Source of the DNA: Fischerella sp. JS2 | GTDB taxonomy: Bacteria; Cyanobacteriota; Cyanobacteriia; Cyanobacteriales; Nostocaceae | Length of the DNA stretch: 64,000 nt | Direction: 5' to 3' | Assembly: GCF_032393985.1 (NCBI RefSeq) | Contig: NZ_CP135918.1 | Coordinates: forward strand, 3,348,001 to 3,412,000 | The notes under the pieces: generated by a model | What the model was told of the DNA's origin: nothing | The model's database searches: none | The model's input: only the letters and a program-made list of their open reading frames with translations | In this document: in pieces, positions 1 to 64,000 of the stretch | Position numbering within the stretch: the first letter of the stretch is position 1 | Layout: every line of letters starts with the position of its first letter | Position numbers and translations under genes: made by a program

Positions 1-266
1 CACCCCAAGAAAGCGACTCTTTTAGCTTGCTTTTAACTATGGGGATGCTGTTTCTCGGCCCGGTACTCATCCCAGCAAATCGTTTACCAAGTTTTCTACT
101 GAGTGTCGGCAAATTAAGTCCTGCTACCTACGCTGCATCTGCTCTGCGCCAAAGTTTACTCTCGCCCCTTACAGGACAAATGCTAATAGATTTAGCTGCT
201 TTATTGGGTTTTACTTTATTAACTTTTTGGTTCGTAGGACGCAAGCTCGATTGGCGACAAAGATAA
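1..266 (+). CDS. ABC-2 type transporter permease, C-terminal part (5' end outside window)
   Basis: The reading frame is open from base 3 and ends at the TAA at 264-266, so the visible start codons (TTG 27, ATG 39) are probably internal. The visible ~87 residues contain two hydrophobic segments separated by a loop with the sequence GKLSPATYAASALRQ. That loop matches the conserved segment before the last membrane helix of ABC-2 export permeases (compare NPLSYAIEPIRY in the DrrB-like permease at 60.7 kb). The C terminus ends in a basic cytosolic tail, RKLDWRQR. The substrate cannot be inferred and the ATPase partner is not in view. Family assignment is fairly good; exact function is unknown. Confidence 0.7.
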   Translation, partial: PQESDSFSLLLTMGMLFLGPVLIPANRLPSFLLSVGKLSPATYAASALRQSLLSPLTGQMLIDLAALLGFTLLTFWFVGRKLDWRQR

Positions 267-658
267 CTGATATCATGTTTGCTTGAATACTTAATATTAT
301 CCGTTGGGGTCGGTAATTGGTAATTGGTAATGGGTAATATCAAGTTCGCATGATTACTTATAATTCCCGTTTAACCTCACAAGAACAGCCCCTTCACCCC
401 TAATCCCCACTCCCTTAGGGGAGTGGGGCCCCCGAGTTCCCCAGAGGGGACCCCCCATCCCCTCTCCTTGACAAGGAGAGGGGTACCGAAGGCAGGGTGA
501 GGTTTTTCATTTTAAGTGATTAACCGAACTCGATATAATGGGTAATTATAGATACTGATGATTTTCCAATGCCCAATGACCCCAGGTGCTATAACGGAAC
601 GCCACGTGCTTACTAGATAAGGTCAGTCTTTCTCCATCTGCCATCTGCTGCCTTCTAC
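267..658. other. Intergenic region with short repeats
   Basis: No convincing gene is present. It contains a 25-nt sequence (269-293) found inverted at 2606-2630, a short tandem run of GGTAATT-type heptamers near 313-340, and GC-rich CCCC/GGGG inverted repeats at about 395-490. These are typical of the dispersed short repeats of filamentous cyanobacteria. Confidence 0.6.
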
Positions 659-1702
659 TCAAAACAATAATCCTACTCCCACGATCGCTATGATCACACC
701 TGCGATCGCTCTCCAGGTAACTTTTTCGCCTAGCCACATCCCAATGGGAATCACAAACACCGGACTAGTTTGCACTAAGGTAGAAGCAACCCCCGCAGCA
801 GTATATTTTAAAGCTATTTGCTGTAACCAAATTCCTAAGTAAGTTCCGCAAAAAGCAGCAAAAATAATTGCTATTAAGACTCGCGATCGCCTAGCCTTGG
901 CTATACTAACTAAGTTTTCCGATGGGGATTCTAAAACTTGTCTGTGCAGGTTTTGCTTGTGTAACAAAGATTTTAATACAGTATTGCAAAACGTAAAAAT
1001 CAGCAGAATCAGCACACCAGCACTCAACCGCAACAAAGCTGCCCACAAAGGGTTCATAATAGATTGTGCGAATGCTGCACGCGAAAACAAAGCCCCCACA
1101 GCATTAGCAACTGCTGCTAACACTCCAAACCCTATTCCCCGCCATAAACTTGTTGTAGCATCAGACAAAGAGGAAAATCTGCTTCTGTGTCCTCCTTGTC
1201 CCCTTTCTCCCCCCATCCCCCTGCCTTCAGGAGTCCGTTCTGTTACCACCCAAGCAACTCCTAAAATCGTCAGCAGAATCCCACACCAAGCACTGAGATT
1301 TAGCTGTTCTTGGAGAAAAATCATTGCACCAATAGCTGTTATGGGCGGGGCTAAGGTTCCCATCAGTAAAGCGCGTCGCGCTCCTAAAGTATTGATACAA
1401 GCAAAAAAGACTGTATCACCAAAACCAATACCCACTACACCACTGAGGAGAATTAGAGAAAGGGGAATGGGGGCGATGCTAGGAAATAATTCGCTACTCA
1501 GTACAATAGTAAGTAAAAGTAGAGCGATCGCAACTATGCCCTTCAGTAAGTTGAGTTGCAGAGGCGGGATACGCTCACCCAAACGCCCATACACCACAGA
1601 TGCGATCGCCCACAAACAGGCAGCAGACAAAGCTGCTATTTCACCTTGAAAACTTATGAAGAAGACAGAAGGCAGAAGGCAGAAGTGATAAGGGAATCCC
1701 AT
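659..1702 (-). CDS. EamA/DMT-family transporter
   Basis: This predicted inner-membrane protein of 347 residues has about ten hydrophobic helices in two EamA halves. The first half opens with AALSAACLWAIASVVYGR and the second ends in VIIAIVGVGLLF. Members of this drug/metabolite transporter superfamily export small metabolites; the substrate here is unknown. The start is uncertain. The first ~19 residues are translated from a CTTCTGC-type short tandem repeat, and homologous proteins would be expected to begin near FQGEIAAL, but the only in-frame ATG is at 1702. A Gly-rich low-complexity linker (around TERTPEGRGMGGERGQGG) separates the two halves and also looks repeat-derived. Confidence 0.85.
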   Translation of the reverse strand: MGFPYHFCLLPSVFFISFQGEIAALSAACLWAIASVVYGRLGERIPPLQLNLLKGIVAIALLLLTIVLSSELFPSIAPIPLSLILLSGVVGIGFGDTVFFACINTLGARRALLMGTLAPPITAIGAMIFLQEQLNLSAWCGILLTILGVAWVVTERTPEGRGMGGERGQGGHRSRFSSLSDATTSLWRGIGFGVLAAVANAVGALFSRAAFAQSIMNPLWAALLRLSAGVLILLIFTFCNTVLKSLLHKQNLHRQVLESPSENLVSIAKARRSRVLIAIIFAAFCGTYLGIWLQQIALKYTAAGVASTLVQTSPVFVIPIGMWLGEKVTWRAIAGVIIAIVGVGLLF

Positions 1703-2007
1703 AAATAAATGATTCTGTTAGCGAATTGATCAGGGGTCTAATCCCGAGCGTTATCATCAGTCTTGATAAGAGGTGTTTCAACGTACTTGAGGTATTAGCC
1801 CGCAATTTATTGCAGGGCGGGATAATGGCGCTTCTGCCTTTTAACGCTTGCCTTCCATTGAAGGCGGTTAATGACGAATTTAAAAAATTATTAAAAATAA
1901 TATTTCCCCCTTTTCAATTACTCCAAAATTTTCATATTTTAATAAAAATACTTTTATAAACATTAGCACTTAATGCACAACACTGCTAATTTTTTGCTGG
2001 ATAAACT
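1703..2007. other. Intergenic region upstream of the CIRCE-controlled gene
   Basis: A 77-codon open frame (1726-1959) lies here but its composition is not protein-like, and it overlaps hairpin-forming sequence (CCCGC...GCGGG near 1799-1821; GCCTT...AAGGC near 1850-1864). I see no gene. An imperfect CIRCE-like operator starts at 1963. Confidence 0.5.
1963..1989. promoter_or_regulatory. CIRCE-like operator, upstream copy
   Basis: TTAGCACTT, nine bases, then CACTGCTAA. Compared with the CIRCE consensus TTAGCACTC-N9-GAGTGCTAA this is 8/9 in the left arm and 7/9 in the right arm, with the exact nine-base spacer. It lies 45 bp upstream of a better copy, which supports its being real. CIRCE is bound by the HrcA heat-shock repressor. 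Confidence 0.55.
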
Positions 2008-2034
2008 TTAGCACTCAAGATAGAAAAGTGCTAA
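2008..2034. promoter_or_regulatory. CIRCE operator (HrcA site)
   Basis: TTAGCACTC (2008-2016), nine bases, AAGTGCTAA (2026-2034): 17 of 18 arm positions match the CIRCE consensus with the canonical spacer. A plausible sigma70-type promoter follows directly (TTGAAG at 2039, 16-bp spacer, TATAGA at 2061), so bound HrcA could block transcription of the gene at 2151. In cyanobacteria CIRCE is otherwise known mainly from groESL and groEL2. Confidence 0.8.
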
Positions 2035-2038
2035 TTTG

Positions 2039-2066
2039 TTGAAGATTTTAATACCTCTGGTATAGA
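2039..2066 (+). promoter_or_regulatory. Putative sigma70-type promoter
   Basis: TTGAAG-N16-TATAGA lies immediately downstream of the CIRCE operator and about 85 bp before the ATG at 2151. Predicted from sequence only. Confidence 0.4.
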
Positions 2067-2150
2067 GTGTAATAAAACTTTTTTCAGATACATTGCCAAC
2101 TAATTTCCAGATATATATAGTTTAAAAAGTTTGAGATTGGGGTAACAGCA

Positions 2151-2501
2151 ATGAAATACACTTTTGATATTGTTGGAGTATCTCAAGTTTTACAGTTTTT
2201 TAATCATCAACAAGAAACTTTGCACAAACCGCAACACCAAGGTGTGGAATATATCGCAACGCATACATGTACATTAGATGCACTGCTAGAATCTGTGGAG
2301 CCAGTACCACAAAAATGGAATTGGGACAAAGATGAAGTTGTAGGTACAGTCATTAATTTTTGGATGCAGAATTCTGAGACTATTCGTTATTGGAAAGCAC
2401 GTTTAATAGATGCTGGCACAGATAACTTACTAGTAGCAAGAGTCGCAGATATCAAAGCCTTAAAGAAAGAATTGGAATATCTGTTAGATGGAAATTTATA
2501 G
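2151..2501 (+). CDS. Small hypothetical protein under CIRCE control
   Basis: This soluble protein of 116 residues starts MKYTFDIVGVSQVLQFF and has no membrane segment or signal peptide. The middle is Trp-rich (KWNWDKDEV, NFWMQNSETIRYWKARL) and the C terminus is a charged amphipathic helix (IKALKKELEYLLDG). I do not recognise a named domain. The start at ATG 2151 follows GGGGTAACAGCA, a weak ribosome binding site. The two CIRCE-like operators and the promoter upstream make it a candidate heat-shock-induced protein, possibly a co-chaperone or stress factor; that is inference from regulation only. Confidence 0.75.
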   Translation: MKYTFDIVGVSQVLQFFNHQQETLHKPQHQGVEYIATHTCTLDALLESVEPVPQKWNWDKDEVVGTVINFWMQNSETIRYWKARLIDAGTDNLLVARVADIKALKKELEYLLDGNL

Positions 2502-2605
2502 TTAGGTGTAATGCTTCGTTGTTAGCTATTGGGCATTGGGCATTTGGGAAGAGATTTTTCCCATTAGTAATTAGCAATTACCAATTACTAGCCTACGCAA
2601 CAGCA

Positions 2606-2630
2606 TAAGTATTCAAGCGAACATGATATC
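2606..2630. repeat. 25-nt repeat, inverted copy of 269-293
   Basis: The copy at 269-293 reads GATATCATGTTTGC and continues; this one is its reverse complement with one mismatch. A shorter relative is at about 7690-7710. It is a dispersed intergenic repeat. Confidence 0.6.
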
Positions 2631-2718
2631 AAATTCTCAACTTCTACGAGAAGTCCGAGATCCGAGTAGCGGCGACCCCAGATAAAATAGTTAACAAATG
2701 ATGCTCGCTAGCTGACTC

Positions 2719-3522
2719 ATGACGCCTTCACAAGACGCAAACACTGTAACTGCTCACACTGCTCCTGGTGTTGATTTTGAAACCAATGAGCAAAAAGAAA
2801 CCGATCCTTTGGATGAATTGCCAGGAGAGGTCGAAATGACCCTTTTTGAGCATCTAGAGGAGTTGCGACTGCGGATTTTTTATGCACTGATTGCAGTAGC
2901 AGTAGGTGTGGTTGGCTGCTTTTTTGCTGTTAAGCCTATAGTTCAGTTGTTGGAAGTGCCAGCCAAAGGAGTCAAATTTCTCCAGCTTGCACCCGGAGAA
3001 TACTTTTTTGTATCTCTGAAAGTCGCAGGCTATAGTGGTTTACTCCTTGCTAGTCCCTTCATACTGTACCAAATCGTCCAGTTTGTGCTGCCAGGCTTAA
3101 CTCGCCGAGAACGTCGCTTATTAGCTCCTATAGTTCTAGGATCAACTGTGCTGTTTGCAGTAGGTTTAGTATTTGCTTATTTCCTACTGATTCCAGCTGC
3201 TTTAAAATTCTTTATTAGCTACGGTGCAGATGTTGTAGAACAACTATGGTCAATTGACAAATATTTTGAATTTGTCCTGTTGTTACTATTTAGTACGGGT
3301 TTAGCATTCCAAGTACCGATTATCCAACTTTTACTCGGTAGTTTAGGAATTGTCTCGTCAAGTCAAATGCTTTCTGGCTGGCGTTATGTAATTTTAGGTG
3401 CAGTAGTTTTAGGGGCCGTAATTACGCCTTCTACAGACCCCCTGACCCAAACTCTCCTAGCGGGAGCCGTACTAGGGCTGTACTTTAGCGGAATTGGGCT
3501 AGTTAAGCTTATAGGTAAATAG
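2719..3522 (+). CDS. tatC: Sec-independent protein translocase TatC
   Basis: TatC is the polytopic core of the twin-arginine translocase. It binds RR signal peptides and works with TatA/B to move folded proteins across the thylakoid or plasma membrane. The protein has 267 residues, six hydrophobic helices and the conserved N-terminal signature [13 protein letters not shown] around residue 40, followed by the family's FxxP-type loop and a conserved [11 protein letters not shown] loop before the last helices. The cytosolic N-terminal tail of ~40 residues is acidic, as is common in cyanobacteria. The ATG at 2719 is the only good start. A tatA gene lies 17 kb away at 20519, so the subunits are not in one operon here. 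Confidence 0.97.
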
Positions 3523-3637
3523 AAGACAAACCAGACAGGGGAGACAAGAGAGACAAGGAGGACAAAGAAGACACGGATAAAGATTTCTCCCACACTCCCC
3601 ACTCCCCCACACTCCCCACTCCCCCACTCCCCCTACC

Positions 3638-5311
3638 TTGGTGCAGATAGATATTCTTAACCCATTTGATGTTTTAGTAGTCGGCGCTGGTGCTGCTGGA
3701 CTGTATACGGCGCTTTGTTTACCACAGTCCTTACGAGTTGGTCTGATTACCAAAGAAACTTTAACCTTGTCTGCTAGTGATTGGGCGCAGGGTGGTATTG
3801 CTGCTGCGATCGCTCCTGATGATTCACCACGGTTGCATATTGAGGATACAATCAAAGCAGGAGCGGGTTTATGCGATCGCCCCGCAGTCGAATTCCTTGC
3901 CGAACATGCCCCAGACTGCATTAAATCTCTGGTAGAGCTTGGAGTCGCTTTTGATCGTCACGACAATCATTTAGCTTTAACTTTAGAAGCCGCCCACTCT
4001 AAGCACCGGGTTCTTCATGCTGCTGACACTACAGGTAGAGAAGTAATCACCACCCTTACTGCTCGAGTACTGCAACGGAAAAATATTCAAGTCATTCAAC
4101 AAGCTTTGGCATTGAGTTTGTGGATAGATCCTCAAACGCAAACCTGTCAGGGGATTAGCTTGTTTTATCAAGGTGAAATTACATGGGTAAAAGCTGGTGC
4201 TGTAGTGCTAGCAACAGGTGGTGGCGGTCAGGTATTTGCTCAAACTACCAACCCAGCTGTGAGTACCGGAGATGGAGTTGCGATCGCAGCTCGTGCTGGG
4301 GCAATTCTCAGAGATTTAGAATTTGTCCAATTCCATCCTACTGCTTTGACAAAACCAGGAGCGGAACGCTTTTTAATTAGTGAAGCTGTACGTGGTGAGG
4401 GAGCGCATCTAATAGATAATCAAGGACGGCGTTTTGCTTTTGATTATCATCCTGCTGGTGAACTCGCTCCCAGAGATATCGTGAGTCGGGCAATTTTTAG
4501 TCATTTACAAAAAACTACTGCTGACCCCGCCACTGCCCACGTGTGGTTAGATATGCGCCCTATTCCTGCTGACAAAATTCGTCACCGCTTCCCTAACATC
4601 ATTAATGTTTGTCAACGCTGGGGTATCGATGTTTTTTCTGAACCAATTCCCGTTGCCCCTGCTGCTCATTACTGGATGGGTGGTATTCTCACAGATATGA
4701 TGAATCGCACCAACATTCCTGGTTTATACGCCGTCGGAGAAACTGCAAGTACAGGGGTACATGGTGCTAATCGCCTTGCTAGTAATTCTTTATTAGAATG
4801 TATTGTTTTTGGCGCACAAATGGCCCATCTGGAACTGAAAAGCGAATTGGTGAGTGAACAACCACTTCCAACAGTGCGGGAATTTGTTACAGATATAGAC
4901 AATTGGCACAAACAACAAGCCCATCTAGAAGATTTGCGGCAAAAAATTCCCCGTTTAGTGTGGCAACATGCTGGTATCTGTCGAGAACACTCAGGCTTAG
5001 AAATAGCGATCGCCACCGTCAAATCTTGGCAGCAAGATTTTGCTGATTTGCAACTCAGCCAATTTTTACTTTGTTTACCCCCTAAACAAAGCCTTAGTTT
5101 CAAATTGCCAGATGTAGAACGACAATTGAGACTGTGGGCAGAAACTCGCAATTTATTGGATGTAGCTTATTTAATCCTCACCAGTGCTGCTTTTAGAACA
5201 GAAAGCAGGGGAGGACACTATCGCTTAGACTATCCCCAACCAGATCCTAATTGGCAAGTTCATACATTGGTACAGTACTACAATTGGTGGCAAGCACCTG
5301 TATTGGAATAG
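3638..5311 (+). CDS. nadB: L-aspartate oxidase
   Basis: This flavoenzyme oxidises L-aspartate to iminoaspartate, the first step of de novo NAD synthesis. The 557 residues begin with an FAD-binding GAGAAGLYTAL Rossmann motif (about residues 16-26). They contain the active-site stretch SDWAQGGIAAA, the FVQFHPTAL and RGEGAHLID segments of the succinate-dehydrogenase-like fold, and the C-terminal HGANRLASNSLLE motif. The start is TTG 3638 or GTG 3641; no ATG precedes the FAD motif. The 100 bp upstream are C-rich short repeats, so the promoter is probably further up or shared with tatC. Confidence 0.96.
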   Translation: MVQIDILNPFDVLVVGAGAAGLYTALCLPQSLRVGLITKETLTLSASDWAQGGIAAAIAPDDSPRLHIEDTIKAGAGLCDRPAVEFLAEHAPDCIKSLVELGVAFDRHDNHLALTLEAAHSKHRVLHAADTTGREVITTLTARVLQRKNIQVIQQALALSLWIDPQTQTCQGISLFYQGEITWVKAGAVVLATGGGGQVFAQTTNPAVSTGDGVAIAARAGAILRDLEFVQFHPTALTKPGAERFLISEAVRGEGAHLIDNQGRRFAFDYHPAGELAPRDIVSRAIFSHLQKTTADPATAHVWLDMRPIPADKIRHRFPNIINVCQRWGIDVFSEPIPVAPAAHYWMGGILTDMMNRTNIPGLYAVGETASTGVHGANRLASNSLLECIVFGAQMAHLELKSELVSEQPLPTVREFVTDIDNWHKQQAHLEDLRQKIPRLVWQHAGICREHSGLEIAIATVKSWQQDFADLQLSQFLLCLPPKQSLSFKLPDVERQLRLWAETRNLLDVAYLILTSAAFRTESRGGHYRLDYPQPDPNWQVHTLVQYYNWWQAPVLE

Positions 5312-5704
5312 GATTTAGTTGTTTATTGTTAGTGGTTGGTTGTTGTTTGTTATTTTGTGTTGTTAACTATGCCTAATTAGTATAACTATATGACTATTAA
5401 TCACTCACAATTAGCATATTAACTTTTGACCAATGATTAATTACAGATGATCCAATTAAGAATAATAGTATTTGTCAATACTAGTCAACTACTAATAGAT
5501 AGATGTATTAATTTGCTTTTTTCAATAACAAATTAAAAAATTCTCACAAAGAATGCTTGAGATCAATTGCCTGTAAAATTGACAGTTAAATTCAAATGTA
5601 AAACACTACGAAGTTGTTGGCATGTGGAATTGTCCAGGGCAATCTACTCCAAAAGCATCTACAGTGTTTTCTGCGATCAAACTTAACTTTAATACCGGAA
5701 AACC
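5312..5704. other. Intergenic region
   Basis: An AT-rich stretch of 393 bp with TTGGTTG/TTGTTTG-type tandem repeats just after nadB. I see no gene or strong hairpin. Confidence 0.5.
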
Positions 5705-7357
5705 ATGAATACAACTTGGCAAAATATAACCCAAGTGATGGGAGCTGGTTTGTGGATTAGGGTAGAAACATTTTTAGCACAATCGCCTACATTACCACCA
5801 CAAGACGCTGGATTCAACACTTATGTGCAAAACTCTTTCCAACAGATAGGTGCATTTCTGCCTCGGTTGTTGGGAGCAGTATTAATTTTGTTGGTTGGCT
5901 GGTTGATTGCTGCTAGTGTTGCTGCTGTGACGCGAGGAATTCTCAATCGCACGCAAATAGATAACCGCATAGCTGCTGGCGTAGTTGGACGTGGAGACAG
6001 CAATGAACTTCCTCAAGTAGAAAAATTAATTTCTAACTTGGTATTTTGGGGCATTCTACTGCTAACCTTAGTCGCCGTTCTAGACACATTGGAATTAAGG
6101 GTTGCTTCTCAACCGCTTAATGCTTTTCTCAATCAAATTGGTGACTTTTTACCCAGATTGGTGGGCGCGCTGATTTTTGCAGCAGTTGCTTGGTTAGTAG
6201 CCACTGTTGTCAAGCTAATCACAATTAGAGGACTGCGGGCGTTAAGAATAGACGAACGTTTAAATCCACCAGAAGATAGTAGTACTACTCAAAATCAATT
6301 ACCTCTGAGCGATACGATTGGTAATGCTCTGTATTGGTTCATCTTTTTACTATTTCTGATTCCAATACTAGATACTCTGGGGTTACAACGGGCGCTACAA
6401 CCAGTGGAAGTGCTGGTAACAGAGATTTTGGCGATTTTACCGAACATTCTTGGGGCAATAATAATTGCCGCAGTTGGTTGGTTTTTAGCGACTGTTGTCC
6501 AACGGATTGTCACAAATTTACTTGCAGCAACAGGAATTGACAATTTTGGAACTCGAGTAGGATTATCACGCACTGCGGGGACTCAACCTCTTTCCAGAAT
6601 CATCGGCACAATTGTCTATATTCTGATTTTGATTCCTGTAGCGATCGCTGCTTTGAATACTCTGCAAATAGCAGCGATTTCAGTGCCGGCAATCGCGATG
6701 TTGCAACAAGTTCTCAATGTACTTCCCGCAATCTTCACAGCGATCGCCATTTTAGTTCTTGCCTATTTCTTGGGGCGGTTTGTGGCAGATTTAGTCACCA
6801 ACATTTTGACCAGTATAGGTTTTAACAATATTTTGTCTGTCTTGGGAATATCACCACCTCCAAGACGAATTGTGATTCCTGCAGAAGAACCAACAGCACC
6901 AACTCCCCCCAGCCGCACCCCCTCGGAAATTGCGGGCATTATTGTATTAGTTGGGATTATGCTGTTTGCGACTGTGGCAGCAGTGAATATCCTTAATATC
7001 CCTGCCCTCACAGTGCTAGTAGCTGGGATTGTTGTCGTACTCGGACGAATTTTAGCTGGAGTGATTATATTTGCTATTGGTTTATACCTAGCCAATCTAG
7101 CTTTTAACATTATTACCAGTTCCGGTAATCCCCAAGCGAGAATTTTAGGTCAGGTGACACGGATAGCAATCATTACCCTAGTTGCCGCAATGGCATTACA
7201 ACAAATCGGTGTTGCACCCGATATTGTCAATCTTGCCTTTGGCTTGCTACTAGGTGCGATCGCAGTGGCGATCGCTCTTGCCTTTGGTTTAGGATCTCGC
7301 GATCTCGCCAGAGAACAAGTGCAACAATGGTTGGAATCTTTCAAAAATAGAGGTTAA
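5705..7357 (+). CDS. TM-helix-repeat membrane protein (mechanosensitive channel related)
   Basis: This 550-residue integral membrane protein is built from at least four copies of a module in which an amphipathic start (FLPRL/ILPNI/VLPAI) leads into a hydrophobic helix. The copies begin near residues 50, 150, 245 and 340 and read like LPRLLGAVLILLVGWLIA. This is the conserved TM-helix repeat found in some MscS-related proteins. A proline-rich linker (PPPRRIVIPAEEPTAPTPP) lies around residue 390. The C terminus ends with the family's FGLGSRDLAREQVQQWL. I do not see the MscS beta-domain, so gating activity is uncertain. It is probably monocistronic. Confidence 0.8.
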   Translation: MNTTWQNITQVMGAGLWIRVETFLAQSPTLPPQDAGFNTYVQNSFQQIGAFLPRLLGAVLILLVGWLIAASVAAVTRGILNRTQIDNRIAAGVVGRGDSNELPQVEKLISNLVFWGILLLTLVAVLDTLELRVASQPLNAFLNQIGDFLPRLVGALIFAAVAWLVATVVKLITIRGLRALRIDERLNPPEDSSTTQNQLPLSDTIGNALYWFIFLLFLIPILDTLGLQRALQPVEVLVTEILAILPNILGAIIIAAVGWFLATVVQRIVTNLLAATGIDNFGTRVGLSRTAGTQPLSRIIGTIVYILILIPVAIAALNTLQIAAISVPAIAMLQQVLNVLPAIFTAIAILVLAYFLGRFVADLVTNILTSIGFNNILSVLGISPPPRRIVIPAEEPTAPTPPSRTPSEIAGIIVLVGIMLFATVAAVNILNIPALTVLVAGIVVVLGRILAGVIIFAIGLYLANLAFNIITSSGNPQARILGQVTRIAIITLVAAMALQQIGVAPDIVNLAFGLLLGAIAVAIALAFGLGSRDLAREQVQQWLESFKNRG

Positions 7358-7378
7358 TTCAACTTGCAAGCACATCAT

Positions 7379-7512
7379 TAGACCTCTTGCACGAATATTT
7401 GAAATACCCCCCTTAGTTCCCTCTTGGCAAGGGGAGAAATAATACATTAACTCCCTCCCCTTAGTAAGGGGAGGGTTGGGGCGGGGTTTTGAGGATTCAT
7501 ATAAGAGGTCTA
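7379..7512. repeat. MITE-like palindromic repeat
   Basis: TAGACCTCTT at 7379-7388 is matched by AAGAGGTCTA at 7503-7512. The ~134-bp interior carries CTCCCCTT/AAGGGGAG-type inverted repeats. A related start (AGACCTCTTAC) occurs near 45075. It has no coding capacity; it is probably a small non-autonomous element. Confidence 0.5.
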
Positions 7513-7555
7513 TTAAACAACCCAAACCACTAACCTAGTACTACAGCTTGAAGTG

Positions 7556-7593
7556 ATAAACCGAGTTTTTGTGACTCCAAAAACTCGGTTTAT
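7556..7593. terminator. Strong perfect hairpin, probable terminator
   Basis: Perfect 16-bp arms ATAAACCGAGTTTTTG / CAAAAACTCGGTTTAT with a 6-base loop, followed by GGTGTTTTTATA. It lies ~200 bp after the membrane protein gene and upstream of the aspartoacylase gene. It could also be a mobile hairpin repeat. Confidence 0.6.
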
Positions 7594-7733
7594 GGTGTTT
7601 TTATATTCCCGTTAAGATGCTCACAAGGAGTAGTCTTTAACCATTGCCAATACTAGGTAATATCCCAATCACCCATTATCGACCTAGGCGGATAATATTA
7701 AGTGTTCGAGCTAATATATTATAAGTTAATCTT

Positions 7734-8621
7734 ATGAATAAAATCAATCATGTTGCAATAGTTGGGGCAACTCACGGAAATGAATTTACAGGGGCATACC
7801 TAATCAAAAAATTTGAGCAGTATCCTCACCTAATTCAGCGATCCAGCTTTAGGATTCAAACTTTACTAGCCAATCCTGAAGCTTTCAAGGTTGGTAGACG
7901 TTATATTGACAAAGACTTGAATCGTTGCTTCCTTAATCAAGACTTACAAAAATTGACACTTTCTAGTTATGAAGACATTCGGGCAAAAGCTATCAACCAA
8001 ATATTAGGGCCAAAAGATAATCCTCAAGTAGATGTGATATTAGATTTGCACACTACAACAGCAAATATGGGTTTAAGTATTATTATAGGTAACCAACATC
8101 CATTTTGTTTGCAATTATCTGCTTATCTAAGTGAAATCAATCCTCTAGTAAAAGTTTGTTTGACAACAACAGATCTAGATAGTTCTTTACTTAAATCTCT
8201 ATGTCAGTACGGTTTTGTAATTGAAGTTGGCCCTGTCGCCCAAGGTGTTTTAAATGCAGATTTATTTTTCAAGACAGAGAGGCTTATTTACACCATTTTG
8301 GACTATTTAGAAGCATATAATAAAAATTCAATTTCATCAGTGAATCACAGACTAACACTTTATCAAAACATCGGGACTATCGATTATCCCAGAAATAAAT
8401 TAGGAGAAATTCAGGCGATGATCCATCCCCAGCTTCAGTTTAGAGATTATGAACCTCTCCATCCTGGTGAGCCAATATTTCTCAGCTTTGATGGTCAAGA
8501 AATTACTTATGAAGGAGAATCAACTGTTTATCCAATTTTTATTAATGAAGCTGCTTACTATGAGAAGGGAATTGCCATTTGTTTAACTCAAAAACAGGAA
8601 GTGACTTTGAATTGGGAATAG
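7734..8621 (+). CDS. Aspartoacylase-family zinc hydrolase
   Basis: This family (AspA, related to succinylglutamate desuccinylase and carboxypeptidase A) removes the acyl group from N-acyl-aspartate using one zinc ion. The 295 residues have the expected zinc ligands: H14 and E17 in VGATHGNE and H106 in [11 protein letters not shown]. They also contain the DLNRCF motif ([11 protein letters not shown]) and [11 protein letters not shown] with the probable catalytic glutamate. Length matches the family. The start ATG 7734 is preceded by an AT-rich leader without a clear ribosome binding site. The physiological substrate in cyanobacteria is not known. Confidence 0.88.
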
Positions 8622-9079
8622 GAGACAGAGGGAAGTAGTTCATCAGTGAGCCTCTATCATGGAATGTCGAACACAGATGTACACAGATAAACACAGATGG
8701 ATTATGGGTTTGCTATTAAGTTATACCAATTTGAAAAAAGAATATGACAAATAGATCATATTGTAGAGACGCGATTCATCGCGTCTTGAACCAAGGATGT
8801 GTTGCAATCATTAATTGAATTGGTATTAATCCCCGATACCTATTTTCAAGACAGCTAATCATGCCATGACTTTTGCAAGATATCTAATAGATTTCATTAG
8901 TGCAACATCCCGCCCTCGAATAAATTTGGGGCTAACAGTCAAAACCCACTCCAAGTGGGTTGAAGGGCTTATTAATTCAGTCTACTTGCGGGCGACTTCA
9001 TTGTTTAGTTTGATAATATTTATCTAAATCATTTTAAATTGTTAGTTCTTCCAAATACTAAACAACCAACAGCAGCAAA
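8622..9079. other. Intergenic region rich in small mobile repeats
   Basis: Contains ACACAGATG-type repeats (8655-8700), an IS630-type MITE (8724-8825) with an internal hairpin, and a stretch (about 8908-8935) matching the end of the MITE at 13988-14189. No gene seen. Confidence 0.6.
8724..8825. mobile_element. IS630-derived MITE (102 bp)
   Basis: The ends TACCAATTTGAAAAA and TTGAATTGGTA match the termini of the full IS630-like element at 49769-50913. It is flanked by TTA at 8721-8723 and 8826-8828, a 3-bp duplication like the TAA flanking that IS. The interior is a perfect hairpin, AGACGCGAT-TC-ATCGCGTCT (8767-8786). It has no coding capacity. Confidence 0.7.
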
Positions 9080-10465
9080 CTATTCAGCAATTAGAGTACG
9101 GGCATTAGATAATGCTATTCTTACCTGCTCAAAACCTGTACCACCGTAGCTATTGCGGGCAGCAACTACTTGCTGAGGAGATATTGCTTCGTAAATGTCG
9201 GCTGCAAATGCTGGGTGAAGTTGTTTCCACTCTTCTAAGGTTAAATCTTTAAGGAGTTTGCCAGCAGCAATGCTAGTTTTTACTACTTTGCCCACAAGGT
9301 TGTATGCTTCTCGAAATGGTACACCTCGTGCTGCTAAATAATCTGCTACGTCGGTAGCATTGGAGAAGTCTTCACATACTGCTTGTGCTAAACGTTGCGT
9401 ACGAAATTCCAGACCCTCTCGTAGCAAAATTGTCATTGCTTCTAGACATGCTTTGACAGTTTTAACACTGTCAAATAAACCTTCTTTGTCTTCTTGTAAA
9501 TCTTTGTTATATGCCAAAGGTAGTCCCTTCATAATTACCAACAAAGCTTGGAGATGACCAAAAACACGCCCAGTTTTACCCCGCACTAATTCTGGGACAT
9601 CAGGGTTTTTCTTTTGAGGCATGATGCTGGAACCAGTTGCACAGCTATCTTTCAGGGTGACAAAACCAAATTCTTCAGACGCCCAAAGAATGATTTCTTC
9701 TGAAAGTCGGCTCAGATGAACCATAATTAAGCTGGCAGCACACAAAAATTCGATCGCAAAATCGCGATCGCTCACCCCATCCAAGCTATTAGCATAAGCA
9801 CTATCAAAATGCAAGAGTTGAGCTGTGTAATGGCGGTCTATCGGGAAAGTTGTTCCTGCCAAAGCACCACAGCCCAAAGGAGAAATATTCACTCGCTTCC
9901 AAACATCTCCCAAGCGTTCCCAGTCTCGTTGTGCCATTTGAAAGTATGCCAACAAGTGGTGAGCCAAACTCAGGGGTTGAGCGCGTTGCAGGTGGGTGTA
10001 ACCAGGTATTAAAGTTTCAACGTGATTTTCAGCAATATTTAATAGGACACTTTGGAATTCTCGCAGTTGCTTACGAATTTGTTGGATCTGATCACGTAGG
10101 TATAATCTGGTATCTGTGCCTACTTGGTCATTCCGGGAGCGTCCTGTGTGTAACTTTTTACCTACATTTCCAATAATTTCCACAAGGCGATGCTCAACAG
10201 CAAAATGTACGTCTTCTGCTTCAATACCAGGGTTAAACTTGCCTTGGCGATATTCTTGCCGGATTTGTTCTAAACCAGCAACTAATTGCTCTCCCTCCTC
10301 TGGAGAAATGATCCCGCATTTAGTTAGCATCTGAGCATGAGCAACAGAAGCAGTCAGGTCATATTCTATTAATTCAATATCAAAACTAATACTTGCATTA
10401 AAACGAGCGATCGCAGGATGCAAGGCTGATTCAAATCGCTGGCTCCAAGTTTGCTGTTCAGTCAT
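9080..10465 (-). CDS. argH: Argininosuccinate lyase
   Basis: ArgH splits argininosuccinate into arginine and fumarate, the last step of arginine synthesis. The 461 residues carry the fumarase/lyase superfamily signature [12 protein letters not shown] with the catalytic serine loop. They also carry the conserved [19 protein letters not shown] and TPGYTHLQ-type segments (here [12 protein letters not shown]). Length is typical. Arginine from this pathway is a direct substrate of the cyanophycin synthetase encoded at 17.7 kb, although the genes are not linked in an operon. Confidence 0.97.
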
Positions 10466-10614
10466 GTTCAGGGGCTGGGGATCGGGAAAGGGAGATGGGG
10501 GGATGGGGAGTGTGGGACAAGGAGGATAAGGGAGAAATATACTTATTTCCTATTAAGAGTTCCCTCTTACCAATGACAAATGACCAATGACAATTGACCA
10601 TCAACAAACAACCA

Positions 10615-10800
10615 CTAACCAAAACTTGTCAGATTCCGAATCATATAACCAATTGCCAATCCAATCAAGAGCGCCCAGGCTTGACCTGATTGGACAAAAT
10701 GCGTAAAGGCTTTTTGCATCTGACCAATAAGATTTGGGTCAGTGATGTTTTGAGCTAGGATAGTCAAATTTTCCGGTAAATGCCAAATTAACTGAGACAT
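10615..10800 (-). CDS. Small single-span membrane protein
   Basis: A 61-residue protein with a polar N-terminal half and one C-terminal hydrophobic segment (AWALLIGLAIGYMI) ending RNLTSFG. I do not recognise a family name. ATG at 10800; a TTACTTAGTGATTCG leader gives no strong ribosome binding site. It lies between argH and larB on the same strand, 150 bp upstream of argH and separated by repeats. Confidence 0.55.
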   Translation of the reverse strand: MSQLIWHLPENLTILAQNITDPNLIGQMQKAFTHFVQSGQAWALLIGLAIGYMIRNLTSFG

Positions 10801-11158
10801 CGAATCACTAAGTAATTGAATTGTTCAAATTTATTCTTGAATATTGGGTAAAAAAGGGGCAAGGAAGACAAATAATCAGTTATCAGTTATCAGCTATCAA
10901 ATTAAACTGGTCACTGGTCACTGTTTACTGGTTTCAGATAAGAAGGATAACTTTTTACCAATCCCTAATCCGTAATCCCACTTTCCAATCTAAAATCCAA
11001 AATCCAAAATGGTATTACACCTTTGCCCTTTCACCCTGATTACATCGAGATACTGATCGTTAGCCAAAAGCTTAAGGCAAAGGCAGCCAACGTAATCAAA
11101 ATTTTCATTGCTGAGTGGTGTTTTTCACTAAATGTAAAAGTAACATCACCGTCATAAC
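10801..11158. other. Intergenic region of short tandem repeats
   Basis: Composed largely of TTATCAG, CACTGGT and AATCCAAA-type tandem repeats (10876-11010). A 22-codon hydrophobic frame on the minus strand (11040-11108) lacks a ribosome binding site and is not called. Confidence 0.5.
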
Positions 11159-11947
11159 TCAAGAATCAGATGATGCCATCCGCAATTTCTCGGCTGTTCG
11201 CAAAACTTGTCCTGCTAGCACTGCTGCACCAAAGCCATTATCAATATTCACTACACCAACTCCAGCAGCACAAGAGTTGAGCATTGTCAATAGAGGTGCT
11301 AAACCTCCAAAACTTGCACCGTAACCAATGCTAGTAGGAACAGCAATCACCGGACAGTCTGCTAAACCTGCTACTACACTCGGTAAAGCACCCTCCATAC
11401 CTGCGACGACAATCAACACAGAGGCATTTGCAATCACACGGCGGTTACTTAGCAAGCGGTGTATGCCGGCAACCCCTACATCCCAGAGACGTTGGACACG
11501 AAAGCCAGAAAGTTCTGCCGTAACAGCGGCTTCTTCAGCTACAGGTAAATCGGCTGTACCAGCAGAAAGAATGCCAATTGTGCCGGGATAACGTGGTTCA
11601 AGATTCGGGGGAGCGATCGCACAAATTCTTGCTGATTCGTAGTATCGTAAATCTCTTACCTTGGGTTGCAGTGCTGCGTAAATCTCCGGTTCGATGCGAG
11701 TTGCCATAACTACAGAGTTACGTAGACGCATTGTCTCCATAATTTGAGCAATTTGATAGGGGGTTTTGCCAGGACCCCAAATCACTTCCGGAAAACCAGT
11801 TCTGATAGTACGATGATTGTCAATTTTGGCAAACTCACCCACCGGTTCATAAGCTAAATATTTAAGTTCATCCAGTGCGACATCCAGGGAAACATTACCA
11901 TTGGCAACTGCTTGGAGGAGCGATCGTAAATTTTCGTCATTTGTCAT
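11159..11947 (-). CDS. larB: Nickel pincer cofactor biosynthesis protein LarB
   Basis: LarB is a PurE-like enzyme that carboxylates nicotinic acid adenine dinucleotide and hydrolyses it, the first step in making the nickel-pincer nucleotide used by lactate racemase-type enzymes. The 262 residues have the family N terminus (LDELKYLAYEPVGEFAKID), the EVIWGPGKTP segment, and the PurE-like C-terminal half with GTIGILSAGTADLPVAEEA and VAGMEGALPSVVAGL. No larC or larE is in the window, as is common because these genes are often unlinked in cyanobacteria. Confidence 0.93.
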   Translation of the reverse strand: MTNDENLRSLLQAVANGNVSLDVALDELKYLAYEPVGEFAKIDNHRTIRTGFPEVIWGPGKTPYQIAQIMETMRLRNSVVMATRIEPEIYAALQPKVRDLRYYESARICAIAPPNLEPRYPGTIGILSAGTADLPVAEEAAVTAELSGFRVQRLWDVGVAGIHRLLSNRRVIANASVLIVVAGMEGALPSVVAGLADCPVIAVPTSIGYGASFGGLAPLLTMLNSCAAGVGVVNIDNGFGAAVLAGQVLRTAEKLRMASSDS

Positions 11948-12002
11948 TTGTCAATGGTCATTGGTTGTTGGTTGTTAGTGGTTAGTGGTTAGTAGTTGGT
12001 AG

Positions 12003-12032
12003 GTACAGACGCGAGGAACATCGCGTCTGTAC
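12003..12032. repeat. GTACAGACGCGA hairpin repeat
   Basis: Perfect 12-bp arms GTACAGACGCGA / TCGCGTCTGTAC around the loop GGAACA. Close copies are at 29374-29403 (identical arms), 14830-14851 and, inside a MITE, 8767-8786. It is flanked by GGTTAGT-type tandem repeats. Confidence 0.75.
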
Positions 12033-12150
12033 AATAGTGGTTAGTAGTTAGTAGTTATTTTCCACTCCTCACACTCCACCCTTACCTTAAGCCTATGAGC
12101 GTGTCTACACACCCCTCATACTCCCCATCTCCCCATCTCCCCACCTTAAT

Positions 12151-13947
12151 TTAATTATCCTCAGCAATTTTTAACTCATAAAGATTCCAAAACGGGCCAC
12201 CAAGGGCGGTATACTTGATGCCTTGGAAGCGATCGCGTACTGCCTGCAAATCTAATCTTTCTACCAAGTGAATAAATGGTAATTGTTCTGAGGCTATGCG
12301 CTGATACTCGTAATAAATTTCCTTACGTTTGTTTTCATCTATTTCTTGAGCGCCTTTAATATAAAGACGGTCTATTTCCTTTTCCCAATCAGAAACTACC
12401 CAACCAGTTATAGGCGGATCGCCTGGTTGAGGGCCAAGATTAAATGCATGGGATGCACCCTTAATTCTCCAGATGTTACTAGCACTATGAGGTTCAACAC
12501 CACCACCAGCAAAACCACCAAGATAACAATCCCAATCTTGGGTAACTTTTAGTTTTTCCAAATAAGCGTTGAAACTGAGGATTTGCAAATCAACTTGAAT
12601 GCCAATCTTAGCTAAATCTTGCCTAATTTGTGCTGCCATATCCCCCCTGACTTTCCTTTCGGCATTTGTCAGCAGGGTGAATCTGACTCGGTTGCCATCT
12701 TCATCTACTAGCTGATTTGCATTATATTTGAACCCTGCTTGCAAAAGTAATTTCTTGGCTTTTTCTGGATCATGATTGTAAACCTTTAAGCCTTTTTCTG
12801 GAGGCAGATAATAGGGGCTTTTGACATAAACGAAGGAATTTTGCAATTCACCTAAACCACGAAATGCATTTGTTTTCATTGTTTCGCGGTCAAGAGCATA
12901 GGCTATTGCTTGTCTAAATTCCTTCTTATTAAACCAACGAGATTTAATTGGATTTACAAAAGGCTGACCTTTAGCATTCTTAGCTTTACTGAGATTAAAA
13001 GCAATAAATGTAGTGCTAGTATCTGGCCCACCATTATAGATTTTAAAGTTTGCCCGTTTTTCTTCCCGTTTCAATAAACTAAAACCTTCTGGAGGAACTT
13101 CGAGATTATCCAGCTGGCCCGAGCGGAAACTGATTAATTGGTTATCAGTCGATTCAATTATTTGGAAAATTAACCTTTCTATGTAAGGTTGGGGATTTCC
13201 TTGAGCATCTTTGCGCCAATAGTATGGATTGCGTCGGAATATGACTCGCTGACTGGGAATATAGGTTTCCATGACATAAGGCCCATTACCAATAATTTCT
13301 TTGGGATCAGTGCCTGTTGTCCACATTGTTAGAAACTTGGGATTACCACTAGAATCAGTCGTGTGGACAGATTCCTTGAGAGCATGAGCAGGCAAAATTG
13401 TAATCCCACCTACCCATCTCAAAAAAGGAGCAAATGGTTCCGGTACAGTGAATTCTACTTTGAGATCATCTATTTTGCGTACCTTGGGAGTGTCACCACG
13501 CTCATTTATTCTCAAAGAATCTTTCGTCGGCGTGGGTATTTTGGGGTTTAAATAGATGTCATTGTAGCTAAATACAATATCATCAGCAGTCATCGGTTTA
13601 CCATCTGACCACTTGAGTCCTTTTTTGAGAGTGATGACAACTCGCTGTCCATTGTCAAGAACTTGCCAAGACTCAGCTAAACCAGCTTCTAACTCATTAG
13701 TTAAAGGATTTTCGTTAATTAATGAGTCGTAAAGAGGCCCAAAGACACTGTATGCTGACTCATTTAGTGCTGAGTTAAAAGTGGAAGGCTCACCCAAAAC
13801 AGCCACAATCATTTGCGGCACTTGAGCGGCTTGTGTTTGATAATTAGACGGGTTGCAAGCAACAGTTACCAGTGCTGTGATTAAAGCCAGAATTATTAAT
13901 AAGCGAAAACGCTTAATAGAGGGAAGGATACTAGCAAAACTCATCAT
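12151..13947 (-). CDS. ABC transporter substrate-binding lipoprotein, oligopeptide/family 5 type
   Basis: This is the periplasmic solute-binding component of a peptide/nickel-type ABC importer (598 residues). The N terminus has a basic start, a hydrophobic stretch and a probable lipobox ending TVAC with Cys31, so it is likely a lipoprotein. The family hallmarks are [20 protein letters not shown], the [19 protein letters not shown] segment and [12 protein letters not shown] near the middle. No permease or ATPase gene is adjacent, so it is an orphan binding protein here. The start is either of two consecutive ATG codons (13947 or 13944). Confidence 0.92.
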
Positions 13948-14283
13948 TTATTAATATCAAAATATTTTCATTTGCCCTCAACAAAAGTTGGGGCTAATAG
14001 CTAAAGTCAGCTTTTAGCTGACTTTAATTATGAACTATTTAACCTGATTAGATGGGTTGCACTGATAAATTACATCATTCTCAACAACAGCAAAGGTTTT
14101 TAATCCTTGGCTAATAGCACAACTCATCTAAAAGATGACTCCAATAAAAGCATGAGTCTACTTCAGTAGACTTCAGCTATTAGCCCCAAATTTATTTGAG
14201 GGCGGGATGTTGGGCATAATTAGAGATTGCTGCAAGATATTCTGTTTAAGGTTAGATTGCCTTCTGCCTCCTGTCTTCTGAAT
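13948..14283. other. Intergenic region between ispF and the binding protein
   Basis: Filled mostly by the palindromic element at 13988-14189. Nothing else recognised. Confidence 0.5.
13988..14189. repeat. Palindromic MITE-like element
   Basis: TTGGGGCTAATAGC at 13988 is mirrored by GCTATTAGCCCCAA ending at 14189; the 21-bp ends are imperfect inverted repeats. Internal palindromes AAAGTCAGC/GCTGACTTT and AGTCTACT/AGTAGACT occur. A fragment of the same family (CCCGCCCTC...AAATTTGGGG) is at about 8908-8935. No coding sequence. Confidence 0.6.
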
Positions 14284-14763
14284 TCACGCTTGTAAAATTA
14301 AAACAACTGCATAAGCGCAAATACCTTGTTCTTCTCCAACAGGGCCTAGTTTTTCATTGGTAGTAGCTTTAATTCCGACTTGATTTGGTTGTAATTGCAA
14401 AACTCCTGCAATTTTTTCCTTCATCTTTTCAATATGAGGTTTTAATTTTGGGCGTTCTGCTACTACCACCGAGTCTATATTGCCTATTTGCCAGCCTTGG
14501 GAGCGAATTAATTGGTGGACTTTACTTAATAATACCAAACTATCAGCTCCTGCCCATTGCGGATCGCTAGGGGGAAAATAATGTCCGATATCGCCTAAAG
14601 ATAAAGATCCTAGCATCGCATCCATAATCGCGTGGGTGAGGACATCAGCATCACTATGCCCTAGTAAACCCAGAGAGTGAGGAATATTGATACCGCCAAG
14701 AATCAGAGGGCGATCGCTCACTAGCCGATGAATATCATAACCGTTGCCAATCCGAATGTTCAT
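14284..14763 (-). CDS. ispF: 2-C-methyl-D-erythritol 2,4-cyclodiphosphate synthase
   Basis: IspF cyclises CDP-methylerythritol 2-phosphate to MEcPP in the plastid-type isoprenoid pathway. I choose the ATG at 14763, giving 159 residues, because [14 protein letters not shown] is the normal N terminus; upstream in-frame codons come from intergenic repeats. Metal ligands D10 and H12 lie in GYDIHRL. The conserved [16 protein letters not shown] (with the third metal ligand His) and the C-terminal [10 protein letters not shown] motif are present. trmD follows upstream on the same strand. Confidence 0.95.
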
Positions 14764-14829
14764 TTTGAGTCCAGTGTCAAGTGTCACGTGCCAATTGTCA
14801 ATTGTCAATGGTTAGTAGTGAGTGGGTAG

Positions 14830-14851
14830 AGACGCGATGTTCCTCGCGTCT
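14830..14851. repeat. AGACGCGA hairpin repeat
   Basis: Arms AGACGCGA / TCGCGTCT with the loop TGTTCC. Same family as 12003-12032, with the loop in opposite orientation. Confidence 0.65.
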
Positions 14852-14926
14852 GTACATTAGTAGTTAGTAGTTGTTTAATACTTACTCCTCAAACTCCCCA
14901 CACTCCCCACACTCCCCATCACCCCA

Positions 14927-15631
14927 TCACCCCATCTTCCCCCCCTTCTGCTCTAGCCAAGCTTTGAGCAAATCAGGACGGCGATCGCCTGTTCTTTGAA
15001 TTTGTTGTTGCAATCGCCACTTAGCAATTTCGTTATGATTGCCAGACAGCAGTACATCCGGTACTTTCCAACCACGGAAATTTGCTGGACGGGTGTATTG
15101 GGGATAATCTAATAATCCTTCTTCAAAACTTTCTGATTTGAGGGACTCGACTTTGCCAACAGTTCCTGGTAATAGGCGCATTACACCATTAATCAAAGCC
15201 ATTGCTGGAATTTCCCCACCGGTCAGAATAAAATCGCCCAAGGATATTTCACGGGTGACTAAATGTAGTACTCGCTCATCTACACCTTCATAGTGACCAC
15301 AAATTACCACCAATTGGTCATAATTGCTTGCTAACTCTCGTAACAGAAGTTGATTCATTGTTTGTCCTTGGGGACTCATCAGAATCACCTCTCTTCTGGG
15401 TAAAACAGGCAGGGATTCAACGGCGGCAAAAATTGGTTCTGGCTTCATTAGCATTCCAACACCACCACCGTAGGGTTCATCATCGACTTTGCGATGCTTA
15501 TCAGTAGTAAAGTCGCGGGGATTTATCAAATTTACCTGAGCAATCTGTTTAGACAAGGCTTTACCAATCAGCCCTGAATTCAGAATAGAGGTAAAACTAT
15601 CAGGAAATAGCGTAACTATATCAAAGCGCAC
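14927..15631 (-). CDS. trmD: tRNA (guanine-N1)-methyltransferase
   Basis: TrmD methylates G37 of tRNAs next to the anticodon, preventing frameshifting. It is a SPOUT-class dimer. The 234 residues begin MRFDIVTLFPDSF. They contain DDEPYGGGVGMLMKPEP and the knotted SAM-binding region ISLGDFILTGGEIPA. The end is slightly extended by repeat-derived residues (LEQKGGKMG). Length is normal. Confidence 0.96.
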   Translation of the reverse strand: MRFDIVTLFPDSFTSILNSGLIGKALSKQIAQVNLINPRDFTTDKHRKVDDEPYGGGVGMLMKPEPIFAAVESLPVLPRREVILMSPQGQTMNQLLLRELASNYDQLVVICGHYEGVDERVLHLVTREISLGDFILTGGEIPAMALINGVMRLLPGTVGKVESLKSESFEEGLLDYPQYTRPANFRGWKVPDVLLSGNHNEIAKWRLQQQIQRTGDRRPDLLKAWLEQKGGKMG

Positions 15632-16705
15632 AGTATTTCGTATTGGAGAACACTAATCTTAAATTTGGAATGTCCAGCACAGTACGGCAGAAATCGTTAG
15701 AAAGTTAATAAAAAAGTCAAAAAATGGGTAGATGTTATGGTGATTAATTCTTTCTGCCAGGGTTCCCAAAAATTGCTGCTACAGGCAAAAACTTTTGGTG
15801 TTCCCTTTTGCCTACCCACCAGATACATTGTCTGAACGAGCGTCTACAGCATAGCAGCATAGCTGCTTTTTAGCGCTGACTTCAAACCAGCCGATGTCGT
15901 ACGTAACACATATGAGCTTGTTTGGGTGTATCTATAAGTACTAGAAATAGTGGCATTCTATGAGTCAATAAAAGTTTTTCTAATTACTTAATTTATGTTT
16001 AAATATTGTCACATCTAAATTTAACTAATTCGGCTTAAGTCCTGGGCTATACCCAAAGTTAGCAGTGGGATATCAGCCGGAAGAAAAATAAACTTATAAC
16101 TGCCTTGGGAAGCAAGGTGGCTGCGCGGGTTCTCCTTTGAGGAGATAAAGGCACAAAAGCCAGAGATGCTGAGTAAGGCTCAGATCGTCTTCAGTGACGA
16201 ACATCTTTAAATGATGTCCCTAACAGAGCATCGGCAAATGAGACGCGAAGCTTCCGCTATAACGCGAAGCGTTTAGTGGTGGGTACTTCACTATTCTGAC
16301 TAGGTTAACAACTTCTAGGATGCATCGAACCAGCCTTAAAAAGAAAGTGCGTCAATACCTGTTTCTGTTTCCCAAAATTCGAGGAGACACTCAAACGGAC
16401 AACCACCTAAGGGACACGCAAAAAAGCGTCTACAAGCTCATGGCATTGCGATCGCAGTCACCACAACAAGATGTTATTGACTACAACTGCAAATCTGTCG
16501 CCACCGTGACGGCAAGGAATATGGGGGATCGGGGAGCGGGGAACGGGGATCAGGGAGCGGGTATAGAAAAATCATCAATATTCCAATTACCCATTACCCA
16601 TTACTCATTACCCATTACCAATTACCCACTACCAATTTAGGCGCGAAAATAATTAGGCTGCTGACCTTGTAATTTTCACCTGAAGTTGTTGACAGGAGAA
16701 ACACA
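15632..16705. other. Long intergenic region between trmD and cphB
   Basis: This 1.07-kb stretch has no convincing gene. A 106-codon frame (16320-16640) ends in residues translated from ATTACCC tandem repeats and is not supported. It includes a GGCAAAA...TTTTGCC hairpin (about 15785-15812), the hairpin-rich block listed separately at 16040-16310, and GGGAGCGGGG/CCATTAC-type repeats at 16520-16640 just before the cphB ribosome binding site. Confidence 0.5.
16040..16310. ncRNA. Hairpin-rich block, candidate structured RNA or leader
   Basis: A run of short stem-loops is visible: GGCT...AGCC (about 16045-16078), CTCCT-TTG-AGGAG (about 16133-16145), CTGAG-TAAGG-CTCAG (about 16169-16183), CGTC-TTCAGT-GACG (about 16187-16200) and ACATC-TTTAAAT-GATGT (about 16202-16218). 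This density is above that of the neighbouring repeats, but I cannot assign it to a known RNA (it is not RNase P RNA, tmRNA or SRP RNA by their conserved cores). The strand is not determined. Confidence 0.25.
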
Positions 16706-17569
16706 ATGCCGGAATTACAAGCTAAATTGCTGGAAATGAGGACACCCCAAGCAACAAAAACTGCCGTTCTGGTGATCGGAGGCGCAGAAGACAAAGTCCA
16801 TGGCCGCGAGATTTTGCGGACTTTTTTTGCTCGTGCTGGCGCTAATGATGCCCACATAGCAATTATTCCCTCTGCCTCTCGCGAACCCTCAATCATCGGT
16901 GGTCGGTATATCCGTATTTTTGAAGATATGGGTGCTAAAAAGGTTGAGCTTTTGGATATACGAGAAAGAGAGCAGTGTGAATACCGTGATTACCAACAGT
17001 CCCTGGAAGCTTGTACCGGGATTTTTTTAACAGGAGGTGATCAGTTACGATTGTGTGGCGTCTTGTCAGATACACCAGCAATGGATATTATCCGGCAGCG
17101 AGTTAGATCTGGAGAACTAACTCTCGCAGGTACTAGCGCAGGTGCAGCTGTCATGGGACATCACATGATTGCAGGCGGTGGTAGTGGTGAGTCACCCAAT
17201 CGTTCCTTAGTGGACATGGCAACGGGTTTGGGATTTATACCTGAAGTGATTGTAGACCAACATTTTAACAATCGTAATCGCATGGGGCGTTTGATGAGCG
17301 CGATCGCTTCTCATCCAGATCGTCTTGGGATTGGCATTGATGAAGATACTTGTGCGTTGTTTGAACGTGATGGTTGGTTACAAGTTTTGGGCAAAGGTTC
17401 GGTTACAATAATAGATCCGACCGAAGTCACTCACACCAACGAACCCCATGTGGGAGCAACTGAACCTTTGAATCTTCACAATTTACGCCTGCATATCCTC
17501 AGTCATGGCGATCGCTTCCACCTTTACCAACGCACTGTTTTACCTGCTGTCTACCGCATCTCCAGCTGA
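16706..17569 (+). CDS. cphB: Cyanophycinase
   Basis: CphB is a peptidase S51 enzyme that degrades cyanophycin (multi-L-arginyl-poly-L-aspartate) to beta-Asp-Arg dipeptides in the cytoplasm. The 287 residues contain the nucleophile Ser144 in LAGTSAGAAVMGHH, the start VIGGAEDKVHGREIL, the TGGDQLRLCG loop, and DQHFNNRNRMGRL. The ATG at 16706 is preceded by ACAGGAG at a good distance. It lies 171 bp upstream of cphA on the same strand; the two genes likely form the conserved cphBA transcription unit for nitrogen storage turnover. Confidence 0.97.
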   Translation: MPELQAKLLEMRTPQATKTAVLVIGGAEDKVHGREILRTFFARAGANDAHIAIIPSASREPSIIGGRYIRIFEDMGAKKVELLDIREREQCEYRDYQQSLEACTGIFLTGGDQLRLCGVLSDTPAMDIIRQRVRSGELTLAGTSAGAAVMGHHMIAGGGSGESPNRSLVDMATGLGFIPEVIVDQHFNNRNRMGRLMSAIASHPDRLGIGIDEDTCALFERDGWLQVLGKGSVTIIDPTEVTHTNEPHVGATEPLNLHNLRLHILSHGDRFHLYQRTVLPAVYRISS

Positions 17570-17740
17570 CGGACTTAAGTATCTGGAGTTACACTGAGTT
17601 GATCGCGCAATTCTACGTTGCAGCAAAAAAATGAGAGTAATACGATGTAAGAAGAAAAAACTGTTTACCATGAACAGTTTGGCGGTCAATTTCAGTAAGA
17701 AACTAGAATTTTGGTTCCGAATCTCCATCTACCTATTCCC

Positions 17741-20443
17741 ATGAGAATCCTCAAAATCCAGACCTTACGCGGCCCCAACTACTGGAGCATTCGACGCCAC
17801 AAGCTGATCGTCATGCGCCTTGATCTAGAAAATCTTGCCGAGACGCCCTCGAATGAGATCCCTGGCTTTTATGAAGGACTAGTTGAGGCTCTGCCTAGTC
17901 TGGAGGGTCACTACTGCTCGCCGGGCTGTCGTGGTGGTTTTTTGATGCGAGTTCGCGAAGGTACCATGATGGGTCACATCGTGGAACATGTAGCCCTAGA
18001 ACTGCAAGAATTAGTCGGTATGCACGTCGGCTTCGGTCGTACTCGGGAAACGTCTACATCAGGTGTTTACCAAGTCGTCTTTGAGTATCTAAATGAGGAA
18101 GCCGGACGCTATGCAGGTAGAGCCGCAGTCCGGCTGTGCCAAAGTATTGTTGACCGAGGTCGTTATCCAAAGGCTGAGTTAGAACAAGATTTACAAGACC
18201 TAAAAGACTTATGGCGTGATGCAGCCCTGGGGCCTTCCACAGAGTCAATCGTCAAAGAAGCTGAAAAAAGAGGTATTCCCTGGATGCAACTAGGGGCACG
18301 CTTTTTGATTCAACTTGGTTATGGTGTCAACCAAAAGCGGATGCAAGCAACCATGACCGATAACACCGGTATTTTGGGAGTAGAACTGGCTTGCGATAAA
18401 GAAGCCACTAAACGCATTCTTGCCAGTACAGGTGTACCAGTTCCTAAAGGTACGGTGATTAACTTTTTGGACGATTTGCCAGAAGCAATTGAATATGTTG
18501 GTGGCTATCCCATCGTTATCAAACCGTTAGACGGCAATCACGGGCGTGGCATCACCATCGACATCCAAAATTGGGAAGAAGCAGAGGCAGCCTACGACGC
18601 CGCCAGACAAGTTTCTCGCTCAATTATTGTAGAGCGGTATTACACAGGGCGTGACCATCGAGTCTTGGTTGTAGACGGTAAAGTAGTGGCAGTTGCGGAA
18701 CGTGTACCTGCTCATGTGGTTGGTGATGGCAGATCTACTATTGCGGAATTGATAGAGGAAACCAATAAAGACCCAAATCGTGGTGACGGACATGATAAGG
18801 TTCTCACCAAAATTGAACTTGACCGCACCAGTTATCAGTTACTAGAAAGGCAAGGTTACACCCTCAACAGCGTATTAGCTAAAGACGAAATTTGCTATTT
18901 ACGGGCAACGGCAAACTTAAGTACGGGTGGTATTGCTGTAGACCGGACAGATGAAATTCACCCGGAAAACGTTTGGTTAGCCCAGCGTGTCGTCAAGATT
19001 ATCGGTTTAGATATCGCCGGCATTGATATCGTCACATCGGATATTAGTCGCCCTTTACGAGAGGTTGACGGTGTGATTGTAGAAGTTAATGCTGCTCCCG
19101 GCTTCCGAATGCATGTTGCTCCCAGTCAAGGCATCTCCCGTAACGTTGCAGGTGCAGTCATTGATATGCTGTTTCCCAACGAACAAGCGAGTCGGATTCC
19201 AATTTTGAGTGTTACGGGTACAAACGGCAAGACAACTACTACCCGCCTACTGGCTCACATCTACAAACAGACAGACAAGGTAGTAGGTTATACGACTACG
19301 GACGGGACTTATATCGGAGATTACTTAGTTGAAGTCGGTGACAACACAGGCCCACAAAGCGCCCAGTTAATTTTGCAAGACCCGACAGTCGAAGTAGCAG
19401 TCTTGGAAACAGCTAGGGGCGGGATTCTTCGCTCTGGCTTAGCCTTTGAAGCCGCTAATGTGGGTGTAGTGTTAAATGTGGCTGCTGACCACTTAGGTAT
19501 TGGTGACATTGACACAATCGACCAGCTAGCACATCTCAAGAGTGTGGTTGCCGAAGCCGTTTATCCTGATGGCTACGCTGTTCTCAACGCCGATGATCCC
19601 CGTGTAGCCGCGATCGCAGAACGAACAAAAGCTAATATTGCTTACTTCACCATGAACCCAGAATCGGAATTGGTGCGAAACCACATCCAAAAGGGTGGAG
19701 TTGCAGCAGTATACGAAAATGGCTTTTTGTCAATATTAAAAGGGGATTGGACACACCGCATCGAACGCGCAGAAAATATTCCCCTGACGATGGGTGGAAG
19801 GGCGCCATTTATGATTGCCAACGCTTTGGCAGCTTCCTTAGCGGCGTTTGTGCAAAACGTGTCAATTGAGCAAATTCGGGCTGGCTTAAATACATTCCGG
19901 GCTTCGGTAAGTCAAACACCAGGGCGGATGAATTTGTTTAACTTGGGTAACTTCCACGCTTTGGTAGATTATGCCCACAATCCCCACAGTTACGAAGCTT
20001 TAGGTTCCTTTGTCCGCAACTGGACAAATGGCGATCGCATTGGTGTTATCGGTGGGCCTGGCGATCGACGTGATCAAGACTTTGTAGCTTTGGGTAAGCT
20101 GTCAGCAGAAATTTTTGACCACGTAATTGTCAAAGAAGATGACGACACTAGAGGTAGGGCGCGAGGTTCGGCTGCGGAATTAATTGTTCAAGGTATTAAG
20201 CAAGTAAACCCTAATTACGAATTTGAAGTGATTCTGGATGAAACCCAAGCTATTAACAAAGCCTTAGATATTGCCCCTGAGAACAGTTTGGTGGTGATTT
20301 TACCAGAAAGCGTCAATCGTGCCATCAAGTTAATAAAAGCCCGTGGTGTTGTTAAAGAAGAAGTTCCCCAACAAAATACCACCCCCACGACTGTAGATGC
20401 TCAAATGGGTGTGACTTCATCTGTTGTGAATTCGATTATTTAG
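17741..20443 (+). CDS. cphA: Cyanophycin synthetase
   Basis: CphA makes cyanophycin from Asp and Arg with ATP. The 900-residue protein starts MRILKIQTLRGPNYWS (ATG 17741), the usual N terminus; ten extra upstream codons from a TTG are not expected to be used. An N-terminal domain (1-160) precedes an ATP-grasp domain (about 220-480, with GYPIVIKPLDGNHGRG). A Mur-ligase-like domain with P-loop VTGTNGKTTTTR near residue 490 and the DYAHNPHSYEAL motif follows. It partners with cphB upstream. In heterocystous species the polymer collects at heterocyst poles. Confidence 0.98.
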   Translation: MRILKIQTLRGPNYWSIRRHKLIVMRLDLENLAETPSNEIPGFYEGLVEALPSLEGHYCSPGCRGGFLMRVREGTMMGHIVEHVALELQELVGMHVGFGRTRETSTSGVYQVVFEYLNEEAGRYAGRAAVRLCQSIVDRGRYPKAELEQDLQDLKDLWRDAALGPSTESIVKEAEKRGIPWMQLGARFLIQLGYGVNQKRMQATMTDNTGILGVELACDKEATKRILASTGVPVPKGTVINFLDDLPEAIEYVGGYPIVIKPLDGNHGRGITIDIQNWEEAEAAYDAARQVSRSIIVERYYTGRDHRVLVVDGKVVAVAERVPAHVVGDGRSTIAELIEETNKDPNRGDGHDKVLTKIELDRTSYQLLERQGYTLNSVLAKDEICYLRATANLSTGGIAVDRTDEIHPENVWLAQRVVKIIGLDIAGIDIVTSDISRPLREVDGVIVEVNAAPGFRMHVAPSQGISRNVAGAVIDMLFPNEQASRIPILSVTGTNGKTTTTRLLAHIYKQTDKVVGYTTTDGTYIGDYLVEVGDNTGPQSAQLILQDPTVEVAVLETARGGILRSGLAFEAANVGVVLNVAADHLGIGDIDTIDQLAHLKSVVAEAVYPDGYAVLNADDPRVAAIAERTKANIAYFTMNPESELVRNHIQKGGVAAVYENGFLSILKGDWTHRIERAENIPLTMGGRAPFMIANALAASLAAFVQNVSIEQIRAGLNTFRASVSQTPGRMNLFNLGNFHALVDYAHNPHSYEALGSFVRNWTNGDRIGVIGGPGDRRDQDFVALGKLSAEIFDHVIVKEDDDTRGRARGSAAELIVQGIKQVNPNYEFEVILDETQAINKALDIAPENSLVVILPESVNRAIKLIKARGVVKEEVPQQNTTPTTVDAQMGVTSSVVNSII

Positions 20444-20451
20444 TCAATGGT

Positions 20452-20511
20452 CATTTGTCATCAGTCATTAGTCGTTTGTAAACACAAAGGACTAATGACC
20501 AAGAACAAATG
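20452..20511. terminator. Bidirectional terminator between cphA and tatA
   Basis: Nested inverted repeats: outer arms CATTTGT / ACAAATG and inner arms GTCATTAGTC / GACTAATGAC with a 16-base loop, followed by GCTATTTTTATTTTT. It lies 8 bp after the cphA stop and 7 bp beyond the convergent tatA stop. Confidence 0.65.
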
Positions 20512-20518
20512 GCTATTT

Positions 20519-20698
20519 TTATTTTTCTTCTTCCTCGGGGTTGATATCCTCATCAGTTGTGGTTTTATTCATTTCTTCTTTAAAACCCCGTAAGGTTTTG
20601 CCTAGTGCGCTTCCAAGTTCGGGGATTTTTTTCGGCCCAAAAATTAGCAAGGCGACGATCGCGATTACACCTACTTCCGTCCATCCCAGTCCAAACAT
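20519..20698 (-). CDS. tatA: Twin-arginine translocase subunit TatA
   Basis: A 59-residue protein, MFGLGWTEVGVIAIVALLIF and onward: a short extracytoplasmic N terminus, one membrane helix, the FGPKKIPELG hinge diagnostic for TatA/TatE, an amphipathic helix (SALGKTLRGFKEEM) and an acidic tail ending in EEEEK. TatA oligomers form the translocation path with TatC (2719). The ribosome binding site CAGGAG is 7 bases before ATG 20698. TatB-type function is probably provided by this or another paralogue. Confidence 0.93.
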   Translation of the reverse strand: MFGLGWTEVGVIAIVALLIFGPKKIPELGSALGKTLRGFKEEMNKTTTDEDINPEEEEK

Positions 20699-20783
20699 GT
20701 GTATCTCCTGTGAAAAACTCTACTTAAAATATAGTAGGGTGGGGATGTATAGATGATGTTGTGATTTTTATTTGAACCACTAA

Positions 20784-20868
20784 TACCAATTTTAGATTTT
20801 AGATGGGAAGTCTTTGCTATAAGGCTGTTCCAACAATTTAAAACAATACTAACTATCGCAATTTGGTA
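20784..20868. mobile_element. IS630-type MITE, 85 bp
   Basis: Starts TACCAATTTTAGATTTT and ends CGCAATTTGGTA, flanked by TAA at 20781-20783 and 20869-20871. The termini match those of the IS630-like element at 49769-50913. Confidence 0.6.
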
Positions 20869-20871
20869 TAA

Positions 20872-20998
20872 TACCAATTCAAATAATGTTTACGACAGAT
20901 AACCCCACCCGCCTAACCCCACCCTCCCCTTGGAAAGGGGAGGGTTGGGGTGGGGTCTTATATAATCCATGTGTTGTATTCTTTTTTCTAATTGATAT
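20872..20998. mobile_element. IS630-type MITE, about 127 bp, abutting the previous one
   Basis: Begins TACCAATTCAAATAATG then TTTACGACAGATA, almost the same as the left end of the IS at 49769 (TTTGCGACAGATA). It ends with a degenerate ATTCTTTTTTCTAATTGATA. The interior is an ACCCCACCCTCCCC / GGGGAGGGTTGGGGT hairpin. It shares the TAA at 20869-20871 with the neighbouring element, so one inserted at the other's target duplication. Confidence 0.6.
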
Positions 20999-21000
20999 TA

Positions 21001-21282
21001 AGACACTAAGACACCAAGAAAATTATTGTGTTTTCGTCAACCTATAGGTGTTTTTTAGAAGAGATCAATTTTAATGGCTGAAAGCTTTACTAGTTTTGGT
21101 TTATAACCCTCTCACGCTTCAATGGAGGTTGACGCAAAGTCTGAAATTATGACCAGACAAGCTTTTGAGGTTATTTTCTCAATGCCTGCCTTGACACCTC
21201 AATGGCTGAAAAGCTATATTGATTCCAGGTTGACGGAACTGAACCTTGAAAATCAAATAGAATAAGGCTTCTAGAACGAGCT
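21001..21282 (+). promoter_or_regulatory. CRISPR leader with putative pre-crRNA promoter
   Basis: An AT-rich non-coding stretch before the first repeat. It carries TTGACA (21191-21196), an 18-bp spacer and TATATT (21215-21220), a good sigma70-type promoter that would start transcription about 56 bp before repeat 1. The leader contains imperfect internal repeats: AATGGCTGAAA at 21073 and 21201, and AGGTTGACG at 21126 and 21227. The orientation agrees with repeats ending in ATTGAAAC. Confidence 0.6.
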
Positions 21283-22911
21283 GTTGCAACTTAAATAAAT
21301 CCCTATTAGGGATTGAAACAGGGACGTTGAAAGTTGTAGACCCATCGCCTGCGTTGCAACTTAAATAAATCCCTATTAGGGATTGAAACTAGGTAACGGG
21401 TTAGCAACCGCCCTAGCTTTCACAGGTTGCAACTTAAATAAATCCCTATTAGGGATTGAAACACTTTCTCTTTTATATAGAAGAACCTAAAGTTGACTAG
21501 AGTTGCAACTTAAATAAATCCCTATTAGGGATTGAAACATGTGTGCTTGTGCCTAAGACATGGACTTTGGAGTTGCAACTTAAATAAATCCCTATTAGGG
21601 ATTGAAACTTCTTGCTCCTCTACTTGACCTTTTAGCCGACCACTGAGTTGCAACTTAAATAAATCCCTATTAGGGATTGAAACAGGTACGGTATAAGAGA
21701 CGTTTCGATCCGACATCGTTGCAACTTAAATAAATCCCTATTAGGGATTGAAACTCAACGCAGACATATACATATGTGGAACTGAAATGTTGCAACTTAA
21801 ATAAATCCCTATTAGGGATTGAAACAAGTACGGTATAGGAGACGTTTCGATCCAACATCAGATACGGTTGCAACTTAAATAAATCCCTATTAGGGATTGA
21901 AACTTCCTGACAAAAGCCAGGAAAACCCCAGATCCCTGTTGCAACTTAAATAAATCCCTATTAGGGATTGAAACACTTAGCTATATGGGTGAATACCTCA
22001 CTTCCGATGGTTGCAACTTAAATAAATCCCTATTAGGGATTGAAACCGGTAGTCCCATTCCCCGAGATCCAACTATTCAGTTGCAACTTAAATAAATCCC
22101 TATTAGGGATTGAAACCATTTTCAGTAACCAAACCCTGGTTGAAGGTAGTGGTTGCAACTTAAATAAATCCCTATTAGGGATTGAAACAAATAAGATACA
22201 AACGCAGATTTGACCCCACGTGTTGCAACTTAAATAAATCCCTATTAGGGATTGAAACAGAAAAACGCAGGTTCTGGGGTTGCTCCGCGACTATCTGGTT
22301 GCAACTTAAATAAATCCCTATTAGGGATTGAAACTCAAGTCTGGCTTAGGACAAGTGCGCTCATCTAGGGTTGCAACTTAAATAAATCCCTATTAGGGAT
22401 TGAAACGGGGTGTTTGGGATCAAGCCAAGGAGACCAATACGTTGCAACTTAAATAAATCCCTATTAGGGATTGAAACCGTTTATTTAGGGGACGTAGCCA
22501 AAATTCCCGCCCAGTTGCAACTTAAATAAATCCCTATTAGGGATTGAAACCCAATTCTTGCGATCGCACAAGCTGCTTAATATGCAGTGCGTTGCAACTT
22601 AAATAAATCCCTATTAGGGATTGAAACTTTCTGGCTCTTAGGTCAGGAAAACGGCAGGTACGTTGCAACTTAAATAAATCCCTATTAGGGATTGAAACGA
22701 TTTACCCCAGTTTTACCCCAGAAAATAATTAGTTGCAACTTAAATAAATCCCTATTAGGGATTGAAACTTCTCCGGTAGCTCCCTTGGCACACTCGAATT
22801 ACGTTGCAACTTAAATAAATCCCTATTAGGGATTGAAACTTTCTGTCTTTAGCCACTCAGGAATAGAGCCAAGTGTTGCAACTTAAATAAATCCCTATTA
22901 GGGATTGAAAC
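21283..22911 (+). CRISPR. CRISPR array, 23 repeats and 22 spacers
   Basis: The 37-nt repeat starts GTTGCAACTTAAATAAATC and ends CCCTATTAGGGATTGAAAC; all 23 copies look identical by eye. It contains the hairpin AATCCC-TATTA-GGGATT. Spacers are 32-41 nt. Repeat starts: 21283, 21353, 21426, 21502, 21571, 21647, 21718, 21789, 21867, 21938, 22010, 22080, 22152, 22222, 22299, 22370, 22441, 22514, 22591, 22662, 22732, 22803, 22875. Spacers 6 (21684) and 8 (21826) are near-identical; spacer 9 (21904) is internally palindromic; spacer 18 (22551) contains a HIP1 octamer, suggesting a cyanophage or cyanobacterial plasmid source. The array is probably served by the type III-D locus at 45.6-59.2 kb or another locus outside the window. 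Confidence 0.98.
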
Positions 22912-22953
22912 AACTTTATTAATGTATTTGGCGTTGCTGAATAAAGGTATGTT

Positions 22954-23301
22954 TTAGGCAGGTAAGGGAACAGAACGATATTTGAGGTAGTGCAATAACA
23001 ATCGAACAGAGTATCTCAGCATTTCCTCGGTTTTGGAATAACATAAAGTTTTACGATGAAGACGAGCCAAATAATGTCTAAGCCTTGTGTTTTCATTTTC
23101 GACTCGTGTCATGTAGGTCTTACTCACAATTTGGTCACCATCAGGAACAAAACAAGGGTAAACAGGGTATCCATCTGTGACGTAAAAATAACTCTGCCAA
23201 CACTGGACAATGTTCCATAACTGTTGGAAAGTAGTCGAACTACGATCACCTAAAACCCAAGCAAGAATACCTTGAGTAAAGTGATTTACCGCCGTCCACA
23301 A
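22954..23301 (-). CDS. IS1 transposase, InsB part
   Basis: The C-terminal catalytic part of the IS1 transposase. It shows the YFYVTDGYPVYP segment (DDE Asp) and ENENTRLRHYLARLHRKT (catalytic Glu region). It is expressed as a fusion with the upstream frame by -1 slippage on the eight A bases (coding strand) in TCAAAAAAAATAAAATC, after which the merged reading continues KKNKIWLWTAVNHFTQG. It appears intact. Confidence 0.85.
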   Translation of the reverse strand: MWTAVNHFTQGILAWVLGDRSSTTFQQLWNIVQCWQSYFYVTDGYPVYPCFVPDGDQIVSKTYMTRVENENTRLRHYLARLHRKTLCYSKTEEMLRYSVRLLLHYLKYRSVPLPA

Positions 23302-23645
23302 CCAGATTTTATTTTTTTTGAACCAATAAATGTTTCTAATTCATCTAGTTCTCCCACCTGCGGAATTTCCTTTGAATTTGGTGTATCCGCCAATTGTGTA
23401 CCCACTCGTTTAACCCAATGAATAATGGTAGTATGATGAACGTTTTTCACCCTTTCAATTCCACGAAATCCCATACCATTGACGTACATTTTTAGGCATT
23501 CTTGTTTGATTTCATCCGAGTAGCCCCTGGGTGGTTTATAGACATCAATGAATTGACGACCACAATCACAGCAAATGTGATTCTGTTTACCTCTTTTCTT
23601 TCCATTCTTACGGTTATGACAAGATCCACAGCGTGGACATTCCAT
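23286..23645 (-). CDS. IS1 transposase, InsA part
   Basis: The N-terminal part of 119 residues. A zinc-finger-like MECPRCGSCHNRKNGK...HICCDCGRQF is followed by a helix-turn-helix and the first catalytic Asp region (VGELDELETFIGSKK). The InsA frame terminates after the slippery A8, the normal arrangement in IS1. Confidence 0.88.
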   Translation of the reverse strand: MECPRCGSCHNRKNGKKRGKQNHICCDCGRQFIDVYKPPRGYSDEIKQECLKMYVNGMGFRGIERVKNVHHTTIIHWVKRVGTQLADTPNSKEIPQVGELDELETFIGSKKIKSGCGRR

Positions 23646-23798
23646 GATTAATTGACCTCAATTCATACCGCTATTATGCAACGCCCTGAGATGATTGTGA
23701 AAAATTGTTGCCAAGATGCGGATGTCCGCCAAAATGCTTAGATGAAAGCAAAAATAGCTAACTTGGTTGTTCCCTCATTACTGCTCAAATTTTAATAT

Positions 23799-25196
23799 AT
23801 GCAGGATAATATCAAACAAAAAACCTTACTGCGCCAGCTTACAAGCTATATTCGTCAAAAGGTAGAATTGCAGGTTATTTTGACAGCAACAGTGGCAGAG
23901 TTACGGTCTTTTTTAGGAATTGATAGAGTAAAAATTTACCAGTTTAATCTAGATGGAAGCGGTCAAGTTATTGCTGAGTCTGTAGATCATAATCGGTTGC
24001 CATCGGTGTTGGGGCTACATTTTCCTGGAGATGAAATTCCGCCTCAATACCGTGAATTGTATCTTAAGGTACGGGTACGTTCGATTGTGAATGTTGATAG
24101 AAAGCAAATTGGTCAAAGCCCTCTGTATGATTCGGAAACAGGAGAGATGATCCCTGAGGAGTTCCGCTACCGCCCTGTAGACCCCTGCCATTTGGAATAC
24201 TTAACAGCGATGGGTGTTAAATCCTCTCTCGTATTACCTATTCTGCATGATGATCAACTTTGGGGGTTGCTGGCGTCTCATCATTCAGAACCTCGTTCGA
24301 TTGCAGAATCGGAAGTGGAAGTGGTGCAGATGGTTGTTGATCAGTTGTCAGTAGCGATCGCTCAAAGTGTCCTTCTTTCCCAAGTACCGCAAACAGCTTC
24401 ACAAGAAGCTACCATTAAGCACATTGTCACCCTACTACATTCACTGTCTACTGTCGAATTTCAGTCAGCTTTGGCACAAATCGTTGGTGCATTCGGTGGT
24501 TCTGGTGGCAGGCTGTGCATGAGAAATGAAGGATTTAATCTCCAAGACGGCAATGCCAAGAGCTTTCTAGACTCTTTGGACTCCAGCAATTACCTCAAGG
24601 TTTATGCCTACGGCAAACAACCTGTGATGCCAGAACTGGCAAAATATCAATTGATGGAGCAATACAGCATCTGGCAGGAACATTACAAGTATGGAAATTG
24701 TGATGTTTGGGCAATTTCAGACATCTATCAAATACATGAGTTGCGTTTTTTGCAAGTGGCTTTCACTTCATCCAAAGTTCGTAGCATCTTAATGATTCCA
24801 CTTATATATCGTCAGCAATTGCTGGGGTACTTAAGTATTTTCCGAGACGAAGCCCAGACAGAACCCTTGTGGGCAGGAGAGTTTGACTTCGATGAGCGGC
24901 AGTTGTACCCCCGTCAATCGTTTAATGCTTGGCGAGAATCCACAAAGACACAAGCGCGTGAGTGGACAATTGAAGAAATTGAACTAGCAACGGAGGTGGG
25001 TAAACAATTTGCCTTCGCAATTCACGAACATGAGCTAAACCAACATGTACATAAGCAAACTGGTAATTTGCAACGCATCAAACAACAACAGGAGGTACTA
25101 ATCAGACTTGTGACAAAGATGCGGCGATCCATGCAATTCCCAACGCCCGATTTTGATAACTCTATAGAGTCAAGTCCATCACTTTTTGAAGAATGA
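23799..25196 (+). CDS. Two-GAF sensor protein, probably bilin-binding
   Basis: A soluble protein of 465 residues. The first GAF domain (about 15-190) has the phytochrome/cyanobacteriochrome signature VDPCHLEYLTAMGVKSSL, with Cys130 next to His131 at the usual chromophore attachment position, so it probably binds a linear tetrapyrrole. The second GAF-like domain (about 205-425) contains LWAGEFDFDERQLYPRQSF, the pattern seen in large cyanobacterial hybrid kinases. No histidine kinase or other output domain follows; the protein ends after a short coiled coil. It may signal through a partner protein, or be a truncated kinase. ATG 23799; no strong ribosome binding site. Confidence 0.8.
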   Translation: MQDNIKQKTLLRQLTSYIRQKVELQVILTATVAELRSFLGIDRVKIYQFNLDGSGQVIAESVDHNRLPSVLGLHFPGDEIPPQYRELYLKVRVRSIVNVDRKQIGQSPLYDSETGEMIPEEFRYRPVDPCHLEYLTAMGVKSSLVLPILHDDQLWGLLASHHSEPRSIAESEVEVVQMVVDQLSVAIAQSVLLSQVPQTASQEATIKHIVTLLHSLSTVEFQSALAQIVGAFGGSGGRLCMRNEGFNLQDGNAKSFLDSLDSSNYLKVYAYGKQPVMPELAKYQLMEQYSIWQEHYKYGNCDVWAISDIYQIHELRFLQVAFTSSKVRSILMIPLIYRQQLLGYLSIFRDEAQTEPLWAGEFDFDERQLYPRQSFNAWRESTKTQAREWTIEEIELATEVGKQFAFAIHEHELNQHVHKQTGNLQRIKQQQEVLIRLVTKMRRSMQFPTPDFDNSIESSPSLFEE

Positions 25197-25241
25197 CCAA
25201 ATAAGGCAAAAGTAAAAATTTAAAAGGCACTTATAAAGAAC

Positions 25242-26936
25242 TTACTTTTTCTTCCCAGTAGCCTTAGCAGCTTTTGCCGCCTTTTTGGCAGCTTTTTCGG
25301 CCGCGATCACTGCTAATCTTGCTTGTTCTTTTTCTTCAGTAATTTTATCGAGGTAGTAATGATAGTCACCTAAGTAAACTCGGAATTCACCATCACGAAT
25401 TTCTACAATTTTATTGGCAACCTGAGAAATAAAATAGCGATCATGAGAAACAATAATCGCTGTGCCATCGTAGTTTTGTAATGCTTCTTCCAGCATTTCT
25501 TTGGCTGGAATATCTAAGTGGTTTGTTGGCTCATCTAATATGAGTAAATTTGCTGGACACAACAACATTTTTGCTAATGCTAAACGCGCTTTTTCACCAC
25601 CACTTAAAGCAGCAACTTTTTTGAAGACTGTATCACCACTAAATAAAAAGCGTCCTAAGAGGGTGCGAACGTCTTCGTTTTTCCAATCAGGTACTTCGTC
25701 ATGAATAGTTTCTATGACTGTTTTTTCTAAGTCTAAAGCTTCTGCTTGGTTTTGTTCAAAATATCCTGGAATTACATGATGTTCGCCTAGTTTGACAACA
25801 CCTTCTGTGGGCTGTTCCATACCCATAATTAGGCGCAGTAATGTTGATTTGCCAGCACCGTTAGGAGCAACAAAAGCTATGCGATCGCCTCTTTCAATCA
25901 GGAGATTTGCCCCTAAAAATAGAATTTTGTCATCGTAAATATGAGTTAAGTTTTTAATTTCTACAACTTCTCTGCCACTGCGAGGTGCAGGGGGAAAACG
26001 AAATTGTAGTGTTTTAACTCCAACTGTAGGGGCTTCGATACGCTCGATTTTTTCTAGTTGTTTTTCACGGCTTTTGGCTTGGGTGCTACGGGTGGCGCTA
26101 GCACGAAATCTATCCACAAAAGCTTGTTGTTTTTCTAATTCTTTTTGCTGACGTTCGTAGGCACTTAATTGTGCTGTTTGATTTTCAGCTTTTTGTTGTA
26201 AATATGTTGAGTAGTTACCAAGGTAAGTAGTAGAAACACCTCGTTCTGTTTCGACTATTTGAGTGCAGAGACGGTCTAAAAATTCCCGGTCATGGGAAAC
26301 TATGACCATTGGTGTATTCAAGCCTTTGAGGTAATTTTCTAGCCACTCTATTGTTTCTAAATCTAAGTGGTTTGTTGGCTCGTCTAGCAGTAATAAATCA
26401 GGTTCTTGCAGAAGGATTTTAGCTAAACTGATCCGCATTTGCCAACCACCACTGAAGGCACTAACGAGGCGATCGCCATCTTCTGGTTCAAAGCCAATTT
26501 CTGGTAATATCTTACCAATGCGTGCTTCTAAGCCATAACCATCTAGGGCTTCAAATTGCCGTTGTAGCTTATCCAATTTATTAATTAGTTTATCCAGTTC
26601 TTCTGGAGAGGCAGTTTCCATCTGCTGTTGCACCTGCACCAAAGATAACTGTACTTGGTTTGCCTCCTTGAAGACTGTCCACAATTCTTCTCTAATAGTG
26701 CGGCTGGGATCTACATCAAATTCTTGATTGAGATAGGCTATGTGTAAACTAGCTGGACGAATAACTTCACCAGAGGTTGGCTCTATTTTACCGGTGATGA
26801 TTTTGAGTTGGGTAGATTTACCAGCGCCGTTAACACCAACTAAACCAACGCGATCGCCTATCTTAACTTCCCAATTGATATCCTTGAGAACTTCGCCAGT
26901 CGGATAAATTTTACTAATATGTTCTAGTCGCAGCAT
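25242..26936 (-). CDS. ABC-F family ATPase (translation factor type)
   Basis: A soluble 564-residue protein with two ABC nucleotide-binding domains and no membrane segments. The first P-loop is GVNGAGKST with signature SAFSGGWQMRISLAK and Walker B LLLLDEPTNHLDLETIEWL. The second is APNGAGKST with LSGGEKARLALAK and LLILDEPTNHLD. The inter-domain linker is charged and helical (about 245-310) as in ABC-F proteins, which act on ribosomes. The C-terminal tail is Lys/Ala-rich. Closest named groups are Uup/YdiF-like; I cannot pick one. Confidence 0.93.
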   Translation of the reverse strand: MLRLEHISKIYPTGEVLKDINWEVKIGDRVGLVGVNGAGKSTQLKIITGKIEPTSGEVIRPASLHIAYLNQEFDVDPSRTIREELWTVFKEANQVQLSLVQVQQQMETASPEELDKLINKLDKLQRQFEALDGYGLEARIGKILPEIGFEPEDGDRLVSAFSGGWQMRISLAKILLQEPDLLLLDEPTNHLDLETIEWLENYLKGLNTPMVIVSHDREFLDRLCTQIVETERGVSTTYLGNYSTYLQQKAENQTAQLSAYERQQKELEKQQAFVDRFRASATRSTQAKSREKQLEKIERIEAPTVGVKTLQFRFPPAPRSGREVVEIKNLTHIYDDKILFLGANLLIERGDRIAFVAPNGAGKSTLLRLIMGMEQPTEGVVKLGEHHVIPGYFEQNQAEALDLEKTVIETIHDEVPDWKNEDVRTLLGRFLFSGDTVFKKVAALSGGEKARLALAKMLLCPANLLILDEPTNHLDIPAKEMLEEALQNYDGTAIIVSHDRYFISQVANKIVEIRDGEFRVYLGDYHYYLDKITEEKEQARLAVIAAEKAAKKAAKAAKATGKKK

Positions 26937-27145
26937 TGAGTGTCTCCAAGGTAAGCAACAAGCAGGGAAGGCTAACTCACATCGAGTCCAATCTTAACAA
27001 AATTTAACTACAAATTCGATGTGAAAAATTCCTTGAAGACAAAGAAAAAGATTTTAATGAGTGATGCATTGATAGTTGCTGTATAAATTTTAAATATCGT
27101 CTTGTTCAGAAGACTGCTGTTGTGCTAGTTGTTTAACTTCCTCTA

Positions 27146-28506
27146 CTTATATCTTGCATCTGGAAATATGAATGTTAATATCTTGACTAAGTAAGAAAGA
27201 ACGCATTCGTTCAAGATTCAGTAAAATTGAAAACACAAGAAATCCTGGCAAGCAAGCTTGAATAGCAATTTGTGCAGCTTGTCCCCAATCAGGTAGATCT
27301 GTAGTGGCAAGCGATAAATAAGCCCAATGCGCCAAAATATAAGCAATTAGCGAAAGTACTAACCAGCGATAAACGCCCAAAAGTTTTCCTTGACCGAAGC
27401 GGTTTAACCCAAAACGATGCTTTGCAATTTTAAACCAACCCTCAATTTGCCAGCGACGCTTACCCCACCAGTTAATAGTACTCGCCTTGAGAGGTCTAGT
27501 AGATAGAATAAACCTTTTCTCCAACTTGCCATCATCACGTTTGAGATAATACCAAGACACTGTAACAGGAAACTTTAAACCCACGAATCGTACTTGCTGT
27601 CCGCGTTTATGTAAATGTCGTAAAATACGCCCATCGAGTAATTTACGGTCAATCCGTACTCCAACAACGGCGTGATATTTAAGCTTACGTAACCCGTGGA
27701 GAAACTCAATACTTCCGAAGGCAGTATCTGCTAAAATCATCACCTTAAAATGTTTGGTTAAAGCTTTGGGTAATGACTTGATTAGCTTTAATCCTAACTG
27801 TGCGGGTGAAGTAGTTCCCTTGCCTCTCCAAACACGAAAATTCCAAGGTACTCGCCACTGACCAACGACCAAATACACCACAACCAAATGCAACCCTCGT
27901 TTTCCGTTATAGACACTGATTAAATTCTTAAAAGACTTGAATTTCCCAAATTTTTCCACAGTTGTGAGGTCGATCATCACCTGTAAAAACGGTTTGCGCC
28001 CCTTTGGGCACTCGGACAATATCTCCTGCATGATGCGCGCACGAATTGTGCGAATTACACTCTTGGTTGACCAGTCGTAAATATTGAGAAATCGACTTAA
28101 GGCACTGGCAGACTTACTTCTACTATGTTCAGGTAAGGGATATCCTTGCGCCTCCAAAAATAACCCCAACATCGCTTCTAGGTTTTGTTGTTGGTATGTA
28201 GACGGCATCAACGACACTAAGGTGTAAACTAACCCTTGGGCGTGGGCAAGAATTGATTTCATTGTTCTTGCTTTTCCATAATGCTATTCACGCCCTTTTT
28301 TCTCATATTTCGGATCTGATGTGCAAATCCAGGCAGTCTTCCAAGTTGGCGATCACCTGCACCCTTACTTGTTTGCGTAATTTCCTAAATAATACAGTTA
28401 TATTAATTTCTCAGTATCACGTAAGCTCATTTTCGCTTCTGGTGTCACTTTCTTACACCCTCTATTCGTGTATTAGTGGTTTATCCAGAGAGATGCAAGA
28501 TATAAG
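27146..28506 (-). mobile_element. IS4/IS701-like insertion sequence, copy 1
   Basis: 1361 bp with perfect 16-bp terminal inverted repeats CTTATATCTTGCATCT, flanked by a 4-bp target duplication TCTA (27142-27145 and 28507-28510). One intact transposase gene. A second copy of the same length and nearly the same sequence is at 49593-52101. The 4-bp duplication is characteristic of the IS701 group, but family placement from sequence memory is tentative. Confidence 0.9.
27147..28262 (-). CDS. IS4/IS701-like DDE transposase
   Basis: A 371-residue transposase with DDE positions visible as MIDLTTVEKF, MILADTAFGS and RRWQIEGWFKIAKHRFGL (W-x2-E region). The stop codon lies inside the left terminal repeat. 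It is intact, so this copy is probably still able to move and may be the source of copy 2. Confidence 0.9.
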   Translation of the reverse strand: MKSILAHAQGLVYTLVSLMPSTYQQQNLEAMLGLFLEAQGYPLPEHSRSKSASALSRFLNIYDWSTKSVIRTIRARIMQEILSECPKGRKPFLQVMIDLTTVEKFGKFKSFKNLISVYNGKRGLHLVVVYLVVGQWRVPWNFRVWRGKGTTSPAQLGLKLIKSLPKALTKHFKVMILADTAFGSIEFLHGLRKLKYHAVVGVRIDRKLLDGRILRHLHKRGQQVRFVGLKFPVTVSWYYLKRDDGKLEKRFILSTRPLKASTINWWGKRRWQIEGWFKIAKHRFGLNRFGQGKLLGVYRWLVLSLIAYILAHWAYLSLATTDLPDWGQAAQIAIQACLPGFLVFSILLNLERMRSFLLSQDINIHISRCKI

Positions 28507-28910
28507 TCTACACTCAAACCTCATCCCTCTGCGATTTGTTCCACACTTAGCCCTATTGCTGCTGAAAATCGGCGTATTGCTTTTAAATTAGCTTTGCGTT
28601 TACCTTCTTGTTTACCTTCTTGAAATGCTTCTTGATATACTCTGGTTTGCTTTAACTCACTCAATCCAAATATAAATTCTATTTCCTCCCTACTCATCAT
28701 TGGAAACTTATAAACTAAAATAGTCTCTATTAATTCTAATAATTGCCGCTGTTGTAACTGAGAGTTTACCTCTTCTTTGGTTCTATCTATTAACAGCGTT
28801 CTTTTGAAATTCTAAGATTCTACATAATATTCTAATTTTGTTGGAAAATACTAATAAAAGCCCGTACAGACGGGCTACTGAATATACTTTATTGTTTAGC
28901 TTGTTAGGGA

Positions 28911-29276
28911 TTATCTTTCGAAAATTGGGGCGTTGGTGTTGCGTCTGTGAAATAAAATTGACCCTACATTACAAAGCAAACAGGTAATAGCTAGCCACAA
29001 TAAAACATAGGTGGGAATCATGACTACGCCGATCATAAACCAAGTGTAAACGTGCAATATCATCACAACAGCAAATGTACAGGCTACTATTGCTGATTGC
29101 CAAACTTGAGATGAGGGGCGACGGAGTGCAGCTAAAACCATCGTCAACAGCGTTGCAAGTAAATTTGCTGGCACGAGAAATGCACAAATGCTAACGCAGT
29201 TGGTGCGGGATAACTCAACTAAGCTGTTGAAATCGAGCATTAATCTTTCAGGTAATGTCAATTTAGTATAGAACAA
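28911..29276 (-). CDS. Small membrane protein of unknown function
   Basis: Up to 121 residues; the ATG at 29240 (MLDFNSLVELSRTN) is an equally likely start. Three hydrophobic segments are visible: FLVPANLLATLLTMVLAAL, SAIVACTFAVVMILHVYTW, and VMIPTYVLLWLAITCLLC. The C terminus is basic (FHRRNTN). No family recognised. It stands alone between an IS-damaged gene and the kinase cluster. Confidence 0.6.
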   Translation of the reverse strand: MFYTKLTLPERLMLDFNSLVELSRTNCVSICAFLVPANLLATLLTMVLAALRRPSSQVWQSAIVACTFAVVMILHVYTWFMIGVVMIPTYVLLWLAITCLLCNVGSILFHRRNTNAPIFER

Positions 29277-29373
29277 CTAACCAGGCAATTAAATAACGAA
29301 ATATAAATATGAGCAGTACTTAATTTAATATTATGAAAAATTTACATATTAGTTAATGGTTAGTGGTTAGTAG

Positions 29374-29403
29374 GTACAGACGCGAGGAACATCGCGTCTG
29401 TAC
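29374..29403. repeat. GTACAGACGCGA hairpin repeat
   Basis: Identical to 12003-12032 in arms and loop (GGAACA), again embedded in GGTTAGT-type tandem repeats. Confidence 0.75.
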
Positions 29404-29469
29404 ATTAGTGGTTAGTTGTTAGTGGTTAATGGCTTACTACTCCCCATCTCCCCTATCCCCCATTCCCGC

Positions 29470-31830
29470 TTAGCTTCCCGTACCTAATCTCTGCATTAAT
29501 TTGGCAACAGAGTGAATTAATTTATTTGGTTCAACTGGCTTGGAGACATACATCTGAAAACCTGCATCAAGGGCTTGCTGACAATCTTGTGGTCTAGCGT
29601 AAGCCGTTAATGCGATCGCAGGTAAATCTCTTCCTTGTTCTGGCTCGAAGTTTCGTATTTTACGTATTAGCGTGTATCCATCTTCTTCTGGCATACTGAT
29701 ATCACTAATCAGCACATCCGGTAGGGATTTTGCAATCATTAAAAGTGCCGATTGTACTGAATCAACTGCTGTTACCTCTGCTCCCGATTCTTGCAGCACG
29801 GTGGTTACATATTCTCGTGTATCAGTATCGTCATCCACTACTAATACCTGCAAACCACTTAAGGATGATTCTGTAATAGAAGTGGGGGAAGTAGTTTTCG
29901 TTATTTGTTCTGTTTGTTTTAATTTCCATCTTTGAGGAATAGGCGCTTTCGGGAAATTTCCCTCTGCTTTGGTAGCAACAGCACATTCCTGGTTTATAGA
30001 TTCCTGATCTTTGGATTGTTGCTGTGTTGACAACATTGGCAACTTTACAGTAAAGGTTGCTCCCTGTCCCACTCCTGGACTATCAGCATGAACGCTACCG
30101 CCATGCATTTCCACTAAATAACGTACGATCGCGAGTCCCAATCCTAAACCGCCGTGGTTTCTTGTTATACTGCCATCTGCTTGACGGAAGCGATCAAAAA
30201 CGTGGGGGAGAAATTCTGGACTAATGCCAACACCTGTGTCAGTGATGGTGATTTGGGCATAAACAGGGGAGGGGGGAGTGTAAGGAGTATCATATTTCCC
30301 TTGTCCTCCTTGTCCCCCTTGTCTTCCTTGTCCACCTTGCGCCATTTCCAATGATCCATTTTCCTTGACGACTTCTAGGCGTACTTCTACTCTGCCGTCA
30401 GAGGAGGTAAATTTCATGGCATTGTTAAGCAAGTTCCATAGAACTTGTTGTAGACGATTAGGATCGCCAGAGACGATCACAGAAGACGCGGTTTCGGAAG
30501 ACGCAGTGACTGGAAGATGTGAGGACGCGGAGAGTATTTCATCTGTATTCCTCGTGTCTTTGTGTCCCCACCTCAGCCCGTCCTCTTCATTTTCCATGTC
30601 TTCGTGTCGTTGCGTCGCCGTGTTTTCTGTTTCATTGAGTTCAACTACATATTCAAGTTGAATTTTTTTTGCTTCTGCTTCTAGACGTATGCTATTTACA
30701 ACTGTTGCAGTTAAGTTAACTAAGTTAACTGGACAAATATTAAGAGTAAGCTTGCCTCGCATAATGCGCGAGACATCTAAGATATCTTCTATAAGCTGAG
30801 CTTGCAAACCAGCATTGCGTTCAATTGTTTCTATAGCACGAGTGATGGCTTCTTCATTCAATTTTCGCTGACGCAGCAGTCTTGCCCAACCCAGTATAGA
30901 TGTTAAAGGTGTGCGGAGTTCATGAGAGAGGGTGGCTAAAAATTCATCTTTGAGGCGATTTGCTGTTTCTGCTTCTTGGCGTGCTGTTTGTTCGCGAATA
31001 AGCTTGATATGTTCTTCTTCAGCTTTTTTACGTTCTGTGATGTCTTCTGATGTACCTGTAAAACCAATGACATTACCTTCTTCTGAAAGCATGGGTGATG
31101 AAGACATATAAACCCAGCGCTCAATTCCTGCTGGAGTCATGATGCGAAATTCACCTTTGTATCCCCTACCTTCAGCAGCAGCAGTATACCAATTTGTTAC
31201 TACTGATTGTTGTTCTTCATGATGAATTGTTGTGATCCAGCCTTGGTCTAAACTTTGCTCTGGGGTTAAACCAAAAATAGCGTGGTAGCGGGGGTTAGCA
31301 TAAGTACATTTACCACTAGGATCAGTTAAAAAAATTCCTACGGGTGAACAAGCACTCAAAGAACGAAACATTTCTTCGCGTTTTTTAAGTTCAGCATTCA
31401 TTGCTGCTAACTGTGCGGCTTGTCGCTTCACTTCGGCACTTTTTTGGAATAAATCAATAAATGCTGCTACTTTGGACTTCAATATTTCTGGTTCTATAGG
31501 TTTAAAGAGATAGTCTACTGCACCTAGAGAATATCCTCTAAAGACCATGTTGTCACTGGTGTTGAATGCCGTTACAAAAATTATTGGTGTATGCCGTGAT
31601 CGCTCTCGTTGTCTAATCAAGGCTGCTGTCTCGAACCCGTCCATATCTGGCATTTGCACATCCAGCAAGATCACGGCAAAATCCTGATTCAATAGATTTC
31701 GCAGGGCTTCTGCGCCCGATGTAGCCCTTACCAAGTTTTGACCAAGGCTGTCTAAAATTGCCTCTAGGGCTAGCAAATTTTCTGGATGGTCATCTACCAA
31801 CAGAACATTAACTTTAGGCTCAAATGACAT
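29470..31830 (-). CDS. Hybrid histidine kinase REC-PAS-HisKA-HATPase-REC
   Basis: A soluble 786-residue hybrid kinase. An N-terminal receiver domain (1-125, phospho-Asp in FAVILLDVQMPDMDG) is followed by a short coiled coil, a PAS/PAC sensor (about 150-275), a dimerisation domain with phospho-His303 in LSHELRTPL, a HATPase domain, and a C-terminal receiver (about 665-785, VLISDISMPEEDGY). The ATPase domain is interrupted by two repeat-derived low-complexity insertions, around ENTATQRHEDMENEEDG and GGQGRQGGQGGQG. It is the last gene of the minus-strand signalling cluster and may receive phosphate from, or feed, the neighbouring kinases. Confidence 0.93.
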   Translation of the reverse strand: MSFEPKVNVLLVDDHPENLLALEAILDSLGQNLVRATSGAEALRNLLNQDFAVILLDVQMPDMDGFETAALIRQRERSRHTPIIFVTAFNTSDNMVFRGYSLGAVDYLFKPIEPEILKSKVAAFIDLFQKSAEVKRQAAQLAAMNAELKKREEMFRSLSACSPVGIFLTDPSGKCTYANPRYHAIFGLTPEQSLDQGWITTIHHEEQQSVVTNWYTAAAEGRGYKGEFRIMTPAGIERWVYMSSSPMLSEEGNVIGFTGTSEDITERKKAEEEHIKLIREQTARQEAETANRLKDEFLATLSHELRTPLTSILGWARLLRQRKLNEEAITRAIETIERNAGLQAQLIEDILDVSRIMRGKLTLNICPVNLVNLTATVVNSIRLEAEAKKIQLEYVVELNETENTATQRHEDMENEEDGLRWGHKDTRNTDEILSASSHLPVTASSETASSVIVSGDPNRLQQVLWNLLNNAMKFTSSDGRVEVRLEVVKENGSLEMAQGGQGRQGGQGGQGKYDTPYTPPSPVYAQITITDTGVGISPEFLPHVFDRFRQADGSITRNHGGLGLGLAIVRYLVEMHGGSVHADSPGVGQGATFTVKLPMLSTQQQSKDQESINQECAVATKAEGNFPKAPIPQRWKLKQTEQITKTTSPTSITESSLSGLQVLVVDDDTDTREYVTTVLQESGAEVTAVDSVQSALLMIAKSLPDVLISDISMPEEDGYTLIRKIRNFEPEQGRDLPAIALTAYARPQDCQQALDAGFQMYVSKPVEPNKLIHSVAKLMQRLGTGS

Positions 31831-32023
31831 TTCAAATATACACTTTTAGAAATAGAACAAGCCGTTTTACGTCTTCCTATTGACTGTGACGCTAAAGCTA
31901 GCTGAATTCCCACTATCTTAAGTTATAACTTTATCTGGCTTGAAAATAGGTCTTGGGGATGGTAACAATGAGTTTTATATACTTATTTGTACACTATTTA
32001 TAGCTTCTCTAAAATAGGTGACA

Positions 32024-32605
32024 TCAATTACAAATTTTTACTAAGAAAGCGGGAATATCTACTAAGGGTAAAACTTGATCTGCAACTCCCAATGCGATCG
32101 CAGCTGCGGGCATAATTGAACAAAAGGCACTGTCGGGTTCTTCAACTATAGTCATTCCTCCCCGTGCTTTGATTTTTGCCAGTCCTTGCACACCATCTTG
32201 ATTTGCTCCTGTTAACAGGATACCGATAACTTTTTGATTATAAGCATCTGCTGCAGTTTCAAATAGCACATCAATGGATGGACGTGCGTAAGTGACAGGA
32301 GCATCTGTAGATAGAGAAAAATAAGATTGAGACACTGTTTTATCTTTACTTTCTATTAACAAGTGATAATCTGCGGGAGCTAAATATACCCACCCAGGCA
32401 AAATTTCTTCTTTGTCTTCTGCCTCCTTGACCACTAAGTTAGTGTAGCTTTGTAATAAGTCTCTTAGTGTATCATCAGAAGCTTTGTGACGGTGTTGGAC
32501 AACGGCTATTGGTATAGGAAAAGTTTTTGGCAAGCCCAATAATATGACTTGTAATGCTTCTAACCCGCCTAAAGATGTACCAATTACAATAATTTGGTAT
32601 TTCAT
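32024..32605 (-). CDS. CheB-type methylesterase domain protein
   Basis: 193 residues, all of it the CheB catalytic domain, without the usual N-terminal receiver. The catalytic triad is visible as Ser11 in GTSLGG, His38 in VVQHRH and an Asp in LTGANQDG. It removes methyl groups from (or deamidates) chemoreceptor-like targets. It lies just downstream of cheR with 77 bp between, so the pair probably modifies a signalling protein from this cluster, perhaps the coiled-coil or HAMP parts of the adjacent kinases; that target is inference. Confidence 0.88.
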   Translation of the reverse strand: MKYQIIVIGTSLGGLEALQVILLGLPKTFPIPIAVVQHRHKASDDTLRDLLQSYTNLVVKEAEDKEEILPGWVYLAPADYHLLIESKDKTVSQSYFSLSTDAPVTYARPSIDVLFETAADAYNQKVIGILLTGANQDGVQGLAKIKARGGMTIVEEPDSAFCSIMPAAAIALGVADQVLPLVDIPAFLVKICN

Positions 32606-32682
32606 ATTTTTTTATGTGTTAGTGGTTGGTGGTTGGTGGTTGATTCTCCAAGCAACAATCAACAAGCAACAAACAACAAAAT

Positions 32683-33507
32683 TTAACTTACTCTCCGATA
32701 AATTTTTTCACTACTAACTAATTGTTCATAATCTTGTTCATGGGGCGTAAATCTGATCGATTCTTGACGTCCTAATCCTAAAATTCCAAATCTAATTAGA
32801 CTTTCATAAAAAAGTTTATGAACTCGATGTTGAAGAAATTTATTAAAATAAATTAAGACATTACGGCAAAAAATTACATGAAATTCATTAAAAGAATTAT
32901 CAATAGCTAAATTATGTAATGAAAAAATTATATTTTCTTTAAGTTCTGATGAAAAGATAGCATTTCCGTAGGCTGCTGTATAATACTCAGAAAAAGATTT
33001 CTTGCCACCTGCTTGTATATAGTTCTGAGTATATTCTTGCATCATCGCTAATGGGAAAATTCCTGATTTAGCTTTACGCAAAACTGTTTCATTAATGTCA
33101 GTGGCATATAAACGCGAGCGGTGATAAAGTCCTTCTTCTTTGAGCAAAATCGCCATCGAATATACTTCTTCACCTGTAGAACAGCCAGCGTGCCAAATAC
33201 GGATAAAAGGATAAGTTCTTAAGATGGGAATTACTTTTTTTCTAAAAGTTAAAAAAAAGCTCGGGTCTCGGAACATTGCCGTGACATTAATCGATAAATT
33301 TAATAATAATCTCTCTAAGCATTCTGGTTCATGAAGAACTTTCTCTTGCAGTCCAGAGACAGTAGTTAAACCTTCCGTTTTAACAGTATTCCAAATCCGG
33401 CGTTTGAGGGAAGCTAAAGCATAGTTTCTAAAATCAAACCCGTAATAACGATATATACCTTCTAATAACAATTGAATTTCTACATCTTCCAGTTCTTCTC
33501 TCTCCAT
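32683..33507 (-). CDS. CheR-type protein-glutamate methyltransferase
   Basis: This 274-residue enzyme methylates glutamates of receptor proteins with S-adenosylmethionine. The N-terminal helical domain (about 1-75) is followed by the methyltransferase domain with IWHAGCSTGEEVYSMAILL (SAM loop), YATDINETVLRKAKSG and the IFCRNVLIYF motif. No pentapeptide-binding or TPR extension. It pairs with the CheB domain at 32024. Confidence 0.92.
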   Translation of the reverse strand: MEREELEDVEIQLLLEGIYRYYGFDFRNYALASLKRRIWNTVKTEGLTTVSGLQEKVLHEPECLERLLLNLSINVTAMFRDPSFFLTFRKKVIPILRTYPFIRIWHAGCSTGEEVYSMAILLKEEGLYHRSRLYATDINETVLRKAKSGIFPLAMMQEYTQNYIQAGGKKSFSEYYTAAYGNAIFSSELKENIIFSLHNLAIDNSFNEFHVIFCRNVLIYFNKFLQHRVHKLFYESLIRFGILGLGRQESIRFTPHEQDYEQLVSSEKIYRRVS

Positions 33508-33682
33508 GTTTTTTAATTAATCAGATGAAATAAATATATTTTTGTTAGTAGTTAGTTGGTAGTTTCTCATTGACAATTGACAATTGAAAATTGACCATCT
33601 TATTTATAATGTGAAAGTATTAAATTCCGCATCTACCCACAACTTAAAAATAATAACTCATACTCTATCTGAGGAACGAATA

Positions 33683-36600
33683 CTATCGGTACAGCCAAAC
33701 ACGCAATAGTGAAAGCAATTGTTCAGTGTCGACAGGCTTGGTAATATAGTCAGATGCACCAGCCTCAATACACTTTTCGCGATCACCTTGCATAGCTTTG
33801 GCAGTTAGGGCAATAATTGGCAAAGATTTAAATCTGGGAATGCTGCGGATACGACGGGTGGTTTCGTAGCCATCCATTTCTGGCATCATTACATCCATCA
33901 AGATAGCATTAATATCAGCATTATTTTCTAAAACAGCAATCCCATCCCTACCATTTTCAGCATATAAGACTTGCATTTGATAACGTTCCAGCATACTAGT
34001 CAGAGCAAAGATATTGCGAACATCGTCATCGATAATCAATATTTTTTTGCCTGCTAGTAGGGTATCAGAAGTTTGTAATTGTTCGAGAATTTGACGTTTT
34101 GGTGCGGGTAGATTGGCTTGGACACGGTGTAAGAATAAAGCAGTTTCATCTAAAAGACGTTCAGGCGATCGCACATCTTTAACTATAATTGTTTCGGCAA
34201 TGCGTCGCAGTTGTGTATCTTCGCTTCTGGTCAATTCCCTGGCAGTATAGATAATAATGGGTAGTGTTTCACCGGTTGGTAGTTTTTTGATTTGTTCGAT
34301 CAATTCAAAACCACTCATATCTGGTAGTCCTAAATCTAGAACTACACAATCAAATTGTCCATTGGCGATCGCAGATAATGCCTGAGTACCAGTACTGACA
34401 GCAGTGGTAGCAACGTCGCCGTTACCAATTAATGTCACAATACTTTGACGTTGATTTTCGTCATCTTCTACGATCAACAGATTTTTAACTCGCCTGTCTA
34501 CAAAACCTTTGATTTTAGTGAGTGCTTGGTGTAGTGTCTCGCTACTGATGGGTTTTTGCAAATAAGCGATCGCACCTTGTTGTAAACTGCGCTGTTTCCC
34601 TTCCTCTACTGTCATCACATGTACAGGAATGTGGCGGGTGTTGGCGTCATGTTTGAGGCGATCTAGCACCGTCCAGCCATCCATCCCTGGCAGACGAATA
34701 TCCAAAATGATTGCAGAAGGCTGATATTCTTGGGCTAAGGCTAAACCTGTGTTGCCACCGTGGGCAACAATGCCCTTAAATTCATTTTGTCGCGCCATGT
34801 CCAAGAGAATTCGGGCAAACTTAGTGTCATCTTCCACAATTAACAGTGTGCGATCGCCCGGTTGGATGTTGTCTCTGTCGTCGATGACGACAGAGGAGGG
34901 ACTCGCAGGAGTGAGGGGAGTAGGGGGAGTGTGATGGGGTGGTGGGGTGGTGGGGTGGTGGACAGAAGACTTCACCCCATCTCCCAATCTCCCCATCTCC
35001 CCAGCACCAGAAAGCGGTTGGGGTAAATATAAGGTAAAGGTACTACCTTCACCCAGATGACTAACTAGTTTAATTTCCCCACCAAACAAACGGGTAATTT
35101 CTCGACTAATTGACAAACCTAATCCTGTACCACCAAATTTACGGCTGGTAGTACCATCTGCTTGTTGAAATGCTTCAAAAATGATTTTTTGTTTTTCAGG
35201 GGCGATACCAATACCTGTATCTTTGACTGCAAAACCAATAACTGTTGCAGCTTGATTTAATGTTTCGTGATCAAAACTCCAGCCTTGTTTGGCTACAAAT
35301 ATTTTTAAGGTAACTTCACCTTTTTCTGTGAATTTAAAAGCGTTAGCTAGTAGGTTTTTGAGGATTTGTTGCAGCCGCTTGGCATCAGTGTAGATTGTCG
35401 GTGGTAGTTCTGGGTCTAATTCAATTGTGAAATTCAGTCCTTTGTCAATTGCGACTTGTCTAAAAGTTCGTTCTAATGGCTCATATAAATCAGCAATTTT
35501 TAACTGAACCATATCAATAGACATGGTTCCCGATTCAATTTTGGCTAAGTCGAGAATATCGTTGATGAGTGACAATAAATCATTGCCTGAGGAGTAGATT
35601 GTTTGACTATATTCGATTTGCTTCTGGTTGAGATTGCCTTCAACATTGTCTGCGAGAATTTTTGCTAGTATTAACAAACTGTTGAGTGGTGTCCGCAATT
35701 CGTGGGACATATTGGCGAGAAACTCAGATTTGTATTTAGAAGATAGTGCTAGTTGTGCGGCTTTTTCTTCTAATGATAATCTGGCTTGTTCGATTTCTTG
35801 ATTTTTGCGCTCTACTTCTGTATTTTTGTTGGATAATAATTCTGCTTTTTCTTCAAGTTCAGCGTTAAGTTGTTGCAATTCTTCGTTTGACTCTTCTAAT
35901 TCTTGTTGTTGCTGTTTCAAGAGTTCTTCTGAGGTTTGTAGTTCTTTCGCCTGTTCTTCTAAACGCTGATTTTTTTGTGTAAGTTCTTGTTGCTGTATTT
36001 GTAGTTGTTGGGTTAATTGCTGGGATTCTTCTAGTAGTGCTTGAGTGCGAATATCAGCAGCGATCGCATTCAAGACTACACCAATAGTTTCGCTAACTTG
36101 CTCTAAAAAAGTGAGATGAATTTCACTAAATCTATGAAAAGATGCTAATTCAATTACTGCTATTACCTGGTCTTCAAATAGTACAGGCAAAACAATAATA
36201 TTAAAGGGCTTAGCTTCTCCCAAACCAGAACTAATACGAATATAATCACTTGGTGCATCTGTAAGTATAATTTTTTGTTTTTCTAAGGCGCATTGTCCTA
36301 CTAACCCTTCACCCAAGCGGTATTTATTTGATAAATTTTTGCGTTCTTGGTATGCATAACTACCCAGTAGTTTGAGGATAGGTTGCTCATTTTCAAAGTC
36401 CATCAAGTAGAAAACACCCTGTTGTGCATCTACCAGTGGTGCAAGTTCTGAGAGAATCATTCTGGCAACCTTTTCCAGGCTTCTCTGACCTTGCAACATC
36501 TGGCTAAACCTGGCAAGATTGGACTTGAGCCAGTTTTGTTCATTATTTTTGAGAGTTGTTTCGCGGAGATTAGCGATCATCTGATTAAATGCTTGTGCCA

Positions 36601-37336
36601 ATATCCCGATTTCGTCCCTGCGGTTGTCAACTGGCACATTTACAGACAAATCTCCCTCTGCTAATTTTTCTGTAGCTTTTGAAATTTCTGCAAGTGGTTT
36701 AGAAATATTTCTGGTGAGATAAATACCAATTAAAGTTAACAATAAAAAAGCCAGAGGAATGCCATAAATAATAGTGTCAGTTGCTTCTTGAGCAGCAATT
36801 TTAGTCTTGTTTGTGCGCTGTTGTAGAAGTCGAATTTCTTCGGCTTCCATATCTGTGATTATACTACGAATTTTGTCTGTTAAATTCTTACCTTGATCCG
36901 TTAATATCAGTTGTCTTGCAGCTTCAAAGCCTTGATTGTTTCGCAAATTAATACTTTTTTGAGCTACAGCTAGTCTTTGATTAATTAATGGCTCTATATT
37001 ATCTAATCTAATTTGTTGTTGAGGGTTATCTGCTGTTAATTTCCGTAAATCTTTGAGATTTTGCTGAATATTTGGTAAGGCATTATTATAAGGTTGTAAA
37101 TAACGCTGTTCTCCGGTAATAATATAACCTCTTTGTGCTGTTTCTATATCTTTGAGTTGAGAAATTAAATCATCTAATTCGTTAATAACTTCGTAAGTGT
37201 GGGCTTGCCAACGAGAATTCTCAATTAAGTTGTTAGTAGTGCGGTATGATATTATTCCCAGTGCAGCAATTATGGATAAACCCAAAGCAAATCCTGCACC
37301 TATCTTTGTACCAATTTTGAAATAGTTATTTACCAT
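33683..37336 (-). CDS. Membrane hybrid kinase CHASE3-HAMP-GAF-HisKA-HATPase-RECx3
   Basis: 1217 residues. TM1 (about 12-30), an extracytoplasmic CHASE3 sensor (about 40-180), TM2 (about 190-208), HAMP (about 210-262), GAF (about 285-435), a long coiled coil (430-530), phospho-His545 in [11 protein letters not shown], HATPase (about 625-775), then three receivers (about 822-942, 945-1065, 1092-1212; phospho-Asp sites [39 protein letters not shown]). A His/Pro-rich linker (about 785-815) derives from a short DNA repeat. A ~930-bp section is almost identical to the next kinase. Confidence 0.95.
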   Translation of the reverse strand: MVNNYFKIGTKIGAGFALGLSIIAALGIISYRTTNNLIENSRWQAHTYEVINELDDLISQLKDIETAQRGYIITGEQRYLQPYNNALPNIQQNLKDLRKLTADNPQQQIRLDNIEPLINQRLAVAQKSINLRNNQGFEAARQLILTDQGKNLTDKIRSIITDMEAEEIRLLQQRTNKTKIAAQEATDTIIYGIPLAFLLLTLIGIYLTRNISKPLAEISKATEKLAEGDLSVNVPVDNRRDEIGILAQAFNQMIANLRETTLKNNEQNWLKSNLARFSQMLQGQRSLEKVARMILSELAPLVDAQQGVFYLMDFENEQPILKLLGSYAYQERKNLSNKYRLGEGLVGQCALEKQKIILTDAPSDYIRISSGLGEAKPFNIIVLPVLFEDQVIAVIELASFHRFSEIHLTFLEQVSETIGVVLNAIAADIRTQALLEESQQLTQQLQIQQQELTQKNQRLEEQAKELQTSEELLKQQQQELEESNEELQQLNAELEEKAELLSNKNTEVERKNQEIEQARLSLEEKAAQLALSSKYKSEFLANMSHELRTPLNSLLILAKILADNVEGNLNQKQIEYSQTIYSSGNDLLSLINDILDLAKIESGTMSIDMVQLKIADLYEPLERTFRQVAIDKGLNFTIELDPELPPTIYTDAKRLQQILKNLLANAFKFTEKGEVTLKIFVAKQGWSFDHETLNQAATVIGFAVKDTGIGIAPEKQKIIFEAFQQADGTTSRKFGGTGLGLSISREITRLFGGEIKLVSHLGEGSTFTLYLPQPLSGAGEMGRLGDGVKSSVHHPTTPPPHHTPPTPLTPASPSSVVIDDRDNIQPGDRTLLIVEDDTKFARILLDMARQNEFKGIVAHGGNTGLALAQEYQPSAIILDIRLPGMDGWTVLDRLKHDANTRHIPVHVMTVEEGKQRSLQQGAIAYLQKPISSETLHQALTKIKGFVDRRVKNLLIVEDDENQRQSIVTLIGNGDVATTAVSTGTQALSAIANGQFDCVVLDLGLPDMSGFELIEQIKKLPTGETLPIIIYTARELTRSEDTQLRRIAETIIVKDVRSPERLLDETALFLHRVQANLPAPKRQILEQLQTSDTLLAGKKILIIDDDVRNIFALTSMLERYQMQVLYAENGRDGIAVLENNADINAILMDVMMPEMDGYETTRRIRSIPRFKSLPIIALTAKAMQGDREKCIEAGASDYITKPVDTEQLLSLLRVWLYR

Positions 37337-37621
37337 TTGTTATTTATTGGAGCAATCAATTTATCTGTGAACAGCGAGATAAAAAGGTATCCCTTATACT
37401 AACCGTTGAGGTCGGTAATTGAAAATTGGTAATAGGTAATTGGAGTATTACCTAATAATTGCGATGGTCAAAGACCACTCCTTTGAGGCATCGCAGTGAG
37501 AATATAAAGTAATTAGCCGAACTTGATATTAGTCAGTTTAACTGAATTTAACAATTTGCCTTGGAATGAATTCCAAGGCAAGTGCAGAGTAAGGTGCTGA
37601 TAACTGATAACTGATAACTGT
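37337..37621. other. Intergenic spacer in the kinase cluster
   Basis: 285 bp of short repeats (GGTAATTGAAAATTGG-type near 37410, CTGATAACTGATAACTG near 37598). No gene. Confidence 0.5.
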
Positions 37622-40600
37622 TTACTGATATAACCAGACACGCAATAGTGAAAGCAACTGTTCAATATCAACAGGTTTGGTAATGTAATCAGATGCACCA
37701 GCCTCAATACACTTTTCGCGATCGCCTTGCATAGCTTTGGCAGTCAAGGCAATAATCGGTAGAGATTTAAAATCAGGGTTAGCGCGGATGCGGCGGGTGG
37801 TTTCGTAACCATCCATTTCTGGCATCATTACATCCATCAACACAACATTAATGTCGGGATTGTTTTGCAAAACTTCTATGCCATCACTACCGTTTTCTGC
37901 ATAGAAAATCTGCATTTGATAACGTTCCAACATACTAGTCAAAGCAAAGATATTGCGGACATCGTCATCGATAATCAAAACTTTTTTACCTGCCAGTTGG
38001 AAGTCAGAATTTTGTAATTGTTCAAGAATTAGACGTTTAGGTGCAGGTAAATCGGCTTGGACACGATGCAAGAATAAAGCAGTTTCATCTAAAAGACGTT
38101 CAGGCGATCGCACATCTTTAATAATAATTGTCTCTGCAATGCGCCGCAGCTGCACATCTTCTGCCCTCGTCAATTCTCTGGCTGTGTAGACGATGATCGG
38201 TAAGGCTTCACCATTGGGAGATTGCTTGATTTGTTCAATCAATTCAAAGCCATTCATATCTGGTAGTCCTAAATCAAGGACTACGCAATCAAATTGGCCA
38301 TCTTGTATGGCTTGTAATGCTTCAGCGCCAGTACTAACAGCTGTAGTAGCAACATCACTATTACCAATTAACTCCACAATACTTAGCCGTTGATTTTCAT
38401 CATCTTCGACAACTAGTAAATTTTTGACACGTCGTTCAACAAAACCTTTGATTTTAGTGAGTGCTTGGTGTAGTGTCTCGCTACTGATGGGTTTTTGCAA
38501 ATAAGCGATCGCACCTTGTTGTAAACTGCGCTGTTTCCCTTCCTCTACTGTCATCACATGTACAGGAATGTGGCGGGTGTTGGCGTCATGTTTGAGGCGA
38601 TCTAGCACCGTCCAGCCATCCATCCCTGGCAGACGAATATCCAAAATGATTGCAGAAGGCTGATATTCTTGGGCTAAGGCTAAACCTGTGTTGCCACCGT
38701 GGGCAACAATGCCCTTAAATTCATTTTGTCGCGCCATGTCCAAGAGAATTCGGGCAAACTTAGTGTCATCTTCCACAATTAACAGTGTGCGATCGCCCGG
38801 TTGGATGTTGTCTCTGTCGTCGATGACGACAGAGGAGGGACTCGCAGGAGTGAGGGGAGTAGGGGGAGTGTGATGGGGTGGTGGGGTGGTGGGGTGGTGG
38901 ACAGAAGACTTCACCCCATCTCCCAATCTCCCCATCTCCCCAGCACCAGAAAGCGGTTGGGGTAAATATAAGGTAAAGGTACTACCTTCACCCAGATGAC
39001 TAACTAGTTTAATTTCCCCACCAAACAAACGGGTAATTTCTCGACTAATTGACAAACCTAATCCTGTACCACCAAATTTACGGCTGGTAGTACCATCTGC
39101 TTGTTGAAATGCTTCAAAAATGATTTTTTGTTTTTCAGGGGCGATACCAATACCTGTATCTTTGACTGCAAAACCAATAACTGTTGCAGCTTGATTTAAT
39201 GTTTCGTGATCAAAACTCCAGCCTTGTTTGGCTACAAATATTTTTAAGATAACTTCACCTTTTTCTGTGAATTTAAAAGCGTTAGCTAGTAGGTTTTTGA
39301 GGATTTGTTGCAGCCGCTTGGCATCAGTATAGATTGTCGGTGGTAGTTCTGGGTCTAATTCAATTGTGAAATTTAGTCTTTTGTCTATTGCTACTTGCCT
39401 AAATGTGCGTTCCACCTGTTCGCGCAGATCAGTTAATCGTATCTGATCCATATCAATAGACATGGTTCCCGATTCAATTTTGGCTAAGTCGAGAATGTCA
39501 TTAATTAAGGACAACAAATCATTGCCGGCGGAGTAAATTGTGCGGCTGTATTCGATTTGCTTGTCGCTGAGGTTGCCTTCAATATTATCTGCTAACAACT
39601 TAGCTAAAATCAGCAAGCTGTTGAGTGGTGTCCGCAATTCGTGGGACATATTGGCAAGAAACTCAGATTTATATTTAGAAGATAGTGCTAGTTGTTCAGC
39701 TTTATCTTCCAATGACACTCTGGCTTGTTCGATTTCATGATTTTTGCGTTCTACTTCTTTGTTTTGTACAGCTAAGAGTTCTGCTTTCTCTTCGAGTTCG
39801 GCGTTGGTTTTTTGTAACTCTTCTTGCTGTTTCTTGAGTAAATCTTCGGATGCTTTCAGGGTTCGGGCTTGTTGTTCGAGGCGTTTGTTGGTTTCTCGCA
39901 GTTCATTTTGCTGACTTTGCAATTCCTCAGCTAAAGACTGGGACTGCTTGAGTAACTCTTCTGTACGCATACTCGCAGCGATGGTGTTCAAGACGATCGC
40001 AATGCTTTCTGTGAGTTGGTCGAAAAATGTCAGATGAATTTCGCTAAAGCGCCGGAAGGAAGCAAGTTCTATGACCGCCGTCACTTGTCCTTCAAATAGT
40101 ACAGGTAGCACTACATCATTAACTGGGGTTGCTTCACCTAAACCAGAACTAATTTTGATATAGTCGTGCGGCACTTCTGTTAGCAGAATGCGTTCTTTTT
40201 CCAAAGCACACTGTCCAACTAAGCCTTCACCCAATTGAAAGCGATTCGCTAGATGTTTACGTTCACGGTAAGCATAGCTACTCAGTAATTTTAAATACTG
40301 ATGATCACCCGTATTTTCCATGATATAGAAGACGCCGTGGGCTGCTCCAACTAAGGGCGCTAACTCTCTGAGTATCAGTTTGGATACAGTTTCCAGGTCG
40401 CGCTGCCCTTGTAACATGCGGGTAAACTTGGCCAGGTTGGTCTTCAACCAGTCTTGTTCGGTGTTTTTCTGAGTAGTCTCGCGCAGGTTGGCGATCATCT
40501 GGTTGATATTGTCTTTAAGGATGGCAACCTCACCTAAAGCTTCCACAGAAATTGACCGGGTTAAGTCACCCTTAGTCACCGCAGTTGCAACTTCTGCGAT

Positions 40601-43600
40601 CGCCCGTAGCTGGGTAGTCAGTGTGGCAGCCAGTTCATTGACGTTGTCGGTCAAATCTTTCCACGTACCAGCCGCCCCGGGGACTTTCGCTTGTCCGCCT
40701 AATTTACCTTCAATACCCACTTCCCGTGCCACGGTCGTCACTTGGTTGGCAAAGGTCGCGAGGGTATCAATCATCTCATTAATGGTTTCTGCCAAAGCCT
40801 CAATTTCACCTTTGGCATCTAGCATTAATTTTCGCTTCAAGTCACCATTAGCAACCGCCGTCACCACTTTAGCAATCCCCCGTACCTGTGCCGTTAAGTT
40901 ACTCGCCATTGAGTTGACATTGTCGGTTAAATCTTTCCAAGTACCTGCTACGCCTTGCACCTGGGCTTGACCGCCGAGTTTGCCTTCGGTTCCTACCTCC
41001 CTCGCAACCCGCGTCACCTCCGATGCAAAGGAACTCAGCTGATCCACCATGACATTTATGGTGTTTTTCAACTCGAAAATTTCGCCCCTGACATCAACAG
41101 TAATTTTCTTGGAGAGGTCGCCATTTGCCACCGCCTTTGTCACCTCGGCAATATTCCGCACCTGGGCTGTCAGGTTGCCTGCCATTGAGTTAACGTTATC
41201 GGTCAAATCTTTCCAAGTGCCAGCAACACCTTTAACATAGGCTTGGACGCCGAGTTTCCCTTCAGTTCCCACTTCCCGGGCAACCCGTGTCACTTCACTG
41301 GCAAAGGAATTAAGTTGATCCACCATTGTGTTAATGGTGTTCTTTAACTCCAAAATTTCACCTTTAACATCGACAGTAATTTTCTTGGAGAGATCACCAT
41401 TAGCTACCGCCGTCGTCACCTCGGCAATATTTCGTACCTGGGAAGTCAAGGAACCCGCCATTGAGTTCACACTATCTGTTAAATCTTTCCAAGTACCCGC
41501 TACACCCCGCACTTCTGCTTGCACACCGAGTTTGCCTTCGGTTCCTACCTCCCGCGCCACTCGTGTCACTTCACTGGCAAAGGAATTGAGTTGATCCACC
41601 ATTGTGTTGATGGTGTCCTTCAACTCTAAAATTTCGCCTTTGACATCGACGGTAATTTTCTTGGAAAGATCACCGTTGGCTACAGCTGTTGTGACTGCGG
41701 CAATGTTGCGGACTTGTGCTGTCAAAGAACCCGCCATGAAGTTAACGCTATCTGTTAAATCTTTCCACGTACCCGCCACACCTTTGACGTCTGCTTGGAC
41801 ACCGAGTTTTCCTTCCGAACCTACTTCCCTGGCAACTCGTGTCACCTCACTGGCAAAAGAATTGAGTTGATCCACCATAATATTGATGGTGTTCTTCAAC
41901 TCGAAAATTTCCCCTTTCACCTGCACAGTAATTTTCTTGGAGAGATCACCGTTAGCGATCGCTGTGGCCACCTCTGCAATATTCCGCACCTGATCAGTGA
42001 GATTACCTGCCATCATATTCACTGCCCCGGTGAGGTCTTTCCAAGTGCCGGCAACACCTTTTACTTCTGCCTGTACGCCGAGTTTGCCTTCGGTTCCCAC
42101 TTCTCGGGCAACCCGTGTCACCTCAGATGCGAAGGAACTCAGCTGATCTACCATTGTGTTGATGGTGTTTTTCAACTCCAGAATTTCGCCTCTCACATCG
42201 ACGGTAATTTTCTTGGAAAGATCACCATTTGCCACAGCTGTTGTCACTTCGGCAATGTTCCGCACCTGTGCTGTCAAAGAACCCGCCATAAAGTTGACGC
42301 TATCTGTTAAATCTTTCCAAGTACCTGCAACGCCTTTGACTTCAGCTTGTACGCCTAACTTACCCTCTGCACCTACCTCTCGGGCAACTCGGGTGACTTC
42401 ACCGGCAAAAGAGTTAAGCTGATCCACCATTGTGTTGATGGTGTTTTTCAACTCCAGAATTTCGCCTCTCACATCGACGGTAATTTTCTTGGAAAGATCA
42501 CCATTTGCCACAGCTGTTGTCACTTCGGCAATGTTCCGCACCTGTGCTGTCAAAGAACCCGCCATGAAGTTAACGCTATCTGTTAAATCTTTCCACGTAC
42601 CCGCCACACCTTTAACATCGGCTTGGACACCGAGTTTTCCTTCCGAACCCACTTCTCTGGCAACCCGAGTGACTTCACTGGCGAAGGAACCAAGTTGATC
42701 CACCATAATATTAATAGTGTTCTTCAACTCGAAAATTTCGCCTTTAACATCAACCGTAATTTTCTTGGAAAGATCACCGTTGGCAATGGCTGTAGCTACT
42801 TCTGCAATATTACGGACTTGCCCTGTCAAATTACCAGCCATCATGTTGACGCTGTCGGTTAAGTCCTTCCAAGTGCCTGCCACACCCCGCACTTCTGCTT
42901 GGACGCCGAGTTTCCCTTCGGTTCCTACTTCCCTCGCCACCCGGGTAACTTCACTTGCAAAGGAGTTGAGTTGATCCACCATTGTGTTGATGGTGTTCTT
43001 GAGTTCTAAAATTTCGCCTTTAACATCGACAGTGATTTTCTTAGACAAATCACCATTTGCTACTGCTGTCGTCACTTCGGCGATGTTCCGTACCTGTGCC
43101 GTCAAGGAACCCGCCATGAAGTTAACACTATCTGTTAAATCTTTCCACGTACCTGCCACACCCGGCACTTGGGCTTGTCCACCGAGTTTACCTTCTGCAC
43201 CCACTTCTCTAGCAACTCGTGTCACTTCACTGGCAAAGGAGTTGAGTTGATCCACCATGATGTTGACGGTGTTTTTCAACTCCAATATTTCACCCTTGAC
43301 ATCAACCGTGATTTTCTTGGAGAGGTCGCCGTTGGCTACTGCTGTCGTCACTTCCGCAATATTACGGACTTGGGCAGTTAAATTTCCTGCCATCATATTC
43401 ACAGATTCTGTCAAGTCTCGCCAAGTCCCTGCCACACCCGGCACTTGGGCTTGTCCACCGAGTTTACCTTCTGCACCCACTTCTCTGGCAACCCGCGTCA
43501 CTTCACTTGCAAAGGAGTTGAGTTGATCCACCATGATGTTGACAGTGTTTTTCAACTCCAATATTTCACCCTTAACATCAACCGTGATTTTCTTGGAGAG

Positions 43601-44254
43601 GTCGCCATTGGCTACTGCTGTCGTCACTTCCGCAATATTACGGACTTGTGCAGTTAAATTTCCTGCCATTAAGTTAACGCTATCGGTTAAATCCTTCCAA
43701 GTACCTGCCACTCCTGGAACTTGTGCTTGTACACCAAGTTTTCCTTCGGTTCCTACTTCTCTGGCAACCCGCGTCACTTCACTGGCAAACCCATTCAACT
43801 GCCCCACCATTGTGTTAACCATTTGGGCAGTTTGGAGAAATTCTCCCTTGAGGGGTCTACCGTCCATTTCTGGGGCGATGGTTTGGGAAAGATCGCCATT
43901 TGCCACTGCTCTGATTACCCGCGCTGTTTCAGCTGTAGGCTGGACTAAGTCAGTAATTAATGTATTCACAGAATCAACACAGGCAGACCACCCACCACGC
44001 ACATTACCCAAAGAAGCGCGTTCGCTAATTTTGCCGTCTTTACCAACAACGTTCCCAATCCGTTGTAATTCTGCTGTTAGCCGTTCATTTTGCTCAATAA
44101 TATCGTTGAGTGTATCGGCGATTTTTCCTGCCATACCAGTTTGGTCGATAGGCATCCGTGCCGAAAAGTCGCCTTTTTTGACTGCTGACAGCGTTCTGAG
44201 CAGTTGTTTTAAGTCTAAATTGTCACTTTCTTTGCTTAACTGTTCAGTGGGCAT
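37622..44254 (-). CDS. Giant poly-HAMP hybrid histidine kinase
   Basis: A 2210-residue soluble kinase. The first ~1250 residues are tandem HAMP-like modules: ten close copies of a 92-residue unit containing [18 protein letters not shown] and [13 protein letters not shown], plus degenerate copies at both ends. This architecture resembles fungal group III osmosensing kinases (Nik1/Os-1). It continues with GAF (about 1280-1425), coiled coil, phospho-His1538 in [11 protein letters not shown], HATPase (about 1620-1765), and three receivers (about 1815-1935, 1940-2060, 2085-2205). No membrane segment. It is the first gene of the signalling cluster, and likely acts as a cytoplasmic stress or osmotic sensor; the signal is unknown. 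Confidence 0.95.
40560..43900 (-). repeat. 276-bp tandem repeat array inside the poly-HAMP kinase gene
   Basis: The DNA encoding the HAMP-like units repeats every 276 bp, about 12 times. Individual units differ mainly at silent sites and in a variable patch (QAQVPG / QAEVRG / QADVKG / QAYVKG). Open frames on the opposite strand recur with the same period and are shadows of this repeat. Confidence 0.9.
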
Positions 44255-45153
44255 ACTGATGGCTTCAAAATAAAGTATACACTCTTTCTGCTATAGCCTG
44301 CTACTAGTTTCAATCACACTCTGCTCATAAAAGGTATATCAACCAATTAGTCATGTCAGGGGAACTTTGCTCTTCGTCAGCTGGCTATGCAGACTTTAGA
44401 TGTATAGACTATAACGAAATTTCTCAAAATCGCGATCAAGGAATAGATATAAATCTATCCAAGGTATGATTAATTTTTATTAAGTTAAAAAACAAGTTTG
44501 AGAGGGTGATTCAAACAAAGCGATCGCTTCTAAATTTAAATTAACCACGACTTGAAGAAGGCAGAAGTACGGAGGCAGAGGAGGCGTGGGTTGCAAAGCT
44601 GCGGGCGAACAAAGAACGCCGTGGCAGAAGGGAATTAAAGGGGGATACCTGCGGAAGCCGCTCCGCGTCTTGTGACCCCCAGGAACATTGCAGACCAGGA
44701 AATCGAAGATTTACTGGGGGTCTTAAACCCATTTGGTAGAGGGTACAGATGACTCAATCACGAACGAAAACTTTAGATCTTCACATAGCTACCTTCTGCC
44801 ATCAGCCTGAAGCTTTTCTTGATAAATAATTATGATGTAAATCGAACACCTTAAATAAGGCGATACGCTTGTGGTTAGGATGAATTCAGTGTTCCATGAG
44901 TATACCCTACTTTAGGCCGATAAGCGCGTCCACATCTGTGTTCATCAGTGTGTATCGGTGTTCGATATATCAAAGATATAACGGTTTGTGATTAATTCCA
45001 GTGAAGAAAAAACGAACACGGATGAACACAGATAGATTCATTTGTATCGCTTCTCTATAAACAATAAACTTCTAGACCTCTTACAAAAATAACAAGAACT
45101 CCTCCCCAACTCCTAAGCGAAACCGGAGGGAGTTAAGATTTCTTCCTCTCGCT
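44255..45153. other. Intergenic region between the kinase cluster and the CRISPR locus
   Basis: About 900 bp without a convincing gene. It contains a GC-rich dispersed repeat near 44560-44730 (an open frame there is repeat-derived), ACACAGATG/CATCTGTGT repeats at 44930-45035 and a copy of the AGACCTCTTAC repeat start near 45075. Confidence 0.5.
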
Positions 45154-45600
45154 TCAGGATTGATACGATTTCACAAAATTATTGATATAAATTCTCTTCC
45201 TTGTCTTGTCCTCCTTGTCTTCCAGTTCGCCAAGTGTATCAGACTTATGGTGAAACAGAATGAGGGGGGTTAATTCGACTTTTGCAACAAGTCTATTTTT
45301 TGGATAAACGGTATAAATAGTGAGATATGAGCAAGAAGTTATAGTTTCTGAGTCCGCCAAAATAGTTTTGCGTTCGCCTTCTGGGATCTTATACTTCCTC
45401 AATACTATGATCGCTTGGAAATGCGCTGTCCTATCGGGAATCGTAACGGCTTTACGAGTGGGCGATCGCTTAACCTGTGTTTGCAGACTTCTATACTTAT
45501 AAACATTTTGTAAATTTTTTACATAATAAGTAGAGTCTATAGTATTTTGGCTAGGATCTGGAAAAGGCTGATTCCATACGTAGTCTATAATTTGATACAT
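45154..45600 (-). CDS. Doubtful hypothetical ORF upstream of cas10
   Basis: A 148-residue open frame with no recognised domain. The last ~25 residues (GELEDKEDKTRKR) come from a GACAAGGAGGACAAG-type intergenic repeat, which argues against the full length being functional. Its start codon overlaps the predicted promoter of the CRISPR operon. It may be a decayed gene. Confidence 0.25.
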   Translation of the reverse strand: MYQIIDYVWNQPFPDPSQNTIDSTYYVKNLQNVYKYRSLQTQVKRSPTRKAVTIPDRTAHFQAIIVLRKYKIPEGERKTILADSETITSCSYLTIYTVYPKNRLVAKVELTPLILFHHKSDTLGELEDKEDKTRKRIYINNFVKSYQS

Positions 45601-45619
45601 TCAGTAAAACCACTATAAA
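45592..45619 (+). promoter_or_regulatory. Putative promoter of the type III-D cas operon
   Basis: TTGATA (45592-45597), 16-bp spacer, TATAAA (45614-45619). The -10 element ends 5 bp before the cas10 ATG at 45625, so transcription would start at about the ATG, giving a leaderless mRNA. There is no ribosome binding site in front of the ATG, which fits. Confidence 0.45.
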
Positions 45620-45624
45620 GTGTA

Positions 45625-47934
45625 ATGACTGATTCAACCGCGACTAAAGCTACATTACAAGTCAACAATTCCAATAGCATCACTACAGCTATTTGCTGGT
45701 GTTTAGCTTGGGGTGATGAACGAAAACCTAAGTTTGATTTACCTGTATTACAGCAAATGCGACAGGCTTTGCATGAAGGGACAGAAGTACCAGAACAAGT
45801 GCGATTACTTGTTGAACAAGTACAAGAGTTAGAGAATTTGAAATTTCCAGAGAAATTAGAAGAACTGAAGCAGTATACAGAGAATTATCCATTACTGTGG
45901 GATTCTAAGATTGGCTTAGTTTACGGTGGTGCGACCAAGATTAAACAGTATGTCTTTGAAGCGGCTAAACTTCCGGATATTCGCGGTGCATCAGCATTAC
46001 TTGACAGGATTAATTTAGTTGATTTGCCTGCTTTTTTTGGTAAATATGAAGACTTTCCTAAATCAATCTCAATTTCTCAATGGTTAAGAAAGCACTTTCC
46101 TGAGTTAGAAATTGCATTAATTCCAGAATTAATTATTTACTCTACTGGTGGTAATATTCTGGCATTTTGTCCTGCTGAATTGGTTGATGATTTAGCCAAT
46201 GCGATTGAAAAACGTTACACCGAAGAAACTTTAACAGCTAATTCTTGTGCAGTTGGAGCTAAATTTAAACCATTAGAATTCCGGTTTGGTCTACTACCAA
46301 ATCAAATCGATCAAACGTTCTGGTTTAATAAATATCAAACAAGTATAGAACATCCACTCATACAAGCCTATTTTGCTCAGCCTGACGTAAACGATCCGCA
46401 ACAAACTTTTAAAGAAAGCAAGAGTTTTAATCAGTTGGTTGCTAAGCTTGCTTCTCTGTTCAACCAGCGACGTAATGGTAATGATTGGATAAATCGTCCT
46501 AGTCATCGTTATCCACCAACTTTTGAAACACACCCTTATTTAAAAAGAGATGAAGGGGATAGACGTTCAGTAGTAATGAAAGCCGAGGGACTTCCTAACG
46601 CACCCTGGTTTTCAGAAGCATTAGCACGTAAGCGCATCGTAGGACAGATTTCTAAACTTGATGATAGTCCCAAAGCTTGATACTATAACGCTGGTTTTGA
46701 TTGGCAACCCAATCAAATTTATATTCCTAGTTGGGTAAAAAAATTTGAGGATTTTTTGGTTAAAAATCAATTAGAGAATCATTATTATCACGGAGTTAAA
46801 CAACCAGAAGAAGCGCGTTCTTTAATAGAAATTGGTAATGCCACTAACCCTCATGGATTTATTGCCTACATTTATGCTGATGGCAATAATATGGGTGGTT
46901 ACATTCAGAAAATTCAAACTCCACAAGAATATCAGCAATTCAGTAAAGATATTTTCGATGCTACTGAAAAATCAGTTTATAAGGCACTAGCTAAACATTT
47001 ACACCCCCATCAACTCAAAAATATTAAGGATCAAGATAAAGTACAACGTAATGGTCACTGGATTCATCCCTTTGAAATCTTAACTATTGGTGGGGATGAT
47101 GTAATGTTGATTGTGCCAGCAGATAAAGCACTTGCTATTGCTAAAACAATTGGTGAAGAGTTTGAAAAACAACTTTTAAACAAAGGAACACTTTATGAAT
47201 CAGACAAGACTTATAACTCACAATTAGTACATCGCTATCAAGGTGAAAAAACAATCTCTGGTGAAGAACAATGTAAATTAAGTATGTCAATAGGAGTATT
47301 AATTACTGCTGAAGACACGCCAATTTACTATGCAGAAAAACTTACCAGTCAATTACTAAAATCTGCCAAAAAATACGCAAAAGACCTGAAAAAACATAAT
47401 TATTATGGTGGAACAGTTGACTTTTTGGTGATGAAAGCTGTAACGATGATTTCTTCCAATATTGCGGAATTTCGTTCTCAGGGATTAATTAAATCAGGAC
47501 AAGGAAAGCAAAAACTCAAGCTATATGCTGCACCCTATACTCTATACGAACTAGGTGAACTTTTGGAAACTGCTCAGGTTTTAAAAGATGCAGAATTTCC
47601 GCGATCGCAACTGTACCAAATTCGTAGTTTACTAGAACGGGGTAAACAGACAGCGATACTTAACTATCGTTATTTTCGACTGCGACTAACTAACAAAAAC
47701 GCTCAAAATTTATTGAAAACTCAATTTGAAGATGCATGGTGCAAACCAAAGCAGCAAAATAACAACGGAAATCTTGCACCTTGGATGTCTTTAAAAGAGG
47801 ACAAAGAAGGATCTCAAGAAAAAGTCACTTATGAAACTATTTGGCTAGATTTAGTAGATTTATATCCTTTTATTAAAAAGTCACAGAACACTTCCAATCC
47901 ATCAAAGACACAACAACAGACTTCGTCAACATGA
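45625..47934 (+). pseudogene. cas10: cas10 (type III-D-like), interrupted by an in-frame TGA
   Basis: Cas10 is the large subunit of type III effector complexes and makes cyclic oligoadenylate from ATP. The frame runs 769 codons without a shift but has TGA at codon 352 (46678-46680). Before it lies Palm1 (VYGGATKIKQYVFEAAKLPDIRGASALLD; degenerate YSTGGNILAF). After it lies Palm2 with YIYADGNNMGG (Asp419) and an intact GGDD at residues 489-492, then the D4 helical domain. No N-terminal HD nuclease motif is visible, as described for subtype III-D. The stop separates Palm1 from Palm2, both needed for ATP binding, so the gene is probably inactive unless read through; a TGG to TGA change is the simplest origin. 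The stop overlaps the next start (ATGA). Confidence 0.85.
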
Positions 47935-48644
47935 TTTTTTTGCAGAACTTACCTCAAAATCAAATTAGAACTATTCAACTCATCGCAGTCATTGATACTG
48001 CATTGTGTGTTGGTGCTGGCGGTTCTGATGGTTCCCTTGCAGACAAACCCATAGTCCGCAATGCTAAAGGACAATTGATTATTCCCGCTTCTCAATTAAA
48101 GGGTAGACTACGCCATGAATGCGAAAAGCTAGCAAGAGGATTAGGGTGGCAAATCTTTGCATCACCCCAAGCAGAAACACTTTGTCCAACACAAGCACAA
48201 GTTAATCCTGCATTTCAGTCTAATTACCAACTACCTAATTATCAAGGCTATCACTGTTTTATTTCCAAAATCTTCGGTAATCCTATACTTCCATCGCGAA
48301 TTGTGGTTGATGATCTTATTTGTGACATCGAACGAGAAGACTTACCAGAGGTGTTGCGTCCTGGTGTCACCATCAACCGTCGCCGTCGTACCGCAGAAGA
48401 ACAAAAACTCTACTTTTTAGAAATTTCCCCAGCGAATAATCAACTGGAATTTATAGGGGAAATTCATTTACTTCCAGAATGTCCATCATACGCCAAGCCT
48501 TTGATATTAGCTGCTTTGCGCCATATCCACGCATTGGGTGGTAGTAAATCTGTTGGATTGGGTTGGTTGAAGTGGAAGGGACTCAAAACACTAGCCAAAG
48601 ATGATCAAACCTGGAAATTGTTAATACCAGAGGTAAAGCTATGA
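47931..48644 (+). CDS. Type III RAMP protein, Cas7/Csm3-like
   Basis: A backbone subunit that binds crRNA and, if catalytic, cuts target RNA. 237 residues; the RAMP signature is IIPASQLKGRLRHECEKLA with a C-terminal Gly-rich GGSKSVGLGWLKWKG. Upstream of the signature, SLADKPIVRN places Asp38 at the position of the Csm3 catalytic aspartate. Start ATG overlaps the cas10 stop; the end overlaps the csx10 start (ATGA at 48641), indicating translational coupling. Confidence 0.8.
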   Translation: MIFLQNLPQNQIRTIQLIAVIDTALCVGAGGSDGSLADKPIVRNAKGQLIIPASQLKGRLRHECEKLARGLGWQIFASPQAETLCPTQAQVNPAFQSNYQLPNYQGYHCFISKIFGNPILPSRIVVDDLICDIEREDLPEVLRPGVTINRRRRTAEEQKLYFLEISPANNQLEFIGEIHLLPECPSYAKPLILAALRHIHALGGSKSVGLGWLKWKGLKTLAKDDQTWKLLIPEVKL

Positions 48645-49775
48645 TACGAATCAAATTAGAGATTACAGCTTTGTCTCCATTAGCGATCGCTGCGAAAAAA
48701 CCTGGTTCTGTGAGTGAAGCCGAAGATCATATTCCTGGTTCAGTGATTCGAGGTGCGATCGCATCTCAAATTCTCCAACTATCTAATCAGCAAATACCAG
48801 GCATATCAGAACAAAATTTAGTATTAGGCGGCGGTGACTTTGAATCACTTTTTTTAAGTGATGAACCTGCTATTTTTCAAAATGCTTATCCAGCTGTAGC
48901 TAAGATTGCAGATGAGTCCAATTCTGGTAAAACTAAGTCTGAACTCTTTTCTAGAATTGTGAATGATGAAGTTATGTTTTTACCTGCAACAGCAGTTAGT
49001 TCTAAAACAAATCCAGGTTTTTTACCCAAAGGTAATGGAGTTTTTGATACACTAATAGACCGATTTTGTGCAGATGCATACAATTATCCTTACGACCCTA
49101 GCGATCCGAAATCTCTAAAAGAGAAAACCGATGCACGGATTGAACCATACAGCAGCTTCTACAGCAAAACTAACGACAATAAATACCGCAGTCATTCTAT
49201 TAGCACTCGCTTTCTGACACGAGTTGGAATTAATCGTCGCACAGCCACATCAGAAGATGATATCCTTTACAGCATTGAAGTTTTAAACGAATCATTTGTT
49301 GAAGATCCACACACAAATCCTAAAAACTGGCATCCTGTTGTTTATCGAAGTTCAGTTTTAATTCAAAATCCAGATTTAGCCAAGTCTCTGAGTAATTTTA
49401 TCAATTAAAATTCTGATAATTTTCGTTTAGGTGGTGCAACTTCACGAGGTTTAGGCAAGGTTGTAATAAAAGCAAAAATAGAGGAACTCTCAGCAGACAT
49501 CAAAGCAAGAATCACAAAATTTAACAAACAACTTGAAGAACGTTGGAAATTGTGGTCAGTATTTGGCGAACCAGAAAAAAATCTCATAGAAACTTATATC
49601 TTGCATCTGGAAATATGAATGTTAATATCTTGACTAAGTAAGAAAGAACGCATTCGTTCAAGATTCAGTAAAATTGAAAACACAAGAAATCCTGGCAAGC
49701 AAGCTTGAATAGCAATTTGTGCAGCTTGTCCCCAATCAGGTAGATCTGTAGTGGCAAGCGATAAATAATACCAAT

Positions 49776-50351
49776 TCAAAAAATGTTTGCGACAGATAAG
49801 GCATTGAGGATGAAGTCATAACCAGTCAAAGAAGCAGCAATTTGAGGAGTGAGGAGAGCTAGGAGTTGAGCAACCTTGGTTTGCAGATGCTCCAGGTGAT
49901 CAAATAGCTCCCATTTCAAGTCTTGCTTGAGATATTCCCAAACGCGCTCTATGGGATTCAGTTCAGGAGAATGAGCAGGCTGGAACAAAAGAACAATATT
50001 CTCTGGAATTTGTAAACGTTTAGCTTTATGAAATAAGCCGTTATCAACTTGGAGAATGTTAAGTGATTTGGGATAACAGGCAGCGAACTCGTTCAAAAAT
50101 TGTTGGTAGCATTCGGTATCAACATGAGAAAACTGCCAAAATAAACTTTCCCCAGTAAGTGGTTCAACTGCTCCATATAGCCAGAACGCTTTAAATTGCC
50201 ACTGCCAATCACCAATAGGCTTAACTCCGGGAAGAGTAATTTTACGTCCTTCAATGGTTTTGAGTCCAAATCGACTCTCATCTTGTACAAAATAACGAAT
50301 ATTTTCGTACTGGGGCAAGATAATGGCACTGTATTGAGCAATTAATTGCAA
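49776..50351 (-). CDS. IS630 transposase, catalytic part
   Basis: 191 residues with the DDE residues in YFVQDESRFGL, LQVDNGLFHKAK and HSPELNPIERVWEYLK. It is in the -1 frame relative to the upstream part. Slippage on eight A bases (50364-50371, coding strand AAAAAAAAC) would give the continuous reading ESFKKKLGDDLQLIAQYSA, so this looks like a programmed frameshift rather than decay. Confidence 0.85.
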   Translation of the reverse strand: MQLIAQYSAIILPQYENIRYFVQDESRFGLKTIEGRKITLPGVKPIGDWQWQFKAFWLYGAVEPLTGESLFWQFSHVDTECYQQFLNEFAACYPKSLNILQVDNGLFHKAKRLQIPENIVLLFQPAHSPELNPIERVWEYLKQDLKWELFDHLEHLQTKVAQLLALLTPQIAASLTGYDFILNALSVANIF

Positions 50352-50851
50352 GTCATCACCGAGTTTTTTTTAAAAGACTCTAGTTTTTCTTCGTCCTGTT
50401 TTCGGTTACGCGGACGTGGGACTTTCAGCTTGGCTTTGAGCCTGTAACGTGCCAGATGATGTACAGTTGCGTACTCAGCTTGCACACCCAAGGTTTTTTC
50501 TAACCAATGTTGTATTTGTGTGTACCGTTGAAACCCACCTTCTGGTTGTTCGAGTTGTTTTTTCAAACTCGATACAGCCCAATCTGGTATTGCTCTTTTT
50601 CGACCTGAACTCGTTCCAAATTCAACAACCGCCTCAATTCCTCCTTCTCGATAATCTGCCAACCATCGATGTACTGTAGCTCGATGTTTTCCCAAGATTT
50701 TAGCAATCTCACTTACACTCATTTCTTGCCCTTTAATCAGATATAGGGCTTGTATACGTTCTTTGCTCCGAGACTGTTTTTGATGTCTGAGCAACTTCTC
50801 TAGTTCCTCGACACTATCAACTATCTCGATCTGTGTTACCCCTACCATCAC
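50342..50851 (-). CDS. IS630 transposase, DNA-binding part
   Basis: 169 residues, with helix-turn-helix region MSVSEIAKILGKHRATVHRWL followed by a winged-helix-like stretch typical of IS630/Tc1 transposases. Ends shortly after the slippery A8. Confidence 0.85.
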   Translation of the reverse strand: MMVGVTQIEIVDSVEELEKLLRHQKQSRSKERIQALYLIKGQEMSVSEIAKILGKHRATVHRWLADYREGGIEAVVEFGTSSGRKRAIPDWAVSSLKKQLEQPEGGFQRYTQIQHWLEKTLGVQAEYATVHHLARYRLKAKLKVPRPRNRKQDEEKLESFKKNSVMTCN

Positions 50852-52508
50852 ATACCCTGAATGCTACTTCTGTCTATTTTTACCATCTGTCGCATTCTTT
50901 TTTCAAATTGGTATAAGCCCAATGCGCCAAAATATAAGCAATTAGCGAAAGTACTAACCAGCGATAAACGCCCAAAAGTTTTCCTTGACCGAAGCGGTTT
51001 AACCCAAAACGATGCTTTGCAATTTTAAACCAACCCTCAATTTGCCAGCGACGCTTACCCCACCAGTTAATAGTACTCGCCTTGAGAGGTCTAGTAGATA
51101 GAATAAACATTTTCTCCAACTTGCCATCATCACGTTTGAGATAATACCAAGACACTGTAACAGGAAACTTTAAACCCACGAATCGTACTTGCTGTCCGCG
51201 TTTATGTAAATGTCGTAAAATACGCCCATCGAGTAATTTACGGTCAATCCGTACTCCAACAACGGCGTGATATTTAAGCTTACGTAACCCGTGGAGAAAC
51301 TCAATACTTCCGAAGGCAGTATCTGCTAAAATCATCACCTTAAAATGTTTGGTTAAAGCTTTGGGTAATGACTTGATTAGCTTTAATCCTAACTGTGCGG
51401 GTGAAGTAGTTCCCTTGCCTCTCCAAACACGAAAATTCCAAGGTACTCGCCACTGACCAACGACCAAATACACCACAACCAAATGCAACCCTCGTTTTCC
51501 GTTATAGACACTGATTAAATTCTTAAAAGACTTGAATTTCCCAAATTTTTCCACAGTTGTGAGGTCGATCATCACCTGTAAAAACGGTTTGCGCCCCTTT
51601 GGGCACTCGGACAATATCTCCTGCATGATGCGCGCACGAATTGTGCGAATTACACTCTTGGTTGACCAGTCGTAAATATTGAGAAATCGACTTAAGGCAC
51701 TGGCAGACTTACTTCTACTATGTTCAGGTAAGGGATATCCTTGCGCCTCCAAAAATAACCCCAACATCGCTTCTAGGTTTTGTTGTTGGTATGTAGACGG
51801 CATCAACGACACTAAGGTGTAAACTAACCCTTGGGCGTGGGCAAGAATTGATTTCATTGTTCTTGCTTTTCCATAATGCTATTCACGCCCTTTTTTCTCA
51901 TATTTCGGATCTGATGTGCAAATCCAGGCAGTCTTCCAAGTTGGCGATCACCTGCACCCTTACTTGTTTGCGTAATTTCCTAAATAATACAGTTATATTA
52001 ATTTCTCAGTATCACGTAAGCTCATTTTCGCTTCTGGTGTCACTTTCTTACACCCTCTATTCGTGTATTAGTGGTTTATCCAGAGAGGTGCAAGATATAA
52101 GGAAAATCGTATTTATTTTACTCTTGACCTGCAAGCTGACGCAATCCTTACAGAAAATTGGCAGCACACCACGGTAATTTCCGCAGAAATGTTGTGTCAA
52201 TTTGTAGGTTTAGAGCATGAATTATTACAATTAAATACAGATGAAAAAGATAATTTTCTCAAATTAGAAGTAGTATATAGCAGCTATAACTATCGTTCTG
52301 GTTGGAATGCAGCTTGGGGGCTAATGAAAGATATAGAATTAGTCACTGATAGAGGTTCTGTATATTTATTTAGTACAAATCAACCGGATTTATGGATAGA
52401 AAAATTAAAGGATTTAGAACTAAAAGGAGTAGGCGATCGCACATCTGAAGGTTTTGGACAAGTACAAGTTTGCAATGAATTTCATAGTGTATTTCGGGAG
52501 AAAGCTAA

Positions 52509-52919
52509 ATGAATGAACAATCAGATCCACAAAAACAACTCAAGATTCAAAAGGAAATTCTTCAAGTTGAAGATGATCTAGTTATTTGGATTCAAACTGC
52601 TTTAGATAAAACAAAATATGGCGACTTAGAAGAATCACAATTTCGTAACTTAGTGCGAGTTTCTGACACAACTGAAAGTGCAGAAGTCATTAAAAATTTC
52701 ATCCGCTATCAAGTTGGTAGAGATAAAAAATGGGGTAGAGGCAAAGAATCACTAGCTGAAAAAATTATTGAAGATATTGATGGTAATATCAATAAAAAAG
52801 CTCAAGAAATTGCTAAAACTTGCCAAACCAATTTTCAACCGATTTGGTTAGAGTTAATTCGTCGTTATTTAGGTTATGGCGCGCGTCATTTAAAATATAA
52901 ACGCGACGGTGCAGCATAA
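52509..52919 (+). CDS. Type III small subunit, Csm2/Cas11-like
   Basis: A 136-residue, all-helical, charged protein (QTALDKTKYGDLEESQFRNLV; IRRYLGYGARHLKYKRDGAA). Size, helical character and position right after csx10 with ATGA overlap fit the Cas11-type small subunit that bridges the belly of the type III complex. The C-terminal basic stretch resembles the end of Csm2. Sequence similarity is weak by eye. Confidence 0.65.
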   Translation: MNEQSDPQKQLKIQKEILQVEDDLVIWIQTALDKTKYGDLEESQFRNLVRVSDTTESAEVIKNFIRYQVGRDKKWGRGKESLAEKIIEDIDGNINKKAQEIAKTCQTNFQPIWLELIRRYLGYGARHLKYKRDGAA

Positions 52920-53160
52920 ATAATAATACTGTTTAGAGATAGAAACTATGAGAATAACTCTTATTTATACCTATTGCAAAAGTCTATTTTTTAAAAGACG
53001 AACACCGATGAACACCGATAAACACCGATAAATCATCTGTGTTCCATGAGTGTACCCTGCCTTAAGCCTATGAGCGCATCTACATCTGTGGTCGTAATAA
53101 AAATATATTCTGATTTTTGCAATATATCTTAACTTTTACTGAAAATAATTAACTGAAACT
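52920..53160. other. Intergenic spacer within the cas locus
   Basis: Contains GAACACCGATAAACACCGAT repeats (52999-53030), the ACACAGATG family also found at 44.9, 57.9 and 62.0 kb. It breaks the otherwise overlapping operon, so a second promoter may lie here. Confidence 0.5.
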
Positions 53161-54075
53161 ATGTTCGACACTTTCAAAAATCGCTTGCAAATTACAGGTA
53201 AACTCACCACAATCACCGCATTAAGAATTAGTGCAGGTCGTTCGAGTGAACCAATAGGATCTGATTTACCAGTCATGAAAGATGCTTTGGGTAATCCACT
53301 CATCCCAGGTTCTAGCTTTAAAGGTGCAATGCGATCGCGTCTCGAAAGTTTTCTTCGGGGTATCAACCCAAATTTTGCAGCTAATCCTGCGATCGAAGCA
53401 GAATGGTCAATTACAAACGAACGCCTCAATGGTAAAAATGGTATCAAAGAAAAAGTAGAAGAAGAACTCAAGCAATATCCAGAGAATGAACGCAGCGCTA
53501 AAAGAGATGAACTACTAACAGAAAAGATAATTAACGAAACAGATTTAATTTCTCACCTGTTTGGTTCTCCTTGGATTGCTAGCAAATTCCAAATCCGAGA
53601 TTTAACAGTAGTACCCGATACTTGGTTTGGACAATATCAACAAAGAGATGGTGTTGCAATTGATCGCGATACAGAAACAGCAGCAGATGGAAAACTCTAT
53701 GATTTCCAAGTAGTCCCTGGTGATACGCAATTTAAATTTCAAGCAGTGGTGGAAAATGCAGAAGAATGGGAATTAGGACTATTAATGATCGGCTTGCACC
53801 AATTTGAAACAGAACAAATACCTTTAGGCGGTGGACTTTCTCGTGGTTTGGGTGTGGTTAGACTGGAAATAGACAAAATGGACTGGATTGATGTTGCTAA
53901 CGATGCAGAAAAATTATTGACATACTTACAAGAATTAGTCAGTAATCATACGACAGATAATCTCTCCAGCTATGCAGATGGTAAACAGTTCAAAGATATT
54001 TGGACTCATGCCCTTATTACTTATCTTAGAGAGAATATAGCTAAGCAATCTACCACTATTCAGCCAAATACTTGA
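53161..54075 (+). CDS. Type III RAMP protein, Cas7/Csm3-like (Csx7 type)
   Basis: 304 residues. Csm3-like N terminus with GSDLPVMKDALGNPLIPG then SSFKGAMRSRLESFLRG; Asp35 aligns with the target-RNA-cleaving aspartate of Csm3. A middle insertion of charged helices (about 80-125) is followed by LFGSPWIASKFQIRDL, DGVAIDRDTETAADG and the Gly-rich IPLGGGLSRGLGVV. A backbone subunit likely to cut target RNA at 6-nt steps if the complex is active. No ribosome binding site is obvious before ATG 53161. Confidence 0.85.
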   Translation: MFDTFKNRLQITGKLTTITALRISAGRSSEPIGSDLPVMKDALGNPLIPGSSFKGAMRSRLESFLRGINPNFAANPAIEAEWSITNERLNGKNGIKEKVEEELKQYPENERSAKRDELLTEKIINETDLISHLFGSPWIASKFQIRDLTVVPDTWFGQYQQRDGVAIDRDTETAADGKLYDFQVVPGDTQFKFQAVVENAEEWELGLLMIGLHQFETEQIPLGGGLSRGLGVVRLEIDKMDWIDVANDAEKLLTYLQELVSNHTTDNLSSYADGKQFKDIWTHALITYLRENIAKQSTTIQPNT

Positions 54076-54085
54076 GGAGGTCAAT

Positions 54086-54706
54086 ATGGCTTTCAGTAAC
54101 TACAAAACTATAGGTGAAGTTCTCAAAGCATTTCAGGTTATTTACACAGAAGCTAATTTTGTTGTTGAAACTCCGTTTAATATCCCTGATTATTTCCGGG
54201 AAGACCTAGAAACTATGATGCGAGACGGCGTTGTTGATAATTCCGAGTTCGCTATTTGTGAAAATCTAATTTACCCCGTCCTCAAAGAAGTTTGGAAATG
54301 CTACCGCAGTAAGTTTATTCTTTGGAGTCACCAATCATTAAATTATGATGAGAAATTGTCAGGCTTTCCTGAGTATATTCTTGCGAAAAGATCGCCTTTA
54401 GGAAAAGTAGTTTTTGATAAGCCATATTGCATCTTAGTAGAAGCAAAACAGGATAACTTTGAAGCAGCTTGGGCACAATGTATTGCTGAGATGATCGCAG
54501 CACATAAACTAAATAATGAACTTGTCATAACTATATTTGGGATTGTTTCTAATGGGGGATTATGGCAATTTGGAAAGTTAGAAGCAGAAAGCTTTACTAA
54601 AAATATTACTCCTTGCACTATCTATGATTTAGATAAACTCTTTGCTGTTGTTAATTACATATTTAAGCAGTGTGAATCGCAATTAAATAATCTAGTAGCT
54701 GCTTAA
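54086..54706 (+). CDS. PD-(D/E)XK nuclease-like protein in the cas operon
   Basis: 206 residues. The nuclease-fold signature is visible: Glu59 in a helix (CENLIYPVLKEVW), Pro95-Glu96 in SGFPEYILAKRSP, Glu119-Ala-Lys121 in YCILVEAKQDNF, and Gln131 in AAWAQCIAEM. This matches the PD-(D/E)XK core order. The family is common as a stand-alone hypothetical in cyanobacteria (from memory). It is preceded by a near-perfect ribosome binding site, GAGGAGGT, unlike its neighbours, and starts 10 bp after a RAMP gene. It may be an accessory nuclease or a hitch-hiking gene. Confidence 0.75.
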   Translation: MAFSNYKTIGEVLKAFQVIYTEANFVVETPFNIPDYFREDLETMMRDGVVDNSEFAICENLIYPVLKEVWKCYRSKFILWSHQSLNYDEKLSGFPEYILAKRSPLGKVVFDKPYCILVEAKQDNFEAAWAQCIAEMIAAHKLNNELVITIFGIVSNGGLWQFGKLEAESFTKNITPCTIYDLDKLFAVVNYIFKQCESQLNNLVAA

Positions 54707-54732
54707 GATTTATCCCTTTACTAAGTTTGTTT

Positions 54733-55686
54733 ATGCACAAAAGATTTGTTAATCACTGCACAATTGATATAACTCTAATTCCCGATGGTCCTATTCTGAT
54801 TAAATCTGGCAAAGAAGGGGCTGATCCAACTAAGCCTGATATGGAATTTGTGGAAACATATCATGCAGGAGGACGTTCTATATATTTACCAGGAAGCAGT
54901 TTAAAAGGTGCTATTCGCGCCCATGCAGAACGAATTGTTAGGACGGTAGGTAGAGATAAACGCGATTCTAATAATTTAGATATGCTTTGGGCAAATGATC
55001 CATTAAACGATAAATACGATTATCTCCAAAATAAATCGTCTAGTGAGATTTACAAACTTTCCTCTTTTACAGACCAAATGTTTGGCAATACTTCTATTGC
55101 TAGCCGTGTCAGAATAGAAGATGCTTATCCTGATCAATCCCAACCATTAAAAATAGATGAACGTAATGGCGTAGCAATTGATCGGGTATTTGGTTCAACA
55201 ATTCCTGGAGCATTGTTCAATTATCAAGTTTGTACTGCTGGGAAATTTCGTACCAAAATTCATTTAAAGAATTTTACCTTGGCACAATTAGGTTTAATTG
55301 GTTTAGTATTGCGAGATTTAAATGATGGTTGGTTCGGCTTAGGTTTTGCAAAATCTCGTGGTTTAGGTACTGTAGAGGTGAAGTTAAATCAAGCCGTTGT
55401 GCAATATCCTGGCTGTATTTTGTCAGAAAATAAACAAGAAATCAACGCTCTCGGTAGTGAAAAAAAATGGTCTAATACTTTCCTTTTAGGTGTAGGTGAA
55501 TTTTTAGAACCAGATGAAGCAAAATTATATGCTTTCCCCACAGATGATCATCAAGACACACCAGTTGCAGCCCAAGAAATGGATTTAGGTTTTGGTGTAC
55601 AACTGATTTGGGAAGAAGGAAGAGTTCAAGATTTGTTTGAACGCTCTGTCAAGTCTTGGAGTAAATTACTTGTAGGAGCAAAATGA
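54733..55686 (+). CDS. Type III RAMP protein, Csm3-like
   Basis: 317 residues from ATG 54733; an upstream TTG (54727) would add two. RAMP signature SIYLPGSSLKGAIRAHAERIV, then MFGNTSIASRVRIEDAY and NGVAIDRVFGSTIPGALF, and a Gly-rich FGLGFAKSRGLGTVEV. Closely related in layout to the RAMP at 53161. In place of a clear catalytic loop it has GADPTKPDMEFVETYHAGG, which contains candidate Asp residues. Ends with ATGA overlap into the next gene. Confidence 0.82.
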   Translation: MHKRFVNHCTIDITLIPDGPILIKSGKEGADPTKPDMEFVETYHAGGRSIYLPGSSLKGAIRAHAERIVRTVGRDKRDSNNLDMLWANDPLNDKYDYLQNKSSSEIYKLSSFTDQMFGNTSIASRVRIEDAYPDQSQPLKIDERNGVAIDRVFGSTIPGALFNYQVCTAGKFRTKIHLKNFTLAQLGLIGLVLRDLNDGWFGLGFAKSRGLGTVEVKLNQAVVQYPGCILSENKQEINALGSEKKWSNTFLLGVGEFLEPDEAKLYAFPTDDHQDTPVAAQEMDLGFGVQLIWEEGRVQDLFERSVKSWSKLLVGAK

Positions 55687-56204
55687 AACCTTTTGTTGGT
55701 TATAAAAAACAACCTTTATCAGTCTCAGAACTGCTAGATTTAATCCCAAAATTGATTGTTGAACCTAGTTATTATTTTTTACGCTGGACTCATAAAGTTA
55801 GTGGGATTGTCGAAAAAATACCAACAGAAACAGACTTTCCCATGCTGGAAGGACAAATGTTTAATCATGAGTATGAACTGCGGTGGAAATACAAGCAAAA
55901 AAATACTTATGAAGTACTGTTATTAACCATTAATGAAAATCATCACAATTTTGAGTTAGTGGGTCAAGCTTGGCGAATCGAACCAAGTGATATCAAAAAA
56001 TTTCCATCCAACGCATATCCCGCTTATGGATATCGACCGGAGGAAACTCGTTTTCCTAAAAAGCTGATTTTCCCAAAAGATTTAGATATTCGACTTCAAG
56101 AAGAAAATAACAAAAAGCCAAAGTTAGCTCAACGTTATTTTATTGATGATCAAACTTCAACTGTGCAATTTGTAGCTTTGACTGTAGAACTACCGCAATT
56201 ATGA
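55683..56204 (+). CDS. Csx19-like protein (type III-D accessory)
   Basis: 173 residues, beta-rich, no membrane segment. Position between RAMP genes of a csx10-containing locus, size, and the Trp/Tyr-rich body (YYFLRWTHKVSGIV, YELRWKYKQKNTYEVLL, WRIEPSDIKKF) suggest the all1473/Csx19 family described from III-D loci. Function unknown; I recognise it mainly by context. ATGA overlaps on both sides show tight translational coupling. Confidence 0.55.
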   Translation: MKPFVGYKKQPLSVSELLDLIPKLIVEPSYYFLRWTHKVSGIVEKIPTETDFPMLEGQMFNHEYELRWKYKQKNTYEVLLLTINENHHNFELVGQAWRIEPSDIKKFPSNAYPAYGYRPEETRFPKKLIFPKDLDIRLQEENNKKPKLAQRYFIDDQTSTVQFVALTVELPQL

Positions 56205-57223
56205 CAACAAATCGCCCACAACGTCCTAACCCTGAACTAGCACCAAAACCTTATCAATTCGTCTCTTTTCCTAAAGATCGTCCGAAATTACAACGTCCTG
56301 TGGGACATCATAAATATTTGAGCGATCGCCTACATGGCACTTTGTATCTGAAGCTGAAAGTGCAGACATCTGTTCACGTATCCACCGGCGTAGTTGTTAT
56401 GGGTAGCGATATCGGTAACAACCGTATTCCCTTGATCAAAACCATGATCCAAGGTGTTGACCAAAAGCTTGCAATTGGCGGTAGTTCCCTCAAAGGCTGC
56501 ATCCGGTCTGTATACGAAGCAATTACCAACAGCACTTTAGCAGTAATCACTTCTAAGTATAAATCTCAAATTCCCCGAGAAAGATTACCTTGCCGTAACA
56601 AAGAACAACTTTGTCCCGCCAGTCGTGTATTCGGTGCGTTAGATTGGCAAGGGTTGCTAGATTTCAACGATGCCAAGTGTGAGAAAATGGGTTTTACTGC
56701 TGGCTTTATGCCTTCGCTATATCCTCCCCGTCCAGAACAACGCCAAGCATACTTTGTTCGTGGTCTAGTAGCAGGTCGCAAATTTTACTACCATACAATT
56801 AGGGCAATAGATAAAGGGCAAAATGCCGGAATCCCCGTACAGCAAGCTGCAAGAGAGTATACTTTCACAACTCAGTTGCACTTTAAGAATTTACTACCAG
56901 AAGAGTTAGGAACTTTATTAATTATCTTAGGACAAGACCCCAAATACCCCATTGCTTTGAAAGTGGGAAGTGGTAAATCTATCGGTATGGGGACAATGAC
57001 GATGAGTGTGGAAAAAATCGAACAACCGCAAGACCTCAAGCAACGCTATTCATCATATCAGCTAAGTGAATCTGATGAATTAACAGGAGAAAAACTACAA
57101 AAATTTATACAAAAAAATATTCAAGCTGCTCACTTACACCTGATTCAGAAAACTCAATTAGAAGAACTTACAGCCATACTGCGCTACCCTACCGACCGTG
57201 AACCGCCAGCAGAAATGTATTAA
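56201..57223 (+). CDS. Type III RAMP protein, Csm5-like or TIGR03986-like
   Basis: 340 residues. An N-terminal proline-rich tail (RPQRPNPELAPKPYQF), RAMP strand YLKLKVQTSVHVSTG, signature AIGGSSLKGCIRSVYEAI, a Cys pair (PCRNKEQLCPASRVFGAL) and C-terminal Gly-rich KVGSGKSIGMGTMTM. Probably the crRNA 3'-end capping or terminal backbone subunit. A loop with GSDIGNNRIPLIK precedes the signature. Starts by ATGA overlap with the Csx19-like gene. Confidence 0.75.
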   Translation: MTTNRPQRPNPELAPKPYQFVSFPKDRPKLQRPVGHHKYLSDRLHGTLYLKLKVQTSVHVSTGVVVMGSDIGNNRIPLIKTMIQGVDQKLAIGGSSLKGCIRSVYEAITNSTLAVITSKYKSQIPRERLPCRNKEQLCPASRVFGALDWQGLLDFNDAKCEKMGFTAGFMPSLYPPRPEQRQAYFVRGLVAGRKFYYHTIRAIDKGQNAGIPVQQAAREYTFTTQLHFKNLLPEELGTLLIILGQDPKYPIALKVGSGKSIGMGTMTMSVEKIEQPQDLKQRYSSYQLSESDELTGEKLQKFIQKNIQAAHLHLIQKTQLEELTAILRYPTDREPPAEMY

Positions 57224-57225
57224 TT

Positions 57226-57870
57226 ATGACTTTAGTTGAATTTGATTCCGAATCCCTAACAGATGTAGAATGGGATATTGCCCATGCGATCGCTCAAACT
57301 TTAGTCAAAGCAGATACAGACGTCAACGAATTAGGAAAAGCGATCGCCTATTTGCGTACTATTGTCAAAAAACTAGATGCAACTTCTAGGTTTTTCAAAT
57401 ATCTAAAAACATTAGTGAGTAACGCTAAACAAATCAGTCACAGTAACCGAACTATAGATTACTACCGCAGTATCGAGAAAACTTGTAGTAACTATCTTAA
57501 AACTATCACCGATGCTCAAAAAATCCTGCAAATATTAGGTTGGGTATCTCGCCTAATGCGTTACTACAAAGATGCAGGTGTACCAATAGGAGAAATTGCC
57601 ATTTCTACCCCATCTCTAGAGTCAGCACGTCAAGTAGAAATAGCCAAACTAGTGAAGTCGCAAGACTTTCAAGTTGAGCAAATATTAGAGGCAAAAGTCA
57701 CCAAAATCAATGGTAACAAAGTGACTTATGAGATACTAGGAACAATTAAATTAACTGAGAAAGAACCGAAGAAAGTCAGTGTTCTCCAGAAAGGACAAAC
57801 AGTGAAGGTGAAGATTGTGTCTCTCAAAGAAGATAGCAGTATTAAAAGCGTTAAGTGTGTTGATTCATAA
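57226..57870 (+). CDS. Unrecognised CRISPR-linked protein, helical plus beta domain
   Basis: 214 residues; starts 2 bp after the preceding RAMP stop, so certainly in the operon. Residues 1-145 look wholly alpha-helical and basic (DATSRFFKYLKTLVSNAKQI; TDAQKILQILGWVSRLMRYY). Residues 150-214 look like a small beta barrel (VEQILEAKVTKINGNKVTYE; GQTVKVKIVSL), possibly an OB/S1-like nucleic-acid-binding fold. I do not know the family. It could be a second small subunit or an RNA-binding accessory factor. Confidence 0.7.
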   Translation: MTLVEFDSESLTDVEWDIAHAIAQTLVKADTDVNELGKAIAYLRTIVKKLDATSRFFKYLKTLVSNAKQISHSNRTIDYYRSIEKTCSNYLKTITDAQKILQILGWVSRLMRYYKDAGVPIGEIAISTPSLESARQVEIAKLVKSQDFQVEQILEAKVTKINGNKVTYEILGTIKLTEKEPKKVSVLQKGQTVKVKIVSLKEDSSIKSVKCVDS

Positions 57871-58125
57871 AATGACAAAAATTCAGATTTTGGAGAAATC
57901 GAACACAGATGAACACAGATACACACCGATAAATTATCTGTGTGCATCTGTGTGTATCGGTGTTCGTTATTATATAAACCTGAATTTAAAGTGAAGAATA
58001 CTCAACAGATTACCCAATATTCCCACACAAGTAGAACAAAGCGATCGCCTTCGCCTTCAACCCAACCAAAACTCTGCGTCCCTCCGCGCCAACCTCTGCG
58101 CCCCTTTGCGTTTCAACTTCAACCC
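57871..58125. other. Convergent spacer with a long palindrome
   Basis: 57900-57966 forms a long imperfect hairpin: CGAACACAGATGAACACAG at the left and ATCTGTGTGTATCGGTGTTCG-type sequence at the right. It may terminate both the cas operon and convergent cas6. It is followed by CTGCGTCCCTCCGCG repeats at 58075-58115. Confidence 0.55.
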
Positions 58126-59247
58126 TCAAACACAATCAGAATTGTTCACCAAAGCCCGGCGTGCCAACTTTGCATAAGTCTTCACCGTTTCATAAGGGAT
58201 CCCCATATCCTGGGCGATAACTTGCAAAGATTCTCCCATTTCCCGACGCGCCAAAATAGTAGCCCATTTAGTTGCTATCTCTTCCGCCCGCACTCCTCCT
58301 GTCCGCTTGCGTTGCGCTTTAAAAATATCTGTTAAATCTTCAATTCTTTTTGCCAACAGACTTTCTACATTTGGCACTTCTGTCCCTGCTTGTAATGACC
58401 AACCTAAGCGTGTTTGACCCAATCCAAAGGTAGTTTTGTGACCAGTACCACAGTAAGGTGCAAACTTCCCTAAAGCATAAAATAACTGATAAAACTCCGG
58501 TCGCTTAGCTGCTTCTTTACTTAAACCAAACTCTACCGCTCCTGTAAATCCTGTGACAGCACCTTTCTTTCCTGCTAGTACTTTTGCGGATGTCACTTGG
58601 TGACGAGTAATTAACACATGATCATCCACCCAAGCCAGAAATGTTTCTTGGTCAACAGGCATACCAGAAAAGTCATTCCAACGACGCAGATAACTGTGGA
58701 AGACATTGGTAGGCATTGGTAAGGGTAGATGATGACCTTTGCGACGGAAACTGGTTGGACTTAAAAATTGTAGTGCTATTGTGTCTTCATGGTCAGAGTT
58801 GAGTAACTCAGCATACGTGACCGCATGAGTAATTTGACACGATTTTATTTGTAGGGGCGCATTCCGTAAATTTACTTCTGTGGGCGCATTTTTCAGCCAT
58901 TGCACCAGCCATGTTACTAGCCGCTTTGATAAAGCTGTCACATACCAATGGTAAGTATTGCTAGCAAAAAGGTGCAACTGTTTACCACTACTGACCAATT
59001 TTCCATCTAATGCAGAGATTGTAAAAGGTTTTTCTGACTCGCCATCATGGAGGTAAGCAGACAGTTCTGGATCTACAGCACGCACTTGATCGAGAAACCA
59101 GGCGTGCAGTCCAATAGTATATTGGGGATAGATGGAAACATCTGCTTTGGGGGCTAATTCAAAAACCAATCCCACTAGTTCCGTATTTGCTAACCAGCTG
59201 AGGTGAGATTCGTAGTTATTAATTATGCTTGGATTACTTGGAGGCAT
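58126..59247 (-). CDS. cas6: Cas6 endoribonuclease with C-terminal helix-turn-helix extension
   Basis: Cas6 cuts pre-crRNA within the repeat to make crRNAs. 373 residues; the N-terminal RAMP half has LHAWFLDQV with candidate catalytic His48; the second half has LQFLSPTSFRRKG and ends in the Cas6 Gly-rich loop TGHKTTFGLGQTRLGW (about 268-283). About 90 extra residues follow: a helical linker, then RREMGESLQVIAQDMGIPYE and TVKTYAKLARRAL, which reads as a helix-turn-helix. Most Cas6 proteins stop after the Gly-rich loop. It is transcribed convergently to the effector operon. ATG 59247. Confidence 0.9.
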   Translation of the reverse strand: MPPSNPSIINNYESHLSWLANTELVGLVFELAPKADVSIYPQYTIGLHAWFLDQVRAVDPELSAYLHDGESEKPFTISALDGKLVSSGKQLHLFASNTYHWYVTALSKRLVTWLVQWLKNAPTEVNLRNAPLQIKSCQITHAVTYAELLNSDHEDTIALQFLSPTSFRRKGHHLPLPMPTNVFHSYLRRWNDFSGMPVDQETFLAWVDDHVLITRHQVTSAKVLAGKKGAVTGFTGAVEFGLSKEAAKRPEFYQLFYALGKFAPYCGTGHKTTFGLGQTRLGWSLQAGTEVPNVESLLAKRIEDLTDIFKAQRKRTGGVRAEEIATKWATILARREMGESLQVIAQDMGIPYETVKTYAKLARRALVNNSDCV

Positions 59248-59533
59248 TGTTTAAAATTTAGAATAAATCATTAATTTTTTATTCCCCATTAGGGGAACAA
59301 AAGGTAATTTTAACAAAGCGATCGCTTTTGAGGGTTGAGCAGATAAAATTTTTACATATTAAAAGTAGCAGCATAAAATTCATCTGTCCGAGGACTGATG
59401 GCATTCAATCACCTTAGTATAAAAATCACATGATGAAAGTTAAATATTTTTCTAATCATTAGTCTTAACTTCTAACTCTTAAAATAAGAGTAGACACTGT
59501 TGAGATTTGTATAGTTATTAGGGATTACCTGTC

Positions 59534-60553
59534 ATGGCTCCCGCCGTTTTAATTGAAAACCTTAAAAAGCGCTACGGTTCGGTTGAAGCCGTCAAGGATG
59601 TTTCCTTTCAGGTAGAACCAGGAGAAATTTTTGGTTTACTTGGCCCCAACGGAGCCGGCAAAACTACTACCCTACGCGCTTTGTGTACTCTCACCACACC
59701 AGATGCTGGTAAAATCGAAGTATCTGGTATTTCCGTGATAGATAATCCAAGAGCAGCTAGAAAAAGACTTGGTTATGTAGCTCAGGAAGTAGCTATAGAT
59801 AAGGTATTAACTGGACGCGAACTCCTGCAACTGCAAGCAGCACTCTATCACTTAAACGCGACGGTGGCAAAACAGCGCGTTGAAGTGGTGCTAAATTTAC
59901 TCGGTTTGCAAGAATACGCAGAGCAAAAAACTGGCACATACTCTGGTGGTTTACGCAAACGCCTAGACTTAGCAGCTGGGTTACTACATGCACCAGATGT
60001 CCTAGTTTTAGATGAGCCAACAGTGGGGTTGGACATAGAAAGTCGTTTTATCGTCTGGGAATTTCTGCGTAAATTGCGCGAAGCTGGAACTACTGTAGTG
60101 ATTACCAGCCATTATTTAGAAGAAATTGACGCTTTAGCCGATCAGGTGGCGATAATTGACCGGGGTGTAGTCATCGCCAATGGTACACCATCCCAACTCA
60201 AAGATAAAGTGGGAGGCGATCGCATCACCCTGCGTATCCGCGAGTTTACACCCCCAGAAGAAGCAGAAAAAGCCAAAAACTTACTCGCACCTCTGCCATT
60301 TGTACAGGAAGTGATCATCAACAGCGCTCAAGGAAATTCTCTCAACTTAGTGGTAACACCACAAAACGATGCTTTGATTACCATCCAACAAGCGCTCAAT
60401 CATGCTGCACTACCTGTATTTGGTATTGCCCAATCTCGTCCTAGTTTAGACGACGTTTACCTCGCCGCCACAGGACGCACCCTCATGGATGCAGAACTAG
60501 CAGCCCTGGGAAGCCGTGATCCCAAAGCAGAGAAAAAGCAAAATATGAGATAG
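59534..60553 (+). CDS. ABC exporter ATP-binding protein, DrrA-like
   Basis: 339 residues. Walker A GPNGAGKTTTLRAL, signature YSGGLRKRLDLAAGL, Walker B VLVLDEPTVGLD, switch His in ITSHYLEEIDALAD, and the DrrA-type C-terminal domain (about 235-330). It energises export by the DrrB-like permease 108 bp downstream. Substrate unknown (lipids, antibiotics or glycolipids in this family). ATG 59534. Confidence 0.93.
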   Translation: MAPAVLIENLKKRYGSVEAVKDVSFQVEPGEIFGLLGPNGAGKTTTLRALCTLTTPDAGKIEVSGISVIDNPRAARKRLGYVAQEVAIDKVLTGRELLQLQAALYHLNATVAKQRVEVVLNLLGLQEYAEQKTGTYSGGLRKRLDLAAGLLHAPDVLVLDEPTVGLDIESRFIVWEFLRKLREAGTTVVITSHYLEEIDALADQVAIIDRGVVIANGTPSQLKDKVGGDRITLRIREFTPPEEAEKAKNLLAPLPFVQEVIINSAQGNSLNLVVTPQNDALITIQQALNHAALPVFGIAQSRPSLDDVYLAATGRTLMDAELAALGSRDPKAEKKQNMR

Positions 60554-60661
60554 ATGATGATTAGTAGTTAGTGGATAGTAGTTAGTTATTCCACTAATCA
60601 CTAACTACTATCCACTAACAATTCCCAATCCAAAATCCAAAATCTAAAATCCAAAATTGAT

Positions 60662-61558
60662 ATGAGTGGTACTGTTATACCTCCCAAATCAGAAATTAAC
60701 TGGCAGCAAGTGGCTGCACCACAAGTTTACGCTGATACAGCTCCTAATTTTGTTGGTGAACTAGTTCAAGAAACCTTGGCTTTGACACGCCGCTTGTTTA
60801 TTCAATTGCAACGCCGTCCTTCCACTCTACTTGCAGGCATTATTCAACCTGTAATGTGGTTAGTGCTATTTGGCGCCTTATTTCAAAACGCACCCAAAGG
60901 AATTTTTGGCAGTACAACAAATTACGCCCAATTTCTCAGTGCTGGTATCATTGTTTTTACTGCCTTTGGTGGAGCGTTAAATGCTGGTTTACCAGTCATG
61001 TTTGACCGTGAATTCGGCTTTTTGAATCGGCTGTTAGTTGCTCCTCTGGCATCACGATATTCGATTGTATTGGCTTCTGCCATCTTTATCATCAGCCAAA
61101 GTTTGCTGCAAGCAGCCGTGATAGTCGCAGCAGCAGGATTTCTCGGTGCAGGAGTGCCAGATATAGCTGGTTTGACTACTATTGCTTTGATTGTCTTTCT
61201 CCTGGCTTTGGGTGTAACAGCCCTCAGCTTAGGTTTGGCTTTTGCCCTACCCGGACATATTGAACTAATAGCAGTAATTTTTGTTACAAACCTGCCGCTA
61301 TTATTTGCTAGCACAGCTTTAGCTCCATTATCGTTTATGCCCCAGTGGTTACAGGTTGTAGCTACCCTTAATCCCCTTAGCTATGCCATTGAGCCTATTC
61401 GCTATCTTTACACCCATCAAGATTGGGGCTTAGGTAGCGTGGTGATGCACACCTTTTGGGGTGATGTTACCTTTGGTAGCGCCTTAGCTGTGTTGCTGGG
61501 TTTTGCTGTTGTTGCTTTATTAATTATTCAACCCCGACTGCGGCGGACTCTTTCTTAA
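60662..61558 (+). CDS. ABC-2 type permease, DrrB-like
   Basis: 298 residues with six hydrophobic helices. The ABC-2 features are QPVMWLVLFGALF, MFDREFGFLNRLLVAPLASRY and LATLNPLSYAIEPIRYLYTH before the last helix. The first 35 residues are a cytosolic tail. The 108-bp gap to the ATPase gene is filled by TTAGTGGATAGTAG-type repeats; they are probably still one transcription unit. Confidence 0.92.
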   Translation: MSGTVIPPKSEINWQQVAAPQVYADTAPNFVGELVQETLALTRRLFIQLQRRPSTLLAGIIQPVMWLVLFGALFQNAPKGIFGSTTNYAQFLSAGIIVFTAFGGALNAGLPVMFDREFGFLNRLLVAPLASRYSIVLASAIFIISQSLLQAAVIVAAAGFLGAGVPDIAGLTTIALIVFLLALGVTALSLGLAFALPGHIELIAVIFVTNLPLLFASTALAPLSFMPQWLQVVATLNPLSYAIEPIRYLYTHQDWGLGSVVMHTFWGDVTFGSALAVLLGFAVVALLIIQPRLRRTLS

Positions 61559-61698
61559 ATTGGAAAGCAAAGGTGAACAAGTAAAGGGAAAGGGGTCAAA
61601 AGTTTACCTCTTCCCTTTAAATTTTTCCTAGTCAAAGCCCTACCTCCTGCCTCTTTCGTTAAAATGGGTAGACAAATTTGAACTCGGTGGATGGGAAG

Positions 61699-61962
61699 AT
61701 GAGAGTTTGGCTAGCTTGCTTTGTAGTGCTGTTTGCCTTAGCACAGTTATTTGATTGGGTGCAAGGATTACAATTACCGCTACCTATTTATATTTTGGGT
61801 GGAGCATTTCTTGCGGTTGCATCCAATTATGAAAAACTATTTGGTACATATTTTAGTGATGTCACTGATACCAGTATGGAAGCATCAGTGGAACAAGTCC
61901 AGTTAGGTTCTCAAGGTGAGGCTACTGGTTCGATGATTGCTCCTGGAAGTGAAGATGAGTAA
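61699..61962 (+). CDS. Small membrane protein of unknown function
   Basis: 87 residues from ATG 61699, MRVWLACFVVLFALAQLFDW. One or two membrane helices (5-20; PLPIYILGGAFLAVASNYEK) are followed by an acidic, Ser/Gly-rich soluble tail ending in GSEDE. An upstream TTG (61678) would add 7 residues. No family name known to me. Confidence 0.65.
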   Translation: MRVWLACFVVLFALAQLFDWVQGLQLPLPIYILGGAFLAVASNYEKLFGTYFSDVTDTSMEASVEQVQLGSQGEATGSMIAPGSEDE

Positions 61963-62148
61963 AAACTTTTATTTTTTAGAAATCGACCACTGATGCATAC
62001 AGATGTACACAGATAAGGATTATCTGTACGCATTTCATCTGTTGGTTCACCCATTTGAGTAATGTTATTAATCCTCCTTGTGTTACACTCATATTACAAG
62101 TAAACTAGAGAGGCTAAAAATGAACCATCGGGACTTCTAAAGCCGGAC

Positions 62149-63150
62149 TTGACGAACCCAGCAAATGGCATTCACGTCATTAATCTTATCGTCTACAAAA
62201 TTGCTGAGGCTTTGTCCAAGTCTGGATATCCAGAACCAACTATTTGGCATTCTTCGCCCATAACCACAGTTGCCGACAATTTCGACAAACTTTATTTCAC
62301 TTCAGATAGTTTGTCTCGTTCTCCAAAATACACCCGCTACCTGAACGACGATAGGTTACTCAGAACTCACACCACCGCAATTATGCCAGAGTTACTTTCC
62401 CATCTCCAGGGAGAACAACTCATCCTCCACCCCGGTATCTGTTATCGCCGGGACGTGGTGGATAAAAGCCATGTGGGTGAACCTCATCAAATGGACGTAT
62501 GGTTAATTGGTAGTCGCGTCTCTAAAGTCCAATTCATTGAAACTATTCTCTATGCTGTGCTTCCAGGAGTATGCTACCGCCTGAACCAAACCTCACATCC
62601 TTACACCCGCAACGGGTTAGAAATAGAGGTTTCAGTTGATAACAAATGGATTGAAATAGGAGAATGTGGGGAAGTTCATCCTGATTTGTTGCGATCGCAT
62701 TCTAGGGGTTTAGCATCAGGATGGGGACTAGATCGTTTGGCAATGCTAGTAAAGGGAATAGATGACATTCGCTTCTTACGAAGTCCCCACCCCCGTATTG
62801 CAGCCCAAATGACAAATCTAGAACCTTACCGCCCAGTCTCTAATCAACCTAGTATCAGCCGCGATATGTCAATTGTCACGCCAGTAGATACAGAATTGGA
62901 AGATATCTGCGAACAAATAATAGAGGCTTTAGGCAATGACGCTGAACTTTTGGAATCAGTGGATGTATTGAGTGAAACTCATTATCACCAACTTCCTCCA
63001 CAAGCAATTCAACGCTTGAGTATGCAACCCCATCAAAAAAATCTTTTAGTGCGGATGACTCTGCGGAGTTTGCACAGTTCAATTACGAATTCAAAAGCAA
63101 ATATCCTCAGGGATTTGGTTTACCAAAAGATTCATAATTATCAGGTGTGA
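62149..63150 (+). CDS. PheRS-like protein: class II catalytic core plus FDX-ACB domain
   Basis: 333 residues combining the catalytic core of phenylalanyl-tRNA synthetase alpha subunit with a C-terminal anticodon-binding FDX-ACB domain normally at the end of the beta subunit. Motif 2 is ICYRRDVVDKSHVGEPHQMD and motif 3 SGWGLDRLAMLVKG; the FDX-ACB part is about 225-333 (SISRDMSIVTPVDTELEDI). This resembles the single-chain mitochondrial-type PheRS. The start is uncertain: TTG 62149 is the first usable codon, and an ATG at 62120 is out of frame and ends at once. It may be a paralogue with a different role. Confidence 0.8.
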   Translation: MTNPANGIHVINLIVYKIAEALSKSGYPEPTIWHSSPITTVADNFDKLYFTSDSLSRSPKYTRYLNDDRLLRTHTTAIMPELLSHLQGEQLILHPGICYRRDVVDKSHVGEPHQMDVWLIGSRVSKVQFIETILYAVLPGVCYRLNQTSHPYTRNGLEIEVSVDNKWIEIGECGEVHPDLLRSHSRGLASGWGLDRLAMLVKGIDDIRFLRSPHPRIAAQMTNLEPYRPVSNQPSISRDMSIVTPVDTELEDICEQIIEALGNDAELLESVDVLSETHYHQLPPQAIQRLSMQPHQKNLLVRMTLRSLHSSITNSKANILRDLVYQKIHNYQV

Positions 63151-63158
63151 AAAGCAGT

Positions 63159-63998
<840 letters not shown>

Positions 63999-64000
63999 AA

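Follow-up and report, generated by a model that had tools for sequence, protein, structure and literature searches.

A small cyanobacterial gene behind tandem CIRCE-like operators as a probable member of the HrcA heat-shock regulon

The upstream DNA of a short uncharacterised gene of Fischerella sp. JS2 carries two CIRCE-like operators, which raises the question of whether this gene belongs to the HrcA regulon and what its product may do there. CIRCE in cyanobacteria has been tied to groESL and to a lone groEL (PMC5381637, PMC2662882), and a review notes that HrcA might also affect some genes that have no CIRCE (PMC7760821). When the window (the whole stretch of DNA analysed, 64 kb) was scanned for the pattern TTAGCACTC-N9-GAGTGCTAA with at most 3 mismatches, only two matches were found, at 2008-2034 and 1963-1989, with a start-to-start spacing of 45 bp. 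The tandem sites with exact 9-bp spacers that had been read from the letters alone are therefore confirmed by the pattern scan (17/18 and 15/18 positions). Dinucleotide-shuffled versions of the window gave a mean of 0.04 matches, and two matches occurred in 0 of 100 shuffles. The features of the locus are collected in the table. From its sequence context, the gene at 2151-2501 very probably belongs to the HrcA (class I heat-shock) regulon, with repression under ordinary conditions and release on heat.

Table. Features around the CIRCE-bearing gene; coordinates are positions in the window.
Feature	Coordinates	Strand	Basis or remark
EamA/DMT transporter gene, divergent neighbour	659..1702	-	Pfam EamA
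Distal CIRCE-like operator, C-type, right arm CACTGCTAA	1963..1989	+	3 mismatches, 15/18, N9 spacer
Proximal CIRCE	2008..2034	+	1 mismatch, 17/18 to consensus, N9 spacer
Putative SigA-type promoter TTGAAG-N16-TATAGA	2039..2066	+	sequence; start site predicted
116-codon gene, uncharacterised family (P0001)	2151..2501	+	open frame, conserved in homologues
tatC, next downstream gene	2719..3522	+	Pfam TatC

The 7.02-Mb one-contig genome of the strain, of which the window covers 3348001-3412000, holds six CIRCE places at no more than 3 mismatches. The only two perfect CIRCEs precede groESL and a lone groEL, and one match falls within a 653-aa frame (L004). A further 3-mismatch match is present at 5985059-5985085 of the same contig (G000:C1). 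The Cpn10 family has one match in this genome.

A contig scan gave 87 relatives of the locus, the best 80 of which were kept; one of them (L046), with 167 bp of upstream DNA, was left out, so that 79 loci were scored. Retention of the operator before homologues in related genomes had been named by the sequence-only reading as a point to check, with its absence as grounds for refutation, and a CIRCE with at most 3 mismatches is indeed found upstream of the homologue in 79/79 loci among these best 80 of 87 relatives, as against 0/78 downstream stretches and 0/395 dinucleotide shuffles, where the best match never had fewer than 5 mismatches. By their best site, 6 loci have 0 mismatches, 52 have 1, 20 have 2 and one has 3. 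In 65 of the 79 loci the site closest to the ATG has its start 115-175 bp ahead of that codon (range 122-539). The families of the compared genomes bear anonymous labels: f1 is called Nostocaceae-like from named matches, and f29 is one that we take, in part from genome size, to be Synechococcus-like. A CIRCE site was present in 33/33 of the f1 whole genomes with the gene in one set and in all 22 such genomes of the class sample, counts that are not independent events since the sampled genomes are related and the samples overlap. The window protein itself is closest to Fischerella, with 94% identity to F. thermalis PCC 7521 and F. muscicola PCC 7414.

The divergent EamA gene offers another possible client for the operators, because in 40/79 loci an EamA gene was found beyond the sites upstream of the small gene, and the CIRCE might serve the transporter rather than the small gene. 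However, the site is kept in 39/39 loci without an EamA match in the locus DNA just as in 40/40 with one, so that the CIRCE follows the small gene and not EamA; moreover, the f29 loci also keep the site before the small gene. We consider it most improbable that the transporter is the true target, and the EamA gene is probably not part of the regulon. No consistent operon partner was found, as neighbours vary among loci with the exception of EamA and an ATP-grasp-like gene: in many f1-type loci EamA is divergent, and the ATP-grasp-like gene, so identified by sequence reading, is convergent. The tatC gene is a neighbour in close relatives only: of the loci L036-L276, just L036, L037 and L137, the last being the copy of the window's own locus, have tatC near the gene.

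More than one operator is present in 23 of the 79 loci, with a spacing of 44-46 bp (55 bp in two), and some loci have three. Among 109 sites with at most 3 mismatches in L036-L115, position 21 is G in 72, C in 36 and T in 1. A C at this position defines the C-type class, in which one half-site reads TTAGCAGT in place of TTAGCACT. In the 23 multi-site loci, a C-type site lies distal to a G-type site in 17 cases, both sites are G-type in 2 and both C-type in 4, and the reverse order occurs in none. As 44-46 bp correspond to about 4.3 helical turns, cooperativity on the same face of the DNA is unsupported by the spacing number alone, and a tandem duplication accounts for this spacing as well. Upstream of the gene in L116, three identical CIRCE-like sites (TTAGCAGTC-N9-AAGTGCTAA) are carried by near-identical 57-bp tandem repeats.

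The gene family was detected in 174/388 class genomes with a first profile and in 178/388 with a joint profile. Its f29 homologues are distant, sharing 25-33% identity with the window protein in full-length alignments (40-53 bits with the first profile). There were 24 f29 genomes with a match, and in 19 loci the best site within 500 bp was sought; here and in the scans of other families, distances refer to the model start, which is not always the ATG. The best f29 sites have 0, 1, 2, 3 or 4 mismatches in 1, 2, 10, 1 and 4 of the 19 loci, with 9 mismatches in L282, in which no CIRCE was found in the upstream scan. At most 3 mismatches are thus seen in 14/19 loci and at most 4 in 18/19, compared with 0/380 shuffles at 3 or fewer and a single one (1/380) at 4, and the 19 downstream stretches never had fewer than 7. 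The f29 operators are found 109-134 bp ahead of the model start. Many of the palindromes are altered symmetrically in both arms, for example TTGGCACTC/GAGTGCCAA (N9 spacer), TCAGCACTC/GAGTGCTGA and CTGGCACTC/GAGTGCCAG. In a comparison with the chaperonin operators of the same genomes, the f29 groES operators begin with TTGGCA in 13/13 genomes compared, and the same A-to-G change (TTAG to TTGG) is found in 8/13 of the operators of the small gene, the remaining 5 keeping TTAG, TCAG, TGAG or CTAG, unlike groES. Of the observations made, this partly shared operator drift points best to one regulator acting on both groES and the small gene. Perfect CIRCEs precede both genes in three genomes (G231, G107 and G382). 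As the small gene appears to be under the same switch as the chaperonins, and as this arrangement is kept in distant cyanobacteria, its product is probably an overlooked part of the heat-shock response.

The regulator co-occurs with the gene, hrcA being found in 176/178 genomes with the gene and in 175/210 without it (Fisher p 3e-8), an association confounded by genome reduction and shared ancestry, as small f29 genomes are without both. The two exceptions differ in quality. In the 69%-complete G323 no hrcA was found though the gene is present, and in G014, an f1 genome on one contig and 99% complete, neither the family model nor a protein search recovered hrcA. In the latter genome (loci L121, L157 and L314), groES is preceded by a perfect CIRCE and the small gene by a site with 2 mismatches. 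Such sites kept beside no detectable hrcA could mean that a different repressor reads CIRCE-like palindromes and that the gene stands outside HrcA control, as could the share of C-type sites (36/109 in L036-L115) and the zero-mismatch C-type sites, which lie at the small-gene promoter in 11/11 cases among the matches listed. In contrast, perfect CIRCEs precede the small gene in several genomes, the drift described above is shared with groES in 8/13 f29 genomes, and a HrcA family search finds hrcA as a single copy in the window's genome. Control by another repressor is accordingly judged unlikely, and regulation by HrcA remains our preferred reading.

In families other than f1 and f29 most loci are without a clear site, which weighs against the regulon reading. 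A site with at most 3 mismatches was found in 15/124 loci (L151-L276 minus the f1 loci L157 and L160), and one with at most 2 in 8/124; in one whole-genome set, 3/13 non-f1 genomes have a CIRCE site. A looser scan for inverted repeats in 135 loci, two of them f1 and with one short locus excluded, picked out 27 loci (empirical p about 0.03 or less; 4-5 expected), several of the 27 being degraded repeats of one family. We tentatively favour an ancestral site that was often lost over several separate gains.

The promoter TTGAAG-N16-TATAGA is present as first read, with its hexamers at 2039-2044 and 2061-2066. In an alignment of 72 upstream regions the -10 element (AtATAGa) is conserved and the -35 hexamer is not, and a scan of 1700-2720 for consensus promoters returned 3 sites versus 4.5 expected, the TTGAAG/TATAGA pair not being among these. 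In the window this -10 begins 26 bp past the CIRCE, and a start site some 7 bp beyond the -10 would place the CIRCE at about -65 to -39. The operator would therefore stand upstream of the predicted promoter. No K-box pattern is seen at the 2151 gene, whereas one is found at groESL. The predicted position of the CIRCE differs from that at groES, where the CIRCE covers the mapped start; this start falls in the loop of the CIRCE, as it did in an earlier study of Synechocystis (PMC2662882). Alternatively, the promoter of the small gene may be further upstream, with transcription starting inside the CIRCEs. The same geometry bears on the idea that the inverted repeat acts mainly as a hairpin in the leader RNA, for stability or as a thermometer, instead of as a DNA operator. 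Symmetric changes in the two arms are also expected of an RNA stem. Nevertheless, the spacer length and the CIRCE sequence are kept as at groES, and since the -10 begins downstream of the repeat, the latter would not be transcribed from that promoter and would fall outside the predicted transcript. A role as an RNA hairpin is thus given hardly any weight, and the repeat is better read as a DNA operator.

In the mechanism that we propose, HrcA dimers, kept folded by GroEL, would occupy the CIRCE at 2008-2034 and, with a probably lower affinity, its variant at 1963-1989; bound there, the repressor would hold down transcription of the 2151 gene. On heating, GroEL would be drawn to unfolded clients and HrcA would lose its fold, so that the gene would be induced along with groESL and groEL2. 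The feedback between GroEL and HrcA is described as established in a review (PMC7760821).

The product has 116 residues; all of 62 homologues share W71, L42-D43 and G9, and nearly all have W58 and W81. The AlphaFold model of the window protein (pLDDT 91.0) predicts the order beta, alpha, beta, four alpha, beta, alpha, and the model of an f29 homologue (pLDDT 93.5) has a similar order of elements, suggesting a small alpha/beta protein with conserved tryptophans. In Pfam, the window protein matched no family at E up to 10, and the 62 members gave 10 families, each in 1-2 of them, with a best E of 0.0032 and no chaperone. NCBIfam gave no credible relation (best E 0.023), and Foldseek searches with the two models against PDB had best E-values of 0.56 and 1.0, the first model reaching 0.64 against BFVD. 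No known chaperone or co-chaperone family or fold was matched in Pfam, NCBIfam or Foldseek. Searches of PDB sequences likewise yielded no credible relation, and the lack of a Foldseek match (none with E below 0.5) is not proof of a new fold. The earlier proposal of a new chaperone-linked factor in the HrcA regulon divides into two parts: membership is well supported by the 79/79 loci, the f29 sites, hrcA in 176/178 genomes and the drift in 8/13, whereas neither family, fold nor operon partner connects the protein to chaperonins. A HigA/YbaQ helix-turn-helix identity was rejected, as the profile match to 2eby had an E of 7.4e-5 with A1 but 0.053 with A4, and the models hold strands within the stretch matched to this all-helical domain; 2eby is also absent from the best 50 of 71 and the best 50 of 68 Foldseek matches. 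The identities puhA, Dps and YbaQ were set aside because the matches are weak, partial or at odds with the models. Similarly, slr1068 was guessed as the orthologue from a galE-like neighbour in L277 and dropped.

A guess at a counterpart in Synechocystis 6803 was slr1674, for which no evidence of orthology to the 2151 gene was found. What likens it to the predicted heat-shock gene here is that it too is uncharacterised: slr1674 is described as strongly heat-induced, and its mutant loses basal PSII thermotolerance (PMC2865547). Because of the company that the gene keeps, one may guess at a proteostasis accessory factor, either a partner of the chaperonin or a protector of photosynthetic clients, a role that we hold weakly and regard as somewhat doubtful. 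With similar reserve, it is conceivable that the gene adds a third arm to the HrcA regulon, ancestral and present throughout cyanobacteria, whose product has a fold not found in PDB and acts beside or with the chaperonins in photosynthetic cells, and that heterocyst formers gained graded control through two or three HrcA operators, the distal of which has a variant and perhaps weaker half-site.

The operator has the same 9-9-9 layout as that described for CIRCE/HrcA control of cyanobacterial groESL and the lone groEL (PMC5381637, PMC7760821), but its target here is neither GroES nor GroEL, and in several genera it occurs in two or three copies 44-46 bp apart, often with one of the variant type. 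Two CIRCEs at one promoter are also described for the dnaK operon of Lactococcus lactis and the hrcA operon of Lactobacillus plantarum (PMC1676014, PMC3842655). The double sites of these lactic acid bacteria serve dnaK or hrcA operons, whereas the array reported here serves an uncharacterised gene, its operators are spaced at 44-46 bp, and a variant half-site recurs in the distal one. In the open-licence PMC literature the 2151 gene family was not found as an HrcA target, its absence from print being thereby unproven. If the assignment is true, the gene would be a new CIRCE-bearing target coding for a heat-shock protein which distant families share and which is no known chaperone. Thermotolerance of the photosystems is a practical question in cyanobacteria, for which the gene gives one knockout target, and the operator arrays with their recurrent variant half-site would form a natural experiment on the way in which HrcA reads several sites. 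Finally, inspection by eye of 250 bp upstream in f29 loci revealed a small palindrome, CTGTTC-N3-4-GAACAG, after the CIRCE in L284, L289 and L291; it is also present in L282, which is without a CIRCE, and in weaker form in L280, L285 and L290, while other f29 loci have the right half only (CTGAACA or similar). This block is possibly the site of a second regulator or part of the promoter.
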